The notes below the pieces were generated by a model. It saw nothing but the letters and a program-made list of their open reading frames with translations, was not told the DNA's origin and ran no database searches. From Salipiger profundus (GTDB taxonomy: Bacteria > Pseudomonadota > Alphaproteobacteria > Rhodobacterales > Rhodobacteraceae): a stretch of DNA of 64,000 bases. Shown here in pieces: positions 1 through 64,000 of the stretch. Each line of letters opens with the position of its first letter. Within the stretch, counting starts at the first letter, position 1. The position numbers and the translations under genes are program-made. The stretch spans positions 62,001-126,000 of the forward strand of contig NZ_CP014802.1 of the NCBI RefSeq assembly GCF_001969385.1. Reading direction: 5' to 3'.

Positions 1-1
1 T

Positions 2-1180
2 CACACGGCCCTTCAGCTCTCCCGGGAGGGCAAGAGCATCGTCGTGCTCGAGGCAGAGGAAATCGGATTCGGCGGCTCTGGGCGGAACGCCGGGCATTGC
101 ACGCCGACGTTTCATCACCACAGCCTGGACGAAATCCGAAAGTTGCTGGGCTCGTCTCGCGGCGAGAAACTGATCCACCTTCAGACGACCGCTTCTGATC
201 GGATCGGCGACATCATCCGGGAGCATGACATCGCATGCGAGTGGGTGCAGAACGGCTACGTGATGGCCGCGCCCACTGCAGGAAAGCTGCCATCTCTCCG
301 GGCCAAGGCGGAAAGCTACAACGCCGTTGGCCAGAATACGGAGGTCAAGGACGCGGACGAAATCGCGGCCCTGACCGGAATGCGCGGGCAGCATGGCGGC
401 TGGTTTCACCCCGGCGGTGCGCATCTCAACCCGATGGGGCTGGCACGCGGACTGGCGACTGCGGCAAGGAAACACGGAGCCGAGATCTACGTGAAATCGC
501 CGGTCCTGAAAGCGGAGCGAACTCACGGTCGATGGACGGTCTCCACCCCGCGCGGATCGGTACGGGCGACAAAGCTCATCTACACCACCGGCGCCTACAC
601 CCGTGACGGCTGGCCGAAGCTGTCCGATACCTTCAAGATCATGCGGGTCATGGTGGCCGCTACCAAGCCGATGCCAGAGGCCGACAGTGTCTTGCCATCG
701 AACGTCACTGCTCACGATGGACGAGGAAATATCCTGGTCTACAAGCGGGATGCCTTCGGCCGCATCGTCGCGTCCATGTTCCCGCGCATGTTTGCCACCC
801 GCGAGAAGATGCTGGACCTCATGAGCCGCCGGCTGCGGTTCCATCACGCGGACCTGCCTGAGCAGCTCGAATGGGATTGTCTCTGGACCGGTGAGCTCGA
901 CATGCAGAGCCGGACGATCCCGCGGCTTTACCACCTGGACGACAATGCCGTCGCTGTGACCGGTCTCTCCGGGCGCGGCGTTCCCACCGGGTATACAGTC
1001 GGTCAAGTTCTCTCCGACTGGGCGAACGAACGCCCCGCCGATGACCTTGCCCTGCCGCTCGAAACGCTTTCCAGCGCGCCAGCTTACATGGCCTTCGCGC
1101 CCCAGCTGGCCCTGCGCGGCTTCGAGGCCAGGGACCGTCTGACCGAGTGGCGATCCGGCGAGGAGATGCGTCCGTGGTAG
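2..1180 (+). CDS. FAD-dependent amine/amino-acid oxidoreductase (DAO family), 5' end outside window
   Basis: The reading frame is already open at the first bases, so the gene starts upstream of the window. The visible part begins at the second beta strand of a Rossmann FAD fold (VLEAEEIGFGGSGRNAG); the GxGxxG strand is missing because of the window edge. The GSGRNAG signature and the C-terminal GLSGRGVPTGY stretch are typical of DadA/PuuB-type flavoproteins of the DAO family, which oxidise D-amino acids, sarcosine-like N-methyl amines or gamma-glutamylputrescine in the cytoplasm. The exact substrate cannot be read from the sequence. About 390 residues are present, so only some tens of residues should be missing. 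The next gene, a 2-hydroxyacid dehydrogenase, lies 52 bp downstream on the same strand. Confidence 0.85.
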   Translation, partial: HTALQLSREGKSIVVLEAEEIGFGGSGRNAGHCTPTFHHHSLDEIRKLLGSSRGEKLIHLQTTASDRIGDIIREHDIACEWVQNGYVMAAPTAGKLPSLRAKAESYNAVGQNTEVKDADEIAALTGMRGQHGGWFHPGGAHLNPMGLARGLATAARKHGAEIYVKSPVLKAERTHGRWTVSTPRGSVRATKLIYTTGAYTRDGWPKLSDTFKIMRVMVAATKPMPEADSVLPSNVTAHDGRGNILVYKRDAFGRIVASMFPRMFATREKMLDLMSRRLRFHHADLPEQLEWDCLWTGELDMQSRTIPRLYHLDDNAVAVTGLSGRGVPTGYTVGQVLSDWANERPADDLALPLETLSSAPAYMAFAPQLALRGFEARDRLTEWRSGEEMRPW

Positions 1181-1232
1181 CAAGTGCTTCTGACGACCGA
1201 AAACTGACTTCGATGACAAGACTGGGTGAGGC

Positions 1233-2147
1233 ATGACGACGCTCCTGCTGGGGCCGGAGAACCGGGCCGCCGCCTGGCGAGAGGTGTTCGCCGCGGCAAA
1301 CGAACCCCTGATCACGGGTTCCGAGAACGTGGAACGCCCCGAGGACATCCGGTATCTCGTCTGCTGGAAGCCAGACGTGAGCCTCGATACCTTCCCCAAC
1401 CTCGAAGTGGTCATCTCGACGGGTGCGGGCGTCGACCATCTGATCCCCATGCCCGATCACCTGCGCCTTTGCCGGACCCTGTCTCAGGACATCGAGGAAA
1501 AGGTCCGCGACTGGGTGGTCATGGCTTGCCTGATGCTTTGCCGGGACATGCCGATATATCTCGATCAGGCGCGCCGCGGCCTCTGGAATACGCTTCCTGT
1601 GCCCTCTTCTCGCAACCGCAACATCGGCATCATGGGCATGGGCCGGATTGGTCGTCTCGCGGCCGTATCCTTGCGAGAGCTGGGGTTTTCCATGTTCGGG
1701 TGGTCGCGCAGCGGGACGCCTGAATATGGTGTCGAGATGTACGGCGCCGATGCGCTGCCGGCCTTCCTCGAGCAATCCGATGTCCTCGTGTGCCTGTTGC
1801 CGCTGACCGATAGCACGCGCGGAATTCTGGGACAGGAGCTGTTCGGTCAACTCCCGGAAGGCGCGATGCTGGTCCACGCCGGGCGCGGCAGTCAGCTTCG
1901 GATGGACGACCTGCGCGCGGCCCTCGAGACCGGACAGATCTCTTCGGCGATGATCGACGTGACCGATCCCGAGCCGCTGCCGGAGGATCACTGGGCCTGG
2001 ACGCACCCGAAGCTCATCGTGACCCCGCACGCTGCGGCCTCCACCGACTACCGACCGGGTGCTGAACATGCCCTGCGTGTCATTCGATCCCATCGCGTGT
2101 GCGCTGCGTCCCTGCCCGGGGAAATCGATCTTTCCCGCGGTTACTGA
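1233..2147 (+). CDS. GhrA-like glyoxylate/hydroxypyruvate reductase (D-2-hydroxyacid dehydrogenase family)
   Basis: A 304-residue cytoplasmic NAD(P)H-dependent 2-hydroxyacid dehydrogenase. The Rossmann nucleotide-binding motif GIMGMGRIG is seen near residues 130-138, followed by VHAGRGSQL (substrate-binding Arg region), DVTDPEPLP and the catalytic His in TPHAAAS. The C-terminus EIDLSRGY matches the end typical of the GhrA subfamily (VDxxRGY). The family reduces glyoxylate or hydroxypyruvate to glycolate or glycerate. The ATG is preceded by a purine-rich stretch (GGGTGAGG). It follows the amine-oxidase-type gene in the same orientation and may act on a 2-oxoacid released by it; that link is inference. 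Confidence 0.85.
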   Translation: MTTLLLGPENRAAAWREVFAAANEPLITGSENVERPEDIRYLVCWKPDVSLDTFPNLEVVISTGAGVDHLIPMPDHLRLCRTLSQDIEEKVRDWVVMACLMLCRDMPIYLDQARRGLWNTLPVPSSRNRNIGIMGMGRIGRLAAVSLRELGFSMFGWSRSGTPEYGVEMYGADALPAFLEQSDVLVCLLPLTDSTRGILGQELFGQLPEGAMLVHAGRGSQLRMDDLRAALETGQISSAMIDVTDPEPLPEDHWAWTHPKLIVTPHAAASTDYRPGAEHALRVIRSHRVCAASLPGEIDLSRGY

Positions 2148-2380
2148 CACGATCCGCCTCAGCCTGCCGTCTGTACAGATATCCTGAAAACAGCTCCGAA
2201 AATCGGAGGAAATCTCGGCCGCCTATGATCCTCCTCCCAACAAGGATACACGCATGATCCTGCCCCAGCTGGCTGGAGGAAAATGCCAGCTCTGTTGATG
2301 GCATGGATGCCCCCTCCCGACGGCATCACAATGTGCCAAGGTGATGTTTGCTGAAGACATCACAGAAGGAGAGAGCATCC

Positions 2381-2638
2381 ATGTCCGAAGTTACCATCAT
2401 CGGGATCGATCTTGCAAAGCGCGTATTTCATCTGCACGGCGCGCGCGTCGATGGATCCGTCGTATTCCGTAAAAAGGTTTCGCGAGCTCAGTTGCTTGCG
2501 TTCTTCACCCAACACCCGAGATGCATTGTTGCTATGGAAGCCTGCGCCACGGCGCACGGTTGGGGCCGTGAATTTGAGAAACTCGGTCATGACGTGCGAT
2601 TGATCGCACCGATCTATGTGAAACCGTTCGTGAAGTAA
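2381..2638 (+). pseudogene. IS110-family transposase, 5' part, interrupted by the RIT element
   Basis: The ATG has a good ribosome site (GAAGGAGAG). The 85 residues IIGIDLAKRVFHLHGA...VAMEACATAHGWGRE...YVKPFVK form the N-terminal DEDD (RuvC-like) half of an IS110 transposase; the first catalytic Asp is in GIDLAK and the Glu is in MEAC. The reading frame stops immediately after YVKPFVK, at the edge of inserted DNA. The missing continuation, RQKNDAADAEAI, resumes at 6491. Joining both parts gives about 345 codons, normal for the family. The gene has therefore been split by one insertion and not lost by decay. Confidence 0.9.
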
Positions 2639-2661
2639 TGATCACCTCTCCATTACTTCAC
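2630..2661. repeat. Inverted repeat at the left RIT/IS110 junction
   Basis: GTGAAGTAATG (2630-2640) and CATTACTTCAC (2651-2661) are a perfect 11-bp inverted repeat separated by 10 bp. The left arm begins in the IS110 target codons (GTG AAG) and the right arm overlaps the first bases of the RIT terminal repeat. There is no counterpart at the right junction. Confidence 0.75.
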
Positions 2662-2690
2662 TTATCATCAGGTGGCCGTAATGCGGAGGA
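2660..2690 (+). repeat. RIT left terminal inverted repeat (with subterminal inverted arm at 2744-2755)
   Basis: Thirty-one bases starting ACTTATCATCAGG and ending TAATGCGGAGGA are identical to the reverse complement of 6456-6486. A second, inverted copy of the inner segment (CTCCGCATTATT) sits at 2744-2755, so each RIT end holds a pair of facing arms, as expected for tyrosine recombinase binding sites. Confidence 0.9.
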
Positions 2691-2800
2691 CTGTGGGACA
2701 GGCGCATGAATTCCCCGCATTTCCGCGCCAATCGACGGCTTTGCTCCGCATTATTTTCGGCCGAACCTCTGCGGTTGTTTGACCAGCGGAGGAGCCAGCG

Positions 2801-4033
2801 ATGACAAAAGCCGATCGCCAAGTAATCACCGAACTCGAAACCGTACTGACCAGCCAAGGATACAGCCCGGTGGTGGTCAGGAATTACTGCGCCTACGCGC
2901 GCGGCTTTCTTGACCATCTTGCGCAGCGGAACATCCCGGTCGCAGATGTAACCGAAGCCCAAGTGGAGCAATACCTGCGCGAAGCGGTCGCGCTGTTCCA
3001 GCGCCGTCACGGCCGCCTTCCTGGTCCGCGCTGGCACCAAATTCCCTGCGCGGGTATTCACGCGCTGCTGCGGCTTGTGCAGGGCCGATGGCCACCGGCT
3101 ACAAATGCGGCCTGTGCGGCCGACGCGTTGCGATTTGCGATCTGTAACGAGTACGAGGCCTGGCTTCTCGATGAGCGTGGCCTTGCCCGGCCCAGCATCC
3201 ATGCGCTCCTGTGGGAAGCCCGACACTTCCTGGCCTGGCACCTCGAACGATGCGGTGCCGAAGGTCTGATGGATCTAAGTATCGACGACACCGACCGCTA
3301 TATGGACCTGCGTGCATTGAAGCTGACGCGCAGCTCGCTGAAATCTGTTGCGGAGCGGCTTCGTTCGCTGCTGCGTCACCTCTATAGGGCGGGCCACATT
3401 GCGACCGACCTGTCGCCGCACATCATCGCGCCGTTGCTCTACGCCTATGAAGGTGTACCCTCGATCCTGGAACGGGACCAGATCGCCGCGGTACTGGAAA
3501 GCGCGAGGGCGGACAGGACACCGGCGGGGCTGCGGGACTACGCAATCTTGCAACTCCTTGCAACCTATGGGCTGCGGTCTGGAGAAATCCGCAATCTGCG
3601 GATTGAGGACATCGACTGGCGGAGCGAAACCATCCGTGTCCGTCACAGCAAAACGGGAGCCTGCTCGTTCCTGCCCCTGATGGTGCCTGCGGGCGAGGCC
3701 GTTCTCACCTATCTGCGTTCCGGACGGCCAGCGACCGCTGCCAGGGAAGTCTTCATCCGCACGCGCGCGCCCTATCGCAAGCTCGAGAAGCTATACAGTC
3801 TGGTTCGACGGCGGCTCTGCGATGCCGGCATCAAGCCGCCAGGCAAATGCGGGCCGCATATCTTCCGCCATGCGCGTGCGGTCGAGATGCTGCGCACGTC
3901 AGTTCCGCAAAAAGTCATCGGCGACCTTTTGGGGCATCGCTCAACCGCGTCGACGGCCCCCTACCTCAAGCTTGCCACCGAGGATCTCAGGGCCATTGCG
4001 CTTGATGTGCCGGGTGCGGAGGGGCTGGCATGA
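2801..4033 (+). CDS. ritA: RIT tyrosine recombinase A
   Basis: A 410-residue phage-integrase-family protein, first gene of the RIT operon. An N-terminal SAM-like core-binding domain (about 5-200) precedes the catalytic domain. Catalytic residues are visible: Arg I in YGLRSGEIRNL (about 258), the H-x-x-R box HIFRHARAVEM (about 352), GHRS and the nucleophile Tyr in APYLKLA (about 387). The start ATG follows GGAGGAGCC. The stop overlaps the next recombinase start by 4 bp (ATGA), so translation is probably coupled. The three proteins are thought to act together in moving the element; which one cuts which end is unknown. Confidence 0.9.
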   Translation: MTKADRQVITELETVLTSQGYSPVVVRNYCAYARGFLDHLAQRNIPVADVTEAQVEQYLREAVALFQRRHGRLPGPRWHQIPCAGIHALLRLVQGRWPPATNAACAADALRFAICNEYEAWLLDERGLARPSIHALLWEARHFLAWHLERCGAEGLMDLSIDDTDRYMDLRALKLTRSSLKSVAERLRSLLRHLYRAGHIATDLSPHIIAPLLYAYEGVPSILERDQIAAVLESARADRTPAGLRDYAILQLLATYGLRSGEIRNLRIEDIDWRSETIRVRHSKTGACSFLPLMVPAGEAVLTYLRSGRPATAAREVFIRTRAPYRKLEKLYSLVRRRLCDAGIKPPGKCGPHIFRHARAVEMLRTSVPQKVIGDLLGHRSTASTAPYLKLATEDLRAIALDVPGAEGLA

Positions 4034-5400
4034 CCGCTCGCTGGCCCGATCCCGATCGCACGATCATTGACCACCATCTCACCGGCCTTGGTCTGCGCAG
4101 CATGAAAAGTCGAACCTGCTACCGGCAGGTCTTGCACGGCTTCCAGGACGTCGCCGAGCATCACAGCGAACTTGGTCAGGATGTGCTGGTCGCGTGGCTG
4201 CGGGTATCGGCTGAATGCTGGGCAGCGACTACGCTGCTGCACCGCACCCGCATCGTTGACAGGTTCCTCGATCACCTTCTGATTACCGAGGCGATCGAGC
4301 GCAATCCCGTCACCACCCTGCGCGAAGCATGCAGTATCAAGCAGTGCATGCCAGTCTGGCGCGCTCTGGCATCGCACGATCCGGAAAAGGCCCTTGCCGA
4401 GTTGCGTCGGCCCCGGCCGTTCGGCAGCGTGCTGGGAGAGGTTTTGGCTGAGCACGTCGCGCTGATGCGGAACCGGGGGTACAAATACACTTCGCAGTCT
4501 GCCCGGTTGTTGAGATTTGACCAGTTCCTGCAGCTGAACCCGGCGCTCCAGGAGCAGCCGGTCGGGGTGATGCTCACACACTGGGCGGCGGCGAAATCCA
4601 CGCGCAATCACGCCGTCGAATGTGAAAATCTCAGGCGCACCCTGACGAAAATCTTCCGTCACCGGGACCCATCGATCCCATCACGCAGGCCGGACCCGCG
4701 ACCGCAGAAGGACGTGGTCAAGCAATGGCGCAAGCCCCACATCTACTCGCCTGCCGATATACGACGGATGCTCGACGTCGCTCGTTCCTTCCCCTCACCA
4801 CGGTCACCACTTCGCCCGCTGACGATCTACACCATGCTGGTGCTGGCCTATTGTGCAGGCTTGCGGCGGGGCGAGCTTGCCCGTCTCGATCTTGGCGACA
4901 TCAATCTCCAGAGCGGTACGATCACGGTTCGCCAAACGAAGTTCTTCAAAACCAGGATCCTGCCGCTGCCCGCCAGCGTGGTGGTCGAGCTTCGAGCCTA
5001 TATCAAAGCCCGGCGCCGTGCCGGCGCATCGCAGGATCCATGTGCCGGTCTGTTCTGGCACGAGCAGGGCCGCACCCGCCGCTACACGCCGGAAATGATC
5101 ACCTGGCTGCTCACTAACGTCACACGGCGCGCCGGGTTCAAGCCACTGCAAGGGCGAACCGGGCCGCGCGTTCACGATCTGCGCCACTCGATGGTCGTGA
5201 ACCGCATCTTGGAATGGTACAAAGCGGGCATCAATCCGCAGGACCGGCTGCCGTTCCTCGCGACTTACCTCGGGCATCGGGATATCAATTCCACCCTGGT
5301 CTACATCACCGTCACGCAGGATCTTCTGCATCACGCCAGCGAACGGTTCAGAGCCGTGGGAGCACCATGCCTCGACCTTGGGCAGGGGGTGAGGTCATGA
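4030..5400 (+). CDS. ritB: RIT tyrosine recombinase B
   Basis: A 456-residue tyrosine recombinase, the largest of the three. Conserved catalytic positions are present: AGLRRGELARLD (Arg I, about 278), HDLRHSMVVNR (His-x-x-Arg, about 380-384), LGHRDINSTLVYITV (GH and Tyr, about 415-425). The N-terminal part is a divergent core-binding region. It overlaps ritA and ritC by 4 bp at each end, giving a tightly coupled three-gene operon. All active-site residues appear intact. Confidence 0.9.
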   Translation: MTARWPDPDRTIIDHHLTGLGLRSMKSRTCYRQVLHGFQDVAEHHSELGQDVLVAWLRVSAECWAATTLLHRTRIVDRFLDHLLITEAIERNPVTTLREACSIKQCMPVWRALASHDPEKALAELRRPRPFGSVLGEVLAEHVALMRNRGYKYTSQSARLLRFDQFLQLNPALQEQPVGVMLTHWAAAKSTRNHAVECENLRRTLTKIFRHRDPSIPSRRPDPRPQKDVVKQWRKPHIYSPADIRRMLDVARSFPSPRSPLRPLTIYTMLVLAYCAGLRRGELARLDLGDINLQSGTITVRQTKFFKTRILPLPASVVVELRAYIKARRRAGASQDPCAGLFWHEQGRTRRYTPEMITWLLTNVTRRAGFKPLQGRTGPRVHDLRHSMVVNRILEWYKAGINPQDRLPFLATYLGHRDINSTLVYITVTQDLLHHASERFRAVGAPCLDLGQGVRS

Positions 5401-6401
5401 ACAAGGCGAACCCGTTCCCGAACCTGATGCGCGCGTTCTTCTATGAGTGGCTTGTTGAGCAGCGGAACGCCTCCGTCCATACGGTCCGATCCTACCGCGA
5501 CACCTGGCGGCTGTTCCTGCGGTTCACTGCGCAGCGCACCAAAAAGACGGTTGCGATGATCACGCTGGCCGATCTGACTGCCCGCGACGTTGCTGCGTTC
5601 CTGAGGCACACTGAACAGGAGCGCGGCGGCACAATCGGCACGCGCAACTGCCGGCTTGCCGCGATCCGCAGCTTCTTCAACTTCGTGGCGACCAGAGATC
5701 CAGCATCGGTCGCTCAATGCGCGGAAATCCTCAACATCCCGGTCAAGCGAGCACCGGTATCGGAACCCTGTTATCTGGAACCGGCGGAAGTGGCAGCGAT
5801 CCTTGCCCAGCCAGACCGCTCGACCCTCGAAGGCATGCGCGATCACACGCTGCTCTCGTTCCTTTACAACAGCGGCGCACGAATACAGGAAGCGCTCGAC
5901 CTGTGCCCCGATATGATCCGGTTCGAGAGCCCAAGTTGCGTGCGGCTGACAGGCAAGGGCCGCAAGGAACGCATCTGTCCGCTCTGGCCAGAAACCGTGC
6001 TGCTGTTGAAAACGCTATTGGAACGAAAACCGCGAGCACCGGACCAGCGGCTGTTCGTGAACCGCTATGGTGAGCCGCTCAGTGCCTCGGGCGTCCGGTT
6101 CAAGCTTGCGGGCTATGTGAAAGCGGCGGCCGGAACCGAGCCATTGCTGCACACCAAACATGTGACGCCGCACAGCTTCCGCCACGCCACCGCCGTGCAT
6201 CTTGTCTCGGCCGGTGTCGACGTCACGGTCATCCGCAGCTGGCTTGGCCACGTGAGCCTCGACACCACCAACCATTACGCGAAGGCGAACCTGGAAACGA
6301 AACGAAAGGCACTGGACCAAGTCAGCCTGCCGGCAACGACAGTTCAACCGCCGTCATGGAAACGGGATGCGAGCCTGCTCGCCTGGCTCGACACGCTCTG
6401 A
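5397..6401 (+). CDS. ritC: RIT tyrosine recombinase C
   Basis: A 334-residue XerC/D-like tyrosine recombinase, third gene of the RIT operon. The ATG in GAGGTCATGA overlaps the ritB stop by 4 bp; the frame is open further upstream but that part lies inside ritB. Core-binding domain residues are about 8-100 (FFYEWLVEQRNASVHTVRSY). Catalytic motifs are SGARIQEALDL (Arg, about 161), HSFRHATAVHL (about 258-262) and LGHVSLDTTNHYAKA (Tyr, about 293). The gene ends 54 bp before the right terminal repeat; the subterminal arm 6402-6415 begins directly at its stop codon. Confidence 0.9.
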   Translation: MNKANPFPNLMRAFFYEWLVEQRNASVHTVRSYRDTWRLFLRFTAQRTKKTVAMITLADLTARDVAAFLRHTEQERGGTIGTRNCRLAAIRSFFNFVATRDPASVAQCAEILNIPVKRAPVSEPCYLEPAEVAAILAQPDRSTLEGMRDHTLLSFLYNSGARIQEALDLCPDMIRFESPSCVRLTGKGRKERICPLWPETVLLLKTLLERKPRAPDQRLFVNRYGEPLSASGVRFKLAGYVKAAAGTEPLLHTKHVTPHSFRHATAVHLVSAGVDVTVIRSWLGHVSLDTTNHYAKANLETKRKALDQVSLPATTVQPPSWKRDASLLAWLDTL

Positions 6402-6455
6402 AATAATGCGGAGGAATGTGGGCGAAAACGCCGGCAACCAGCAAGTCTGCGCAGG

Positions 6456-6486
6456 TTCCTCCGCATTACGGCCACCTGATGATAAG
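6456..6486 (-). repeat. RIT right terminal inverted repeat (with subterminal inverted arm at 6402-6415)
   Basis: This 31-bp segment is the exact reverse complement of 2660-2690. The inner arm AATAATGCGGAGGA at 6402-6415 faces it, mirroring the left end. IS110 coding sequence resumes 1-2 bases beyond this repeat (AAG CGC CAG AAG AAT). Confidence 0.9.
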
Positions 6487-6487
6487 T

Positions 6488-7265
6488 TAAGCGCCAGAAG
6501 AATGATGCGGCCGATGCCGAGGCGATTGTGGAGGCGGCGTTACGCCCGACCATGCGGTTTGTTGCTGTGAAGACGGAAGATCAGCAGGCGCGCGCGATGC
6601 TGTTCCGGACACGGCAGATCTTTGTCGGCCAACGCACTCAGATGATCAACGCCTTGCGTGGGCACTTAGCGGAGCACGGGCTGGTGGCGGCACGAGGTCC
6701 GGCTCATGTCAAGCGCCTCGCAGACGCGCTCGCCGATGAAGATACAGCGCTGCCTGACGGCGTTCGCGATCTTGGCCAGATTTATCTGGACCAAATTGAC
6801 GGCCTAACTGCGCGGATCGCAGACCTTGACGCAAAGATGAAGCGCGCCGCTAAAGACGCCGATCTGGCCCGCCGCGCGCAAACTATGCCGGGCGTGGGGC
6901 CGGTCACTGCGCTGGCGATCGAAACCTTCGCGCCAGATATGGCCAGCTTCCGACGTGGGCGTGATTTTGCGGCCTGGCTCGGCCTCGTGCCGAAACAGCA
7001 CTCTACAGGCGGGAAAGCCCGGCTGGGGAAGACCTCGAAGATGGGGCAGCGCGACATTCGCACGCTTCTCGTGTCTGGAGCCATGGCCGTTCTTCAGGCC
7101 GTCGAACGATTTGACACCCCGAATAATGGTTGGCTGAAGCGCCTGCTGACCCGCAAGCCGCGCATGGTCGCTGCGATCGCACTGGCGAACAAGATGGCGC
7201 GTGGCCTTTGGGCCATGATGACGAAACAGGAGGATTACCGAAATCCGGTGGCGGCAATGGTCTAA
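6488..7265 (+). pseudogene. IS110-family transposase, 3' part (after RIT insertion)
   Basis: Continuation of the gene that begins at 2381. It starts KRQKNDAADAEAI, the conserved motif with the last acidic residues of the DEDD domain, and continues through a coiled-coil spacer into the C-terminal transposase_20 domain: MPGVGPVTALAIETF (helix-hairpin-helix), FRRGRDFAAWLGLVPKQ, and STGGKARLGKTSKMGQ with the Ser region typical of IS110 enzymes. The frame is undamaged to its stop. An internal ATG at 6528 could start a fragment lacking the catalytic N-terminus, but no ribosome site supports this. Excision of the RIT element could restore the gene if the junction were resealed precisely. Confidence 0.88.
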
Positions 7266-7585
7266 GCGCCTGCGTTTGCCATTCCGCCCCGGGTCACGTC
7301 GGGAGTGTGAGGAGGTCGCTGAACAGTAAGGGCAAAGGATCGATCAGATCGGGGTCAGAGAAAGCAGTCTTTGTGCAGGAGCCACCGAGCTCGGTTTGTT
7401 GATTTGCTTCTGATCCGCGCATCGCCATACCGGCCAGCGGCCATGTCAGCGCCGCAGAGAAAGGCCTGATACATGACCGCACCCGATCACATGCTTGAGC
7501 CGTTCAGAAACTACTTGCACTGACGGGGGCATCCATACATGCATAAGTCGGTTGCTGGCCAAGGTTCCCCTTTCCCCTGGCGGAC
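7266..7585. other. Gene-free stretch between IS110 and IS5 remnants
   Basis: No credible coding sequence. It should hold the right end of the IS110 element: CGTCGGGAG near 7298 is the inverse of CTCCCGACG near 2315 left of the transposase gene, a possible short subterminal inverted repeat. The distal part probably carries degraded IS5 end sequence. No promoter or RNA gene recognised. Confidence 0.5.
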
Positions 7586-8130
7586 TTATTCCACAGCTTC
7601 CGTGACAGGGATGCCGAGCGCGGTGTAGCCGTTCAGGAGGGCGATGCGGACCTGGATTTCCGCGACCTGGCGGTCGAAGTCCCCTGCTATGAGCCTCTGG
7701 TCCAGCAGTTTCACGCAATGCATTTTGGTCTCGACACGGCTCCTGCGGTGATATCCGCTCCATCGTCGCCAGAGCGCGCGGCCGAGGTATTTGGCAGCGC
7801 GCAGGGCCTCGTTTCGGGCCATGGCTCCGGTGGTGGCGGCTTTCCACGGCTTGGCATTTTTGCGAGGCGGGATGACGGCATGTGCGCCACGGTCGGCAAT
7901 GGTGTCGTGGCATTTGCGTGTGTCATAGGCCCCGTCGGCGGTGACGCTGCCGATCTGCTCGTCCGCCGGGATCTGGCCGAGCAGGTCGGGCAGCACCGAT
8001 GTGGCTGCCAGTAACCTCGACCGCACGAACCTCCAATGTCTGCTCGTCTACCCCGAGGTGGATCTTGCGCCAGATCCGTCGCTTGCCGGGCCCTCGCTCA
8101 AAAGCCGAGATGAATTGGACCATTCGCGAG
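7586..8130 (-). pseudogene. IS5-family transposase remnant, N-terminally truncated and frameshifted
   Basis: The minus strand encodes GKRRIWRKIHLGVDEQTLEVRAVEVTGSHIG in one frame, then LPDLLGQIPADEQIGSVTADGAYDTRKC...VIPPRKNAKPWK...RSRVETKMHCVKLLDQRL in another. Together they form the central and C-terminal DDE domain of an IS5-family transposase (Asp in ADGAYD, Glu in RSRVETK). The frame change lies near 8005, where a short deletion fuses SHIG to the LPDLL segment. The N-terminal third is absent. The gene cannot give a functional transposase. Confidence 0.85.
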
Positions 8131-8253
8131 CACGGACGTCCTCTGCACTCGGTGTCTGGGGAGGGCGATGATACTCGGAATCACGCCAATGAGGTTCAAG
8201 CCGACCTTGCCGCGAAGTGGTAAGATTGCCTCGCAGCCGATCGTCCGGAGCGG

Positions 8254-9252
8254 TCAACGTTCGCCCCGTGAGATGGCAACCTCTTTGGAAGAGAGCTCGA
8301 GCAGCCCATCCTCCCAAGTTATGATCGGCGCATAGCCCAGCTCGCGCTCGGCCTTGCGGGTGTCGAGCGTGATCTCGACGGCGCTGGTGGCATAGTCCTG
8401 GAAGCTAAGCGGACCGTGGAGCCGGCCGCCGCTTACCCGATGCAGCCCGTCACCGATGCGTGCCACCGTGCGAAGCACGCCACGCGGCACCGACTTGTCG
8501 GGCACCTCAAGGCCCTGGCTTTCCAGCAGGCCGGTGACGGTCTCCCGGAACGTCCGCGCCGGGCCGTCTGAGACATGGTAGATCTCGCCCGACCGTCCGT
8601 GCCTTAGCGCTAGGTCCACGGCGTGGCAGAGGTTGGCGATGTGCATGGTGGAGGACCGATACCCGCCCCCCGAGATCCAGGCGAACTTGCCGCTCCGGAC
8701 GGCCTCGACCAGCACCGGAAGGGCGGTCGTGTCGTCACGGCCCCAGACCATGCGCGGGCGCAGGATCACGACGTGCTGACCCGCGGTGGCGGCGCGGCGG
8801 GCAATCCTCTCCGCCTCTGCCTTGCCTGCGGAATAGGCCCCTGCCGGTCGGGCGGGATAGGGTGTCGTTTCGTCCACATTGGACAGGGGGCGCCCATTCT
8901 GGAGTACTGAATCCGTGCTGATGTGAACGACCTTCGTGACGCCGGCCTGCCGGGCCGCGTCGAGCACGCGACGTGTGCCCTCCGGGTTGACCCGAGCCGC
9001 CGGCGAGCCAACTCCGTGATCGACACTGGCCGCGGCGTGGATCAGCGTCTCAGCCCCGGACATGAGCGGGACGAGGTCGGCGGTCAGCATGTCGCCCAGG
9101 ACCGGTTCCCCGCCCCAAGAGGCGACCCGTCTGGCAGCTTCTTCATTGCGGACAAGCCCCGTAACCCTATGCCCTTTCGCGATGAAGTGACGCAGCAGGT
9201 TGCGCCCCACGTAGCCGGCGGCGCCGGTGATGAACACACGGTCCTCAGTCAT
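8254..9252 (-). CDS. NAD(P)-dependent epimerase/dehydratase family protein (extended SDR)
   Basis: A 332-residue extended short-chain dehydrogenase. The N-terminal Rossmann motif is FITGAAGYVGRNLLRHF (GxxGxxG, about 9-15); the active-site YxxxK is in GAYSAGKAEAE (about 139-143), with Ser/Thr in HISTDS. The family includes 3beta-hydroxysteroid dehydrogenase-like and sugar-nucleotide epimerases; the substrate here is unknown. Its start overlaps the end of the upstream TetR regulator gene by 8 bp, so the two form one operon and the regulator probably controls this enzyme. Confidence 0.85.
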   Translation of the reverse strand: MTEDRVFITGAAGYVGRNLLRHFIAKGHRVTGLVRNEEAARRVASWGGEPVLGDMLTADLVPLMSGAETLIHAAASVDHGVGSPAARVNPEGTRRVLDAARQAGVTKVVHISTDSVLQNGRPLSNVDETTPYPARPAGAYSAGKAEAERIARRAATAGQHVVILRPRMVWGRDDTTALPVLVEAVRSGKFAWISGGGYRSSTMHIANLCHAVDLALRHGRSGEIYHVSDGPARTFRETVTGLLESQGLEVPDKSVPRGVLRTVARIGDGLHRVSGGRLHGPLSFQDYATSAVEITLDTRKAERELGYAPIITWEDGLLELSSKEVAISRGER

Positions 9253-9817
9253 GGGTGCCTCCGGTATTCCATGCCCCCTGCATGACGAGGGCCTCGATGT
9301 CCTCGAGGATCTCGGCTCGCTCGGCCTCGCTCCAGTCGTGGAATTCCAGATGCTGCTGGAACTTCAGCCCCTCCAGCGCCAGCCAGGCCAGCCGAGCCGC
9401 GCGCGGATGGCTCGCCTGGGCCAGCAACCTCTGGCCCAACGCGGTCTGGTTCTCGCGGAAGGTCGCGCGCAGCTCCCTGTCCTGCATCAGCGCGGAGACG
9501 AGGCTCAGCACCGCGGCATTGCCCTCCGGAACAGGCGGAGTGTGCCGGGCAGCCGCGATGCGGCCCCGCAGCGGCGCATCCGGCTCTTCGGCAAACTCTG
9601 CTTCGCAGGCCTCGTTGAAAGCGTTGTCCGCCTTGATGGTGCGCTCGACCAGCGCCGCAACAAGGTCACGCTTGCTGGAATGCTCGTAGAGCACCGTGGC
9701 CTTCGAGACGCCCGCCTCCTTCGCCACCGCGTCGATGGTGAGAACACCGTCGCGGGCGACAACGCGCTCGACGGCATCGAGTATTTCGCTCTGGTCGTGT
9801 TTCTTGGGCCGTGCCAT
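9245..9817 (-). CDS. TetR/AcrR-family transcriptional regulator
   Basis: A 190-residue regulator. The N-terminal helix-turn-helix is LTIDAVAKEAGVSKATVLYEHSSKRDL (about 27-53), a classical TetR DNA-binding domain with YEHSSK in place of the usual YxHFxxK. The C-terminal ligand-binding domain is unassigned. It is first in a two-gene operon with the SDR at 8254. A perfect 7-bp inverted repeat at 9832-9849 lies 15 bp upstream of the start and is the likely autoregulatory operator. Confidence 0.9.
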   Translation of the reverse strand: MARPKKHDQSEILDAVERVVARDGVLTIDAVAKEAGVSKATVLYEHSSKRDLVAALVERTIKADNAFNEACEAEFAEEPDAPLRGRIAAARHTPPVPEGNAAVLSLVSALMQDRELRATFRENQTALGQRLLAQASHPRAARLAWLALEGLKFQQHLEFHDWSEAERAEILEDIEALVMQGAWNTGGTHD

Positions 9818-9831
9818 GGATCACCAATTTG

Positions 9832-9849
9832 TTTCCGACCGTTCGGAAA
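9832..9849. promoter_or_regulatory. Candidate TetR operator
   Basis: TTTCCGA-CCGT-TCGGAAA, perfect 7-bp arms around a 4-bp centre, just upstream of the TetR start codon. Size, symmetry and position fit TetR autoregulation. Binding is inferred. Confidence 0.7.
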
Positions 9850-10212
9850 TAAACGGGTGACCTGAGCCTGTCAACATCCGTCCATGTTCAGCGAAGGACC
9901 ACCGGCGGGCCGCTGCCCAGAAGGTCCCCAGCCAAGGATCCGTAAGGCCGGTCTATTCTCCTGCCTTTGCCCCCCGACAAAGGCCGTCTGCTCAGCTCTG
10001 CGAGCCAATAAGTTTGTTACAGGTTCTGCAATTCTCTCCTTCCGAGTTCGCTCATTCTTTCATCAGTTCAGGAGAATAGCTCTCGGACATCGCCAGCGAG
10101 GAAGCTGTCGGTCTCCGCTACGGAGCCCGGCAGATCCTCACAATTCCAAGATAGGCAATGCGATTGCCCGGATCGCTTTCCGCAAGCGGTCGACCTGAAA
10201 GGAGTAATGCAC
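9850..10212. other. Divergent intergenic region (TetR / hydrolase)
   Basis: About 360 bp without a credible gene between the TetR start and the alpha/beta hydrolase. It should contain the promoters for both directions. No strong consensus promoter or second palindrome was recognised apart from the operator at 9832-9849. Confidence 0.5.
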
Positions 10213-11079
10213 ATGACCACCGTGTCCTACCGCACCCGTACCGTCGGCGACGTCGAGGTCTTCTACCGCGAGGCGGGACCCGCCGATGCCCCGGTCCTGC
10301 TGTTGCTGCACGGGTTTCCCTCCGCCAGCCACATGTTCCGAGACCTGATCCCCGATCTCGCCGACCGCTACCGCGTGATCGCGCCCGACCTGCCGGGTTT
10401 CGGCAAGACACGGGCGCCGGAGCGCGGCGGGTTCACCTACAGTTTCGACGCTCTCGCGGAGGTGATCGACGGCTTCACCGAGGCCCTCGGGCTGGAGCGT
10501 TTCGCACTCTACGTTTTCGACTACGGCGCGCCGGTCGGGCTGCGGATCGCCATGAAGCACCCCGCGCGCATCACCGCCATCATCTCGCAGAACGGCAACG
10601 CCTATGAGGAGGGCTTCAGCGATGCATGGGGCGCCTGGGAACGCTACTGGCGCGAGCCTTCCGAGGAAAACCGCGAGGCCTGCCGAGAGGTCTTGTCTGC
10701 GGACACCATCCGCAACTGGCAATACGGCACCGGCGCCGATCCGGAACGGCTTTCGCCGGACGGCTGTGAGCTCGACATCGCCTACATGGGGCGTCCCGGA
10801 GCAGAGGAGATCCAGCTCGACCTGATCCTGGACTACCGCAGCAACGTCGCGCTCTACCCGGACTTCCAGGCCTATTTCCGTGAACATCAGCCGCCGCTTC
10901 TGGCGGTCTGGGGCAAGCACGACCCGGCCTTTATCCCGCCCGGCGCCGAGGCCTTCTCCCGGGACCTGCCTAAGGCGGAGATCCACCTGATCGATGCAGG
11001 CCACTTCGCGCTGGAGACCCACCATGAAGAGGTGGCAGGCTACATGCGCGATTTCCTGGGCCGGGTCCTCAAGGACTGA
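10213..11079 (+). CDS. Alpha/beta hydrolase with Asp nucleophile (epoxide hydrolase/dehalogenase-like group)
   Basis: About 288 residues of alpha/beta hydrolase fold. HGFPSASHMFRDLIP supplies the HGxP oxyanion motif (about 33-40). The nucleophile elbow reads YVFDYGAPVG, with Asp where serine hydrolases carry Ser; this is the pattern of epoxide hydrolases and haloalkane dehalogenases. The catalytic His is in IDAGHFALE near the C-terminus. Haloalkane dehalogenases normally have Trp after the Asp; here it is Tyr, so dehalogenase activity is doubtful. ATG 10213 is preferred to ATG 10207 because AAAGGAG (10198-10204) is 8 bp from it and only 2 bp from the other. Confidence 0.85.
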   Translation: MTTVSYRTRTVGDVEVFYREAGPADAPVLLLLHGFPSASHMFRDLIPDLADRYRVIAPDLPGFGKTRAPERGGFTYSFDALAEVIDGFTEALGLERFALYVFDYGAPVGLRIAMKHPARITAIISQNGNAYEEGFSDAWGAWERYWREPSEENREACREVLSADTIRNWQYGTGADPERLSPDGCELDIAYMGRPGAEEIQLDLILDYRSNVALYPDFQAYFREHQPPLLAVWGKHDPAFIPPGAEAFSRDLPKAEIHLIDAGHFALETHHEEVAGYMRDFLGRVLKD

Positions 11080-11110
11080 AGGTCAGGCGCTCAGCCCACC
11101 AAGCTGCCTC

Positions 11111-11136
11111 TGCCCCCGCCAGCGCCGGCGGGGGCA
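11111..11136. terminator. Bidirectional terminator hairpin
   Basis: TGCCCCCGCC and GGCGGGGGCA form a perfect 10-bp stem around AGCGCC, between the convergent hydrolase and LysR genes. The T tract is poor (ATCTTG), so efficiency is uncertain. Confidence 0.6.
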
Positions 11137-11153
11137 ATCTTGATCGCAGGCGA

Positions 11154-12050
11154 TCAGCTCGAACCGAGCACTTTCCTCAGTCGGGGAGCGGCGAAATCGA
11201 GGAACGCCCTGACCTTGGCTGCGGCCCTGCGGCCTTCGACATGGACAAGATGGACCGGAAGCGGCGCGGGCTCATGCTCATCGAGCACGGTCTGCAGAAG
11301 CCCGGCCTCCACGTCCTCGGCCACCTGATAGGATAACGCGCGGGCCAAGCCCCAACCGTCCCGCGCGATGCCGATCGCGGCGGCCACGCTGGTCATGCTC
11401 AGGCGGGGCGCCACCTTGACCACCGAAGTCTCATCGGCCCCGAACCGCCAGACCCCGACCGCCGTGTCGGTGGGCGTCCCGATCAGCCGATGCTCGGTGA
11501 GATCGGAGGGGGTCCCCGGCAGGCCGTGGCTTGCGACGTAGGCGGGCGCGCCACAGACGACACGCCGAACCTCTCCCACCTTGAGCGCCGCCAGATCCGA
11601 GGATGGAAGCGGGCCGATGCGCAGCGCGATGTCGACCCCTTCCTCGACGAGGTTCACCATCCGGTCGAGCATCAGAAGCTCGGCGCTGATGCCCTCGTGC
11701 AGATCCAGGAACTCCGTGATCAGGGGCGCGACGTGCAGCCGCCCGAATTCCTGGGGGCAGGTGATGCGCAGCTTGCCGACCGGGCGCTCGGCCGCGCCGG
11801 CGGCCGCGTCATCAGCCACCGCAAGGCGTGCGAGGATGTCGCGGACCTCGTCGAGGTAGGCGCGACCGACATCCGTCAGACGCACCTGCCGCGTGGTCCG
11901 CGTGAAGAGCCGTGCCCCGAGTGCCGTCTCAAGCTCGCCGACGCCGCGAGTGGCCGAGGGTGCGCTCAGACCGAGAGCCCGCGCGCCGCCGGCAAAGCTC
12001 TCCGCGTCGGCCACGGCGACGAAAACCTTGAGGGATTGCAGCCGGTCCAT
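11154..12050 (-). CDS. LysR-family transcriptional regulator
   Basis: A 298-residue LysR regulator. The winged HTH occupies the first 60 residues (LQSLKVFVAVADAESFAGGARALGLS, then ATRGVGELETALGARLFTRTTR). The periplasmic-binding-like effector domain follows, from GKLRITCPQEFGR. The usual pattern is control of a neighbouring enzyme; the hydrolase at 10213 is convergent, so a target cannot be chosen from position alone. The gene ends close to the GC-rich hairpin at 11111. Confidence 0.9.
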   Translation of the reverse strand: MDRLQSLKVFVAVADAESFAGGARALGLSAPSATRGVGELETALGARLFTRTTRQVRLTDVGRAYLDEVRDILARLAVADDAAAGAAERPVGKLRITCPQEFGRLHVAPLITEFLDLHEGISAELLMLDRMVNLVEEGVDIALRIGPLPSSDLAALKVGEVRRVVCGAPAYVASHGLPGTPSDLTEHRLIGTPTDTAVGVWRFGADETSVVKVAPRLSMTSVAAAIGIARDGWGLARALSYQVAEDVEAGLLQTVLDEHEPAPLPVHLVHVEGRRAAAKVRAFLDFAAPRLRKVLGSS

Positions 12051-12149
12051 GCCGCTCCAGTGCTTCAGGTTGCGAAATCAAAGATCAAGAATGGCGCGCA
12101 GTCCTGCAGAAGGCAAATCGCCAACTGCCAGCCAACGGCAGTTCCGAGT

Positions 12150-12285
12150 TCAGAACAAAAGCTGGCGGGCGGCGGGGGCAACCGCGCGCATGCTCGCGGC
12201 TGAGGGCGTCATCGTCGGACTCGCCGCGCGCCGACTCGACAGGCTTGATGCGCCAGTGACCGAGATCGAGGCCACCGCAGCCTGA
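12150..12285 (+). pseudogene. Remnant of a short-chain dehydrogenase gene
   Basis: One frame reads ATARMLAAEGVIVGLAARR followed by LDRLDAPVTEIEATAA, which matches the alphaA-beta2-alphaB segment of classical SDR enzymes (ATARxLAAEGAxVxLAARRxDRL). The glycine motif in front and everything after it are missing. It is a decayed fragment of about 40 codons with no start. Confidence 0.6.
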
Positions 12286-12299
12286 TTTCGACGTCTCTC

Positions 12300-12489
12300 C
12301 CTACTTGCCGCCGGCCGACGTGGGGACGACCTCGGCGGCGGGCGACATGTCCCTGCTGGCGGGAGACACGGCATGATCGGTGCTCCGCAGATCCTGCTTG
12401 CTCATCACCTGAAGATGCAAAAGCTCCCGGCCTTCTTGCGGGAGCACGAGAAGCTGGCGCGCCAATGTGCCGCCGGGGAAGACGACGGG
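12300..12489 (+). pseudogene. IS21-family remnant (possible istA 3' end and istB 5' end)
   Basis: From ATG 12373 the frame gives GAPQILLAHHLKMQKLPAF followed by LREHEKLARQCAA, the characteristic N-terminus of IstB, the IS21 helper ATPase; similarity ends after about 36 residues. A second open frame ends with TGA at 12374-12376, so its stop overlaps the ATG as ATGA, the usual istA-istB coupling. The istA assignment of that frame rests only on this position. The rest of the element is deleted. Confidence 0.6.
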
Positions 12490-12547
12490 AAGACCTCCGT
12501 GATCGAGACGCATCAACGGAAGCTCGGGCAAAATTTCACTCCGATAG

Positions 12548-12584
12548 TTTACACGAGTAAAAGTATACTATACTCGAGTATAAG
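12548..12584 (+). promoter_or_regulatory. Candidate promoter with LacI-type operator of the hexose operon
   Basis: TATACTCGAGTATA (12569-12582) is a perfect 14-bp palindrome with central CG, as in many LacI-family operators. TTTACA (12548-12553) and TATACT (12569-12574) could be -35 and -10 boxes with a somewhat short 15-bp spacer, so the operator would cover the -10 region. It lies 64 bp upstream of the binding-protein start. The LacI regulator at 18410 in the same operon is the obvious candidate ligand; this is inference. Confidence 0.65.
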
Positions 12585-12645
12585 TCTGGAGGAGGATGCT
12601 GGCCGATCGGCGGAGCAGCATCCCGATGTTCTGGGAGGAACACTT

Positions 12646-13533
12646 ATGAAATCCATCACCCGCACGCTTCTTGCGTCGACAACGCTCGCGCTCATGACAG
12701 CCACCGGCGCCATGGCCGATGGCATCGGCGCGTCGCTGCTGACGCAGCAGCACCCGTTCTACATCGAGATCAACAACGCCATGGAGGCAGAGGCGGATGC
12801 GCGCGGCGTCCCGCTCGAGGTGTCCATCGCCACCCAGGACCTGTCCAAGCAGCTGGCCGACGTCGAGGACTTCATCGTCAAGGGCGTCGACGTGCTGGTG
12901 ATTTCCCCGGTCGACAGCCAGGGCGCCCTGCCCGCCATCATGAAGGCCAAGGCCGCCGGCATCGAGGTGATCACCGTGGATGTGCCCGCCGAAGGCGTCG
13001 ACGTGACGTCCTACATCGGCACCGACAACTACGCCGGCGGCGTGCGTGCGGCGGAGCTGATGGGCGAGCAGCTTGGCGGTGAGGGCAAGGTCGCGATCAT
13101 CGACTACCCGACCGTGCAATCGGTCGTCGCCCGCATCGACGGGTTCAAGAAGGGGCTCGAAGAGTTCCCCGGCATCGAGATCGTCGCCCAGCAGACCGGC
13201 ATCACCCGCGCCGAGGCGCTCGCGGCGGCGCAGAACATGCTGCAGGCCAATCCCGACATCAGCGGGATCTTCGGCTTCGGCGACGATGCCGCCCTTGCCG
13301 CCGCCGTGGCGGTGAAGAGCGCGGGCCTCTCCGAGCAGGTCCAGGTCATCGGCTTCGACGGCATGGAAGAGGCGCGCAATGCCGTCGATTCCGATCCTGT
13401 CATGGTGGGCGTGATCCAGCAGTTCCCCGATCAGATGGGCAAGATGGCCGTCGACACCGCCATCGCCATCATGAACGGCGAAGAGGTGCCTGCCGAGCAG
13501 CCCATCGTCCCGGGCGTCTACACCGGCAAATGA
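12646..13533 (+). CDS. Ribose-type sugar ABC transporter substrate-binding protein
   Basis: A 295-residue periplasmic sugar-binding protein of the RbsB family (peripla_BP_4). The signal peptide is MKSITRTLLASTTLALMTA with cleavage after GAMA. The body alternates Rossmann-like segments: LLTQQHPFYIEINNAMEAEA, VDVLVISPVDSQGALPAI, YIGTDNYAGG, GIFGFGDDAALAAA and VQVIGFDGMEEAR. ATG 12646 is chosen because GGGAGGA lies just upstream and a signal peptide begins there. First gene of the operon 12646-20172. The kinase and GatZ-like neighbours suggest a tagatose-like sugar or hexitol as ligand. Confidence 0.9.
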   Translation: MKSITRTLLASTTLALMTATGAMADGIGASLLTQQHPFYIEINNAMEAEADARGVPLEVSIATQDLSKQLADVEDFIVKGVDVLVISPVDSQGALPAIMKAKAAGIEVITVDVPAEGVDVTSYIGTDNYAGGVRAAELMGEQLGGEGKVAIIDYPTVQSVVARIDGFKKGLEEFPGIEIVAQQTGITRAEALAAAQNMLQANPDISGIFGFGDDAALAAAVAVKSAGLSEQVQVIGFDGMEEARNAVDSDPVMVGVIQQFPDQMGKMAVDTAIAIMNGEEVPAEQPIVPGVYTGK

Positions 13534-13643
13534 CCCTACGTGACCGGTGGTCCCAGCACCGCCGGTCACCACACGGTCCCCCCTCGGGCGCATCGCGTCA
13601 CCGGGACCGGCCCGAGTTTCCCGATTCCCCAAAGGAGGCCGCC

Positions 13644-15152
13644 ATGGAGCATGGTGACGTCGTCCTGCACCTGACCGGGGTCCGCAAGACCTTCGGCCCC
13701 ATCGTTGCGCTGCGGCACATGGACCTCACGGTCCGCGCGGGCCGGGTCCACACGATCCTTGGCGAGAACGGTGCAGGCAAGTCCACGCTGATGAAGATCC
13801 TCGCGGGGGTGCAGCTGCCCACCGAGGGCGACATCACCCTCGGTGGCAAGGATTTCCGTCCGCGCACCCCGCAGGACGCCGCCGCCGCGGGACTGGCCAT
13901 CGTGTTCCAGGAACTCAGTCTCTGCAACAACCTGACCGTGGCCGAGAACATCCTTGCCACGCGCGAACCGACCCGGATGGGCTTCATCTCGGATCGCAAG
14001 CTGGTGGCGCAGGCCCGGGCGCTGGTGGCCGACCTCGGCCTGCCGCTCGATGTCAACGCGCGGGTGGCGGATCTGTCGATCGCGCAGCGCCAGCTGGTCG
14101 AGATCGCCAAGGGCCTGAGCCATGACGCGCGGGTGGTGATCTTCGACGAGCCGACCTCGTCGTTGTCCGACAGCGAGGCCGAGATCCTGTTCCGGATCAT
14201 CGACAAGCTGACCGCGCAGGGCAAGGCGGTGATCTACATCTCGCACCGCATGGAAGAGATCATGCGCCTGTCCGATGACATCACGGTGGTGCGCGACGGC
14301 GAATACGTGGACACCGTTGAAAAGGACGAGACCACCATCGACGCGCTGATCGCCATGATGGTCGGGCGTCGCATGGATGAGATCTATCCTCCCCGGATTG
14401 CCCCCGAGGCCGAGCCCCGCGATGTACCCATGCTGAGGGTCGAAGGCCTGTCCCGCAAGGGCGCTTTCGAGGACGTGAGCTTCGATCTGGCGGCGGGAGA
14501 GATCCTCGGGGTCTTCGGTCTTGTCGGCTCGGGCCGGTCCGAGGTGATGAACGCGCTCTTCGGGATACTGCCCGCCGATACCGGCCGGATCGAGATCGAC
14601 GGCTCCGAGGTCAGGATTTCAAGCGCCGCGCAGGCCATCACGCAGGGCATCGGGTTCGTCACCGAGAACCGCAAGGAACAGGGTCTCGTGCTGTCGCACG
14701 GGCTGCGGCCCAACGTGACCATGGCAGCACTCGGGCGGTTCTCGGGGCGCGGCTTCCTGCGCAGCGGCCCCGAACGCGCTGCCGCCGCCACCGAGGTGCA
14801 GCGCCTCGGCATCCGCACCGGCTCCATCGAGACGGTCACCGGCACGCTGTCGGGCGGCAACCAGCAGAAGGTGGTGCTTGCCAAGTGGCTGGCCACGAAG
14901 CCCCGCATCCTCATCCTCGACGAGCCGACCCGCGGCGTCGACGTGGGCGCCAAGTTCGAGATTTACCGCATCATCCGCCAACTTGCCGCCGAAGGCACGG
15001 CGATCCTCATGGTGTCCTCGGAATTGCCCGAGGTGCTCGGGATGGCCGACCGCGTGATGATCATGTCCGAGGGGCGCGTGGCCGCCACCGCCCCCCGCGA
15101 CACGCTGACACCCGAGAGGGTGATGACCTTTGCCACGGGACATGTCCAATGA
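13644..15152 (+). CDS. Sugar ABC transporter ATP-binding protein (RbsA/MglA type, two ATPase domains)
   Basis: A 502-residue duplicated ATPase. The first half has Walker [10 protein letters not shown] (about 36-44) and Walker B VVIFDEPTSS. The second half has the degenerate P-loop GLVGSGRSEVM, the signature LSGGNQQKV and Walker [18 protein letters not shown], as in all RbsA/MglA proteins. ATG 13644 is preceded by AAAGGAGG at 6-bp spacing. The stop overlaps the permease start by 4 bp (ATGA). It energises the importer on the cytoplasmic side. Confidence 0.92.
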   Translation: MEHGDVVLHLTGVRKTFGPIVALRHMDLTVRAGRVHTILGENGAGKSTLMKILAGVQLPTEGDITLGGKDFRPRTPQDAAAAGLAIVFQELSLCNNLTVAENILATREPTRMGFISDRKLVAQARALVADLGLPLDVNARVADLSIAQRQLVEIAKGLSHDARVVIFDEPTSSLSDSEAEILFRIIDKLTAQGKAVIYISHRMEEIMRLSDDITVVRDGEYVDTVEKDETTIDALIAMMVGRRMDEIYPPRIAPEAEPRDVPMLRVEGLSRKGAFEDVSFDLAAGEILGVFGLVGSGRSEVMNALFGILPADTGRIEIDGSEVRISSAAQAITQGIGFVTENRKEQGLVLSHGLRPNVTMAALGRFSGRGFLRSGPERAAAATEVQRLGIRTGSIETVTGTLSGGNQQKVVLAKWLATKPRILILDEPTRGVDVGAKFEIYRIIRQLAAEGTAILMVSSELPEVLGMADRVMIMSEGRVAATAPRDTLTPERVMTFATGHVQ

Positions 15153-16123
15153 CCGATACCACCTCCACGCAGCCGCAGGGCCACAGCTACGTCCGCGCCA
15201 TGATCCGCCAGTATGCGGGGATCGTGCTGTCCCTCGTGGCGCTTTGCGTCATCTTTTCGCTGACCAACGACCGTTTCCTGTCGCTGGCGAACTTCACCAA
15301 CATCTTCCAGCAGGTGGCGGTGATCGCCATTGCCGCCTTCGGCATGACATGGGTGATCCTGCTGGGCGAGATCGACCTGTCCATCGGGTCGATCATCGCC
15401 GTCGCGGGGATGGTCGGGGCACAGGTGATCGGGCTGGGCTGGGGCTTCGTGCCGGCGCTGGTGCTGACGCTGGCCTCGGGCGCGATCATGGGGCTCTTCA
15501 ACGGCACCATGACCGCCAAGCTGATGCTGCCGTCCTTCATCGTCACGGTCGCCACGATGAGCATCTACCGCGGCTTCGTCAGCCTGCCCACCGGCGGCGC
15601 CCCGGCCATGAACATGGACCCCACCTGGATCGCGATCGGCGCGAACAGCTTCCTCGGCCTGCCGATCATCATCTGGATCGTGCTGGCGCTGTTTCTCGTC
15701 AACCACGTGGCGCTGGCGCACACCACCTTCGGCCGCAAGGCGTATCTCACCGGGGGCAACCGCGAGGCGGCGCTCTATTCCGGCATCAACGTGGATGGCA
15801 TGAAGATCAAGATCTTCATGATCTCGGGCGTGATGGCCGCCGTTTCGGGGATCCTGCTGTCTTCGCGGCTCTATTCGGCGCAGACCAACGCCGGCATGAG
15901 CTACGAGCTCGATGCCATCGCCGCCGCCGTGCTGGGCGGCACGTCGCTGGCAGGCGGGGTCGGCACCATGGTGGGCACGCTGATCGGGGCGCTCATCATC
16001 GGGGTGCTCAACAACGGCATGAACATGCTGTCGGTGCCCTATTTCTACCAGCTGATCGTCAAGGGGCTGGTGATCCTCGTCGCCGTCTGGCTCGACGTGC
16101 GCTCCAAGCAGCGGCAGGGCTGA
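15149..16123 (+). CDS. Ribose-type sugar ABC transporter permease
   Basis: A 324-residue inner-membrane permease of the RbsC family with eight or more hydrophobic segments. Family landmarks are GMTWVILLGEIDLSIGSI, FIVTVATMSIYRGF, AYLTGGNREAALYSGIN and LDAIAAAVLGGTSLAGGVGT. The ATG overlaps the ATPase stop, indicating translational coupling. It probably functions as a homodimer with the 13644 ATPase and the 12646 binding protein. Confidence 0.92.
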   Translation: MTDTTSTQPQGHSYVRAMIRQYAGIVLSLVALCVIFSLTNDRFLSLANFTNIFQQVAVIAIAAFGMTWVILLGEIDLSIGSIIAVAGMVGAQVIGLGWGFVPALVLTLASGAIMGLFNGTMTAKLMLPSFIVTVATMSIYRGFVSLPTGGAPAMNMDPTWIAIGANSFLGLPIIIWIVLALFLVNHVALAHTTFGRKAYLTGGNREAALYSGINVDGMKIKIFMISGVMAAVSGILLSSRLYSAQTNAGMSYELDAIAAAVLGGTSLAGGVGTMVGTLIGALIIGVLNNGMNMLSVPYFYQLIVKGLVILVAVWLDVRSKQRQG

Positions 16124-16126
16124 GCC

Positions 16127-17071
16127 ATGGCAAAGGTCCTGACCGTCGGAGAGATCCTTGTCGAGATCGTCGCGACCACGAAGGGCGATGGCTTTCGCGA
16201 GGCGCAGCCGCTGATCGGCCCCTTCCCCTCGGGGGCACCGGCGATCTTCATCGACCAGGTGGGCAAGCTCGGCAAGCCCTGCGCCATCCTCGGCCGCGTC
16301 GGTGACGATGATTTCGGCCAGCTCAACCTCGACCGTCTGCGCCGCGACGGGGTGGATGTGAGCGGGGTCGAGGTCGCGCCGGGCGAAAGCACCGGCTCGG
16401 CCTTCGTGCGCTACCGCGAAGACGGCTCGCGCGTCTTCGTGTTCAACATCGCCAACGCCGCCTGCGGCACCCTTCCCGCCACGCCCCACGGCCGCGCGGT
16501 CATGGACGGCTGCACCCACATGCATGTCATGGGCACCGCCCTCTCGGCCCCCGGCCTTGCCGCGCGCGCCATGGAGGCTGTCGAGGTCGTCAAGCAGAAC
16601 GGCGGCACGCTGAGCTTCGACCCCAACCTGCGCCCGGAGATCCTGAACACCCCCGGCCTGCGCGAGGCGCTGGACCGGGTGCTGGCGCAGACCGACCTCT
16701 TCATGCCCTCGGGCGACGAGATCTTTCTCTTCACCGAGGCACAGACCGAAGCCGAGGCGGTCGCCGAGCTGCTGGAGCGCGGCGTGCGCGACATCGTCAT
16801 CAAGCGCGGCGCCGATGGGGCAAGCCACTTCGACGCCGGAGGCCGCACCGATGTCGCGGCCATCGCGGTCGAGGAGCTCGACCCCACCGGCGCAGGCGAT
16901 TGCTTTGGCGGGGCCTTCGTCAGCTTCTGGCTGGACGGGGCCGATCCCGCCACCGCGCTGACCCACGCCAACGCGGCCGGCGCGCGCGCCGTCACCCGGC
17001 TTGGCCCCATGGAGGGCACCTCGACCCGGGCCGAGCTCGCCGCGCTGCTCGCCACGACCGAAACCGGCTGA
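16127..17071 (+). CDS. PfkB-family carbohydrate kinase (tagatose-kinase-like)
   Basis: A 314-residue ribokinase/PfkB-family sugar kinase. GEILVEIV at the N-terminus and the C-terminal signature LDPTGAGDCFGGAF with catalytic Asp (about 255) are seen; LSFDPNLRPEI and MPSGDEIFLF are typical ribokinase-fold segments. It starts 4 bp after the permease stop. The pairing with a GatZ/KbaZ protein downstream resembles known alphaproteobacterial hexitol loci in which a PfkB enzyme makes D-tagatose 6-phosphate. That specificity is inferred from context only. Confidence 0.85.
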   Translation: MAKVLTVGEILVEIVATTKGDGFREAQPLIGPFPSGAPAIFIDQVGKLGKPCAILGRVGDDDFGQLNLDRLRRDGVDVSGVEVAPGESTGSAFVRYREDGSRVFVFNIANAACGTLPATPHGRAVMDGCTHMHVMGTALSAPGLAARAMEAVEVVKQNGGTLSFDPNLRPEILNTPGLREALDRVLAQTDLFMPSGDEIFLFTEAQTEAEAVAELLERGVRDIVIKRGADGASHFDAGGRTDVAAIAVEELDPTGAGDCFGGAFVSFWLDGADPATALTHANAAGARAVTRLGPMEGTSTRAELAALLATTETG

Positions 17072-17089
17072 ACATCCAGGACCGATCCC

Positions 17090-18364
17090 ATGACAAACCC
17101 CCTGCACGACATCGCAAACTGGCGCCACGAGGCCGGCCCGTCTGGCATCCCGTCGGTGTGTTCCGCCAATGCCATGGTGCTGCGCGCCGCCATGCGCGCC
17201 ACCGCGCCCACCGCCCTGCCCCTGCTGATCGAGGCCACCTGCAACCAGGTCAACCAGGATGGCGGCTACACCGGCATGACACCCGCCGATTTCCGGACCT
17301 TCGTCGAAGGCATCGCGGCCGAAGAAGGCTTCGATCCGGCCCGCCTGATCCTTGGCGGCGATCATCTCGGCCCGAACCCGTGGAAAGCCCTGCCAGCGGA
17401 TGAGGCGATGGACAAGGCCGACGCGATGATCCAGGCGTTCTCGGCAGCGGGCTTCACCAAGCTGCACCTCGACTGCTCGATGGGCTGCGCGGGCGAGCCG
17501 GTGGCGCTCGACGACAGGGTCACCGCCTCGCGGGCCGCCCGCCTTGCCGCCGCCGCCGAGGACGCCCGGCCTTCGGGCGGCACTGCTCCGGTCTACATCA
17601 TCGGCACCGAGGTCCCGATCCCCGGCGGCGCCATGGAGGAGCTCGACACGCTCGAGCTCACCGATCCAGCTGCGGCAAGAACCACGGTCGAGGTCCACCG
17701 CAAGGCATTCAGCGATGCCGGGCAGGACGATGCGTTTTCCCGCGTCATCGCCGCCGTGGTCCAGCCGGGCGTCGAGTTCGGCAACCACAACGTTATCGAC
17801 TACGACAGCGCGGCGGCGCAGCCGCTGTCGGCGGCGCTGACGGACCTGCCGGGGATCTGCTTCGAGGCGCATTCCACCGACTACCAGCGCCGCGCCGGTC
17901 TTGCCGCGCTCGTGCGGGACGGGTTCGCCATCCTCAAGGTCGGCCCGGGCCTTACCTTCATGCTGCGCGAGGCGCTCTACGGGCTCGACCAGGTCGCCGA
18001 GGAACTGTTCCCCGGCCAGCGCAGCCGCACCCTGCGCCAGACCATGGAAGACGTGATGATGGCCGCGCCCGCCAACTGGGATCGCTACTACGAGGGAAGC
18101 GGCGCGGAGCGTGCGCTGCAGCGGCATTTCAGCTACTCCGACCGCATTCGCTACTACTGGCCGCAGCCCGACGCCGAAGCCGCCGTGGCCGAGCTTTTCG
18201 CCCTCTTGGGGAACAGGCCCTTGCCCGAAACCCTGATCGGCCAGTACCTGGGAGCGCGCTATGCCGCCGTCCGCGGAGGCACGCTGGCACCGAAGGCCGA
18301 GGATCTCGCGCTCGCCGCCGTCGAGGCGCTGATGCAGGATTACCTTTCGGCCTGCGGGGCCTGA
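17090..18364 (+). CDS. GatZ/KbaZ-family protein (tagatose-6-phosphate epimerase or aldolase-subunit type)
   Basis: A 424-residue TIM-barrel protein of the GatZ/KbaZ family. Landmarks: LLIEATCNQVNQDGGYTGMT, ILGGDHLGPNPW, KLHLDCSMGC, YIIGTEVPIPGGA, FEAHSTDYQ and LKVGPGLTFMLREALY. In enterobacteria GatZ/KbaZ stabilises the GatY/KbaY tagatose-bisphosphate aldolase. No GatY-like aldolase is encoded in this window. In Agrobacterium, members paired with a PfkB kinase have been reported to act as D-tagatose-6-phosphate 4-epimerases; the same arrangement is seen here, so direct formation of fructose 6-phosphate is the likelier role. Confidence 0.85.
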   Translation: MTNPLHDIANWRHEAGPSGIPSVCSANAMVLRAAMRATAPTALPLLIEATCNQVNQDGGYTGMTPADFRTFVEGIAAEEGFDPARLILGGDHLGPNPWKALPADEAMDKADAMIQAFSAAGFTKLHLDCSMGCAGEPVALDDRVTASRAARLAAAAEDARPSGGTAPVYIIGTEVPIPGGAMEELDTLELTDPAAARTTVEVHRKAFSDAGQDDAFSRVIAAVVQPGVEFGNHNVIDYDSAAAQPLSAALTDLPGICFEAHSTDYQRRAGLAALVRDGFAILKVGPGLTFMLREALYGLDQVAEELFPGQRSRTLRQTMEDVMMAAPANWDRYYEGSGAERALQRHFSYSDRIRYYWPQPDAEAAVAELFALLGNRPLPETLIGQYLGARYAAVRGGTLAPKAEDLALAAVEALMQDYLSACGA

Positions 18365-18409
18365 GGCTATCAGGTGGCCCGGACGCCGCACAGGAGCAAG
18401 ACACGCCAC

Positions 18410-19435
18410 ATGGTGAAGCGAACGGATATCAGGACGATGGAGGATTTCTCGGCCTATGTCGGGCTGTCCCGCCCGACCGTGTCGAAATTCTTCAACGATC
18501 CCGCGTCCGTGCGCGACACCACCCGGGCACGGATCGAGACGGCACTGAAGGAGAGCGGGTTCAGCCCGAACATCTTCGCGGTGAACCTCAAGCGGCGGCG
18601 CAGCCGGATCATCGGGATCATCATCCCCAATTCGACCGACCCGTTCTACATGGAGCTTACCCGCTCGGTCGAGGAACTGGCAGCGAAGGCGGGCTACCTG
18701 GCCTTCATGCTGTCGACCAACGGCCAGCACGCGCTGGAAAGCTCTGCCATCGACAGGCTGCAATCGATGACGGTGGCAGGGCTGATCGTCGTTCCCACCG
18801 GCGCGACCGGGCGCAGCGTGCGGCTGGCGCAGCTCGAGGACGAGATACCGCTGGTCTACGTCGACAGCCCCCCCGATCACCCGGTCGCCTTCGTCGGCAC
18901 CGACAACATGCAAAGCATGGGGCTGATCGTCGACTACCTCTGCCGGTCGGGCGAGCCGCCCTGCTATCTCGGCATGCCGAACATCAACCGCAACGCGGCG
19001 GCCCGTCTCGACGCCTATCTCCGGGCTATGGCGGCGGCGGGGCAGCCCCCGCACATCCTGCCGATCCCGGAGAGCGACAGCTGGGAGTTCGAGCGGTTCG
19101 GCCACGAGTGCGCCCGTGATCTCCTTGCGGGCGGTCTCCCCACGCGCACGCTGCTGTGCGCCAACGATCGTATCGCGCTCGGCGCGCAGCTTGCCGCCTG
19201 GGAGGCCGGCCTGAAGGTCGGCCGCGACGAGGATTGCGACCTGCGCATCGCCGGGCACGACGATCATCCCCAGGCGCGCTTTTCCTGCCCGCCGCTGACC
19301 ACGGTGGCGCAGAATTACGGCGAGATGGCACACCGGGCCATGTCCGAGCTGATCACATGCATCGAACACGACGGCACGACCAAGCCGCGCAACATCCTGC
19401 TGCGGGCGGAGTTGAAACTCAGGGCCTCCGCCTGA
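18410..19435 (+). CDS. LacI-family transcriptional regulator of the hexose/hexitol operon
   Basis: A 341-residue LacI/GalR regulator. The N-terminal HTH is TMEDFSAYVGLSRPTVSKFF (about 8-27), followed by the hinge region and a periplasmic-binding-protein-like effector domain (IIGIIIPNSTDPFYMEL ... LLCANDRIALGAQ ... IAGHDDHPQARFS). ATG 18410 follows CAGGAGC. It is inside the sugar operon, so it is probably its local repressor, with the palindrome at 12569-12582 as candidate site. It is clearly a paralogue of the LacI protein at 27469 (similar HTH and the same C-terminal LRASA). Confidence 0.9.
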   Translation: MVKRTDIRTMEDFSAYVGLSRPTVSKFFNDPASVRDTTRARIETALKESGFSPNIFAVNLKRRRSRIIGIIIPNSTDPFYMELTRSVEELAAKAGYLAFMLSTNGQHALESSAIDRLQSMTVAGLIVVPTGATGRSVRLAQLEDEIPLVYVDSPPDHPVAFVGTDNMQSMGLIVDYLCRSGEPPCYLGMPNINRNAAARLDAYLRAMAAAGQPPHILPIPESDSWEFERFGHECARDLLAGGLPTRTLLCANDRIALGAQLAAWEAGLKVGRDEDCDLRIAGHDDHPQARFSCPPLTTVAQNYGEMAHRAMSELITCIEHDGTTKPRNILLRAELKLRASA

Positions 19436-19444
19436 CCCCTTCGA

Positions 19445-19471
19445 GCCTGTGCCGCAATCTTCGGCACAGGC
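19445..19471 (+). terminator. Hairpin between LacI and HAD genes
   Basis: GCCTGTGCCG and CGGCACAGGC form a perfect 10-bp stem with loop CAATCTT, 9 bp after the LacI stop. No T tract follows, so it may be a processing/stability element and not a terminator. Confidence 0.5.
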
Positions 19472-19539
19472 ATTGAAGCGTCCCTCCGGTGCAGGGATGT
19501 CCGCACCGATATTTCCTGCCATACGGAAACAGAACGACC

Positions 19540-20172
19540 ATGCGACCAACTTCCTTCGACGCGATCCTGTGGGACGTGGATGGCACCCTCGCCGACAGCG
19601 AACCGCTTCAGGCGCGCTCTTTCGTCCTTGCCGCAGAAACCCTCGGCCTGAGCCTGCCCGAGGGTTTCCACGATCACATCGTCGGTCGATCGGAAGAGGA
19701 AAACCACGCCTGGCTCGTGGCCCATTGCGGGCTGACACTGTCGCTGCCCGACTGGTGCGACATCCGCTACAGGCAGTTCCTTGCCCATCACACCGAGGTG
19801 CAGGCGATCCCCGAGGCCCTTGCCATCTGGACCGCCGCGCGCGATGCCGGGATCGCGCAGGCGCTGGTGTCCAACTCGGACCGGATGCTGGTGGAAGGCA
19901 ATATCGCGGCGCTCGGGATTGCCCGGCCGCAGATGGTCACCGTCACCCGCAACGACGTTGTGCAGGGCAAGCCGTCGCCCGAGCCCTACCTGCGGGTGGC
20001 ACGACTCCTCGGGGTCGCGCCCGAGCGCTGCGCGGTGATGGAAGACAGCCCCACCGGCGCACGGGCGGGACTGGATGCCGGGGCGACGGTCTTCGTGATC
20101 GGCCCGGCCGATATTCCCGGAGCGCAGCCCGCCTCGGCGCTGGCGGCGTTGCTGGGACAGCCCGCCGCCTGA
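19540..20172 (+). CDS. HAD-superfamily sugar-phosphate phosphatase-like hydrolase
   Basis: A 210-residue HAD subfamily IA hydrolase. Motif I is LWDVDGTLADSE (nucleophile and acid/base Asp), motif II ALVSNSD, motif III Lys in VVQGKPSPEPYLR, and motif IV VMEDSPTGARAGLDAG. The cap inserted after motif I fits beta-phosphoglucomutase/2-deoxyglucose-6-phosphatase relatives. ATG 19540 is preferred: upstream in-frame codons give sequence unlike the family. It ends the kinase/GatZ operon and may remove a dead-end sugar phosphate, though that is inference. Confidence 0.85.
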   Translation: MRPTSFDAILWDVDGTLADSEPLQARSFVLAAETLGLSLPEGFHDHIVGRSEEENHAWLVAHCGLTLSLPDWCDIRYRQFLAHHTEVQAIPEALAIWTAARDAGIAQALVSNSDRMLVEGNIAALGIARPQMVTVTRNDVVQGKPSPEPYLRVARLLGVAPERCAVMEDSPTGARAGLDAGATVFVIGPADIPGAQPASALAALLGQPAA

Positions 20173-20200
20173 GGACAGCGGCCGAGCCGCGATCTGGCGG

Positions 20201-21283
<1,083 letters not shown>

Positions 21284-21310
21284 TGGGTCCTCCTCCCGTT
21301 CCGGCGCATT

Positions 21311-22147
21311 TCAGTGGTCTGCACTGGCCGAGAGGGCCTCGCGCAGGGTCTTGAAGTTGGCAGCCACCGCGCCCGAGGGATCACGGCCCGCGGCCTCGGA
21401 TTCCTCTTCCAGCACGAGCCAGCCGTTGAACCGGGGCGCCGATGCCGCGATGCGGCCGACCTCGGAGACGTCCACGACGCCCGCGCCGAGCATGGCCCAG
21501 TCGCCGCCCTGGTCCACGTCCTTGAGATGGACATAGCGGATGCGGTCGCGCCAGCGGGTCATGGCATCCGCCACCGACTGGCCACCGCGCAGGATGTGGC
21601 CGGTGTCCGGCACCCAGCCGACATCCGGGTCCATGCGCTCGAAGATGGCGACATAGTCGGCTTCGTCGTAGATCAGCGTGTCGGTGTGCGAGCTGGGGTG
21701 CACCGCCACCTCGACGCCCTCGGCCCGCGCCGCCGCGTGGCTTTCGCTGTAGACCCGCGCCGCGATGTCGTGTTTGGCCGCGCGCGCGCCGGGCGACATC
21801 ACCGTCGCGGATCCCATCGAGATCAGCGCCCCGGGGAACCGCGCCACGAAACCGGCGGTGCGGCGGATCTGCTCGACGTCGGAGGCCACGGCATCGGCCT
21901 CGCAATACCCGCTGGGCGAGGCGACGGCGTAGCTCACCAGCGTCAGGCCGGCAGCCTCGAGCGCGCGGGCAAAGGCAGGCGCATCGTCGATGTAGTGGCC
22001 GATCATCTTGTCGGTGATCTCGATCCCGGTGTAGCCGGCGCCCGAGATCGCCTCGAGCAGGTCATCGGGGCCGCCCTTCCAGTCATCCCCCAGCATTTCC
22101 CATGTGAAGGTCTGGCAGCCCAGCTTGAAATCCTGTTGCACGGTCAT
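21311..22147 (-). CDS. Sugar phosphate isomerase/epimerase (xylose-isomerase-like TIM barrel)
   Basis: A 278-residue AP_endonuc_2/xylose-isomerase-like TIM barrel protein. Likely metal ligands lie in GIEITD, VAVHPSSHTD, VGWVPDTGHILRGG, RYVHLKDVD and WLVLEEES. The family isomerises or epimerises sugars or inososes. The start overlaps the upstream permease stop by 4 bp, so it is co-translated with the importer and probably acts on the imported sugar after oxidation by the divergent Gfo/Idh/MocA enzyme. The frame is open far upstream, but that part is the opposite reading of the permease gene. Confidence 0.88.
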   Translation of the reverse strand: MTVQQDFKLGCQTFTWEMLGDDWKGGPDDLLEAISGAGYTGIEITDKMIGHYIDDAPAFARALEAAGLTLVSYAVASPSGYCEADAVASDVEQIRRTAGFVARFPGALISMGSATVMSPGARAAKHDIAARVYSESHAAARAEGVEVAVHPSSHTDTLIYDEADYVAIFERMDPDVGWVPDTGHILRGGQSVADAMTRWRDRIRYVHLKDVDQGGDWAMLGAGVVDVSEVGRIAASAPRFNGWLVLEEESEAAGRDPSGAVAANFKTLREALSASADH

Positions 22148-23007
22148 TCCTTGATACCCCCTTGGGTCAGCCCGTCGATGATGTGCCGCTGGAAGACCAG
22201 CACGAGCACGATCAGGGGCGCGGTGACCACGGCGGAGGCCGCAGCGATATCGCCCCAGGGCACGTAGTAGAGATTGGTGAAGTTGGCGATCCCGACGGGG
22301 ATCGTCTGGTGTTCGATGTTGGACGTGAAGGCCAGCGCAAAGAGGAACTCGTTCCACGCGGTGATGAAGGCCAGCAGCCCGGTGGTGACCAGCGACGGCA
22401 GCGACATCGGCAGGATGATGTGCCAGTAAAGGCCTACCACGTGCAGCCCGTCCATCCGCGCCGCCTCGTCGATCTCGCGCGGGAGGGTCTCGAAGTAGCC
22501 GTACATCACCCATGTGACCAGCGGCAGCACCAGCGCGATGTAGACGAGGATCAGCGCCGTGTAGGTGTCGAGCAGCCCGAGGCTCGAAGCCACGATGTAA
22601 AGCGGCCCCACCAGCGTGATCTGCGGGAACATCGACACCGACAGGATCACCATGAGGATGCCGTAACGCCCCTTCACGTTCAGCCGCGAGAGCGAGAACG
22701 CCGCAAGCGATCCGATCGCAAGGCACAGGAACGTGGTCGACAGCGACACGATCAGCGAGTTCAGCACGTAGTATTGCAGCTGCTTGTCGACGAAGACGTT
22801 GATGTAGTGCTGCCACGTAAAGGGATCGGGCCAGAGTTTCGGCGACCCCGAGGTCAGCGCCTTGTCGAGCTGGAACGAGGTCGAGAACTGCCAGACGAAG
22901 GGCGAGGCCGACCACACGAAGATCAGCGTGGCCGCGATGTAGAGAAGCGTGCGGCGTGCGATCAGCTTGCCGCGGGAGGAGGCGGCGGTGGGTGCGGCGT
23001 CGGTCAT
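22144..23007 (-). CDS. Carbohydrate ABC transporter permease (MalG type)
   Basis: A 287-residue inner-membrane permease with six predicted helices. The EAA loop motif is EIDEAARMDGLHVVGLYWHI, followed by LPMSLPSLVTTGLLAFITAWNEF, characteristic of MalG-like subunits. It overlaps the MalF-type gene by 4 bp upstream and the isomerase by 4 bp downstream. Works with 23004 (MalF type), 20201 (ATPase) and 23941 (binding protein). Confidence 0.9.
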   Translation of the reverse strand: MTDAAPTAASSRGKLIARRTLLYIAATLIFVWSASPFVWQFSTSFQLDKALTSGSPKLWPDPFTWQHYINVFVDKQLQYYVLNSLIVSLSTTFLCLAIGSLAAFSLSRLNVKGRYGILMVILSVSMFPQITLVGPLYIVASSLGLLDTYTALILVYIALVLPLVTWVMYGYFETLPREIDEAARMDGLHVVGLYWHIILPMSLPSLVTTGLLAFITAWNEFLFALAFTSNIEHQTIPVGIANFTNLYYVPWGDIAAASAVVTAPLIVLVLVFQRHIIDGLTQGGIKE

Positions 23008-23936
23008 GTGGTCCTCCGGATGACATGCACGAGCCAGAGCACGAGGATCGTGGCCAGCGCGGCTTCGGTGATGAACATGGCCGTCGACACGGTCGAGCCG
23101 TAGCCGAATTCCAGCGTCGAGAAGAGGCTCTTGTAGGCCAGCGTCGACAGGGTTTCGGTGCTGTCGGCGGGCCCGCCCCCGGTCAGCACGTAGACAAGGT
23201 CGAACACCCGGAACGCGTCCAGCGCGCGGAACAGGCCGGCGATCAGCAGCGTCGGCATCAGCAACGGCAGGCGGATGGTCCAGAAGATCATCCAGGCGCC
23301 GGCGCCATCCATGCGGGCGGCCTCGGTCAGGGATTTGGGGATGGTCTGCAGCCCGGTCATCAGCAGGAGCGCCATGAAGGGCGTGGTCTTCCAGACATCG
23401 GCGATGATGAGCGTGGTGAGCGCGGTATCGGGGTTGCCGTACCAGTTCACCTTGTCGTCCAGCAGCCCGATGTTCATCAGGATCCAGTTCACGACACCGT
23501 TCTGCCCGTCGAACAGCCAGCCGAACATCTTCGAGGTGACCACCGTGGGCATGGCCCAAGGCACCAGCATGGCCGCGCGCACCAGTCCGCGGAAGCGGAA
23601 ATGTTCGCACAGCACCAGCGCCATGACCAGGCCGATCACCGTCTCGAGAAAGGTCGACGCCACGGTGAACCACACCGTGTGGCCCCACGCGTTCCAGAAG
23701 TTGCTGTCCGACAGCAGCCCCGCGTAGTTCTCGAGCCCGACGTAGTCGGACTGCCGCGTGATCAGCGACGTGTTGGTGAGCGACAGCCGCAGCCCTTCGA
23801 GGATCGGCCAGAAGGCCACCGCTCCGATGGCAAGGAAGGTCGGCAGCAGCAGCAGCCAGGGCCACGCGAAGCGCGGCAGCCGTGCGCGGCGACGGGTGGA
23901 AGCCGCCGCGCTGGTTGTCGTGTCGTAGAACGCCAT
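23004..23936 (-). CDS. Carbohydrate ABC transporter permease (MalF type)
   Basis: A 310-residue permease. The N-terminal cytosolic segment is followed by six transmembrane helices; the EAA motif is SLTEAARMDGAGAWMIFWTI with LPLLMPTLLIAGLFRALDAF, typical of MalF/UgpA proteins. DLVYVLTGGGPADSTETL is also a family hallmark. It begins 4 bp downstream of the binding-protein stop and overlaps the MalG-type gene by 4 bp. Confidence 0.9.
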   Translation of the reverse strand: MAFYDTTTSAAASTRRRARLPRFAWPWLLLLPTFLAIGAVAFWPILEGLRLSLTNTSLITRQSDYVGLENYAGLLSDSNFWNAWGHTVWFTVASTFLETVIGLVMALVLCEHFRFRGLVRAAMLVPWAMPTVVTSKMFGWLFDGQNGVVNWILMNIGLLDDKVNWYGNPDTALTTLIIADVWKTTPFMALLLMTGLQTIPKSLTEAARMDGAGAWMIFWTIRLPLLMPTLLIAGLFRALDAFRVFDLVYVLTGGGPADSTETLSTLAYKSLFSTLEFGYGSTVSTAMFITEAALATILVLWLVHVIRRTT

Positions 23937-23940
23937 TCGC

Positions 23941-25269
23941 TTACCCGACGATGCCGTCGAGCTGGCTGGAGAGGGCCTTCATCTCCTGTTCGACGCGGCC
24001 ATTGACCAGCGCCTTCGAGATGCCGGACTGCAGCGCCAGCGTCACCTTGGCGTATTCCGGCGTCACCGGACGCGCCGTGGCGCCGGTGAAGACCGGGCGC
24101 AGCGTTGCCATGAAGGGCTGCTCTTCGTTGATCTGCGCATCGTCGAACAGCGCCGGCCGGCTCGGCCCGAGACCGAAGTTCAGCGCGATGCGCTTCTGCT
24201 GCTCGGGGGCCGACATCCACGACATGAACTCCCACGCCGCATCGCGGTCCGAGGTGTTCGCGTTCATGCCCAGCTGGTAGCCGCCAAGGGTCGAGGCGCT
24301 GCTGCCCCCTTCGAAATGCGGCAGCGGGCCTGCGCCCACCTTGTCCACGACCTCGGAGACCGACGGATCCTGCGCGATGGGCCAGACGTAGGACCAGTTG
24401 CGCAGGAACATCGACTGGCCGTTGGTGAAGACCTGCCGCGACGGCTCTTCGTCCCAGGAGAGCACGTCCGACGGGCTGATCTGCAGCTCGTTGATGGTGT
24501 CGTGCAGGAACTGGATCGCCTCGATCGCCTCGGCGTCGCCGATGCGCGAGCTGCGGCCATCCTCGGACAGGATCGCGCCGTTGTTCGAGGCGATGGCCTC
24601 GACCGCATCGCAGACCAGAACCTCGGCCTGCTTGCCCTGCCAGACAAAGCCGAATTCCGCGTCGCCCGCCTCTTGCGCGGCCTTGCCCATCTTCGCCATC
24701 TCGGCCCAGGTGGTCGGCACCGTGCCGCCGTGCTTCTCCACCAGATCGGTGCGGTGATACATCATGCCGGTGTCCATGAACCACGGCAGGGCGGTCAGCT
24801 TGCCGTCCCACTTGCAGGCGGCCAGCGTGCCCTCGAAATACTGCGAGGTCATGGCGTCATCGACGAATTCGTCCAGCGGCAGCGCCCAGCCCGCGGCGGC
24901 CATGCCGGCGATCCAGATCACGTCCTGCGAGAACACATCCGGCGTGCCGTTGCCGCGTGCCAGTTGCTGCACGAGCCCCTGGTAGACCTCGGTGGACGAG
25001 CTCGGCGGCGGCAGCTCGAGATAGCGCACCATCACCCGGTCCTGGCTCTCGTTGAAGCTGTCGACCAGATCGCCGAAGGTCTCCGAGCCAAAGAACGACG
25101 CGCTGGCAAACGAGATCTCGGTGCGGCCCTGCGCCCGCGCCCGGCGCGGCATCCCGAGGGTCGTGGCACCAAGTGCGGCCCCCCCGGTCGCGAGGAACGC
25201 ACGGCGATCCATCCTGGTGACATGGGCCGGTCCGGTCCTGCGAACGGGCGTGTGTTTGGTCTTGGTCAT
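23941..25269 (-). CDS. Extracellular sugar-binding protein, family 1
   Basis: A 442-residue periplasmic solute-binding protein. The N-terminus MDRRAFLATGGAALGATTLG, after a short basic extension, looks like a Tat-type signal (twin Arg plus hydrophobic stretch and RARAQ cleavage region). The mature part has SBP_bac_1 features: PDVFSQDVIWIAGMAAAGWALPLDEF, GKLTALPWFMDTGMMYHRTDL and WAEMAKMGK. It is the first gene of the minus-strand importer operon and faces the Gfo/Idh/MocA gene across a 130-bp shared promoter region. The ligand is unknown. Confidence 0.9.
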   Translation of the reverse strand: MTKTKHTPVRRTGPAHVTRMDRRAFLATGGAALGATTLGMPRRARAQGRTEISFASASFFGSETFGDLVDSFNESQDRVMVRYLELPPPSSSTEVYQGLVQQLARGNGTPDVFSQDVIWIAGMAAAGWALPLDEFVDDAMTSQYFEGTLAACKWDGKLTALPWFMDTGMMYHRTDLVEKHGGTVPTTWAEMAKMGKAAQEAGDAEFGFVWQGKQAEVLVCDAVEAIASNNGAILSEDGRSSRIGDAEAIEAIQFLHDTINELQISPSDVLSWDEEPSRQVFTNGQSMFLRNWSYVWPIAQDPSVSEVVDKVGAGPLPHFEGGSSASTLGGYQLGMNANTSDRDAAWEFMSWMSAPEQQKRIALNFGLGPSRPALFDDAQINEEQPFMATLRPVFTGATARPVTPEYAKVTLALQSGISKALVNGRVEQEMKALSSQLDGIVG

Positions 25270-25399
25270 CTTGTCCTCCCTAGATCCGCGGCCTCCTACC
25301 GCCGATTTACTTATGCTTTAAAAAAAATTGTCGCACGTCAAGAAATTTAATTCTACAGTGGAAGGAAATCAGACGCAGTCAGTCACACGGGAGGGTGAA
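25270..25399. promoter_or_regulatory. Divergent promoter region of the MalEFGK-type and dehydrogenase operons
   Basis: AT-rich stretch with TTTACTTATGCTTTA (about 25304-25320) followed by a run of A. A loosely similar sequence, TTTCTTACCGCATGAAAG, occurs near 28575 upstream of the second LacI gene. The resemblance suggests a shared LacI site, but it is imperfect and not palindromic here. Confidence 0.4.
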
Positions 25400-26548
25400 T
25401 TGGTCCAGTCAGAACACCGCGCTTTGCGCATCGGAGTCGTTGGTTGCGGTAACATATCCGCCATTTACATGCACAACGCCAAGATGTTCCAACGCCTGGA
25501 AATGGTCGCCTGCGCCGATCTGCGCGCCGAGGCGGCGGACGCCCGCGCGGCGGAATTCGGCCTTCGCGCCATGGACGTCGACGACATCTTCGACGCCGAG
25601 GACATCGACCTGATCCTCAACCTGTCGGTGCCTAATGCGCATCACGAGGTGTCGATGCGCGCGATTCGCGCCGGCAAGCACGTGTTCACCGAGAAGCCGC
25701 TCTGCGCCTCGACGACCGAGGCGCGCGAGCTGCTCGACACCGCCGCGGCCGCCGGGCTGGCGGTGGGGTCCGCTCCCGACACCTTCCTTGGCGCCGCCGG
25801 GCGCCGCGCGCGGGCGCTGATCGACGGCGGGCAGGTCGGCCAGATCGTCACCGGCACCGCATTCATGCTGGGCCGGGGCATGGAGCACTGGCATCCCTCG
25901 CCCGCCTTCTACTACCAGCCCGGCGCGGGACCGGTGCTGGATATGGGGCCCTATTACCTCACCATGCTGGTGCATCTTCTGGGGCCGGTGCGCGCGGTGA
26001 CCGCCGCCACCTCGTTCGGTTCGAAGCAGCGCACCATCACCGCCGAGGGGCCGCTGCAGGGCACCAGCTTCGACGTGGGCACGCCGACCACGGCGCTGTC
26101 GCTGCTCGAGTTCGCCTCGGGCACGATCGTCACCTTCGGCGCGTCATGGGACGTGCATCGCCATTCCAACATGCCGATCGAGCTGCACGGGACTTCCGGG
26201 TCGCTCCGGCTGCCCGACCCGGACAATTTCGGCGACATCGTCGCCTTCTCGCCCGCCGGCGGCGCATGGGAGGAGCATCTCTCCGAGGGCACCCCCTTCG
26301 GCACCACGAACTACCCGTTCGACAAGCCCGATCGCGCCAACTACCGGGCTCTTGGCCTGGCCGAGATGGCCGAGGCGCTGGACCACGGGCGCACGCCCCG
26401 CGCCGGAGGAGAGCTCGCGTTCCACGTGCTGGAGGTGCTCGAGAGCATCCTCTTGTCCGGAGAGCGACAGGCCCGGGTCGAGATCGCCTCGGCCCCGCAC
26501 CAGCCCGCGGCGCTCGATGTCGAAGCGGCGACGGGGCTGCTGCGATGA
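25400..26548 (+). CDS. Gfo/Idh/MocA-family oxidoreductase
   Basis: About 382 residues. The N-terminal NAD(P)-binding fold begins LRIGVVGCGNISAIYM (GxGxxx), the family motif AGKHVFTEKPLCAS carries the EKP Lys (about 96), and the C-terminal alpha/beta domain contains LDMGPYYLTMLVHLLGPV. Members oxidise sugars, inositols or glycosides at a ring carbon. TTG 25400 is chosen because GGGAGGG lies immediately upstream; an earlier in-frame TTG at 25328 lacks a ribosome site. The stop overlaps the next gene by 4 bp. Probably works with the isomerase of the divergent operon. Confidence 0.85.
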   Translation: MVQSEHRALRIGVVGCGNISAIYMHNAKMFQRLEMVACADLRAEAADARAAEFGLRAMDVDDIFDAEDIDLILNLSVPNAHHEVSMRAIRAGKHVFTEKPLCASTTEARELLDTAAAAGLAVGSAPDTFLGAAGRRARALIDGGQVGQIVTGTAFMLGRGMEHWHPSPAFYYQPGAGPVLDMGPYYLTMLVHLLGPVRAVTAATSFGSKQRTITAEGPLQGTSFDVGTPTTALSLLEFASGTIVTFGASWDVHRHSNMPIELHGTSGSLRLPDPDNFGDIVAFSPAGGAWEEHLSEGTPFGTTNYPFDKPDRANYRALGLAEMAEALDHGRTPRAGGELAFHVLEVLESILLSGERQARVEIASAPHQPAALDVEAATGLLR

Positions 26549-27477
26549 CTCGCCTGACCCCGGGCGCCGAAGCGGTGCTCGCCGCGCAATCGCCGGGCCG
26601 CCCGTTCGAGGACATGACTGCCGCCGAGGCCCGCGCGGCCTTTGACCGGGGCTGGCCCGAGCTGCAGGAGCCCGCGGCGTCGGGGCTGGCCGACGGGCCG
26701 CTTCCGCTGTCCCTTGCCGGGCGACCCGCGCTTGCCTGGCGCGGGACGGATGCGCCGGACGCCGGTGCGCCGGTGATCCTCTACCTGCATGGCGGCGGCT
26801 GGGTGGTGGGCAGCCCGGCGTCCCATGCCGCGATCTGCCAGAGGCTGGCAGCCGCGACGGGCGCGGTCGTGGTCTGCCCCGACTACAGGCTGGCCCCCGA
26901 GCACCCTTTCCCCGCCGCCATCGAGGATGCGCTGGCCTGCCTCGACGCCCTGCCCGGCGTCGCCGACGAGCTGGGTGTCGATCCCGGCAGGGTCCTGGTT
27001 GCCGGGGACAGCGCGGGCGGCAACCTCGCGGCGGTGGCGGCGCTTGCCTCCGTTCGCGACCCAGCCCTGCCACGCGTGTCGGCGCAGCTGCTGTTCTATC
27101 CCAATACCGATGCCACCCAGGGCGCCGACAGCTACACACGGTTCGCCGAAGGCTTCGGGCTGAGCGCGGCCACCATGCGCTGGTTCCGCGATCAGTATGT
27201 CAGCCACGATCGGCTGGAGGACTGGCGGGTCTCGCCGCTGCTGGCAGAGCGCGCCATGCTGGCCGAAGCGCCGGCGGCCTTCATCGCCCTTGCCGAGGCG
27301 GACATCCTGCATGACGAAGGCGCCGCCTATGCGGATGCGCTCGGCGCCGCCGGCGCGAAGGTCACCTGCCGCACATGGCACGGCGAGCTGCACGGGTTTC
27401 TCAGCCACTGCCGCCACAGCCCTGCCGCGTTCGACGCCATCGCCGAGGCCGCCGACTGGCTCCGCCGCCTAGGCTGA
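26545..27477 (+). CDS. Alpha/beta hydrolase, hormone-sensitive-lipase (HGGG) family
   Basis: A 310-residue esterase-like enzyme. YLHGGGWVVGSP supplies the HGGG oxyanion hole (about 76-79), CPDYRLAPEHPFPAA is a family block, and the nucleophile elbow is VAGDSAGGNLAA (Ser about 155). The catalytic Asp lies in ALAEADILHDEG and the His in ELHGFL. It may deacylate or hydrolyse an ester of the imported carbohydrate, an inference from operon position. ATG 26545 overlaps the previous stop; its 3' end overlaps the convergent LacI gene by 9 bp. Confidence 0.87.
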   Translation: MTRLTPGAEAVLAAQSPGRPFEDMTAAEARAAFDRGWPELQEPAASGLADGPLPLSLAGRPALAWRGTDAPDAGAPVILYLHGGGWVVGSPASHAAICQRLAAATGAVVVCPDYRLAPEHPFPAAIEDALACLDALPGVADELGVDPGRVLVAGDSAGGNLAAVAALASVRDPALPRVSAQLLFYPNTDATQGADSYTRFAEGFGLSAATMRWFRDQYVSHDRLEDWRVSPLLAERAMLAEAPAAFIALAEADILHDEGAAYADALGAAGAKVTCRTWHGELHGFLSHCRHSPAAFDAIAEAADWLRRLG

Positions 27478-28491
27478 GGCGCGCAGGACAAGCTTGGCGG
27501 GCACCAGGACCTGCTGCGCGTCGTCGTCGTCGGTGCCCGAGATCATCGCCAGCAACCGGGCGCAGGCGCGGCGGGCCATCTCGTCGTAGTCCTGCGCCAT
27601 GGTGGTGAGCGACGGCGCGCTGTAGCGGCTGAGCGGGTGATCATCGTGCCCCGCGACACGCAGATCGTCACCGTCGCCGTGCCCGATCTTCAGCCCTGCC
27701 TCATGCGCCGCCGCGATGACGCCGAAGGCGAGGCGATCGTTGGCACAGAGAAGCGTCTGCCCCGGAAGCCCCTCGGCAAGCATGGCCTGCATCCGGTCAT
27801 AGCCCACTTTCTCCAGATCCCACGGATCGGGTCCGGAGCCTTCGATCACCAGCGGAGCATGGCCATTGGCCTGCATCGCGGCCTCGTAGGAGGCCGAACG
27901 CTGGCCCGAGCTGCGGTTTACCGGCGGCGTGTTGATGTAGACCGGCGGCGTGCCCGAACGGCAAAGGTAATCGACGATCATCCGGATGCTCTGCCGGTTG
28001 TCATTGCCCACCAGCGGCACGTTCTCGTCGATACCGTTGTCGAGAAACACGCAAGGGGTCTGCCCTGTGAACCGCGCCAGCGCGGTGGCATCGCTGTCGT
28101 AGCCCAGGGGGGCGATCAGCGCGCCGCCCACCCGCAACGACTGCAGCGTCGCCAGCCCCTCGCGTTCAAGCTCGGGCCGGCCATGGGGCGAAATCATCAG
28201 CGGCCAGTAACCTTCCTCGCGCAGGATCAGCTCGAGCCGGGTGACGAGCTGGGCATAGAACGGGTCGGTGATGGCCGGCACAACGATGCCGATCGACCGG
28301 GTCTGTTTCCGATTGAGATTACGGGCGTAGAGGTTCGGCTGGAAGCCGGTTTCCTCAAGCTTGGCCTCGATCAGCCGACGGGTGGACTTCTTGACGCTTC
28401 CGGGGTCTTCGAAGAACTTCGAGAGGGTCGGTCGGGACACCCCGCAGGCGGTCGAGAACTCCTCCATCGTGCGGGGAACCGCTTTCTCCAT
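27469..28491 (-). CDS. LacI-family transcriptional regulator of the MalEFGK-type cluster
   Basis: A 340-residue LacI/GalR repressor. The HTH is TMEEFSTACGVSRPTLSKFF near residues 8-27; the effector domain includes IGIVVPAITDPFYAQLVTRL, LLCANDRLAFGV and VAGHDDHPLSRYS. Strong similarity to the LacI protein at 18410 over the whole length suggests duplication of a regulator with its module. It adjoins the Gfo/Idh/hydrolase genes and probably controls the divergent promoters at 25270-25399. Confidence 0.9.
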   Translation of the reverse strand: MEKAVPRTMEEFSTACGVSRPTLSKFFEDPGSVKKSTRRLIEAKLEETGFQPNLYARNLNRKQTRSIGIVVPAITDPFYAQLVTRLELILREEGYWPLMISPHGRPELEREGLATLQSLRVGGALIAPLGYDSDATALARFTGQTPCVFLDNGIDENVPLVGNDNRQSIRMIVDYLCRSGTPPVYINTPPVNRSSGQRSASYEAAMQANGHAPLVIEGSGPDPWDLEKVGYDRMQAMLAEGLPGQTLLCANDRLAFGVIAAAHEAGLKIGHGDGDDLRVAGHDDHPLSRYSAPSLTTMAQDYDEMARRACARLLAMISGTDDDDAQQVLVPAKLVLRASA

Positions 28492-28907
28492 GACGTCCGT
28501 GCTTTCGTGATCGGTGCCGTCGCCCGGCGAGAGCTTTCCGGCAAACTTTGCATTACGTTTCTTTCGTAAATATTTTTCTTACCGCATGAAAGAAAATTCA
28601 TGCAGTGCCGACCGATTTCGCGGGCGCTTCCCGGCCCATGAGCGAGTCTCGTCACCTTCGACATCTTCCTCTCACGGGTCTCTCACGGAACGTGAAAGTA
28701 AAGCGCCGCCGGTCCGGGCGACAGAGCGCCGGCAGATCCGAAGACCTTCAAATGCAGGGAATCCTTCGAAATTTGAGCGTTCGGCATCACCACTTCAGAG
28801 AAATGACAAAAATATTGCATGGATGATTGAATCGCGTCATACATGACCGAATGACATCGATGCCGGACCTGATCCAGCATCCCGCCGCTCGGACCTGGGG
28901 AGGATAC
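28492..28907. other. Divergent intergenic region with inverted repeats (LacI / DeoR)
   Basis: About 415 bp without a credible gene. GCATGAA-AGAAAA-TTCATGC (about 28584-28603) is an inverted repeat with 7-bp arms, and TTTCTTTC ... GAAAGAAA flank an AT-rich core (28558-28596). These lie about 70-110 bp upstream of the LacI start and are likely regulator sites. The DeoR promoter should be in 28780-28900, but no clear consensus is seen. Confidence 0.5.
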
Positions 28908-29720
28908 GTGAGCGATCTTTCACGCCATAAGGCCATCGTCGCCCTGCTCGATGAGCAGGCCTTCGTTTCGGTCAACGACCTCGTGTCGATCACCGGGGTG
29001 TCGCCTGCCACCGTGCGCCGCGACATCGACAAGCTGGCCGAGGCCGGGCTGGGCCAGAAGGTTCATGGCGGCATCGCCGCATCTGCGACCCCGGGTCAGC
29101 GCCGCGCCGTCAACCTGCCCTTCTTCCAGAACCGCGACATCGCCGTGGCGCAGAAACGCGCCATTGCCGACAAGGCCTCCGAGATGGTGCGTGATGGCTC
29201 GTCGATCATCGTGCACGCCGGGTCGACCTGCTTCCATCTCGGCAGCCGGATCGCCAACCGGAACCTGAGGGTCTTCACCAACTCGATTCCGCTGGCGGGC
29301 TATCTGGCCGAGCACGGCACCTGCCAGCTGACCGTCGGGGCGGGCGATCTGCACCGCGAGCCGGGGATCCTCTACGATCCCGCCCGCAGCAGCTATGACT
29401 TCTTCGCCGACCAGTTCTTCGTCGGCGCGCTGGGGATTTCGGCGGCGGGACTTCTGGAAAGCCATCCGCTGCTGGTGCGCCTGTGCAACGACATGTCGCG
29501 GCAGGCGAACGAGACCATCGTGATGGTCGACAGCCGCAAGTTCGCGGAACGCCCGCCCACCGTCGCCCTGCCGCTGTCGCGCGTCCACCGCCTGATCACC
29601 GACGACGGGCTGTCGGAGACCGATGCACGGATGCTCGAGGACGAAGGCGTCGACGTGGTGATCGCCCGGACCGGAGCCCAGACCGGCGCCGCCCGCGCAA
29701 CGGAAGGAGGCCCGCAGTGA
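28908..29720 (+). CDS. DeoR/GlpR-family transcriptional regulator
   Basis: About 270 residues. The N-terminal DeoR HTH is [20 protein letters not shown] followed by [19 protein letters not shown]; the C-terminal DeoR sensor domain contains [16 protein letters not shown] and [11 protein letters not shown], which normally senses a sugar phosphate. GTG 28908 is chosen because GGGGAGGA stands directly in front, although spacing is short; ATG 28860 is the alternative. The stop overlaps the ATPase start (GTGA), making it first gene of the pentitol operon and its probable repressor. Confidence 0.88.
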
Positions 29721-31246
29721 CCACGCCCCTGCTCGACATGCGCGACATCTCCAAGACCTTCGGGCCGGTCAAGGCGCTGTCCAAGGTCTCGCTCCGCGCC
29801 GAAGCCGGACAGGTCCATGCCCTGATGGGCGAGAATGGCGCCGGCAAGTCGACCCTCATGAAGATCCTGTCGGGTGCCTATACCCCCGATCCGGGCGGCG
29901 AAATCCTGATCGACGGCGCGCCCCTGCAGACGGGCAACCCCAAGCTGTCCAAGGCCGCGGGCATCGCGGTGATCTACCAGGAGCTGTCGCTGTCACCCAA
30001 CCTGACCGTGGCCGAGAACATCTTTCTCGGCAACGAACGGTCGCGCCGGGGCATCGTCGACCGCGCCGCGATGCACCGCGAGACCGCACCGATCCTCGAA
30101 CGGCTCGGAGTGAGCTTCACCCCCGGCACGCGGGTGTCGAGCCTGTCGCTGGGCGAACGCCAGCTGGTCGAGATTGCCCGCGCCCTGTCGAGCCGCGCAC
30201 GGATCATCGTCATGGACGAGCCGACCACGTCGCTGTCGATGCGCGAGACCGACAAGCTCTTCGACGTGATCGCGGGCCTGAAGGCCGAAGGCATCGCCAT
30301 CATCTACATCAGCCACCGCATGGACGAGATCTATCGCCTGTCGGACTGGTGTTCGGTGCTGCGCGACGGCAGCTATGTCGGCACGCTCGACAAGGAAAAC
30401 CTGAACGCCGAGGCGCTGGTCAAGATGATGGTCGGCCGCGACGTGTCGAGCTTCTACAAGAAAGCCCATTCCGCCGAGGCCGGTTCCGGCGAGGTGGTCA
30501 TGCGGGTCGAGGGCATGAGCGACGGGCGCCTTGTCAGGGACTGCTCGTTCGAGGTCCGCCGGGGCGAGGTTCTGGGCATCGCCGGGCTGGTCGGATCGGG
30601 CCGGACCGAGCTTGCGCGGCTCATCTACGGCGCCGATTCCGCCACCGCGGGCAAGGTGACGATGCACGGGCAGGAGGTCACGCCCAATGCTCCGCGCGCG
30701 GCGCTGGATGCCGGGATCGTCTACCTGACCGAGGACCGCAAGGCGCTTGGCCTGTTTCTCGACATGACCATCGACGACAACATCAACATGTGCGTCATGG
30801 AGCGCGATTCCGGGCCGATGGGCCTGCGGCGCTTTGCCGAGGCCGCCAAACGGTCGGCCAAGGCGTTCAAGTCGCTGGCCATCAAGGCGCCTTCGCCGCG
30901 CATCACCGTGGGCAGCCTGTCGGGCGGCAACCAGCAGAAGGTGCTGCTGGCCCGCCTGCTCGAGGCGCAGCCCGAGGTCATCATCCTCGACGAGCCGACC
31001 CGCGGCGTCGACGTGGGGGCCAAGTCCGAGATCTATCGGCTCATCGACGGCCTCGCACAGGAGGGGCTCGCGGTCGTGATGATCTCGAGCGAGCTGCCCG
31101 AGGTCCTCGGTGTGTCTGACCGGGTCATGGTCATGCGCGAGGGCACCATCGCGGGCACGCTGACCCCCACCCCCGAAGCGCCCGTCACCCAGGAAGCGAT
31201 CATGCAGCTGTCGACCGGCAGCCAAGCCAGAACAGAGGCCGCCTGA
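29717..31246 (+). CDS. Sugar ABC transporter ATP-binding protein (RbsA type, two ATPase domains)
   Basis: A 509-residue duplicated ATPase. Domain 1 has Walker [10 protein letters not shown] (about 37-45), signature [15 protein letters not shown] and Walker [11 protein letters not shown]. Domain 2 has the variant P-loop [11 protein letters not shown], signature LSGGNQQKV and [16 protein letters not shown]. The start is GTG, overlapping the DeoR stop by 4 bp, with GGAAGGAGG upstream. It pairs with the permease at 31379 and binding protein at 32406. Confidence 0.92.
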
Positions 31247-31321
31247 GGCAGGGCGGTCCGGAAACCCCAGCGACCAACGGCCGCCGCCCGAGACCGGCGG
31301 CCTCGGTGGCAGCCCAACAGT

Positions 31322-31336
31322 GGCGGCCCGGCCGCC
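31322..31336. repeat. GC-rich palindrome between ATPase and permease genes
   Basis: GGCGGCC-C-GGCCGCC, perfect 7-bp arms, inside the 132-bp gap 31247-31378. It could form a hairpin in the mRNA that affects processing or stability between the two cistrons. No T tract follows. Confidence 0.5.
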
Positions 31337-31378
31337 GCCGTGCGCGAGAGGCGTCGTGCGGCAAGGAGGAGACAAGAC

Positions 31379-32362
31379 ATGAGCGACACAACCGGAACGT
31401 CCGCCCCGAGCGGCGCACAACAGATCCGCAGCCTCATCACCGCGCTCGGCATGTTGCCGGTGCTGATCCTGCTGGCGGTGGGCTTCCACCTGATGACCGG
31501 CAAGTTCCTGAGCGTGAGCAACCTGTCGATCGTCATGCAGCAGGCGTCGATCAACATCGTTCTGGCGGCGGGAATGACCTTTGTCATCCTGACCGGCGGG
31601 ATCGACCTGTCGGTCGGCTCGACCCTCGCGGCGGCGGCAATGGGCGCGGTCATCACGTCGCTGGTGCCGGGGCTGGGCTGGCTGGGCATTCTTGCCGGCC
31701 TCGGGATCGGGCTGATCTTCGGCCTCGCCAACGGGGCCCTCATCGCCTTTCTCGCCCTGCCGCCCTTCATCGTCACCCTCGGGTCACTGACCGCGGTGCG
31801 CGGCGTGGCGCGACTGATGGGCGACGACACCACCGTCTTCAATGCCAACCTGCCCTTCGCGGTGCTGGGCAACGGGTCGGTCTTCGGCATCCCCATCCTC
31901 GCCATCATCGCGCTGCTCGTGATCGTCCTGTCGTGGTTCATCCTGCGCCGCACCGTGCTCGGCACATGGATCTACGCGGTGGGCGGCAACCAGGAGGCGG
32001 CGCGGCTGACCGGCATCAAGGTCTCGCTGGTGCTGCTCTTCGTCTACGGCATGTCCGGGCTTCTGTCGGGCCTGGGCGGCGTCATGTCCGCCGCCCGGCT
32101 CTACGCGGCGAATGGGCTGCAGCTGGGGCAGGCCTACGAGCTCGACGCCATCGCGGCGGTCATCCTCGGCGGCACCAGCTTCGTCGGCGGCGTCGGATCG
32201 ATCTGGGGCACGCTGATCGGGGCACTGATCATCGCCGTGCTCTCCAACGGGCTGATCCTGACCGGCGTGTCGGACATCTGGCAATTCATCATCAAGGGCC
32301 TCGTCATCATCGCGGCCGTGGCGCTCGACCGCTACCGGCTGAAGGGCAACGCCCGCACCTGA
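31379..32362 (+). CDS. Ribose-type sugar ABC transporter permease
   Basis: A 327-residue RbsC-family inner-membrane protein with about eight to ten hydrophobic helices. Landmarks are AAGMTFVILTGGIDLSVGST, PPFIVTLGSLTAVRGVARL, YAVGGNQEAARLTGIKV and LDAIAAVILGGTSFVGGVGS. The ATG follows GCAAGGAGGAG. It is separated from the ATPase gene by 132 bp, in contrast with the tight coupling elsewhere in these operons. Confidence 0.92.
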   Translation: MSDTTGTSAPSGAQQIRSLITALGMLPVLILLAVGFHLMTGKFLSVSNLSIVMQQASINIVLAAGMTFVILTGGIDLSVGSTLAAAAMGAVITSLVPGLGWLGILAGLGIGLIFGLANGALIAFLALPPFIVTLGSLTAVRGVARLMGDDTTVFNANLPFAVLGNGSVFGIPILAIIALLVIVLSWFILRRTVLGTWIYAVGGNQEAARLTGIKVSLVLLFVYGMSGLLSGLGGVMSAARLYAANGLQLGQAYELDAIAAVILGGTSFVGGVGSIWGTLIGALIIAVLSNGLILTGVSDIWQFIIKGLVIIAAVALDRYRLKGNART

Positions 32363-32405
32363 ACCACCAAGACCGAACGCATCATAGTTTCAAGGAGGAG
32401 AACTC

Positions 32406-33371
32406 ATGCGCATCACTGGAAAACTCACCGGGCTGACCACTCTGGCCCTGTCCACGGCCCTGACCCTCAGCCTGGGCGCAACGGCGGCCACGGCGCAGGA
32501 GAAGGAGCTGGAAAGCATCGGCATCTCCGTCGGCCTGCTGGGCAACCCGTTCTTCGTCGCCACCATCGAAGGCATCGAGGACAGCGCCCGCGAGATCAAC
32601 CCCGACGTGAAGATCACGTCCGTTTCGGCGGATTACGATCTCAACAAGCAGGTCAGCCAGATCGACAACTTCATCGCCGCCGGCGTCGACATCATCATGC
32701 TCAACGCCGTCGATGACGAGGCCATCGCCCCCGCCGTCATGCGCGCCAAGCAGGCGGGCATCGTGGTCGCCGCCTTCGACGTGTCGGCCCCCGGCGCCGA
32801 CGTCACCGTGATGACCGACAACATCGCCGCCGGTCGCAAGGCCTGCGAATACATCGTCGAAGAGCTGAACGGCGAAGGCAACGTCGCCATCATCAAGGGG
32901 CCGTCGTCCTCGTCGCTCAACGACCGCTTCGACGGCTGCTCCGAGGTCTTCGCGGGCGCGGATGGCATCACCGTGCTGTCCGACGACCAGAACGGCCAGG
33001 GGTCGCGCGATGGCGGCCTGCAGGTCATGCAGGGCCTGCTCACCCGCTTCGACGACATCGACGCGGTGTTCGGCGCCAACGATCCGATGGCGCTCGGCGC
33101 GCAGCTCGCGGCGAAGCAACTGGGCCGTGACGGCATCATCATCACCGGCGTCGACGGCGCGCCCGACACCGAGGAAAGCCTTGCCACCGAAGGGTCGATG
33201 ATCAAGGCCTCGGCCTCGCAGGACCCCTACACGATGGCCGGCCAGGCGCTGGATCTGGGCTACAAGCTGTTCAACGGCGAGACCCTCGACGAGACCACCG
33301 TGCTGATCGAGCCCAAGCTGATCACCGCCGAGAACCTCGACGAATACCAGGGCTGGACCGCAAAGCGCTGA
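32406..33371 (+). CDS. Ribose-type sugar ABC transporter substrate-binding protein
   Basis: A 321-residue periplasmic binding protein. The signal peptide is about residues 1-30 (LTTLALSTALTLSLGATAATAQ). RbsB-like segments: ISVGLLGNPFFVATIEGIED, VDIIMLNAVDDEAIAPAV, VMTDNIAAGRKACEYI, DAVFGANDPMALGAQLAA and ITGVDGAPDTEE. SD AAGGAGGAG precedes the ATG. Downstream araD and araB imply that the ligand is a pentose or pentitol. Confidence 0.9.
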   Translation: MRITGKLTGLTTLALSTALTLSLGATAATAQEKELESIGISVGLLGNPFFVATIEGIEDSAREINPDVKITSVSADYDLNKQVSQIDNFIAAGVDIIMLNAVDDEAIAPAVMRAKQAGIVVAAFDVSAPGADVTVMTDNIAAGRKACEYIVEELNGEGNVAIIKGPSSSSLNDRFDGCSEVFAGADGITVLSDDQNGQGSRDGGLQVMQGLLTRFDDIDAVFGANDPMALGAQLAAKQLGRDGIIITGVDGAPDTEESLATEGSMIKASASQDPYTMAGQALDLGYKLFNGETLDETTVLIEPKLITAENLDEYQGWTAKR

Positions 33372-33446
33372 CCCTCCTTCCGCGCGGCGTGGCCCATGGG
33401 CCTGCGCCGCGCGACGACTTCCCGACACCGATCCCGAAAGACAGCC

Positions 33447-34139
33447 ATGCCCCTCGATGCCTTCAAAGCCCAAGTCCTCGAAGCCAACCTTGCCACCGTC
33501 CGCCACGGGCTCGTGACGGCCACCTTCGGCAATGCCAGCGGCATCGACCGGACGTCCGGGCTGATCGCCATCAAGGCCAGCGGCGTCCCCTATGACGAGA
33601 TGACCGCCGATCACATGGTGCTGTGCGATCTCGAGGGCCGGCCGCATGACAACCGGCTGAACCCGTCCTCGGATCTCGAGACCCATCTCGTCCTCTACCG
33701 GGCCTTTCCCGGGATCGGCGCGGTGATCCACACCCATTCGACCTTTGCCACCATCATGGCCCAGGTTCGCCGTCCGATCATTCCGCTGGGCACCACCCAT
33801 GCCGACTATTTCCACGGCGAAATCCCCGTGACCCGCGACCTTGAGCCCGAAGAGATCCGCGACCGCTACGTGCAGGCCACCGGCGAGGTCATCGTCGAGG
33901 CGTTCAGGGGCCGCGATCCGCTCGAGGTGCCGGCCGTCCTGGTCGCCGGTCACGGACCCTTCGTCTGGGGCAGAACGCCGGGCGAGGCGGTGCTGAACGC
34001 CGTCATTCTCGAGGAAGTGGCGAAGATGGCATGGCACGCGCAGGCGCTCGTGCCCGCGACCGAGCCGATCTCGCAGACGCTGCTCGACCACCACTACAAG
34101 CGCAAGCACGGGGCCGAGGCCACCTACGGCCAGAAGTAA
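33447..34139 (+). CDS. araD: L-ribulose-5-phosphate 4-epimerase
   Basis: A 230-residue class II aldolase-fold enzyme that converts L-ribulose 5-phosphate to D-xylulose 5-phosphate. It resembles enterobacterial AraD along its length: FGNASGIDR, IKASGVPYDEMTADHMV, NPSSDLETHLVLYRAFP, the zinc-binding HTHSTFA, GTTHADYFHGEIP, GHGPFVWG and the C-terminal LLDHHYKRKHGAEATYGQK. ATG 33447 starts the family homology; upstream in-frame codons do not match. It precedes the ribulokinase gene by 10 bp. Confidence 0.93.
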   Translation: MPLDAFKAQVLEANLATVRHGLVTATFGNASGIDRTSGLIAIKASGVPYDEMTADHMVLCDLEGRPHDNRLNPSSDLETHLVLYRAFPGIGAVIHTHSTFATIMAQVRRPIIPLGTTHADYFHGEIPVTRDLEPEEIRDRYVQATGEVIVEAFRGRDPLEVPAVLVAGHGPFVWGRTPGEAVLNAVILEEVAKMAWHAQALVPATEPISQTLLDHHYKRKHGAEATYGQK

Positions 34140-34149
34140 GGACATCGCA

Positions 34150-35724
34150 ATGACCTATGTCGCAGGCGCCGATTTCGGCACGCTCAGCGTGCGCGTCACC
34201 ATCATGGAGACCGAAAGCGGCAAGGCCGTCGCCTCGGTCGCCGCAGGCTATCCGCTGCACCGTGATCCCGCCGATCCGCTGATCGCGCGGCAATCCCACG
34301 CCGACCACATGGAGGCCCTGACCCGGGCCATGCGCGGCGCCATCTCCGAGGCGGGCATCGACGGCCACGCCATCGCGGCCTTTGCCGCCGACACCACCGG
34401 GTCGAGCGTCATCGTCGTCGACGACCGGCTCGAGCCGTTGTGCGACTATTACCTCTGGGCCGACCATTCGGCGCATCACGAGGCGGACGAGATCACCACC
34501 CTTGCGCGGGCGGAAGGGCTCGAGGCGCTGGACTGGTGCGGCGGCACCTATTCGCACGAATGGGGCTACGCCAAGCTGCTGCATTTCCTGCGTCACAATC
34601 CCGACAAGCGCGACCGCGTCGGCACCGCGCTGGAGCATTGCGACATGCTGGCCGCCACCCTCTCGGGGGTGCGCGATCCGGGCCTCGTGCGCCGGTCGGT
34701 CTGCGCCATGGGCCACAAGTGGATGTGGAGCCCGAAATGGGGCGGCTACCCGTCCCAGGCCTTCCTGAGCCGCGTCGATCCGCTGCTTGACGGAATCAAT
34801 GCGAAGCTCGACAGCCCCGTCGGGGCGGCGCCCGAGGTGGCCGGTCATCTCTGCCCAGAGTGGGCCGAGCGGCTCGGGCTGAAGCCCGGCATCCCGATCC
34901 CCTTCGGCGCCTTCGATGCCCATTGGGATGCGCTTGGCAGCGGCGGGCGGTCCGGCGACGTGGTCAACGTGGTCGGCACCTCGACCTGTTTCATCGCCAT
35001 CGCCCCGGCCGACATCCACCCGGTGCCCGGTATCTGCGGCGCCGTGCCCGGCTCGGTCACCCCGGACACCACGGGCATCGAGGCGGGCCAGTCCGCCACC
35101 GGCGATCTCTTCGAGGCCATCGCCCGGCGCGCGGGCAGCGACGTGGCAACGCTCATGCAGGGGCTCGACAGCTACCGCCCCGGCCAGACCGGCCTGCTGC
35201 GCCTGACTTGGGACAACGGCGACCGCACGGTCCTCGTGCGCCCCGATCTCGGCGGCATGACGCTGGGCTGGGACCTGGGCCACACCGCCCCGGACGAGCT
35301 GCACGCCGCGATCGAGGGCATGGCCATGCACACCCGCATCATCCACGAGCGCATCGCCGAAACCGGCATGAGCATCGCCCATGTCATCAACGGCGGCGGC
35401 ATCCCGCAGAAGAACGACGTGCTCAATCAGGTCTATGCCGATGTGCTGGGCACCCCGGTGCTGGTGCCGGAAAGCTCGCCCACCGGGGTCGGATCCTGCA
35501 TCATGGCCTCTGTCGCCGCCGGGATCTTCGACGATATCGCAAGCGCCCAGGAGCGGCTTGCGCCGCCGGCGCGCCGCTTTGACCCCGATCCCGCGCGCCA
35601 CGCGGTCTATGATGACCTCTTTGAGCTGTTCCGCAGCGTCTACATGGGGTTCGGTGCGGGCGAGCCGTTCGACGCGGGTGCGGTGCTGCCAAGACTGCGC
35701 GGGTTCCGGCTGGGTCAGGCCTAA
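34150..35724 (+). CDS. araB: Ribulokinase (FGGY family)
   Basis: A 524-residue sugar kinase that phosphorylates L-ribulose (or D-ribulose). The N-terminal phosphate-binding loop is GADFGTLSVRVTI; ADTTGSSVIVVD, YLWADHSAHHEA, VVGTSTCFIAI and NGGGIPQKNDVLNQVYADV are typical of AraB-type ribulokinases. SD AAGGACA lies before the ATG. With AraD directly upstream it delivers D-xylulose 5-phosphate to the pentose phosphate pathway. No L-arabinose isomerase is found in the cluster. Confidence 0.92.
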   Translation: MTYVAGADFGTLSVRVTIMETESGKAVASVAAGYPLHRDPADPLIARQSHADHMEALTRAMRGAISEAGIDGHAIAAFAADTTGSSVIVVDDRLEPLCDYYLWADHSAHHEADEITTLARAEGLEALDWCGGTYSHEWGYAKLLHFLRHNPDKRDRVGTALEHCDMLAATLSGVRDPGLVRRSVCAMGHKWMWSPKWGGYPSQAFLSRVDPLLDGINAKLDSPVGAAPEVAGHLCPEWAERLGLKPGIPIPFGAFDAHWDALGSGGRSGDVVNVVGTSTCFIAIAPADIHPVPGICGAVPGSVTPDTTGIEAGQSATGDLFEAIARRAGSDVATLMQGLDSYRPGQTGLLRLTWDNGDRTVLVRPDLGGMTLGWDLGHTAPDELHAAIEGMAMHTRIIHERIAETGMSIAHVINGGGIPQKNDVLNQVYADVLGTPVLVPESSPTGVGSCIMASVAAGIFDDIASAQERLAPPARRFDPDPARHAVYDDLFELFRSVYMGFGAGEPFDAGAVLPRLRGFRLGQA

Positions 35725-35751
35725 GACAGGCTTGAGACGGGCCGCAACCGG

Positions 35752-36915
35752 TCACAAGGGCGCGGCAAAGGCGGCTTCGTGCAGCAGCCGCGCCGCGCCG
35801 ACCGAGGGCGCTTCCGCGCCCAATGTCGCGAGCCGCACCCGGGGCACCGGTGTGCCCGGCATGAGATGCGCCCCGAGGGCCGAAAGGCAGGCGGCGCGGC
35901 GCTGCCCGAAGAGCATCGCCACCGCGCCGCCAACCACGATCTCGGAAGGGTTGAACAGCGTCGCGAGAACCGCGAGCCCGCGCCCGAAATCCGCGCACCA
36001 CGTCTCGAGAACCTTTCGCGCCGCCGGATCCTCCTCGGCCAGCAGGGTCGAGAGCGCCTCGAGGGTGTCGGCCTTCCCGCCGCACCGCGCCAGATGCGTC
36101 AGCACCGCGCTCCGCGCCACGTGGTTCTCGAAGGCCTCCGGCAGACCCGCCAGCGTTCCGTGCCCCGGCCGTCCGAAGGGCATGTGCCCGATCTCGCCCG
36201 CGAAACCGCCCGCGCCTTCGACCATGCGGCCCCCTGCAAAGATGCAGCCGCCCACCCCTTCGTCGATCAGGATGTAGAGCGCCTCGTCCGGCGGCGCGGG
36301 GTCGCCCGCATGCCGTTCCGCCACGGCAAAGGCATTGGCATCATTGACCAGCCGCACCACCGTCACCTCCGGCAGCCGGGCCTGAAGCGCATCGCGCAGT
36401 GGCACCTTCCCCCATCCGAGCGGTGGCGCCCTTGATACGCATCCCTCGGCATCGACGACACCCGGCACCGCAACGCTGAGCCCGGCAACCGCGCCGGGGC
36501 GGGGCAGTGTCGCGCGGTAGTCCGTCACCATCCGGGCCAGTTGGTCCGCCACCGCATCCGGCCCCCGTCCGCCGGCAAGGGGGCGCGCATCGCCATGGCG
36601 CAGGGCGCCGGTGTAATCCACGGCGCAGAGCCGGATCAGCTGGGCACCGATATCGGCCCCGAGAAACAGCGCGTGATCGGGGTCCAGAGCCACCCGGATC
36701 CCCGGCCGCCCGGTGCGCTGCCCACCATCCTCCGCCGGAGCGGACAATTCCTTTACGCGCCCGTCTGCCACGAGATTGGCGACGATGCTGCTGGCGGTGG
36801 AGCGGGTGACATCCAGCGCCCGGGCAAGCCCGGCGCGGCTCATGGCGCCGTCGTTGAGCAGCGCCTGCAGGGCGCGACGCTCATTCATCAGGCGGACGGC
36901 AAGGGGCATGGACAT
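35752..36915 (-). CDS. ROK-family transcriptional regulator
   Basis: About 387 residues: an N-terminal MarR-like winged helix (LLNDGAMSRAGLARALDVTR followed by STASSIVANLVADGRV) fused to a ROK sugar-kinase-like domain (FLGADIGAQLIRL, AVPGVVDAEG, VNDANAFAVAE, DEGVGGCIFAGGRMVEG, FAGEIGHMPFG). ATG 36915 has GGAGG at 8-bp spacing. The usual ROK zinc-binding CxCGxxGC motif is replaced by GRPGHGTLAGL, so zinc binding is probably lost. It is encoded opposite to araB, with ends 27 bp apart, and may regulate the downstream dehydrogenases. Confidence 0.88.
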   Translation of the reverse strand: MSMPLAVRLMNERRALQALLNDGAMSRAGLARALDVTRSTASSIVANLVADGRVKELSAPAEDGGQRTGRPGIRVALDPDHALFLGADIGAQLIRLCAVDYTGALRHGDARPLAGGRGPDAVADQLARMVTDYRATLPRPGAVAGLSVAVPGVVDAEGCVSRAPPLGWGKVPLRDALQARLPEVTVVRLVNDANAFAVAERHAGDPAPPDEALYILIDEGVGGCIFAGGRMVEGAGGFAGEIGHMPFGRPGHGTLAGLPEAFENHVARSAVLTHLARCGGKADTLEALSTLLAEEDPAARKVLETWCADFGRGLAVLATLFNPSEIVVGGAVAMLFGQRRAACLSALGAHLMPGTPVPRVRLATLGAEAPSVGAARLLHEAAFAAPL

Positions 36916-36965
36916 GGCAACGGCCTCCGGGGCGGAAATTCGCGTATTGACCGCTTCTAGCAACT

Positions 36966-37469
36966 ATGTTTGTTTTGCAACCAAACAAAGTAATGCCGGC
37001 GGAAGAGGAGCCACGGCATCCGGAGGAGACCACCCTTGCCACGCCAGCGCCTTCAGGCCGCGTCATGATCGATGCCTGCCTTGACCGCATTCTCGAACAC
37101 CTGCTGCGGCGGCTGGCGCGCAACAACGCGCCCGAGATCGACCGCAACGCGGCCCGGGTCATTTCCCGGCAGACCGAGATCGTGCCGGTCGAGGGCAACT
37201 ACTTGCTGCTCGACCGGCCCGGCTGGCGTGATCTTTCGCGGCATTTCGACCTGACCATCGCGCTCGGCGAGGCGCCCGAGGTGCTTCGGGCGCGCCTGAT
37301 GCGGCGCTGGCGCGCGCTCGGGCTTTCGGAAGGCGACGCGGCGGCGAAAGTCGATGCCAACGACATGCCCAACGGGCGGACCGTGCTGCAGGGCTCGCAC
37401 CCGGCACAGATCACCCTCTCGGGCTCCCCCTCACTGGCGCAAGGCCACGATGGCCAGGCCGCCACATGA
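36966..37469 (+). pseudogene. Truncated nucleoside/sugar kinase (P-loop kinase C-terminal half)
   Basis: An open frame whose C-terminal part VISRQTEIVPVEGNYLLLDR, then WRDLSRHFDLTIALGEAPEV, LRARLMRRWRALGLSEGDAA and NDMPNGRTVL matches the second half of PRK/uridine-kinase-like P-loop kinases (FrcK-type nucleoside/nucleotide kinase family). The expected N-terminal Walker A loop and about 80 residues are missing; the first 30 codons do not look like the family. It is probably a remnant of a sugar-operon kinase and catalytically dead. Confidence 0.75.
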
Positions 37470-37489
37470 CCAATCAGAAGGACACCAGC

Positions 37490-38218
37490 ATGTACAGCTT
37501 CGACAAGGGCCCAATCCTCGTCACCGGCGCCAGCGGCGGCATCGGTGGCGCCACCGTTCGCCAGCTTTGCGCCCTCGGGGCCGATGTCATCGCCAACGGC
37601 CGCAACGAAGAGGCGCTTGCCGACCTCGCGAAGAACACCGGCTGCCGCACCCTGCCCTTCGACCTGACCTCCGAAGACAGCGTACGCGAGGCGCTCGAGG
37701 GGCTCGATCTTTACGGCGTGGTCAATTGCGGTGGCTGGGGCGGCGAGATCGCCACCCCGATGGAAACCGACATCGAGGTCTTCGACAAGGTCATGCGCAT
37801 CAACGCTCGCGGATCGCTGCTGGTGACGAAATACGCGAGCAGGCAGATGGTCGCGGGCGGGCGCGGCGGCGTCTTCGTCAACGTCTCGAGCCAGGCATCG
37901 CTGGTCGGGCTGAAGGGCCACATCTGCTACGGCTCGTCCAAGGCGGCGCTCGACAACATCACGCGGGTTTCGGCGCTGGAGCTTGGCGAACACGGCATCC
38001 GGGTCAATGGCGTCAACCCGACGGTGGTGATGACGCCCATGTCGGCGTGGTACTGGGGCCGCCCCGATGTCGAAAAGCCGTTCCTCGAGACCATGCCGCT
38101 GGGACGTTGGGCGACCGAGGAGGAGATCGCGGCGCCCATCGTTTTCCTGCTCTCCGACGCGGCCTCGATGATCTCGGGCGTGAGCCTGCCCATCGACGGC
38201 GGTTTCACTGCCGTCTGA
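37490..38218 (+). CDS. Short-chain dehydrogenase/reductase (polyol or carbonyl reductase type)
   Basis: About 242 residues, classical SDR. VTGASGGIGGATVRQL is the cofactor motif; NGRN at the end of beta2 suggests NADP(H) or mixed preference. NCGGWGG replaces the usual NNAG, as seen in some xylulose-reductase-like SDRs. The catalytic set is NVSSQAS (Ser), YGSSK (Tyr, Lys), with INARGS (Asn). ATG 37490 has AGAAGG at suitable distance; ATG 37466 is possible. Its stop overlaps the mannitol-dehydrogenase-type start by 1 bp. Likely acts on a pentitol or pentulose; inference from neighbours. Confidence 0.87.
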   Translation: MYSFDKGPILVTGASGGIGGATVRQLCALGADVIANGRNEEALADLAKNTGCRTLPFDLTSEDSVREALEGLDLYGVVNCGGWGGEIATPMETDIEVFDKVMRINARGSLLVTKYASRQMVAGGRGGVFVNVSSQASLVGLKGHICYGSSKAALDNITRVSALELGEHGIRVNGVNPTVVMTPMSAWYWGRPDVEKPFLETMPLGRWATEEEIAAPIVFLLSDAASMISGVSLPIDGGFTAV

Positions 38219-39735
38219 TGCCACAGGATGCCCAGCCCATGCGCACGCTCGACCTGACCGCCCTGCCCCGGCTTCCCGAGACCGTCACGCGCCCGGCCTA
38301 TGCCCGCGCCGCGCTGTCACCGGGCATCCTTCACATCGGCGTGGGCAATTTCCACCGCGCCCACATGGCGGTCTACCTCGACCGGCTGTTCTCCCTGGGA
38401 GAGGGGTTCGACTGGGCCATCGTCGGCGCGGGCCTGCGCCCCGCGGATGCCACCATGCGCGACCGGCTGGCGGCGCAGGACTGGCTGAGCTCGGTCACCG
38501 ATCTGGATGACGGTCACGCCAGCACCCGTGTCACGGGGGCGATGATCGACTTCTGCCCGGTGGCCCCCCGGGCGGTGCAGGACCGCCTCTGCGATCCTGC
38601 GATCCGTATCCTGTCCATGACGGTCACCGAAGGAGGGTACTTTCTCGACAGTGACGGCACCGTCATGCTGCAAGATCCTGCGCTGCAGGCCGATATCGCA
38701 ACGCCGGACACGCCCCGCACGGTCTTCGGCATCGCGCTTGCGGCGCTGCGCCGACGCCGGGCGACCGGGGTCACGCCCTTCACGGTGCTGTCCTGCGACA
38801 ACCTGCAGGGCAACGGCGATGCGACGCGCCGGGTGACGCTTGCGCTTGCCGATGCCCAGGATCCTGACCTTGGCGCCTGGGTCCGCGAGAACGTGGCCTT
38901 CCCCAACTCCATGGTCGATTGCATAACGCCCCGTACCGGTGCCGGTGAAACGGCACTCGCCGATCGTGCCCTCGGCCTGCGCGATGCCGCGCCGGTCACC
39001 TGCGAACCGTTTCGGCAGTGGGTGATCGAAGATCATTTCAGCGCCGGACGACCGCCCCTGGAAAAGGTGGGCGTGACCTTCGTGAACGACGTCAGCGCCC
39101 ATGAGCTGATGAAGCTGCGCCTGCTCAACGCCAGCCATGCAACGCTGTGCTATGCTGCGGCCCTGCGCGGCCACCGGCTCGTGCATGAAGCGATGCAGGA
39201 CGCGGTCATCGCGGACTATCTGCGGACGGTCGCCCTGCGCGAGACCATCCCGACGCTCGGCAGGCTGCCGGGGGTTGATTACGCCGCCTATCTTGACGAC
39301 GTCCTGAAACGCTTCCGCAACCCGGCCATCGGCGACACAATCGCGCGGCTGGCAGAGGACGGATCGGACCGACAACCCAAGTTCATCCTGCCCACGATCG
39401 CGGATGCTCTTGCCCGCGGGCTTGAAATCGAGGGGCTTGCGGTCGAGCTGGCGATCTGGATGCGCTTTTGCGCCGACCCGCCGTTTCCGATTGCGGACCC
39501 TCTTGGCGAGACGCTCACGGCTCGCGCGCGGGACGGCGCGGAGGCCTTCCTCGATCAAACCGTTGTCTTCGGCGCCCTCGGCAGGGACGAAAGGCTGCGA
39601 CACGCCGTCTCCTCCGCGGCAGATGCCCTGAACCGTGACGGGCTTGCCGCAGTGCTGAAGGCCTATGCAGACGGGTGGCTGCCCGGCTCTCGACCTGAAT
39701 CTCCCGGTGTGACCTGCGAAGACGTCACGGGATGA
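38218..39735 (+). CDS. Mannitol dehydrogenase family polyol dehydrogenase
   Basis: A 505-residue long-chain polyol dehydrogenase. N-terminal Rossmann fold: ILHIGVGNFHRAHMAVYLD (GxGxFHRAH). FTVLSCDNLQGNG, FPNSMVDCITPRT and the catalytic block VSAHELMKLRLLNASHATL (Lys in MKLRLLN, with the family N and H) are all present. Members oxidise D-mannitol, D-arabinitol, fructuronate/altronate or related compounds with NAD. ATG 38218 overlaps the SDR stop (TGATG). A longer upstream frame exists but lies over the SDR gene. Together with AraB/AraD it suggests oxidation of a pentitol to a pentulose. Confidence 0.9.
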   Translation: MPQDAQPMRTLDLTALPRLPETVTRPAYARAALSPGILHIGVGNFHRAHMAVYLDRLFSLGEGFDWAIVGAGLRPADATMRDRLAAQDWLSSVTDLDDGHASTRVTGAMIDFCPVAPRAVQDRLCDPAIRILSMTVTEGGYFLDSDGTVMLQDPALQADIATPDTPRTVFGIALAALRRRRATGVTPFTVLSCDNLQGNGDATRRVTLALADAQDPDLGAWVRENVAFPNSMVDCITPRTGAGETALADRALGLRDAAPVTCEPFRQWVIEDHFSAGRPPLEKVGVTFVNDVSAHELMKLRLLNASHATLCYAAALRGHRLVHEAMQDAVIADYLRTVALRETIPTLGRLPGVDYAAYLDDVLKRFRNPAIGDTIARLAEDGSDRQPKFILPTIADALARGLEIEGLAVELAIWMRFCADPPFPIADPLGETLTARARDGAEAFLDQTVVFGALGRDERLRHAVSSAADALNRDGLAAVLKAYADGWLPGSRPESPGVTCEDVTG

Positions 39736-39856
39736 GCCCCATTGGTCCCAACAGGCGGCGCCCGATATATTCCGCAGCGGCCGCAGCCCACCCTTGCCGG
39801 ACTGGCATGTCGGCATCGCGCCTTACCCCAGCTTCACGCCCTGCAAGTCGCCGGGT

Positions 39857-40168
39857 CTAGCTGATAGCGGATGACGTTGCCTTCATGGGCCCCGCCAGCT
39901 GTTCACGGACGTAGGCGACGACGCCCTCGCGACCGGCTTCGGGAAAGCCGGCCTCGAGCGCCATCGTCTCGACCGCATCTTTCCGGAATTCCCCAAGCTC
40001 AAGGACGCAGTGTCGGCGGACCGCGGCGCAAACGAAGTCCCGGGAGGCAAGCGCGGCCTTGTCGGGGCTTTCCACCTCCGCCTGGAGAATACGGTATTTC
40101 TCCGCCGTTGACACGTGGAACCGTTCGCGCGCTCTGGCGGCTAGCTGACGCGCAAACGAGCTGCTCAA
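39857..40168 (-). CDS. Hypothetical protein
   Basis: A 103-residue soluble, charged protein starting at a TTG codon (SSSFARQLAARARERFHVST). It is rich in Ala, Arg and Glu and largely helical in appearance; no known motif recognised. It follows the small gene at 40179 with a 10-bp gap and the same strand, so both are probably co-transcribed. The ribosome site is weak, which lowers confidence in the exact start. Confidence 0.5.
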   Translation of the reverse strand: MSSSFARQLAARARERFHVSTAEKYRILQAEVESPDKAALASRDFVCAAVRRHCVLELGEFRKDAVETMALEAGFPEAGREGVVAYVREQLAGPMKATSSAIS

Positions 40169-40178
40169 GGCTGCTAGC

Positions 40179-40397
40179 TTAGATCTCGCATACAGACGGG
40201 TGACGCCGCCTGCCGAACAGCCGCCGAAGCTCGCGTGCCTCTAGGCCTGTCACCGCGACGATCTCGCGTTTTGAGACCGATGGATCGGCCCACATAATGG
40301 CGGCCCGGCCAATGCACTCCAGGCGCAAACGTTGTCGAGGTTCCTCCTCGACCGATCCAACCTCCTGTTGGTATGTGGAGTGGTTGAATTGGTTCAT
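40179..40397 (-). CDS. Hypothetical small DNA-binding-like protein
   Basis: A 72-residue protein (MNQFNHSTYQQEV...). ATG 40397 has the ribosome site GAAAGGAAAA. The segment PSVSKREIVAVTGLEARELRRLF has the hydrophobic pattern of a helix-turn-helix, so a small regulator is possible. It lies near repC and may be a plasmid-maintenance or copy-number factor; this is speculation from position. Confidence 0.5.
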   Translation of the reverse strand: MNQFNHSTYQQEVGSVEEEPRQRLRLECIGRAAIMWADPSVSKREIVAVTGLEARELRRLFGRRRHPSVCEI

Positions 40398-40683
40398 TAC
40401 TTTTCCTTTCTCGACCGACCGCACCAACACGTGGTCAGCCGTCTTGTGCGGCGCACTTGGTCGCACCGTGGCGGTAGTAACAGAATCCCAAAAGGTGCCT
40501 GCAACGAGATCAGATCAACTTAAGCGGGAATTTGCTTAACTCAGCGTAACAATGTTCGTTCTGGGCCATGCACGGCACCAAGCTCGCTCCTAGCGTTTTG
40601 CCAAACGCCTCAGTACGATGGTTTGTAAGCTGGGCCACCACTCAAAGGTCGCGTTAGCGCTCTTCTCGATGATGACCGCGCCG
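40398..40683. other. Intergenic region downstream of repC
   Basis: Nearly 290 bp without a credible gene. TTAAGC-GGGAATTT-GCTTAA (about 40518-40537) is an inverted repeat with 6-bp arms. It could belong to a regulator or partition site, but does not match the usual parS form I would expect. Nothing else recognised. Confidence 0.4.
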
Positions 40684-41928
40684 CTATTGGCCGTTTCGGC
40701 GCACCGACAGTCCGATGAGCCCACCAACAATGTTCAGCGTTCCCTCCTCGTGCCGCCTTGTCATGACTCGCAGGTACCCGCCTGGGCTGAGGATTGGCGT
40801 GTCCGGATCGCAGGCCTTGGCGTCGAGGATGAACATGGACCAAGTCGCGTCCTCCACGCCCATTTTTCGGACGGCATCGTCCCAAACCGACTGACTTATA
40901 CCGAGTTCTGGCACCCGAGACTGCGCGGCAACCGTGAAGTCATGCAGGCTCAGACTCGACCAGCCGCCGCGTCCTTGCCGGCGCGCGTTTAGGTAAAAGC
41001 GCATTTCCTCTGAGGCGAGCGGAATAAATGTTTGAATTGGGATGTTGGTGAGGATTTTTGACTTGTGCGTAGCTCCTCGCTCCCAATCCTTTTTTTCTTT
41101 GCAAGACGAGGCGTGACCAAGTGCGCCGTCATCAGTGTTCAAGGACGCTTGCTTGCCTGCGTTCGGCTGCTGAACGCCAGCGTTACAAGGTACTTTATTA
41201 AAATCTTGGGTTGTATCTTGTATATAGGGCCGCTCGTTTTCATGCGGTCCATCGCCTGTTTCCGACATCGCATGCAGCAGATCGAGCGCCGCAGTGCAGA
41301 GAGCATCAGCTTCGACGACATGCGCCCGTAAGTTCGCAAGCGGCATGCGGTGCAGCTTGTCGGCACTCGGCCAGCTTTCGAACGCCTCAGCAACGGCCTG
41401 CACCTCGCCCGCTGCCCCGTGCATCGCGATCAACTCGGCTAGACAACTCTTCAGGTGCTTCTTGTGGATGCTGCGCAGACCCCGCAGCTTGGCGTGCTGC
41501 CGACGCTTCTCTTCGTTTTCCTCCCGTAGCGTGAAGAATTCCTGACAGCGTTTGATGGCGACGGAAAAGTACACGCCGCACCCGACAAAGCCTGATCGCG
41601 CGCCGTTGCCCATCGTCCGCTTTTCGATCAGGCCGGCCGCGACCAATTGCGCCTCGTCTGCCCGGATCCGACTCGACGACACCTGTCGCCGCTTGGCAAT
41701 CTCGGATTGCTGAAGATAGCAGCAGGGCTCCTCGTAGCCGCTCTTGAAGGCGCTGGGACGCGTCGCGGCGATCATTGTGCGAAACGTCGCCAACGCAGCA
41801 CTCCTGACTCCGAGCCTTGGGGCCACGGCGTCGATCAGCGCCACGAACCCGTCGCGCTCCATGCCCTGTGGTAGAGAGGGGAAGGGGCTTTGTTGTTGGA
41901 CCGGTGAGATGGCTTCAGCCACATGCAT
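40684..41928 (-). CDS. repC: RepC-type plasmid replication initiator
   Basis: A 414-residue protein with RepC features: an N-terminal winged-helix region (LGVRSAALATFRTMIAATRP, QSEIAKRRQVSSSRIRADEA, LVAAGLIEKRTMGNGARSG) and the C-terminal block ILSPGGYLRVMTRRHEEGTL, equivalent to the NPGGYLRxLTxRAxxGEF end of alphaproteobacterial RepC. RepC binds an origin inside its own gene and starts replication. ATG 41928 has GAGGA upstream. No repA or repB partition genes accompany it here, unlike standard repABC operons. A structured leader with an antisense-RNA-like locus lies upstream (42040-42130). Confidence 0.75.
   Translation of the reverse strand: MHVAEAISPVQQQSPFPSLPQGMERDGFVALIDAVAPRLGVRSAALATFRTMIAATRPSAFKSGYEEPCCYLQQSEIAKRRQVSSSRIRADEAQLVAAGLIEKRTMGNGARSGFVGCGVYFSVAIKRCQEFFTLREENEEKRRQHAKLRGLRSIHKKHLKSCLAELIAMHGAAGEVQAVAEAFESWPSADKLHRMPLANLRAHVVEADALCTAALDLLHAMSETGDGPHENERPYIQDTTQDFNKVPCNAGVQQPNAGKQASLNTDDGALGHASSCKEKKDWERGATHKSKILTNIPIQTFIPLASEEMRFYLNARRQGRGGWSSLSLHDFTVAAQSRVPELGISQSVWDDAVRKMGVEDATWSMFILDAKACDPDTPILSPGGYLRVMTRRHEEGTLNIVGGLIGLSVRRNGQ
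41187..41226. other. AT-rich tract inside repC, candidate replication origin
   Basis: TACTTTATTAAAATCTTG and TATCTTGTATATAGG form an AT-rich island in otherwise GC-rich coding DNA. In repABC plasmids the origin is known to lie inside an AT-rich part of repC, so this is a candidate DNA-unwinding region. Confidence 0.5.
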
Positions 41929-42039
41929 TATTTTATTTTCCTCGTCTGGGTTTGGCGAGGCGGCAGTTGGCAATATCCACCCGTTCGCACAGGTGCGTTT
42001 TTGCTTGTTTGCGATGGGGAGAGGCTGATAGAGTAACAA

Positions 42040-42130
42040 GTGATGAGGCTTGCTACAGGGTTTGCAGACCCTCGTTCTAAGAGCTCCCCCCGCTGAAGGT
42101 TGCCGCCTTCGCGGGGTTTCTTATTTGGGG
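42040..42130 (+). ncRNA. Candidate antisense ctRNA in the repC leader
   Basis: On the strand opposite repC, the leader contains a small hairpin AGGGT-ttgcag-ACCCT (about 42056-42071) followed by a strong intrinsic terminator at 42087-42128. No plus-strand protein gene ends here. In repABC replicons a countertranscribed RNA of this size and orientation inhibits repC expression. A possible promoter is TTGCTT (about 42001) with a weak -10 near GATAGA (42037). Existence is inferred from structure and position. Confidence 0.6.
42087..42128 (+). terminator. Intrinsic terminator of the candidate ctRNA
   Basis: CCCCGC(T)GAAGG pairs with CCTTCGCGGGG around TTGCCG, followed by TTTCTTATTT. This is a strong stem with a T-rich tail reading on the plus strand, away from repC. 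Confidence 0.75.
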
Positions 42131-42229
42131 GGGAGAAATCGCTCCTTTCTTGAATAGCACCGCTTCCATCGGCATAGCGTAGATCAGGGGCCGCCACGTC
42201 TGTAGCGGATCCGCCCCGTGAAGACGCCG

Positions 42230-43015
42230 CTAGTAGTTCACTTGCTCGTAGCCATAATTGCCTTGGTAGTCCGACCAGTCCACAAAGACCGCTCGGCGCG
42301 AGATATAGGGGCAGGTTGCACCCCAACCTTCATTCCCAACGAAGGCGGCAGGCAAGGCCGAGGGATCCGTGTCGCGCCAGTAGAACTCCCCTTGCTGACC
42401 ATAGCGGCCAATGCGTATCCGGTTAGAGCGCTGGCAATCGTCATTGTCTTTACCGCGCGCCCGCTGGTGCATGTGCTCGACGCTGTAAACGCGGATCGAG
42501 CGCACGAAATCGAAGACCGGATCGCTAATATCGATGTCGGCGACGCCGTTCTCGGACGAGTAGTTCGCGACCTGCTGCACCAGCTCCTGGCTCAGGGCGC
42601 TATCCGCTGTATCACGTCTCAGTACTGCAGAGATCGCCGCGTGCTGCGGCAGTTCGCGCTTGCGGTAACTGGTACCAAAAGCGACGAAGTCATACGGGCT
42701 TTGGACCGAGTGTACGCCTTCGCCCAACGCAATATCATGAAGGCGCTGCTCCGGCGTTCGGTCCAAGCTCCCCGGATAGGTCGCGTGCATCGGGCAGCGC
42801 CAGATCTGCAGCGGCGGCTCAATGGGTGATGGGGTGATCCGACGGATGAACTCCGCCTTGGCCATACTGCAGGGCGTGGAGGCTGGCCAGCCGCCGGAAA
42901 GGCAGAGCAAAATCGCGCAGTCGACCTGATAGGCCTGTGCTGGCTGCGCTGGCATAGCCAAGCTCGCGGCGGCTGCCAGCGTTGCGGTCGCCGCAGCGCC
43001 GAAAAGGTGCTTCAT
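42230..43015 (-). CDS. Exported hypothetical protein
   Basis: About 261 residues. ATG 43015 starts a clear signal peptide: MKHLFGAAATATLAAAASLA with cleavage after AQPAQA. The mature start YQVDCAILLCLSGGWPAS and several Cys residues suggest a disulfide-containing periplasmic protein. The rest (PMHATYPGSLDRTPEQRL, VFVDWSDYQG) matches no family I recognise. It lies between repC and the virB operon, divergent from the latter, and shares CAATACAT-type repeats upstream; a role linked to conjugation is possible. Confidence 0.7.
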   Translation of the reverse strand: MKHLFGAAATATLAAAASLAMPAQPAQAYQVDCAILLCLSGGWPASTPCSMAKAEFIRRITPSPIEPPLQIWRCPMHATYPGSLDRTPEQRLHDIALGEGVHSVQSPYDFVAFGTSYRKRELPQHAAISAVLRRDTADSALSQELVQQVANYSSENGVADIDISDPVFDFVRSIRVYSVEHMHQRARGKDNDDCQRSNRIRIGRYGQQGEFYWRDTDPSALPAAFVGNEGWGATCPYISRRAVFVDWSDYQGNYGYEQVNY

Positions 43016-43459
43016 TATCCGAACTCCCGCATAAGGTGTGCTGCCACTAAACACATCACAAACTGAATCGTCCAGTATCCATTAAGGTCAATACATCACT
43101 TATGAATGCACTACTTATGTGTTTGGAAGTTTTTTAGCGCGCGTAGGTTTCAAGCGGCGGCTCGCTAGCATGTCGTGTCGTCGCTACCACTTGGCGTAGG
43201 CGCTGCAGATCAAACTCCGCCTCGGGAAGCTCGCTCTCCCCTCCCCCAAGAACCTCCGGCCAGGCGACCTATCCGGAGGAGGCTGCGGAGCGCACAAACA
43301 GGTGAATTTGTTCAATACATAACTATTATACACTATAATTAATTATGTATACTACTAATTATGTATTGATCTCATGCATATTTCTCGATAATCAAAAACT
43401 GTGTAAGCCTCCTCCACGTCACTCGACAAATCGAACGACCCCAAGAGCGAGGCAAGCCA
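43016..43459. promoter_or_regulatory. AT-rich divergent control region upstream of the virB operon
   Basis: No gene in about 440 bp. CAATACAT occurs at 43089-43096 and 43313-43320; CAATACATAA (43313-43322) and TTATGTATTG (43359-43368) are a perfect 10-bp inverted repeat, and TAATTATGTAT is directly repeated at 43340-43350 and 43356-43366. A CCTCCGG/CCGGAGG hairpin lies at 43253-43279. The arrangement looks like multiple binding sites of one regulator plus an AT-rich promoter for the virB operon. Confidence 0.55.
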
Positions 43460-43789
43460 ATGAGAGAAGTTTCACCAGTGATTACGCTTGCGGGAGTGAG
43501 GGAAACCCTGGAAGCCGGTGGGACAGTCGAAGTCGAGTGCATCGAGGCGCCTACGCGGGTGAGCAACCAGTTCCAGGCCGCGTGGAAGTTCTACGCCGTT
43601 GCCGAAGTTGACGGCCAAACGCACCGACTGCTTCTTGTCCACGGCAGGGATATCAAGACGAAGACCATCCGAACTCTGACAGGTCTCCTGTCCTTCGGCA
43701 TGGATCTCGGCGTCTCCCCCATTTCCGTTCCGCGTCACGTAGGAGAGCGCGCGGTCTGGAAAATCTATGAGGACACGTCGGAAGACTAA
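43460..43789 (+). CDS. Hypothetical protein, first gene of the virB operon
   Basis: A 109-residue soluble protein (MREVSPVITLAGVRETLEAG...). No signal peptide, membrane segment or known motif. AGGCAAG precedes the ATG. It overlaps the transglycosylase gene by 23 bp, so it is part of the virB operon. A regulatory or accessory conjugation role is plausible but unsupported by sequence. Confidence 0.65.
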   Translation: MREVSPVITLAGVRETLEAGGTVEVECIEAPTRVSNQFQAAWKFYAVAEVDGQTHRLLLVHGRDIKTKTIRTLTGLLSFGMDLGVSPISVPRHVGERAVWKIYEDTSED

Positions 43790-44432
43790 AACACTCTGTG
43801 CGGCCGCCGCGCTCACGGCAGTTGCACCTTGGGCCAAAGCCGAGGTCATCGATCTCGGCAGCCCGCGAGACGCGGGGCGGGTCACCGCCTCGGTTCTCGA
43901 TTTCGGAAAGCCGAGGGACCTCCCGTTTAATACCGGTCCAGCGCAGCCAATTGCCCCCTCCGTTATACCTTCGCGTCCCGGCCTCGCCCATCGCTACGGC
44001 ACTGCGCAGACTGAGCGCCTAGTCTCCACCGTCGCGCAGGCCCACGCCCGCCATCCAGGGCTTCGACGCGCCGGCATCTCCCCCGTGGAGTGGGGCGCCC
44101 TCTTCCGGGCCAATATCGCCATAGAAAGCAATTTCCGGCAGTCGGCACGCTCCCCTGTGGGGGCGATCGGCCTTGGTCAGCTCATGCCTAGGACGGCGCA
44201 ATCCCTCGGCGTCGATCCGCACGACCCGAGCGAGAACCTCGACGGCTCCGCCCGCTATCTTCTCATGCAACTCGAAGAATTTGGATCGGTGCCCTTGGCG
44301 CTTGCCGCCTACAACGCCGGTCCGGATGCCGTCGCCCGGTACCAGAGCATTCCTCCCTACCGGGAGACACAAGAGCACGTGCGCAAGGTGCTCGACGTCT
44401 ACTTAGCAACCATCGGTAAGGACCGCATATGA
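43767..44432 (+). CDS. virB1: VirB1-like lytic transglycosylase
   Basis: A 221-residue exported peptidoglycan lytic transglycosylase. A signal peptide ends near PWAKAE. The SLT domain occupies about residues 95-215: NIAIESNFRQSARSPVGAIG carries the catalytic Glu in ES(N)F, GLGQLMPRTAQSLGVDP and ALAAYNAGPDAV are the standard SLT blocks. It locally opens the cell wall for assembly of the secretion channel. It overlaps the upstream gene and is 4 bp overlapped by virB2. Confidence 0.88.
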   Translation: MRTRRKTKTLCAAAALTAVAPWAKAEVIDLGSPRDAGRVTASVLDFGKPRDLPFNTGPAQPIAPSVIPSRPGLAHRYGTAQTERLVSTVAQAHARHPGLRRAGISPVEWGALFRANIAIESNFRQSARSPVGAIGLGQLMPRTAQSLGVDPHDPSENLDGSARYLLMQLEEFGSVPLALAAYNAGPDAVARYQSIPPYRETQEHVRKVLDVYLATIGKDRI

Positions 44433-44749
44433 TCACGTTCAGCAAAGGGACTTGGACCCGCCTCACCTCCCTCAACTGGAAAGGGCTGTTTTTCCTGCTG
44501 CCCATCTTCGCGTTCGTCGCCGAGCCCGCGCTGGCGCAAAACCTCGATCCACTCGAGAATATGCTCGGTACGATTGTCGATGCTCTGACCGGCCCCATCG
44601 GCAGGCTGATCGCGATCCTCGCTCTCGTCGGCGCCGGCTACATGATGTTCACCGGGCGCCTCAATTGGCCGCTGTTTCTGGTCATCCTCGTCGGTGTTGT
44701 TCTGGTCTTCTCGGCCGAGACTATCATCGACGGTTTCTCGACCACCTGA
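44429..44749 (+). CDS. virB2: VirB2/TrbC-family pilin
   Basis: A 106-residue major pilin precursor. The long N-terminal signal region ends at EPALAQ, followed by NLDPLENMLGTIVDALTG and two hydrophobic helices (PIGRLIAILALVGAGYMMF and LFLVILVGVVLVFSAETII) separated by the basic loop TGRLNW, the normal VirB2 topology. ATG overlaps virB1 by 4 bp. A terminator-like hairpin follows directly (44759-44793), which could raise pilin level relative to downstream genes. Confidence 0.88.
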   Translation: MITFSKGTWTRLTSLNWKGLFFLLPIFAFVAEPALAQNLDPLENMLGTIVDALTGPIGRLIAILALVGAGYMMFTGRLNWPLFLVILVGVVLVFSAETIIDGFSTT

Positions 44750-44758
44750 TGCCATGAG

Positions 44759-44793
44759 CCTCCCCGCCCGGCTAGGGCCGGGAGGTTTTCCTT
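44759..44793 (+). terminator. Attenuator-like hairpin between virB2 and virB3
   Basis: CCCGGC-TAGG-GCCGGG with outer CCT/AGG pairs, followed by TTTTCCTT. It lies inside the operon, so partial termination after the pilin gene is likely. Confidence 0.6.
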
Positions 44794-44803
44794 ATTGGAG
44801 CGC

Positions 44804-45085
44804 ATGCCGATGCAAGAGCACCCCCTGTTTCTCGGGCTGACACGTCCTCCCAAGTTCTTTGGACTACCGCTGGGCTATTTCATCAGCTTGGCGCTCGGCT
44901 CGGTGATCCCTTTCGTCGCCTTCGACGATGTGCGGTTCCTCGGGATTGCGCTTATCGCCTATCCGATCCTCTGGCTCGTGGCTGACCGCAACCCGCATCT
45001 CTTCCAGATCGTGATAGGGGTTCTCTCCACCACCCCGCGTACGCGGACCTACAAGCGGAATAGGGGCAATCACTATGTCTCTTAA
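44804..45085 (+). CDS. virB3: VirB3 inner-membrane T4SS protein
   Basis: A small inner-membrane protein of about 93 residues. It has the typical VirB3 opening HPLFLGLTRPPKFFGLPLGY and two hydrophobic segments (ISLALGSVIPFVAF and LGIALIAYPILWLV). VirB3 associates with VirB4 and the pilus assembly. ATG 44804 has GGAG upstream; ATG 44810 is an alternative. The end overlaps virB4 by 11 bp. Confidence 0.85.
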   Translation: MPMQEHPLFLGLTRPPKFFGLPLGYFISLALGSVIPFVAFDDVRFLGIALIAYPILWLVADRNPHLFQIVIGVLSTTPRTRTYKRNRGNHYVS

Positions 45086-47447
45086 CCGCCTGTCCGCCCT
45101 CTTCGAGGACAGCGCCCTGCTGCGTTCGGTGCTTCCGGAGAGCCTCTTTGCCGAAGAGCCGGTGGCGCGGCACCTGCCCTATCTCTCGGCCCCCGAGGAT
45201 GACCTCATATTGACCCGCCAGGGGGACCTCCTCGCCTCGGCCGTCATTGGCGGCGTCGACAGCTTCACCGCCGAGGCGACGGAGATCGAGGCGTTGACGC
45301 AGGGTTTTGCCCGTTTTGTCGGCCAGCTTGGCGAGCGTTTCGGCTTTTACGTGAACAAGATCACCATCCCCGCGGATCTCGACCTCGCGCCCATGGATGA
45401 GAATGGCTTCGCTGCGGAAATTGATCGGCGCTGGCACGAGACCATCGCGGCCAAATCCCTCAAACGCCGGACCCTGCTGCTCACGCTCGCCATGCGTCCG
45501 AGTGCAAGCCAGAAGATGGGTCTGGGCCGGGCCGTAAGAGCCACCTTCGAGGCTGATCTCGTGGTGCGTAAGGAGCGCATTGCCGAAGCCATGGGCCTTC
45601 TGCAGGCCATGTATCACGCCGTGGGGTTCCGGCGGCTGCGCGTCTCGGACGGCGATTGGCTGGGCTATCTTGGCACGATCCAGGGCCAGGAGTTCCAGCC
45701 CATGCACGGCCAGCCGGGCCAGTTCCTCTCGACCTCCATGACCAACGCCCAATATCTCTTCAAGGGAAAGCGATTTGATATCGACAATGGCACGACCCGT
45801 CGCTTCGGCGCGATTTTCGGTGTGAAGGCATGGCCGAGCAAATCGCTGCCGACCGTGCTCGACGCGCTGGAACTGCCTTACGACATCGTGGTCACCAACA
45901 GCTTCACGCCGATCCGGAACAACCAGGCCGAAGAAAAGATCGCCCGCACCGCCCGGCAGATGGGGGCGACCGAAGATGCTGCGCAATCTCTGCGCGTGGG
46001 GCTTTACGATCTTCTCGACGATATCGCCTCCGGGCGCGGCGTTCTCGGCAAGCATCAGCTCACCGTCATGGTCACCGCAGCCAGCGAACAGGCCCTCGAG
46101 GAGGCCGCCTCGGAAGTCTGGCGCGCCGGGCAGGAGTCGGGCGCCACGCTGGTGCGCGAGAGCTTTGCCGCCCGCGCCATGTTCTTCAGCCAGGCGCCAG
46201 GCAATTGGCGCTACCGGCACCGCGCCGCACTGACCACCTCGACCAACTTCGCAGATTTTGCCGCCTTCCACGCAGGCGCGCCCGGGCGCGACAAGCACCA
46301 ATCACCCTGGGGCGAGACCGTCACCGTCCTGCCCTCGGTGTCGTCGTGCCAATACCGGTACAATTTCCACGAGCCTGGCTCGCGCACCGCTGAGCCCTCG
46401 GGCGGGCACACGCTGGTGCTGGGGCGCCCGGGCTCGGGTAAGACGCTCGGCACCGCGTTCTTGATGGCCCAGGCCCGCCGCGTCGGCGCACGCATCGTGG
46501 TCTTCGACAAGGACCTCGGCCTCGAGATGGCCGTGCGCGCCATGGGCGGCACCTACAGCACCGTCCGCATCGGCCAGCCCACGGGCTTCAATCCCTTCCT
46601 CACCGAGACCGCCAGCCGCGGCGCGGCCTGGCTCACCGATTGGACCGCCGACATTCTCTCGCGCAGCGGCCGTCCACTCGAGACTTTCCAGACCGTGGCG
46701 CTGAATGACGCCATCCGCCGCGTGGTGGCGGCCGAGCCCGAACTGCGCAGCTTCTCGGCCCTGGCCTCGGCGGTGAACCAGACCGACGATGATGGTGATC
46801 TCGTCGCCCGGGTGCGCGAGTGGACCGTGGCAGGCCGTTTTGGCTGGCTCTTTGATGAAGAGGCCGAGACCGGCATTCAGATCGGCGAGGATGTCGTCGG
46901 CATCGACATGAGCGAGCTTTTGGATCTCGGCACCGAGCGCACCGCGCTTCTGGCCTATCTCTTCCGCCGGATCGAGAATATCATTGAGGATCGCCGCCCC
47001 ACCATCCTCGTCATAGACGAGGCCTGGAAGATGCTGAACGACGAGATGTTCGTGAAGCGCCTGCAGGAATGGCTGGTCACCATGCGCAAGAAGAATTGCG
47101 TGGTGATGATGCTGACGCAAACCCCCGGGCATCTCGTGCAATCCAGCGTCGGCTCGATCATCTCGGAAATGGTCTCGACGCAGATCCTGTTTCCGAACCC
47201 GGCGGCCCATCCCGAGGACTACCGCATTCTCAAGCTCAATGACCGCGAGGCGGAATTTGTCTCGCAGAGCACCGGCGGGCTGAGGCTCGCGCTGCTGCGC
47301 TCGGCCGGCGACAGTCTCTTCGTCAACTTCGACCTCTCCGGCCTCGGTCCGGATCTCGTCACCGTGCTCGGCGGCGGGGCGAAAGGCGAAGACCGTGCGC
47401 CCTTCGAGTGGCGCCGTAAGTCTGATTTCTGGAAGGACATGGCATGA
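45075..47447 (+). CDS. virB4: VirB4 T4SS ATPase
   Basis: A 790-residue ATPase that drives pilus assembly and substrate transfer. The N-terminal CagE/TrbE/VirB-type domain (about 1-400) is followed by the motor domain: Walker A VLGRPGSGKTLGTAF (about 451-459), Walker B TILVIDEAWKML (about 641-648), and the C-terminal TQTPGHLVQSSVGSIISEM block. Length is normal for the family. It overlaps virB3 by 11 bp and the next small lipoprotein gene by 4 bp. Confidence 0.93.
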   Translation: MSLNRLSALFEDSALLRSVLPESLFAEEPVARHLPYLSAPEDDLILTRQGDLLASAVIGGVDSFTAEATEIEALTQGFARFVGQLGERFGFYVNKITIPADLDLAPMDENGFAAEIDRRWHETIAAKSLKRRTLLLTLAMRPSASQKMGLGRAVRATFEADLVVRKERIAEAMGLLQAMYHAVGFRRLRVSDGDWLGYLGTIQGQEFQPMHGQPGQFLSTSMTNAQYLFKGKRFDIDNGTTRRFGAIFGVKAWPSKSLPTVLDALELPYDIVVTNSFTPIRNNQAEEKIARTARQMGATEDAAQSLRVGLYDLLDDIASGRGVLGKHQLTVMVTAASEQALEEAASEVWRAGQESGATLVRESFAARAMFFSQAPGNWRYRHRAALTTSTNFADFAAFHAGAPGRDKHQSPWGETVTVLPSVSSCQYRYNFHEPGSRTAEPSGGHTLVLGRPGSGKTLGTAFLMAQARRVGARIVVFDKDLGLEMAVRAMGGTYSTVRIGQPTGFNPFLTETASRGAAWLTDWTADILSRSGRPLETFQTVALNDAIRRVVAAEPELRSFSALASAVNQTDDDGDLVARVREWTVAGRFGWLFDEEAETGIQIGEDVVGIDMSELLDLGTERTALLAYLFRRIENIIEDRRPTILVIDEAWKMLNDEMFVKRLQEWLVTMRKKNCVVMMLTQTPGHLVQSSVGSIISEMVSTQILFPNPAAHPEDYRILKLNDREAEFVSQSTGGLRLALLRSAGDSLFVNFDLSGLGPDLVTVLGGGAKGEDRAPFEWRRKSDFWKDMA

Positions 47448-47677
47448 CAAAGCTCCTCTCCACCGCCGCCCTGATGCTCGCTCTCGCCAGCTGCGCCGCC
47501 GGCGTCTCCACCGGACGCAAGTCACCCTGCGCCGGCACGTTCCGGACCGAGGGCAGCTACGCGGTTATTCCCGCCACCGCGACGCGCGGGGCCGTGGTGA
47601 GCCGGAGCGCCGCGTCGCCTTCCCAGATGAGTTTTGCCGCGGAGGGGAGCGATGATTGCCAGTTCTCTCCGCTCTGA
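47444..47677 (+). CDS. Small lipoprotein, possible VirB7 counterpart
   Basis: A 77-residue protein whose N-terminus MTKLLSTAALMLALASC is a lipoprotein signal; lipobox LASC gives Cys17 as the acylated residue. Two more Cys follow (SPCAG, DDCQF). VirB7 is a small outer-membrane lipoprotein partner of VirB9, but is usually encoded between virB6 and virB8; here the gene sits between virB4 and the transglycosylase chimera. Assignment as VirB7 equivalent is inference. It overlaps virB4 by 4 bp and the next gene by 26 bp. Confidence 0.65.
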   Translation: MTKLLSTAALMLALASCAAGVSTGRKSPCAGTFRTEGSYAVIPATATRGAVVSRSAASPSQMSFAAEGSDDCQFSPL

Positions 47678-48818
47678 GCGCACATCAAGGATCCCGGCAT
47701 CGCTGGCTAGGGCGGCGGGATTGGGTGTCGCCGGATTGATGCTCACTGCGGTCACCGCACCCTGCGCTTTGGCGCAGGGCGTGCCAGTTGTCGACGGCTC
47801 GAATCTTGCCAACGCGATCTCGCGGCTGTCCGAAGGCACGCGCGACTTTGCCAAGCAGCAGGAAAAGCTCGGAAATCGCAAAGAGCAGCAGGATCTGCAC
47901 GAAGAGCAACTGGAGGCCTATGCGCGGTTCCTTGAGCAGACGACAGGCACAACCAATGTCTCCGACTTCGAAGACGGTGTGGGCGGCTTCCCGAGCGCGG
48001 ACGAGACCTACCCGGTGACCGAAGAGGACAGCAGCAACGCGCAGCGGCTTTTTGGCGAGGATGCCAGCGTTGAGCAGATGATCATCGAAACTGCAGCGAA
48101 GTACGAAGGTCATGCCGGCGTTGGCGCGGCAGGCCTGACCCCGCTGACCTGGCGCATCCTTTTCCAGTCCCTCATTAAGCAGGAAAGCCGGTTCAACAAT
48201 GCCGCGGTCTCCCATGTGGGTGCCATGGGTTTTTGCCAGCTCATGCCCGGCACCGCCGCCGATCTCGGCGTTGATCCGCGCGATCCCTGGCAGAACCTTG
48301 ACGGCGGCGCGCGCTACATCCTGGCCCAGCTCAAGTCCTATGGCCGGATCGATTTTGCCTTGGCCGCCTATAACGCCGGGCCCGGAAACGTCAACAAATA
48401 CGGCGGCGTGCCGCCTTTCGACGAGACCCAGAACTATGTCCGCCGGATCCGTGGGTACTACCAGACCTACCTCTCGTTCATCACCGGCAGGGATCAGACC
48501 GGCACCCTCGCCGGGGTCGACGGCGCCTCGGCGCAGTGGGGCAACTGGTCGAATGCCTCCATGGGCTACGCCGGAGAGATGAATGGCCAGATCGATATGG
48601 CAATGCAGCGCATCTATGACCTCCTGCAGCAGGCAAAACCTGAGACCGAAAAGCAGGCCGTCGATCATAACACCTACCTGATGGCCGAGCGGGCCCGGCT
48701 CATGGCGCTGACCATGCGCTTGCGCGCCGCGCAGGTGAAAGTCGACGCCGCCCGCGGTCTCTCGGACGCCGCCCAAGGGCTGCAGGCCACGAATTTCTGG
48801 GAGTATCGCGATGAGTAA
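47652..48818 (+). CDS. Lytic transglycosylase embedded in a VirB5-like scaffold
   Basis: About 388 residues. After a signal peptide (cleavage CALAQ), the mature start GVPVVDGSNLANAISRL nearly repeats that of the VirB5 gene downstream (GVPVVDSSNLAKNVEQL). A coiled-coil-like stretch follows, then an SLT domain (about 150-280: LIKQESRFNNAAVSHVGAMG, FCQLMPGTAADLGVDP, ALAAYNAGPGNV). The C-terminus again resembles VirB5: AVDHNTYLMAERARLMALTM...NFWEYRDE versus SVDLNTRMAAETNFMLGQMW...SFFDYSG. ATG 47652 follows GGAGGGGA. It probably trims peptidoglycan while docking as a VirB5-like pilus component. Confidence 0.8.
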   Translation: MIASSLRSERTSRIPASLARAAGLGVAGLMLTAVTAPCALAQGVPVVDGSNLANAISRLSEGTRDFAKQQEKLGNRKEQQDLHEEQLEAYARFLEQTTGTTNVSDFEDGVGGFPSADETYPVTEEDSSNAQRLFGEDASVEQMIIETAAKYEGHAGVGAAGLTPLTWRILFQSLIKQESRFNNAAVSHVGAMGFCQLMPGTAADLGVDPRDPWQNLDGGARYILAQLKSYGRIDFALAAYNAGPGNVNKYGGVPPFDETQNYVRRIRGYYQTYLSFITGRDQTGTLAGVDGASAQWGNWSNASMGYAGEMNGQIDMAMQRIYDLLQQAKPETEKQAVDHNTYLMAERARLMALTMRLRAAQVKVDAARGLSDAAQGLQATNFWEYRDE

Positions 48819-49641
48819 GAGGACCGCTCGAACGGCCCTGCGCCGCCTTGCCATTTGCCTCGGTCTAGCCAGCACCGCTGCGCTCGCGCTGACCGCACCC
48901 GGTCTCGCCCAAGGCGTACCGGTGGTCGACAGCTCGAACCTTGCCAAAAATGTCGAGCAGCTTCAGCAAGCACTGCAGGATGCCGAAAACCAGATCGAGC
49001 AGATCCAGCAGCTGAAAAAACAGATCGAACTGCAGATGGAGCAGATCACCAGCCTCGAGTTCATCGGGGACTCGCTGGCCGGATTCAACGACATCGCTAC
49101 GCTCTACAACAGCGCCGAAGACCTGCGGGACCGCGCTGCCAAGATAACCGATCTCAGCGGCTTTGCCGATGATCTGGCCATGGGAGATTTCGACGCCCTC
49201 CTCGACAACCTGCTCGATGGCGATGTCACCATGGGTGAAAAACACGCCGCCGAGCAGATGCGCGAGACGCTGGCCTCGGCCGGGCTGACTTCCGATCGGC
49301 TCTCGCAGCTCTCCTCCTCGGAAAACCCTCAGGACAAGGTCATCGCCCAGACCGCCGGCACCAGCGCGACGGCGATTGCCGCAGCGCAGCTGTCGTATGA
49401 AGAGGCTGAATCCAGCCTCGAGCGCGTCAACGGGCTAGTGGACGAGATCGCCAATCAGGAGACACTCAAGGAGAGCGTCGATCTCAACACGCGAATGGCA
49501 GCCGAGACCAATTTCATGCTCGGCCAGATGTGGCGGCTCAATGCCGCCGCAGGCCTCGCGCAGGGCCAGACCGGCGTGAACTGGGCCGCCGAACAGGCCA
49601 AGGAGCGCAGCTTTTTTGATTACTCGGGCACCGCAGACTGA
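48811..49641 (+). CDS. virB5: VirB5 minor pilin / pilus-tip protein
   Basis: A 276-residue exported protein with signal peptide ending GLAQ and long amphipathic helices (LQQALQDAENQIEQIQQLKK, QIELQMEQITSLEFIGDSLA; C-terminal ETLKESVDLNTRMAAETNFM), the pattern of VirB5/TraC. VirB5 sits at the pilus tip and aids adhesion and assembly. Start overlaps the previous gene by 8 bp. The shared N-terminus with 47652 indicates duplication. Confidence 0.85.
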   Translation: MSKRTARTALRRLAICLGLASTAALALTAPGLAQGVPVVDSSNLAKNVEQLQQALQDAENQIEQIQQLKKQIELQMEQITSLEFIGDSLAGFNDIATLYNSAEDLRDRAAKITDLSGFADDLAMGDFDALLDNLLDGDVTMGEKHAAEQMRETLASAGLTSDRLSQLSSSENPQDKVIAQTAGTSATAIAAAQLSYEEAESSLERVNGLVDEIANQETLKESVDLNTRMAAETNFMLGQMWRLNAAAGLAQGQTGVNWAAEQAKERSFFDYSGTAD

Positions 49642-49677
49642 GCGGTGCCCATCCGCGATTTACGAGAGGAGGTTCAC

Positions 49678-50190
49678 ATGCTTTCGAAAATGATTACGGG
49701 CCTGACGGCGAGCCTCGTCTTGGTAGGTGCCAGCGGCGCGGAATCGGCCGGGGACGCTAGCGCCGCGTCCGCGCGGGCGCTTCGAGCCGCAGCCATCGCG
49801 GCCGTAGAGGCGGAAGACGCGGATGCGCTGCTGGCCATCATGCAGGAAATGCAGCGCCGCAGCATGTATTTCTTCGAAGGCGACGAGGTCCTGTGTCGCC
49901 GGGAGCCGCCGAAGGTTGGGCTGCTCGCCAAGCCGGGGTTCAACTTCGGCACGGCGCGCACCGCCTATCAGACCTTTAACAAGGTGCAGCGCCTCGAAGA
50001 GCAAACCTGCACCTGCCCGCAGGCCGCGCGCTCCTTCGAGGAATTCTCGGTCGAGTTCCTTGGCGTGATGCCCGAGGACATCTCCGAGACCGAGATGCAG
50101 AAGCTGCGCGAGTACAACATCGCGAACAAGAACACCGTGTACGCTGAATATCGAGATTTCCGGAATCAAACCTGCCGCGAGGCTCCCTGA
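49678..50190 (+). CDS. Exported hypothetical T4SS-associated protein
   Basis: A 170-residue secreted protein. ATG 49678 has GAGAGGAGG at good spacing and starts a signal peptide (MITGLTASLVLVGASGAESA). The mature part has five Cys (VLCRREPP, EEQTCTCPQAARS, NQTCREAP) and is mostly helical. It lies between virB5 and virB6 and its stop overlaps virB6 by 1 bp, so it is probably a periplasmic T4SS accessory. I do not recognise a family. Confidence 0.75.
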   Translation: MLSKMITGLTASLVLVGASGAESAGDASAASARALRAAAIAAVEAEDADALLAIMQEMQRRSMYFFEGDEVLCRREPPKVGLLAKPGFNFGTARTAYQTFNKVQRLEEQTCTCPQAARSFEEFSVEFLGVMPEDISETEMQKLREYNIANKNTVYAEYRDFRNQTCREAP

Positions 50191-51242
50191 TGGCCATCAT
50201 TGCAGATGTCCTGTCGGCGGTGGATACCACAGCCGCGTCTGTCGGCGCCGCCGCCTACGACGAAGTGGCGAGTTCAGTCCTTCCGGTCTTCCGCGTCGGC
50301 GCGACGCTCCTCGTGGCAATCACCGGGATCAACCTCGCCATCCAAACCGTCCCAATGACGCTCAGTAACGGGTTAAGCCTCATCATGCGGATCGCGCTAG
50401 TCGCGATCTTCCTTTCGTCTTTCGCCAACTTCGACGCGGTTTACGGTATCTTGGCCGAAACCCCGAGCCAGTTGGGCGGAACCGTACTCTCAGCCATGAC
50501 TGGTGCCAGCGTCACGGACCTCTACCACGGTCTCGACACGCTCTATGTACAAGCCCTCGACCTTGGCCAAGCGGTCTCCGAGAACGGCTCCTACATCTCC
50601 GGCGCCCTCGCCAGCCTGCTCATGTTCCTCATCGCGGCCCTCATGGCGACCATCTCCATCGTCGTCATATGCGCCGCGAAACTGATGATCGCGGTGCTGA
50701 TTGTTGTGGGGCCGTTGGCGATTGCCTGCACGCTCTTCAAGCAATCCGCGCCGATCTTCGAGACCTATACCAAGCTGGCTTTGGGGTTCGCCTTCGTGCC
50801 CCTGCTGACCGCCGCTATGGCCGGCTTCACCATCGCCACCAGTGAGATGCTCGCGCCTGAACCGGATAGCGCAGAGACCATCGGCGACATCATCGGCTTC
50901 GTGGTGGTCATGATGCTCGGCACCGGGCTCATGTTCATGGTTCCAACCATCGCGCAGTCTCTCGGCTCGACCGCCATCGGCCTCGGACAGGCCGCCTCCG
51001 GGACCTACCAGCAAGCCAAATCCCACAGCTACGGTACTGTCGCCGGCGCTCGCGGCATGGCCGAGGGCATGACTGGCCGGAAGGCACCCAGATACGGGAT
51101 GAGTTCTACCGCTCGCCGGGAGGGTCACGCGGTCGGCACGGCGATCTCGAGCGCTGCGGGTGGCGCGCCTGGCACTGCGGCCGCTGCCGCGCGGCTCGCC
51201 GTGTCCTTGGCGCAGAAATCCGTCGCCAAGGGCGGCAAGTAA
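50190..51242 (+). CDS. virB6: VirB6/TrbL inner-membrane channel protein
   Basis: A 350-residue polytopic membrane protein. Five or six hydrophobic helices are visible (VGATLLVAITGINLAIQTV, LIMRIALVAIFLSSFANF, SLLMFLIAALMATISIVVIC with LMIAVLIVVGPLAIACTLF, LALGFAFVPLLTAAMAGF, DIIGFVVVMMLGTGLMFMV), with the family motif VGPLAIACTLF. The Gly/Ala-rich cytoplasmic tail (about 265-350) is typical. Forms part of the inner-membrane translocation pore. Confidence 0.88.
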   Translation: MAIIADVLSAVDTTAASVGAAAYDEVASSVLPVFRVGATLLVAITGINLAIQTVPMTLSNGLSLIMRIALVAIFLSSFANFDAVYGILAETPSQLGGTVLSAMTGASVTDLYHGLDTLYVQALDLGQAVSENGSYISGALASLLMFLIAALMATISIVVICAAKLMIAVLIVVGPLAIACTLFKQSAPIFETYTKLALGFAFVPLLTAAMAGFTIATSEMLAPEPDSAETIGDIIGFVVVMMLGTGLMFMVPTIAQSLGSTAIGLGQAASGTYQQAKSHSYGTVAGARGMAEGMTGRKAPRYGMSSTARREGHAVGTAISSAAGGAPGTAAAAARLAVSLAQKSVAKGGK

Positions 51243-51264
51243 TTGGCCCGCGAAGGAGGTTTTG

Positions 51265-51918
51265 GTGAAAGAACACAGCTTTGATACGGACATCATTATG
51301 GGCCCGCGCCGCAGCGAAAAACGCGCCTGGATTGTAGCCAGCGTGTCCGCCGGCGTCTCGGTCCTGATGGCCCTCTCCGTTGTCACGATGATGCCGCTCA
51401 AGACAACCGAGGTCTTCACGGTACTCGTGGATCGCGACACCGGCGAGGCAGAACGCATCATGCAGGTTCAACCCACCGGCATCGACGACGAGCAAGCGAT
51501 GAAAGAAAGCCTCGTGGTCTCTTACGTCTCGGACCGCGAGTCCTTCCTCATGGCCGGCATCCAGGAACGGCTCGAAAGCGTGCAGCGCCGCTCCACCGGC
51601 GGCGCGCGGCGCTCGCTGGTGGCGCTCTGGAGCAATGACAGCGACAATGAAAGCTACCCGCCCCGCCTCTATGGGCAGGGGGCGGAAGTCACCGTGCGGG
51701 TGAAAACCATCACCTTCCTCGAACCGACCGTCGCCCAGGTTCGCTATGAGAAGACCCTGCGCACGCCGCGCCAGGACAGCGTCACCCGCCCCTTCGTGGC
51801 GGTCATCGGGTTCGAGTTCCAGCCGCGCGAGGAACGCGCCCTCGAGCGGGTCTGGGAAAACCCCCTCGGCTTTACGGTGACAAGTTTCAATGTCTCCGCC
51901 GAGACGCTGGGAGGCTGA
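51265..51918 (+). CDS. virB8: VirB8 inner-membrane assembly protein
   Basis: About 217 residues: short cytoplasmic N-terminus, one transmembrane helix (IVASVSAGVSVLMALSVVTM, about 25-45) and the periplasmic NTF2-like VirB8 domain (MMPLKTTEVFTVLVDRDTGE, VSYVSDRESFLMAGIQERLE, VRYEKTLRTPR, GFEFQPREERALERVWENPL). The GTG start at 51265 is supported by GAAGGAGG. VirB8 nucleates the complex and contacts VirB9 and VirB10. Confidence 0.9.
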   Translation: MKEHSFDTDIIMGPRRSEKRAWIVASVSAGVSVLMALSVVTMMPLKTTEVFTVLVDRDTGEAERIMQVQPTGIDDEQAMKESLVVSYVSDRESFLMAGIQERLESVQRRSTGGARRSLVALWSNDSDNESYPPRLYGQGAEVTVRVKTITFLEPTVAQVRYEKTLRTPRQDSVTRPFVAVIGFEFQPREERALERVWENPLGFTVTSFNVSAETLGG

Positions 51919-51920
51919 CC

Positions 51921-52661
51921 ATGCGACACACCAACGCCCTCATGTTCGTCGCTCTCCTCCTCTTGCCGCTACCCGCGCTGGCAGAACGCGCGCCGCAAAC
52001 CATGGGCCAGGACGCCCGCGTGCGCTCGGTCTGGTACAATCCCTCGGACGTGATCCGCGTGGACACCAACCTGCGGACCAACACCGCGCTCGAGCTTGGA
52101 CGCGGTGAACGGATCGAGCAAGTTCTCCTCGGGGACTCCGAGGCCTTCGATGTCGAGGTTCTATCGAACCGCAACACGGTCTCGGTGAAACCGGTCATCG
52201 GCAGCGCCCACAGCAATATGACCATCTACACCTCGCGGCGTGCCATCGCCTTTGTCCTGACCGAAGGCCGCAGCAAGACCCCTACCTACCGCGTTGCGGT
52301 CAAATATCCCGAGGACCAGCCGGCCCGGACCTCGAGCACGCCCAAGGCGATCGGCACCCGCGACACCGGCTACGAATACGCTGGTGGAGGGCAGGCCCGT
52401 CCTAAGGCGGTCTGGAACGATGGGCATGCGACATATTTCGAGTTCCGCCAGGGGGTCCGCCCCTCGATCTTTGCCGTCGACGGCGAGGGCTATGAGCTGA
52501 CGGTGAACTCGCAGACGCGCGGCCGGGTCGTGCGCGTCGGCGGTGTGGCTGAGGCCTTCACCATCCGGATCGGCGACGAGGTGATCTGCATCCGCCACGT
52601 CGCGGGCGGCAAGACCGTGGACCCGTTCATTCTCCGCAGCCTTGCCGGGAAGGAGTTCTGA
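51921..52661 (+). CDS. virB9: VirB9 outer-membrane core-complex protein
   Basis: A 246-residue periplasmic protein with signal peptide (LMFVALLLLPLPALA). CagX/VirB9 features: YNPSDVIRVDTNLRTNTALE, GDSEAFDVEVLSNRNTVSVK, SNMTIYTSRRAIAFVLTEG, YRVAVKYPED, WNDGHATYFEFRQGVRPSIF and the C-terminal GDEVICIRHVAGG. With VirB7 and VirB10 it forms the outer-membrane ring. It begins 2 bp after virB8 ends. Confidence 0.9.
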   Translation: MRHTNALMFVALLLLPLPALAERAPQTMGQDARVRSVWYNPSDVIRVDTNLRTNTALELGRGERIEQVLLGDSEAFDVEVLSNRNTVSVKPVIGSAHSNMTIYTSRRAIAFVLTEGRSKTPTYRVAVKYPEDQPARTSSTPKAIGTRDTGYEYAGGGQARPKAVWNDGHATYFEFRQGVRPSIFAVDGEGYELTVNSQTRGRVVRVGGVAEAFTIRIGDEVICIRHVAGGKTVDPFILRSLAGKEF

Positions 52662-52662
52662 G

Positions 52663-54177
52663 ATGGCCGAGCACAAGGGCACCGACGATCAGGCTGTCGA
52701 AGACACCGTCTTCGAGAGTGACGGCGCGCCGCGGGAGAAAGCCTACCGCGTTGAGCGCAGGCAGAGCCGCGCGGCGATGGGGCTCAACTCACTCGCCGGC
52801 AAGCTGGTCTTCGGCAGTGTCGGAGGTTGCCTGCTTGTTGTGCTGGCCTACGCCATGGTCGCGGGCGAAGAGGACAGCGCGCCCATAGAGACCTCCAACG
52901 TCACCGAATTTCAGGACGGGGCTACCGGCAGCGGCTTCGGCAACATCGCGCCCGCCGCGGCACCCGAGCCCGAGGACGACGGTTTTGACTTCGGCCTCAT
53001 CCAGGATCAGCTCGACAGTCAGCGCAGCGCCCTCGAAGAGCGCAATGCCTCCCTGCAAGAGCAGGTGCAGCAGCTGCAGAACAGCCTCGCCGATCTGTCC
53101 GGTCGCGCGGGCAACGAGAACAGCGTCCTCGTCGCGGACCTCTCCCGTGCCCTGCAGGAAACGCAGGAGCAGAATGCCAAAATGGCGCAGCAGATGCGCG
53201 AGGAGTTCGCCAATCAGCTGAAATCTCTGCAGGCCGCCAATGAAGAGCGGATGACCCAGCAGGAAGAGACGCTGGAATCGCTGCGCCGGGAAAATCAGAC
53301 GCTCCAGACCGAAATCACCACCGCCAGCAATGACGCCGCGCGGGAGGCCCAAGACGCGGAGGCCGAGCGCCGGAGGCAAGCTCAGCGCGAGAGCGAGCTC
53401 GCCGCACGCCAGCGCCAGCAGCAGGAAGAGCTGCAGGCCCGCATCGAATCCGAAGCGGTGATTTACGACAGTGGCGCAAGCTCAGGTGGCGCGGGATCAT
53501 CGACTGACGGACCTGAGGATACACTCGGCCAGCTGAGCCCTCGCGGAGAGTCACGCGACAGCACGCTGCGCGCCTTTGTCTCTGGTGGCGGTGGGGTAAC
53601 CCCAACGGAGCAGGCGACCGAAATTGCCAATCCCTCTTACACGGTTCTGCAGGGCACGATGATTCAGGCCAGCCTCGAGAACGCGGTCGACTCCTCCCTG
53701 CCTGGCACCGTCTCGGCCGTGGTCAACTACCCGGTCTGGTCCTTCGATCAAACCCAGGTGCTGATCCCTTCCGGCTCCCGCCTCTTCGGGTCCTACAGCT
53801 CGGACATCGATGTCGGTCAGGGGCGGATTCTTATCGGCTGGACCCGCCTCGTGACCCCCGGCGGCCAATCGGTGCAGCTTTCGGCGTTCGGCGGTGACCA
53901 GGTGGGCCGTTCGGGCATCAGCGGGCACGTCGACACGCGCTTCGGAACACGCTTTGGCAACGCCGCACTGATCTCACTCATCGGCGCGGGCCCCAGCATC
54001 GCTGCCGCGCAGATAGACGATGACACCACCTCGGACATGGCCCGCAACGTGACCGAGGATCTTGGCGAAACCACAACATCGGCGGCGGCGGAATACGCCA
54101 CCCTGCCCCCGATCATCACTGTAGAGCAAGGCAGCGCCATCACCGTCATGGTTGATCGTGATCTGGAATTCTTTTGA
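52663..54177 (+). CDS. virB10: VirB10 energy-sensing core-complex protein
   Basis: A 504-residue protein with a cytoplasmic N-terminus, a membrane helix (LVFGSVGGCLLVVLAYAMVA, about 46-66), an unusually long glutamine/glutamate-rich coiled coil (about 110-265), and the C-terminal TrbI/VirB10 barrel: VLQGTMIQASLENAVDSSLP, AVVNYPVWSFDQTQVLIPSG, SRLFGSYSSDIDVGQGRILI, GISGHVDTRFGTRFGNAALI and ITVMVDRDLEF. It spans both membranes. The coiled coil replaces the Pro-rich region common in other VirB10 proteins. Start 1 bp after the virB9 stop. Confidence 0.92.
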   Translation: MAEHKGTDDQAVEDTVFESDGAPREKAYRVERRQSRAAMGLNSLAGKLVFGSVGGCLLVVLAYAMVAGEEDSAPIETSNVTEFQDGATGSGFGNIAPAAAPEPEDDGFDFGLIQDQLDSQRSALEERNASLQEQVQQLQNSLADLSGRAGNENSVLVADLSRALQETQEQNAKMAQQMREEFANQLKSLQAANEERMTQQEETLESLRRENQTLQTEITTASNDAAREAQDAEAERRRQAQRESELAARQRQQQEELQARIESEAVIYDSGASSGGAGSSTDGPEDTLGQLSPRGESRDSTLRAFVSGGGGVTPTEQATEIANPSYTVLQGTMIQASLENAVDSSLPGTVSAVVNYPVWSFDQTQVLIPSGSRLFGSYSSDIDVGQGRILIGWTRLVTPGGQSVQLSAFGGDQVGRSGISGHVDTRFGTRFGNAALISLIGAGPSIAAAQIDDDTTSDMARNVTEDLGETTTSAAAEYATLPPIITVEQGSAITVMVDRDLEFF

Positions 54178-55187
54178 TGACCTCAGCTCCGCCGCGCGCA
54201 TCCTTCCTTGAAAGCTATCTTGCGCCCCTGGGCTCCTATCTCGGGGATCCGGACGTAGTGGAGGTCGCGATCAATCCCGATGGCAGCGTCTGGATCGAGC
54301 GGCAGGGCAACAGCCACATGCAGCGGGCCGAAGGGCTAAGCGTCGCGCCAGCCCAGGCCGCGGACCTCGCCAAGGCCATCGCCTCCGAGGTCGACGTGCC
54401 GCTCTCGACGAAAAAACCGATCGTGTCGGGCAAGATCACGCATGCCGGCGCGCCACTGCGGGCGCAGGTCGTGGCAGCCCCGGTGATCGAAGGCGCACCT
54501 CCGATCTGCTTCCGGCGGTATTCGCAGTCCAAGCTCGAGATCGGGGACATGACGCTTCTGCATGGCGAGCTCGTCGATCTCGACAAGCGCCGCCGGGACC
54601 GGGCGCAGCAGGTTCGTGAGTTGAGCGGTTCGAGCAGGGTCACCGAGGCCATGAGGCTTTGTATCGAGGACCGACTAAACGTGGTGATTTCCGGCGGCAC
54701 CTCCACCGGCAAGACCACCTTTGCTCGCGCGCTCCTCGACATGGTCGACCCGCGCGAACGGCTGGTCACCATCGAGGACGCCTTCGAGCTTTTTCCGAGC
54801 CACGCCAACACCGTCTGCATGAAATCGGACCGATTGCCGGGATCGGAGAAGTCCCCGGCCAAGCTCCTGGAATCCAGCCTGCGGATGCGGCCCGACAGGA
54901 TCATCCTTGGCGAGCTCCGCGGCTTTGAGGCCCTCACCTTTCTCGAAGCCATCAACACCGGCCACGGTGGATCTTTCACCACCATTCATGCAGACACCGC
55001 GCTCAAGGCCATTGATCGGCTTGCCATGATGGTGCTGGGCACTGGGCTGAACATGAGCTTCGAAGAGGTGCGCCGCTACTGTGCGCACAGCATCGACGTG
55101 GTGATCCAGCTTGGGCGCGAAGATGGACGGCGGGGGGTTGCGGAGATTTTTCTGCCGGGGGTATGCGCACCACGACAGCAGGAGTAA
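54174..55187 (+). CDS. virB11: VirB11 T4SS hexameric ATPase
   Basis: A 337-residue traffic ATPase. The N-terminal domain ends near the ERLVTIEDAFEL box; Walker A is ISGGTSTGKTTFARALL (about 172-180), the Asp box LVTIEDAFELFPSH, Walker B MRPDRIILGELRGFEAL and the His box TGHGGSFTTIHAD are all present. It is cytoplasmic and powers substrate transfer with VirB4 and VirD4. ATG overlaps the virB10 stop by 4 bp. Last gene of the virB operon. Confidence 0.93.
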   Translation: MMTSAPPRASFLESYLAPLGSYLGDPDVVEVAINPDGSVWIERQGNSHMQRAEGLSVAPAQAADLAKAIASEVDVPLSTKKPIVSGKITHAGAPLRAQVVAAPVIEGAPPICFRRYSQSKLEIGDMTLLHGELVDLDKRRRDRAQQVRELSGSSRVTEAMRLCIEDRLNVVISGGTSTGKTTFARALLDMVDPRERLVTIEDAFELFPSHANTVCMKSDRLPGSEKSPAKLLESSLRMRPDRIILGELRGFEALTFLEAINTGHGGSFTTIHADTALKAIDRLAMMVLGTGLNMSFEEVRRYCAHSIDVVIQLGREDGRRGVAEIFLPGVCAPRQQE

Positions 55188-55329
55188 AATATACTGAACA
55201 ATATGGCCCCGCCCTGAGAAATATTGAGGCAGCGCCTAAGCGTCCGAGAGCTGAGCGCAGGTCGCGGAGCAGACACGGTTTCTTGGGTACGTATTCCCGC
55301 GCCACCGGCCGCGACCAGCGCCGCACTGC

Positions 55330-55653
55330 TCAAGCGTCGATTGCAAGTTCGTTTAATATGCCCCCTTTCGACAAATGCTCGTTCACCCATTTCGGTTTAC
55401 GGCCCTTTCCGGTCCAGGTTCGAGCGGAGTTTTCTGGATGTGCATACTTCGGCGCCCCTTTTGAGCCTTTCACACCGCCAGGGCCGACAAGCTCGGAAAG
55501 TGAGTAGCCGTACTCCTTGGCCGACGCTTGTGCAGCAGCCAGAGCTTTTGCTTTTTGTCGAGCATCGTAGCTCTCTATAGCCTTTGAAATTTTCTTACTC
55601 AGTTCTGTCAGCTCTTGACGGTCCATCTCGAGGAGATCGATGTTCGAATTCAT
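55330..55653 (-). CDS. H-NS-family (HvrA/H-NS-like) nucleoid protein
   Basis: A 107-residue small DNA-binding protein. The N-terminal oligomerisation helix is DLLEMDRQELTELSKKISKA; the C-terminal H-NS DNA-binding domain reads PKYAHPENSARTWTGKGRKP followed by KWVNEHLSKG, with the (W)TGxGRKPxW core. Such proteins bind curved AT-rich DNA and silence horizontally acquired genes; plasmid copies are thought to limit the fitness cost of plasmid carriage. ATG 55653 has GAGAGG upstream. An AT-rich region of about 100 bp lies in front and may be autoregulated. Confidence 0.88.
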   Translation of the reverse strand: MNSNIDLLEMDRQELTELSKKISKAIESYDARQKAKALAAAQASAKEYGYSLSELVGPGGVKGSKGAPKYAHPENSARTWTGKGRKPKWVNEHLSKGGILNELAIDA

Positions 55654-55829
55654 TTTCGTGCCTCTCTGTTTCGGGTCATCCATTCGAAGTACACTAAATT
55701 TATATAATTTTTACGGAAATATACATCGTTAAATTTTGTATTTATGCTTTATATTCATTCGCGCCAAGCCGTGATGAACTCATCTGAAGACCAAGTTCAA
55801 ACACTTCTACTTTCAGATCGCCACAGAGG
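55654..55829. other. AT-rich intergenic stretch upstream of the H-NS-like gene
   Basis: About 175 bp, strongly AT-rich at 55690-55760. Likely the promoter of the H-NS-like gene and possibly its own target. No gene recognised. Confidence 0.45.
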
Positions 55830-56240
55830 TAGATTGGAAAGGCCCTTGATCACAAAGCGGAGGTGGACCACCCCATCGGAGAAGATCAGTTATGGACTGA
55901 AACTTCATTCTACGGCGCAAACCACGTTCCATCTCTCACAGTCCAGAGCGGTGCCCACGGCTCTGTTGCAAGACAAGGGGATACGCGCCTATATCCCAAG
56001 CCGAAAGAAAGGCAAGACACCGGTCAAATACCCCTCTCGGGCCATTGCTGCGCAACACCCTGCCGGGCAGTGGACAAACGCCGATACAAGCGGCGTAATC
56101 GCATTGAGATCATGTTCAGAAGACTCAAGGACTGGAGGCGTGTGGCCACCCGCTATGACCGGTGCCCGAAGGTTTTCCTTTTGGCCATAGCCCTCACCGC
56201 ACTCGTGATCTACTGGTTATGAATCCTGACCCTTCTGTAT
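55830..56240 (+). pseudogene. IS5-family (IS427-like) transposase 3' remnant
   Basis: Two frames carry one protein: LLQDKGIRAYIPSRKKGKTPVKY in one, then DKRRYKRRNRIEIMFRRLKD and WRRVATRYDRCPKVFLLAIA ending VIYWL in the other. This is the C-terminal DDE part of an IS5-family transposase (YKRRNRIEIMFxRLKDWRR). The frame change lies around 56030-56080 and the N-terminus is absent. GAATCCTGACCC directly after the stop resembles the terminal repeat of this group. It differs from the IS5 remnant at 7586. Confidence 0.8.
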
Positions 56241-56420
56241 CGTAGATCTGCTAGCGTGACCCCGTCACGTGTCCCGGCCAGGACCCGTGACGGGGTGGTG
56301 CGCGACGTCTGACCCTTGTGGCATGGCCACGCTTCTTAGCCTGTCGGCACCGCCTCTCCTTCATTGTCTCGAACAGTTGCCAGCGGCCCTCGTGGGACCG
56401 CGTATCAGAAGGAGGAGAGC
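56241..56420 (+). other. 5' noncoding end of IS110-family element, candidate bridge RNA region
   Basis: About 180 bp in front of the transposase. It contains a strong stem ACCCCGTCACG/CGTGACGGGGT (56258-56268 with 56287-56297) and a small hairpin GTGGC-AT-GGCCAC near 56317. IS110-family elements are known to make a structured bridge RNA from a noncoding end, which programs target and donor recognition. Position fits; the actual RNA is inferred. Confidence 0.45.
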
Positions 56421-57380
56421 ATGGAGAAGGTAACACACGGTCGGATCATCGGGATAGATGTGAGCCGAGACTGGCTCGATATTCACTGGCTTCCGGACGG
56501 TCAGCGTCATCGCATCCCCAATACCGATAATGGCCATGTCGCGGTGTCCGATCTCGCTCACGACCAGAGAGCCGTCGTCTGTTTCGAAGCGACGGGTGGG
56601 CAGGAATGGCGGCTCTGGTCCTATCTTCAGGATGCAGGCGTCGAGGCCCGCCAAGTGCCGCCGGCCCAGGTCAAGGCCTTCGCGCGCAGCCTTGGAACCC
56701 GAGCAAAGACCGACAGGATCGATGCCGAACTCATAGCGCGCTTCTTGGTCTTCAGACCCGAGGCAGGACGAACACTTCCCGCCGAACATCTACGTCTTCT
56801 CAGGGCCTTGACCACCAGACGGGCACAGCTGGTCGAGATGCGAAAGCGGCTTCTGGCGCAGATCCGGGCGCATCGGAAATCGGGAACGGCAGAGCTGTTC
56901 GAGGATATCGATGTGGAGTTGAAGGAGAGGTTGGATGTTGCGATCACCGAGTTGGAAAGCAGAATTTCAGAGCTTTTGGGGCGCTACAGGCATCTCGCGG
57001 ACACCGCGCGGATCCTTCGTTCCGTTCCCGGCATCGGACCAGTCGCCAGCTCAACGCTGATCGCCGAACTTCCCGAACTCGGCGCTCTCACCGGCGAAGA
57101 AGCTGCGGCCCTGACCGGTTTGGCACCAGTGGCGCAGGACAGCGGAACGTTGCGTGGCAAGCGCGCAATCGCCGGTGGTAGACGCGCCCTACGACATGTC
57201 ATGTTCCAGGCAGCGCTGGTTGCCTCGCATCATAACCCGACGCTCAAAGCGTTCGCTGATCGGCTCCGTAAAGCCGGGAAACCACACAAGGTCATCGTCA
57301 CGGCCGTCGCGCGCAAGCTCGTCATCATCGCCAATGCTCTGTGCAAAAGCCGACGGGAATGGGAGCACAGACACCCCTGA
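56421..57380 (+). CDS. IS110-family transposase (intact)
   Basis: A 319-residue DEDD transposase. RuvC-like domain: IIGIDVSRDWLDIHWL (first Asp), VCFEATGGQEW (Glu), AKTDRIDAELIARF (last Asp residues, about 95-99). C-terminal domain: LRSVPGIGPVASSTLIAELP, GEEAAALTGLAPVAQDSGTL, RGKRAIAGGRRALRHVMFQA. ATG 56421 has GAAGGAGGAG in front. It is complete and probably functional. Clearly different from the split IS110 gene at 2381/6488. Confidence 0.92.
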   Translation: MEKVTHGRIIGIDVSRDWLDIHWLPDGQRHRIPNTDNGHVAVSDLAHDQRAVVCFEATGGQEWRLWSYLQDAGVEARQVPPAQVKAFARSLGTRAKTDRIDAELIARFLVFRPEAGRTLPAEHLRLLRALTTRRAQLVEMRKRLLAQIRAHRKSGTAELFEDIDVELKERLDVAITELESRISELLGRYRHLADTARILRSVPGIGPVASSTLIAELPELGALTGEEAAALTGLAPVAQDSGTLRGKRAIAGGRRALRHVMFQAALVASHHNPTLKAFADRLRKAGKPHKVIVTAVARKLVIIANALCKSRREWEHRHP

Positions 57381-57431
57381 AAGATACAGTTGCTAGAGCG
57401 TAAAAGGAGCATTCAAATTCCGCATGCTCGC

Positions 57432-57674
57432 TTAAAGACGGCTGGAAAGGGTGCCCCGGCGGCAGATTGATGGGCGCGCGCGCTCTGCCGAGTAGGCTGT
57501 GATCTGACAAGTACAACAGTGCCAGGCCCGAAGGCGGCCCCTGTCATCTTCCGGACGCCTGCGCCAATGGCACGATTTTCGGGAGCCGCCGCGCCGCACT
57601 GCCAGAAGCCAGAAAATGATCGCCGCGACAGCAAGGATACCGAGTATAGTAAGCACTGTTACCCAGATTTCCAT
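57432..57674 (-). CDS. Small membrane-anchored Cys-containing hypothetical protein
   Basis: An 80-residue protein beginning MEIWVTVLTILGILAVAAII followed by FWLLAVRR: one N-terminal transmembrane helix, then a basic cytoplasmic part with SCHWRRRPEDDRGRLRAW, HCCTCQITAYS and CRRG. The Cys pairs look like a degenerate zinc ribbon. ATG 57674 is chosen; ATG 57704 would add ten residues. Function unknown. Confidence 0.5.
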   Translation of the reverse strand: MEIWVTVLTILGILAVAAIIFWLLAVRRGGSRKSCHWRRRPEDDRGRLRAWHCCTCQITAYSAERARPSICRRGTLSSRL

Positions 57675-58068
57675 TTGCTGCACTGGGATTGATATGGTTT
57701 TCAAAAGTAGACCCTCGTCTGTTAAAATATTAACTTTCTAGACTAGGAGATTAAAAATCGCCTGCCTCTTCACGTATTTTATTCTTAGTCAGAATGCGCG
57801 GAATGGGCTCAGAGCGGGCCTATGGCAACATAGAGTTATTGACCGGTCGAACAACTCCCTACGTCGGTGTTCGAGACGCTAAATGAACTACTGTCGCCCT
57901 TCGCTTCCGCGTGGCCGCAGAAACAGATCCAGAACAGCGTCTAAGAAACGCCGGACTTCAGTAACGTGTGCCGGTCTGCCCACTCCCCGGACTAAACCGT
58001 CCATCATGCCGACGATCTGAGGCGTACCATACACGCGGCGAGGCACCACACAGGCCCTTTGCAGCGCT
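57675..58068. other. Intergenic region between small membrane gene and virD4
   Basis: AT-rich in 57715-57790, GC-rich later. A minus-strand frame from a GTG near 58050 to 57888 could encode about 55 residues (VPRRVYGTPQIVGMMDGLVR and so on) but has no supporting signals. No other gene recognised. Confidence 0.4.
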
Positions 58069-60003
58069 CTAAAATTTCTCGACCTCGTCGAACTTCGCCA
58101 GGTCCGTAGCTCCTGCCCGTCTGGGCCGCCGCCGGGACGTGGCCCCACTTTCACCGTCGCTCTTCCGGCAGGTCTCTGCTCGCGCCCGCATCTCGGCAAA
58201 CCGCTCGCTATACGTCTGGCAAGTCTCGACAGTCTCCTCCGCCTGCACAATCTGCGCTAGGCTCGCGACCTTCTGCTTTGGCTTGGCGGTCAGCGGCGGG
58301 TACGGCAGCGCATGCCCTTGCCGCGCTGCCTCGATCGCCGTGAAGTGGTGATCCTCATAATAGCGAATGTGATGTGCCTGAATCGGATACTGGCCTTCCG
58401 GCAGAACCAGCACCTGATCGAGCGGGAACTGCAGCAGCTTGCCCGGCGAAATCAGCGGTCGCTCTTCACTTCGGCGGCTGATATTGGCGTTATCGTCGAG
58501 CTCGCGGATGCGGCTCTGGCTCTCGGTTTTTGACACCACGGTGTGCTTGCCGAGCATATCCGACAGGACCGTGGCCGTCCGGTCGTCCTGCGGCGTCATG
58601 AACACCTTTACCCCTGCCCCGGCCATGAGGGCGCGACGCCCGGCCTCGCCATAGAGCGACGGGTTGTCTAGACCGGCGATCGACTGAGTGATGATGAAGA
58701 AGCGCCCGCCGAACGAACGGATTGTCTTAATGCTGTTCTCGACCAGCGGCTGGCGCCCGAGCTGATCGAACTCGTCCATGAGAAACATCACCGTGTGTGG
58801 CTCATCCGGCCCAGGCTCTACCCGCTGCAAGGACGCAATAGCTTCGGCGAAGAGGAGACGCACCAGCGGCGCGAGGGTTTTCAGATGCTCGGCCTGCATG
58901 GTGATATAGAGCGTCTGCGCCTCGCGCCGGAAATTCGTCAGGTCAAAATCGCTCTCGTTTGTCGCCCGCACCACTGAGGGGTCATCCCAGAGCTCGAAGC
59001 CCGCGCCACTGATGACGGAGCGATAGCTGTCGGTGATCTTCTGGCTCATCCCCGCCATCTCGGAAAAGATCGTCGCGACGATGGGAATATCAGTCATCTC
59101 GGCATAGTCGCGGTAGGTCTGCTCGGTCTTCCCGCTGCCACCGAAGACCTCTTTGGCAAATCCAAGATTGGGCCGGCCCTGCTCGATTGCAAAGAGGCAG
59201 GCGGCAACGAAGAGCCGCTTGCCGGCCTGGTAGAACCCCTTGGCCTGGTCGCCTTCCACGACGAGGAACTGGTCGGCCAAGGTGTTGAGCGCGGTGTACT
59301 GCTGATCCGCCGAGGACATGGCCGAGATCCGCGACAGCGGGTTGAAGCGGTGTGTCCGCGTCGAGGGGCCACCTTCGGCCTCCACGTAGTCGAAGGGCGA
59401 GAAATACCAGATGCGGTTTCCGAGCCCCTTCTGACGGTGAATGGAGGTCTTCTCGAAGTTCTCACCCTTCACGTCGAGCACAATGGCGCTGCCGGTATGG
59501 TGCAGCAGGTTCGGGATGACAAAGCCCACGCCTTTACCGCGACCGGTCGGCGCCACCATCATCGCATGCGGGAAACGGTTCGGCGTGGCCGAGATGTAGA
59601 GGCCCTTCTTCTTCGGCCGTGCCGTCTTGCCAAATACGAACCCCTCCTCGGAGATCGGCGCGACCATCTTGTTGCGCCGCAGCTCTCGTCGGGTCTGGAA
59701 ATGCGCATCGTCATAGCTGGTGAGCCGTCCACGGTAGACCCCCGCGACACCCACCGCGATGAGGCCAAGTGCCACCGTCCCGTTGATGAGACCAATTACC
59801 TGCAGCGCATCTGGATTGGCCTGCAGCGCGGGCCAGGACCAGCGCAGGAACCACGGCTCGAGCGCATCGAGACTATTGAGGCTCTCGCGGAACACGATGG
59901 CACCGTAGATCGTGGCGAGCATGGCGCCGATGTAGCCACCGGCCAACAGACCGGTGACCACCGCGAGCGGATAGCGCCAGGCGGTGTCGAGCGTCTGGAT
60001 CAT
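58069..60003 (-). CDS. virD4: VirD4/TraG type IV coupling protein
   Basis: A 644-residue coupling ATPase that brings the relaxosome to the secretion channel. Two N-terminal membrane helices (YPLAVVTGLLAGGYIGAMLA, about 12-35; VIGLINGTVALGLIAVGVAG, about 68-90). Walker A is VAPTGRGKGVGFVIPNLL (about 147-155), Walker B HTVMFLMDEFDQLGR, and QSIAGLDNPSLYGEAGRRAL is a TraG block. The C-terminus, after about 580, is variable. It lies 18 bp downstream of the relaxase gene on the same strand. Confidence 0.93.
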   Translation of the reverse strand: MIQTLDTAWRYPLAVVTGLLAGGYIGAMLATIYGAIVFRESLNSLDALEPWFLRWSWPALQANPDALQVIGLINGTVALGLIAVGVAGVYRGRLTSYDDAHFQTRRELRRNKMVAPISEEGFVFGKTARPKKKGLYISATPNRFPHAMMVAPTGRGKGVGFVIPNLLHHTGSAIVLDVKGENFEKTSIHRQKGLGNRIWYFSPFDYVEAEGGPSTRTHRFNPLSRISAMSSADQQYTALNTLADQFLVVEGDQAKGFYQAGKRLFVAACLFAIEQGRPNLGFAKEVFGGSGKTEQTYRDYAEMTDIPIVATIFSEMAGMSQKITDSYRSVISGAGFELWDDPSVVRATNESDFDLTNFRREAQTLYITMQAEHLKTLAPLVRLLFAEAIASLQRVEPGPDEPHTVMFLMDEFDQLGRQPLVENSIKTIRSFGGRFFIITQSIAGLDNPSLYGEAGRRALMAGAGVKVFMTPQDDRTATVLSDMLGKHTVVSKTESQSRIRELDDNANISRRSEERPLISPGKLLQFPLDQVLVLPEGQYPIQAHHIRYYEDHHFTAIEAARQGHALPYPPLTAKPKQKVASLAQIVQAEETVETCQTYSERFAEMRARAETCRKSDGESGATSRRRPRRAGATDLAKFDEVEKF

Positions 60004-60021
60004 GAGAGAGCCTCCCGCTGC

Positions 60022-61917
60022 CTAGTGTTCGTGGCCGTCCTCGAGGTCTGCACCGTGCTCGGTGGAATGCTCTGCTGCCAGCTCCGCCTGATGCGTCCGC
60101 GCCATGGTCTGGTAGGCCTCCACGGCCTCGCGCCTGCGAGCCCCCTGCCCGACCACAAGATCCGCTTCGGTCTTCAGCTCGGCCGCAATCGCCGCCCGTA
60201 CCGCAGGGTCTCGGATCTCGCCCTGAAGTGGCGTGCTGTCTCCCTCGAGCACCTGTCCGAGCGCCTCATTGGACAGCTCGCCGGTCATTCTGTTCACGAG
60301 CGCTTCGATGGCCGGCACGTCGGCAAGCGGGTGGTGCTTGTCCACGGTCAACAACTGATCAAGCGCCAACTCCTCGGCAAGGTCTCGCGGCACCGTCACA
60401 CCTTCGATAATCCGATGCCCCTCTTCCAGCATGTCGGTCAGCCGCGCGGAAGCATCTTCATCCAAAGCCTCCGCTCGGCCGCGCCACGCCTCGGCCTGCG
60501 CAACCGAATGCTCCCCCTGAAGCAGGTATTCGGCCAGCTCCTCGGCTGTCGTGGACATCTGCGCCATCAGATCCGTTTCGGACGAGAAGACGACAGTCAG
60601 CGCATCGCGCATGTCGTCCAGTGCGCTGTCGATCTGGCGCACGCTCGGATCATCCAGTTCGAGCCCTCCCCGCACGTGCTGCAGAGACGTTGGCGTGAGA
60701 TGCGCGAAAAGATCGTCGCCAGCATGCGCAATCGTCGCATGGTCCTGGAAGAAAGGATCCGCCTGGGTCGCCGCTATGAGTTCGGCGCTGGTGCGGGAGA
60801 ACTCCGCTTGCATCCGCACCCGCTCGGGTCCGGCGTCCATGGACTGAATGCTGTCCCAGGTCTGTCGTGCCTCGGACAGCATCTGATCACGGGCCACCGC
60901 CATGGCGGCAATCGCATCGAAGCTCCCGTTCTCGAGCGGGGGCGGCGTCAGGGTATCGGCCTCGGACATGAGGGAGCCTCCTTCTTCCAGGGTTTGCGCC
61001 GACGCGAAGAACGCTTGCGACAGCGTCTGCATAAAAGCGTTGCCGGCGCCGGACAGCGAGGCCAGCTGGCCAAGACCGGCATATTGCCGCGCAAAGTCCG
61101 TCACCACGGCCCGGCGTCGCGCCCTCTCCGCCTCCGACATCGATGGGGCCGGGACGAGGTCGCCCCGACCCGTCCGGTCATGTGCCGCGCGATACTCGGT
61201 TTCGCGCGGCGGGTTCTCGATGATCCCGCGCGACAAACGATTTGAGGCCACCATCTCGAGACCATGCGCCCGCGCAATTTCCGCATGGCGCTCGCGCATC
61301 ACGTCGTAGTTCAGCTCAGACTTCATGCTGATCGACAGAAAGTTGCCCCAATCGCAGCCGACCTTGTCGACGACAAAATGCGCATGGATGTGATCCGGGT
61401 CGCGGTGCACCGCGGCGACGTAGCGCCACTGATCACCATAGTCACCGCTGGCAAAGATCGCCTGCCCCCACTCACGGGCTACCGTCTCGGCCGCGTCGAT
61501 GCCTGTGCCTTTGGGGAAACTCAGGATGATGTGGTCAGTGTGCCCGCGGCGGGGCGCGCCGCGCCAGGCCGACGACCAGTCCTCAACCGCCCGCGCCAGC
61601 GTGGTCGAGCGAAGCTCACGATCCACCCCGGCGAAGTTCGTCCAGGTGGCATGCGCCGCGTCTTCGCGGGTGATGTAATTGAGCTGCCGGGTCAGCTCTT
61701 CTTTCGAATGGCACCCTCCGGCCCGGATCCGCTTCACCACGGACTGCGGCGCGCGCTGCGCATTGCCGGCAAATGCTCGAAAGGAGCGGGACTGCAGGCC
61801 GCCCTGCCCCGCACCCGGAACGCGCGTACCGCTGCCGCCACTCCGGCTGCGGCGCGCGAGGTCCTCGAGCGGATAGCCGAGAACAGCCTCCTGCAGAGCC
61901 AGCGGCCGTGCCGTCAT
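60022..61917 (-). CDS. virD2: MobP-type conjugative relaxase (VirD2-like)
   Basis: A 631-residue relaxase. The N-terminal catalytic domain has the Tyr in LNYITRED (about 80), IILSFPKGTG, and the three-His metal site HRDPDHIHAHFVVDK (about 170-180). It nicks one strand at oriT and stays bound to the DNA that is exported. The C-terminal half (about 280-631) is long, acidic and helix-rich and ends HGADLEDGHEH; it may hold the secretion signal. Start overlaps the mobC stop by 4 bp. VirD2 name is by function; sequence resembles the broader MobP relaxase family. Confidence 0.88.
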   Translation of the reverse strand: MTARPLALQEAVLGYPLEDLARRSRSGGSGTRVPGAGQGGLQSRSFRAFAGNAQRAPQSVVKRIRAGGCHSKEELTRQLNYITREDAAHATWTNFAGVDRELRSTTLARAVEDWSSAWRGAPRRGHTDHIILSFPKGTGIDAAETVAREWGQAIFASGDYGDQWRYVAAVHRDPDHIHAHFVVDKVGCDWGNFLSISMKSELNYDVMRERHAEIARAHGLEMVASNRLSRGIIENPPRETEYRAAHDRTGRGDLVPAPSMSEAERARRRAVVTDFARQYAGLGQLASLSGAGNAFMQTLSQAFFASAQTLEEGGSLMSEADTLTPPPLENGSFDAIAAMAVARDQMLSEARQTWDSIQSMDAGPERVRMQAEFSRTSAELIAATQADPFFQDHATIAHAGDDLFAHLTPTSLQHVRGGLELDDPSVRQIDSALDDMRDALTVVFSSETDLMAQMSTTAEELAEYLLQGEHSVAQAEAWRGRAEALDEDASARLTDMLEEGHRIIEGVTVPRDLAEELALDQLLTVDKHHPLADVPAIEALVNRMTGELSNEALGQVLEGDSTPLQGEIRDPAVRAAIAAELKTEADLVVGQGARRREAVEAYQTMARTHQAELAAEHSTEHGADLEDGHEH

Positions 61918-62450
61918 GTGTCCTCTCCCGGGAAGGCCACCTCCACCAGGGTCCGGCGTCGCGCGACGTTGATAAAGGTCGTCAACGCCTCGGTCAGATC
62001 ACTCACCCGCGCATCAAGCTGCGCCACCGTCTTGCCGTCGCGGGCGTTCCACTTGAGGCGCCCGGAGTTCGCAAGCTGGGTCATCTGGTTGAGATTGCGC
62101 CCCACCGCCACGAGCTCGCGCCGGCTCTGCGCCAGCGCTTCGATCTCCTCTACCCGCAAATCGAGCGCCCCGACGGCGAGCCGCATGAGGCGGCGCATGC
62201 CATCCGAGGGCGTCAGCCCCTCGGCCTCCATCAATGCCTTGAAGGCCGCGTATTCTTCCGCCGTAACCCGTGTGCCGATCACGGCGCCTTCGGTGGTCGT
62301 ATGTGGCGAAGCCGATTGGCGGCGCACCCGCGCCACTGTCTGCCGCGACCGCCCGGTGCGTCGGGCGATCGCGGCATCGGAGAACCTCTCGCCCAATAGG
62401 CGAGAGATCTCGGTGATGTCCTTGTGGGTGAGCCGGGATCCGCGGGGCAT
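61914..62450 (-). CDS. mobC: MobC/VirD1-like relaxosome accessory protein
   Basis: A 178-residue DNA-binding protein. An N-terminal homeodomain-like HTH (SRLLGERFSDAAIARRTGRS followed by RQTVARVRR) precedes a MobC-type region with VTAEEYAAFKALMEAEGLTP and the hallmark VGRNLNQMTQLANSGRL. MobC proteins bind next to nic and help the relaxase open the strands. It is first of the minus-strand operon mobC-relaxase-virD4 and adjoins the palindrome-rich oriT candidate. Confidence 0.85.
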   Translation of the reverse strand: MPRGSRLTHKDITEISRLLGERFSDAAIARRTGRSRQTVARVRRQSASPHTTTEGAVIGTRVTAEEYAAFKALMEAEGLTPSDGMRRLMRLAVGALDLRVEEIEALAQSRRELVAVGRNLNQMTQLANSGRLKWNARDGKTVAQLDARVSDLTEALTTFINVARRRTLVEVAFPGEDT

Positions 62451-62524
62451 AATACAACCTCAGGATGAATCTAAAGAAAAAACACGCTCTAAAGGCGTAC
62501 AACACAATACCGTTCCAGCCAACC

Positions 62525-62832
62525 GACCATGAAGGCCGGTTTTCGCCCCTTCGGGGAATTTCCGCTTGCGGAAACCGGACAGCCTTCATGGTCTCCGTGT
62601 CGCGCCCGGTGACCCCTCGGGGTCACTTAGGCAGGGCGCGGTGATCCGCAGGTCAGGAGGGGGCAATCTCGCCCCTGCGAGAGCTGCCGCCGGGGCCGTC
62701 AGCGGATCACACCCGTCCCGATGTGCCTGGCGTGGGGCGCGTGCGCCCCACGCCAGGCGGAGAGGGCCAATGTGCGATTTTTTGGCCCCCGGTCCCATGT
62801 GCGCTCCGCGCGCTATCTCCGGGCCAAAAAAT
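62525..62832. other. Candidate origin of transfer (oriT), five strong inverted repeats
   Basis: The gap between mobC and the ParA-like gene holds five strong inverted repeats: 62525-62536/62582-62593 (12-bp arms, enclosing the nested hairpins CCCC-TTC-GGGG and TTTCCGC-TT-GCGGAAA); 62609-62616/62619-62626 (8 bp); 62641-62649/62702-62710 (9 bp); 62725-62740/62743-62758 (16 bp, almost a perfect palindrome); 62777-62788/62821-62832 (12 bp). Location next to mobC and the relaxase, and this structure, fit oriT. The nic site was not identified. Confidence 0.65.
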
Positions 62833-62869
62833 TTCGGCAAGACCTGGATCGCAGGAGAGCAGGAATGAA

Positions 62870-63045
62870 TGACTGCACGATTGCTGGAATGCCGGATCAG
62901 CGGAATGCTGCAGATATTGAACTATTGAGTTTTTAACTCATTGAGATGATGAGAGATTGAGTGCCGGAGCCGTGGTGATGTTGATCGCTGGAGGTTTGGG
63001 ATGCCGGAGTGCTGGCGTACCGGATGTGTGGACCGCGGGACTTGG
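62870..63045 (+). repeat. Degenerate short-repeat leader upstream of the ParA/VirC1-like gene
   Basis: Variants of TGCTGGA/TGCCGGA/ATGCCGGAT recur with irregular spacing (for example TTGCTGGAATGCCGGAT at 62881-62897, TGCCGGAG at 62962 and 63003, TACCGGATG at 63019). A perfect 15-bp hairpin TGAGTT-TTT-AACTCA lies at 62926-62940. The purine/TG-rich composition resembles a binding array for the downstream ATPase or a partner. Confidence 0.5.
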
Positions 63046-63055
63046 AGGACCGAGC

Positions 63056-63838
63056 TTGAAGACCATCTCGACCATGATGATGAAAGGCGGCAGCGGGAAA
63101 ACGACGCTGACCCGTATCCTCGCCTCGGCCGCCCTCGCCCGCGGCATGAAGGTCCATATCTTTGACGTCGACACCGACCCACAGGCGCTCGGCTGGGAGG
63201 CCAGCTTCAACCGCGCCTCTTGGGGCAAGATCGACAAACCCGCCTGGCGCCACGATCAGCTAACCATCAGTGGCGCGGTCGCGGACATGGACGAGATCTA
63301 CGACGGCTACGACCGTATGGAAGCCGAGGGCTATGATCTCGTGCTGATCGACACACGCCCGGGCGCCAATGCCGACACCGAAGATCTGATCCTTGCCACC
63401 GATCTCGTGCTGATCCCAACGCGGCCTGAGCAGTCGGACTACTCGGTCGCCGAGCGAACGCTCGAGTGGTTCGAGGATATCCTGCAGACTGTCACACCAG
63501 ACTCTCCCATCCCGGCGCTGCGCACGGTGCTGACCGCGGTACCAAGCAAGATGATCTCGGTGCTGACCGGGGATCTCGACATCGTCAGCTTGACCCCGCG
63601 CGATCGCGACGCCTTGCAGGCGGTCATGGACATGCCGCATGCGCTGACCGTAATCCCCAATTCGAAATACTGGCGCGAGATCGCGGCATGGGGTCCGCTC
63701 GGCGTGGCCGCTGAGGCGGCGAACTCCCAGCCCGCCGGGCGGCTGCAGGGCGGCGCCATGATGGACATCCTAGCCGGCGGCGACGCGCTGCTCGACGAGC
63801 TCCTTGCTGTCATCGACGTCAGGGAGGCAGCAGAGTGA
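63056..63838 (+). CDS. ParA-family ATPase, VirC1-like
   Basis: About 260 residues. The deviant Walker A MMKGGSGKTTLTRILA near the start (about 8-16), FDVDTDPQALGWEASFNRAS (Walker A' Asp region) and LVLIDTRPGANADTEDLILA (Walker B) define the ParA/MinD family. Position beside mobC and oriT resembles VirC1 of Agrobacterium, which recruits the relaxosome to the coupling protein; a partition role with a distant ParB is also possible. TTG 63056 is chosen because TTGGAGGA is 7 bp upstream and codons before it are repeat sequence. Confidence 0.82.
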   Translation: MKTISTMMMKGGSGKTTLTRILASAALARGMKVHIFDVDTDPQALGWEASFNRASWGKIDKPAWRHDQLTISGAVADMDEIYDGYDRMEAEGYDLVLIDTRPGANADTEDLILATDLVLIPTRPEQSDYSVAERTLEWFEDILQTVTPDSPIPALRTVLTAVPSKMISVLTGDLDIVSLTPRDRDALQAVMDMPHALTVIPNSKYWREIAAWGPLGVAAEAANSQPAGRLQGGAMMDILAGGDALLDELLAVIDVREAAE

Positions 63839-64000
63839 GCGACGCCCCCAAGCCAGAGAAGCGCAAGAGGTCCCGTGTCGTGCGCACGTCCCACGCGCTG
63901 CCAAATGCCGCCGAGCATGCAAAGGCGAGCAGCCGGCTCGCAGGGGCCACGGCCCGCTACGCGGGCCGCTCCACTTCCGAGCCGCACGAGCCGAGGATCG
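63835..64000 (+). CDS. Hypothetical protein co-transcribed with the ParA/VirC1-like gene, 3' end outside window
   Basis: GTG 63835 overlaps the ParA-like stop by 4 bp (GTGA) and opens a frame to the window edge: SDAPKPEKRKRSRVVRTSHA followed by LPNAAEHAKASSRLAGATAR. It is basic and disordered at the start. By position it may be the partner of the ATPase (ParB-like or VirC2-like), but only 55 residues are visible and no motif supports this. Confidence 0.6.
   Translation, partial: MSDAPKPEKRKRSRVVRTSHALPNAAEHAKASSRLAGATARYAGRSTSEPHEPRI

Follow-up and report, generated by a model that had tools for sequence, protein, structure and literature searches.

A RIT element and its genomic copies share a codon boundary in IS110 transposase genes of Salipiger profundus, with a candidate double-core route of movement

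RIT elements carry three tyrosine recombinase genes, each overlapping the next by ATGA, and occur as identical multiple copies, according to the parts of PMC3414803 and PMC2864759 drawn on here. The same parts give inverted repeats of ~28-34 bp (the figure of 34 bp being from the part used of PMC10214605) and describe insertions that disrupt IS66 tnpA, a Tn6049-like transposase and radC. In the available portion of the 2012 RIT paper (PMC3414803), mobility remained undemonstrated and the ends variable.

The window (the whole 64,000-nucleotide stretch of S. profundus DNA that was analysed) contains a complete RIT element, in which ritA, ritB and ritC follow one another with ATGA overlaps between inverted repeats that are perfect over 31 bp. 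The element is nested in an IS110 gene, with the following parts:

2289..2635, + strand: IS110 (type B) left part, from the left IS end to the insertion point
2615..2635, + strand: target 5' arm TATGTGAAACCGTTC (2615-2629) and 6-bp exchange segment GTGAAG (2630-2635)
2636..2655, + strand: 20-bp spacer module TAATGATCACCTCTCCATTA, on the 5' side of the target gene
2656..2690, + strand: left terminal repeat, with inner 6-bp CTTCAC (2656-2661), then module TTATCATCAGGTGGCCGTAA (2662-2681)
2801..4033, + strand: ritA, tyrosine recombinase, 410 aa (PF00589, E 2.8e-24)
4030..5400, + strand: ritB, tyrosine recombinase, 456 aa (PF00589, E 5.7e-16), ATGA overlap with ritA
5397..6401, + strand: ritC, tyrosine recombinase, 334 aa (PF00589, E 2.8e-29), ATGA overlap with ritB
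6457..6491, + strand: right terminal repeat, ending in 6-bp GTTAAG (6486-6491)
6492..7543, + strand: IS110 (type B) right part, from the insertion point to the right IS end

The left IS110 boundary was placed where the identity of the two type-B copies ends, at 347 nt; the right boundary is approximate, their identity on that side extending to 1,052 nt. All three recombinases match PF00589 above the cut-off and are encoded on the same strand with overlaps at 4030 and 5397, which bears out the original prediction of a RIT element. The start of ritC was placed at the in-frame ATG at 5397, common to 10 aligned relatives (the open reading frame listing gives a longer start, 5214). All NCBIfam matches of the recombinases were below the cut-off and mostly of Xer type. 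The recombinases are not followed by the fourth conserved gene of GInt/SE, only 55 bp separating the ritC stop (6401) from the repeat (6457).

The N-half of the IS110 transposase (2381-2635) comprises 85 codons and ends in YVKPFVK, placing the junction at residue 85, and the C-half (6492-7265) begins with RQKNDAAD and matches PF02371. Nesting just before RQKNDAAD had been predicted and was confirmed. A Pfam search of the 85-aa N-half alone gave no match; the PF01548 match falls at positions 89-152, to the right of the insert, and an intact IS110 relative has both PF01548 and PF02371.

The inverted repeat arms (2656-2690 and 6457-6491) are 35 nt long and agree at 97%, with one mismatch; by reading, the perfect 31 bp are 2660-2690 and 6457-6487, in keeping with the ~28-34 bp of RIT elements. 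The perfect repeats had been predicted correctly, but the insert extends past them by 20 bp, at 2636-2655. These 20 bp belong to the element, because they recur exactly at 13 of the 14 copies in the genome. The element thus measures 3,836 bp between repeat ends and 3,856 bp with the spacer, slightly above the published ~3.5 kb.

The 14 near-identical copies were collected by the RIT sequence itself, without using IS110. Inside the end 6-mers, 13 have exactly the sequence of the window and one (L015) carries an extra base; the right-end 6 bp are GTTAAG in the window, as against GTGAAG at 12 copies in other IS110 types. Thirteen of the 14 lie between IS110 N- and C-halves at the same codon boundary, in four IS110 types (A-D), and the remaining copy (L018) has a C-half at one flank and 12 bp of C-half at the other. 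Nine copies run along the IS110 gene, four run opposite and one is flanked C-C, with both orientations present within types A and B. In this genome, all IS110 genes in which the target motif was found are disrupted, and the five other IS110 genes, none of which has the motif, are intact. The original prediction did not include the 20-bp spacer, the 13 further copies, the constancy of the target or the other target genes described below, all of which take more than the window to recognise.

The IS110 parts of type A are identical in eight N-sides and nine C-sides that lie at differing points of the genome and share their IS ends, as would be expected if RIT had entered IS110 once or a few times and an IS110::RIT composite had then been spread in trans by an IS110 transposase, with RIT as a passenger. 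The identity of these copies means that only at least four independent insertions can be counted in the genome, by IS type; the count would be higher if, in types A and B, each orientation stemmed from an event of its own. We consider spread as a passenger an unlikely account of the whole pattern, since at least four IS110 types are used (the window's type shares 44-60% protein identity with the other three), types A and B each hold the element in both orientations, an intact type-A IS110 was sought in the genome and not found, and the same boundary is used in divergent IS110s of many other taxa. A larger element that includes IS110, which the original prediction had named as a reading that would count against it, is nevertheless partly alive, as identical IS110::RIT units at several places may sometimes spread together. 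Ordering the ages of IS110 and RIT by SNPs was ruled out, both being identical among copies. Rearranged flanks were also seen, namely hybrids (L013, L016), N-RIT-N (L085, L096, L110) and C-RIT-C (L018, L087, L159, L307), which indicates that copies also recombine with one another or are rearranged in some other way.

Empty sites were found in relatives. For the commonest IS110 type of this genome, two congeners carry an intact gene that is 100% identical over 1,373 bp (337/337 and 1036/1036 bp) with contiguous halves, providing the uninterrupted joined sequence that the original prediction had called for; its claims of a recent insertion and a complete RIT likewise hold. Three loci (L218, L219, L235) match at 100% over 337 and 1036 bp and a fourth (L234) has one mismatch, all with contiguous halves. 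For the type present in the window, the closest intact relatives located share 75-80% DNA identity over the C-half, and intact relatives at 72-85% protein identity are joined at the same place. All four type-A IS110 copies taken from another genome (G004) are intact, though that genome carries strawberry-notch RITs. One genome scan covered 394 genomes sampled from a larger family and scored two candidate places per genome.

Among 95 related external loci, a target was assigned at 68: IS110 at 29, ArdC at 20, a strawberry-notch helicase at 14, IS66 at three and a gene without a Pfam match (X5; L153, L154) at two, in counts that are not independent since some loci share a record or a place (for example L076 and L099). 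Sixteen plasmid loci were chosen to give variety, some of them for their IS110 annotation. Of the 27 loci without an assigned target, 19 are contigs that end at the element. Two loci (L080, L082) were labelled ArdC through an intact ArdC gene beside the element, the junction by eye being a second ArdC piece. The target follows the recombinase tree, which left out 23 of the 95 loci with incomplete or broken genes, and IS110 users form one group (100/99); the IS110 label changes five times if unlabelled rows are counted as a group and once without them. Among external IS110 insertions with both halves, nine are in the same and nine in the opposite orientation. Nine distant RITs, taken by choice from 60 of 558 records, yielded a named target in three cases (L307, IS21; L312, IS66; L314, IS21; the others being L308-L311, L313 and L315), and a 20-bp palindromic spacer stands at the target's 5' side in L312 and L314.

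Transposase insertions should harm the host little; an element that inserts widely and is merely tolerated in IS110 could in principle be over-represented there by ascertainment. We regard this as highly improbable, given that all 14 genome copies were gathered by their own sequence and yet share one codon boundary, that the position recurs in divergent IS110 genes with single-base precision, and that the other targets are clade-specific.

The junctions have a common anatomy. The target is fixed, as is the polarity relative to the target gene, with the 20-bp spacer on its 5' side in either orientation of the element. Own copies included, the spacer pattern is present at 66/66 scored N (5'-side) junctions, and the repeat end stands directly before the 6-mer at 68/68 C junctions. 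It is on this latter observation that the lack of a 3'-side spacer rests, because the terminal repeat itself fits the spacer pattern at 18 of the 68 C junctions. The spacer agrees with the adjacent terminal module at a mean of 13.5 of 20 positions (range 9-16, 39 distinct pairs; shuffled, 5.7 +/- 1.9). The five unrelated target families share a DNA motif in the 5' arm, with 13.55 bits over 18 columns against 11.25 for the best of 5,000 random codon-phase registers, tested on 48 distinct arms out of 66, those with 300 nt of sequence upstream. The motif is missing in two of the 66 scored junctions and in the two readable distant RITs (L312, L314). The shared 3' arm is weaker, at 11.59 bits, with 4 of 4,000 codon-phase registers as high. 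In the 18 external two-half IS110 insertions, the N and C 6-mers agree with each other and differ from the inner 6-mer in six, N equals only the inner one in five, all differ in four, the inner one equals only C in two and all are equal in one. No rule for which junction keeps the target's 6-mer was drawn from this mixture.

We conclude that the element probably represents an autonomous, recently active RIT subfamily with a motif site in IS110, moving through a double-core circle. As part of this reading, the integration site is the DNA for Y-x-x-x-[F/Y]-V-K followed by R-Q-K-N-D in IS110 transposases, with insertion between the two; we take this to be their catalytic D-x-x-D motif. The moving form would be a circle, its joint running from the right repeat through 6 bp, the 20-bp spacer and another 6 bp to the left repeat. 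This spacer may have diverged from the 20-bp terminal module as a third copy of it, in which case the joint would hold two inverted recombination cores of ~10-6-10 bp. The target, made up of a 5' arm, 6 bp and a 3' arm, would pair with one core and exchange strands across the 6 bp, leaving the spacer on the target's 5' side; the 6-bp segments would be swapped with the target, identity not being required.

Either core could attack the target, giving two orientations, and the element could later be inverted in place if its inner core recombined with the 3' junction. Both orientations might instead arise solely by such inversion. Since the inner core that is kept stands in inverted orientation to the 3' junction, inversion would yield the structure seen, and types A and B each occur in both orientations; nothing speaks specifically against it, as either route would leave the same sequence. 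We think inversion as the sole source rather doubtful, and prefer entry through either core of the circle, with inversion in place as a possible later step.

More tentatively, and with slightly more doubt than belief, RITs in general could be recombinase-only parasites that home by a DNA motif onto conserved coding motifs of mobile genes through a double-core joint. The targets would be the catalytic motifs of IS110 and IS21, IS66, ArdC and the strawberry-notch helicase, and the spacer, as a putative third recombinase-binding module, would allow entry in either orientation and the flip in place. The movement of RITs is poorly known. Their transposition is now testable, since this genome and its relatives supply exact ends, a third module, 6-bp exchange segments, empty sites and a target rule. 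By disrupting motif-bearing IS110 genes the element is a parasite of a parasite, and a recombinase family that shifts between target gene families while keeping a common site motif may serve targeted integration.

In the parts of PMC3414803 and PMC2864759 used here, the target rule, the IS110 target and the spacer module found in this study are not given. The GInt islands, as described in the portion of PMC5385486 available to us, resemble the mode proposed here for the window RIT in circle-mediated site-specific integration into a coding gene and in a 6-nt staggered exchange with heteroduplex, in which att halves are swapped with the target. Unlike the window RIT, they need four gin genes and have att repeats of 10-11 nt, and that portion of PMC5385486 describes no 20-bp spacer module. 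Another known system also forms a circle joint, in which a 6-bp spacer lies between two motifs, and leaves a 6-bp mark at the junction, but there the spacer is 6 bp of element-adjacent sequence, whereas RIT keeps a 20-bp module with two 6-bp flanks. The Tn554 family, like RIT, combines several recombinases with a specific in-gene site (radC) and a hexanucleotide exchanged at the junctions. Its third protein, TnpC, is to our knowledge not a tyrosine recombinase, unlike that of RIT.

The presence in the window of a complete and recent RIT element, as proposed in the original prediction, was confirmed. Three recombinase genes are enclosed by 35-bp inverted repeats that differ at a single position and are perfect over 31 bp:

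2801-4033, + strand: ritA, tyrosine recombinase by Pfam
4030-5400, + strand: ritB, tyrosine recombinase by Pfam
5397-6401, + strand: ritC, tyrosine recombinase by Pfam

The predicted split of an IS110 transposase gene right before RQKNDAAD was also borne out, with the part 5' of the insertion point (N-half) ending in VKPFVK at 2635 and the 3' part (C-half) starting with RQKNDAAD at 6492. An extra 20 bp, TAATGATCACCTCTCCATTA (the spacer), lie between the N-half and the left repeat. A PF01609 (DDE) transposase fragment (7589-8026, - strand) adjoins the IS110 directly on the right, and the flank of the second copy in this IS110 type carries sequence diverged from, yet similar to, this fragment.

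The source genome (5.42 Mb, nine contigs) contains 14 full RIT copies, all located in IS110 genes. Between the 6-bp exchange segments at the ends, 13 copies are identical to that of the window, and L015 has one additional base. Type A is the most commonly interrupted IS110, the window's type B is represented by two copies in opposite orientations, and types C and D complete the set. The same boundary with both IS110 halves was seen in 13 of 14 copies, including two with hybrid flanks (L013 and L016), in which the halves derive from different IS110 types; L018 is flanked by a C-half at one end and by a 12-bp piece of a C-half at the other. Past these 12 bp, L018 6837-9847 (contig C1) resembles by eye a different mobile element that carries a transposase or integrase gene of its own. 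The exact spacer occurs 13 times in the genome, always at RIT copies, L018 being the copy that lacks it. An IS110 N-domain model matched 19 times, corresponding to the 14 interrupted genes and five intact ones, and two short IS110 fragments are also present (C1:2147978 and C8:103015). The motif [YH]-x3-[FYW]-[VI]-[KR]-x2-K-x-D was found in none of the five intact genes of the genome, and in all four intact relatives tried as a control.

Uninterrupted IS110 genes with the predicted joined junction were recovered. Uninterrupted type-A IS110 occurs in two congeners: at L218, L219 and L235 the halves are directly adjacent and identical (337/337 and 1036/1036 bp), and L234 has a single mismatch. 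One congener (G004) carries RITs at strawberry-notch genes, yet all four type-A copies taken from it are intact. For the window's own type, intact relatives (L285, L286 and L287) show 75-80% DNA identity over the C-half, with the halves joined at the same place. Among 394 family genomes, each scored at two candidate places, long RIT matches were found in the source genome, G028 and G339, the latter two adjoining IS110 halves. G112 holds a relic comprising an IS110 N-half, the spacer and the left RIT end (L304 10103-10414), without a recombinase match; this relic adjoins a second, broken IS110.

We scored 95 related loci for target halves meeting the element: 16 plasmid loci picked from 60 listed of 83 records, and 79 genome loci taken from the top 80 out of 144 confirmed stretches. 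A target was assigned in 68: IS110 (29), ArdC (20), strawberry-notch helicase (14), IS66 (3) and an unnamed gene, X5 (2), the ArdC, helicase and IS66 names being based on Pfam or NCBIfam. The others were 19 contigs of <3.9 kb ending at the element and eight loci to which the script gave no assignment (L080, L082, L102, L125, L135, L143, L145 and L155). X5, interrupted after YANGW in Sphingobium (L153 and L154), had no Pfam match. The RITs of L107 and L146 are enlarged by 2-3 kb inserts within or at the start of ritB. At L077 (after 6258) and L128 (near 10743), sequence beginning T[TA]GGACTAACCCGCTCC abuts the RIT end directly at its CTTGAC/CTTCAC segment; beyond this junction L077 carries an integrase and an IS91-family transposase, a gene pair that also follows the RIT in L310. 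Two distant RITs lie in IS21 transposase genes, L307 2757-6625 at VPDNLK and L314 3182-6572 just before QVDYG, both of which resemble catalytic motifs.

Target choice tracks the recombinases. When 49 labelled rows are placed in a tree of RitA+B+C, the IS110 users fall into a single group (100/99) and the helicase users into a separate one (100/100), and all target labels require three changes, the minimum.

The five target families share a 5' arm, [TC]A[TC]-N9-T-N2, immediately before the 6-bp segment (IS110 36/37, ArdC 15/15, helicase 9/10, IS66 3/3 and X5 1/1 junctions, near-copies included). With families equally weighted, and IS66 and X5 contributing two and one distinct sequences, the arm holds 13.55 bits over 18 columns; 5,000 codon-phase registers drawn at random from the same genes average 5.98 (sd 1.07) and reach 11.25 at most. 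IS110, ArdC and helicase alone gave 15.21, against a maximum of 12.42 among 4,000. Sharing in the 3' arm is weaker (11.59; 4 of 4,000 registers equally high). The 5'-arm motif was absent from both distant RITs scanned (L312 and L314), each of which has a 20-bp spacer on the 5' side of its target.

Pooling the 68 assigned relatives with the 14 own copies, the spacer pattern stood at a fixed offset in 66/66 N junctions (0 in IS110, helicase, IS66 and X5; 3 nt past the query boundary in ArdC), and in 68/68 C junctions the repeat end immediately preceded the segment that is exchanged. At 18 of these C junctions the terminal repeat itself fits the spacer pattern too, which is to be expected should the spacer be a copy of the terminal module. 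The spacer matches the 20-bp module opening the repeat at a mean of 13.5/20 positions (shuffled, 5.7; 39 distinct pairs). From this resemblance, the joint of a putative RIT circle would read module-6-module-6-module, with two inverted cores, which would account for both orientations, the fixed spacer side and the variable 6-mers. Beyond the source genome, two-half IS110 insertions lie nine in the gene's orientation and nine opposite. N-RIT-N arrangements with two spacers (L085, L096 and L110) and C-RIT-C arrangements with none (L018, L087 and L159) are, we infer, the expected products of homologous recombination between oppositely oriented copies.

For GInts, the accessible part of one report describes a staggered 6-nt exchange with heteroduplex (PMC5385486). 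The accessible portions of the open-access RIT literature state neither a target rule nor IS110 as a target, and describe insertions in IS66 tnpA, radC (two species) and a Tn6049-like transposase gene (PMC3414803, PMC2864759). Because the IS66 tnpA and Tn6049-like insertions are already published, transposase targets are no novelty in themselves; relative to those portions, what looks new is the IS110-specific RIT subfamily, together with the spacer module and the target motif shared between families.
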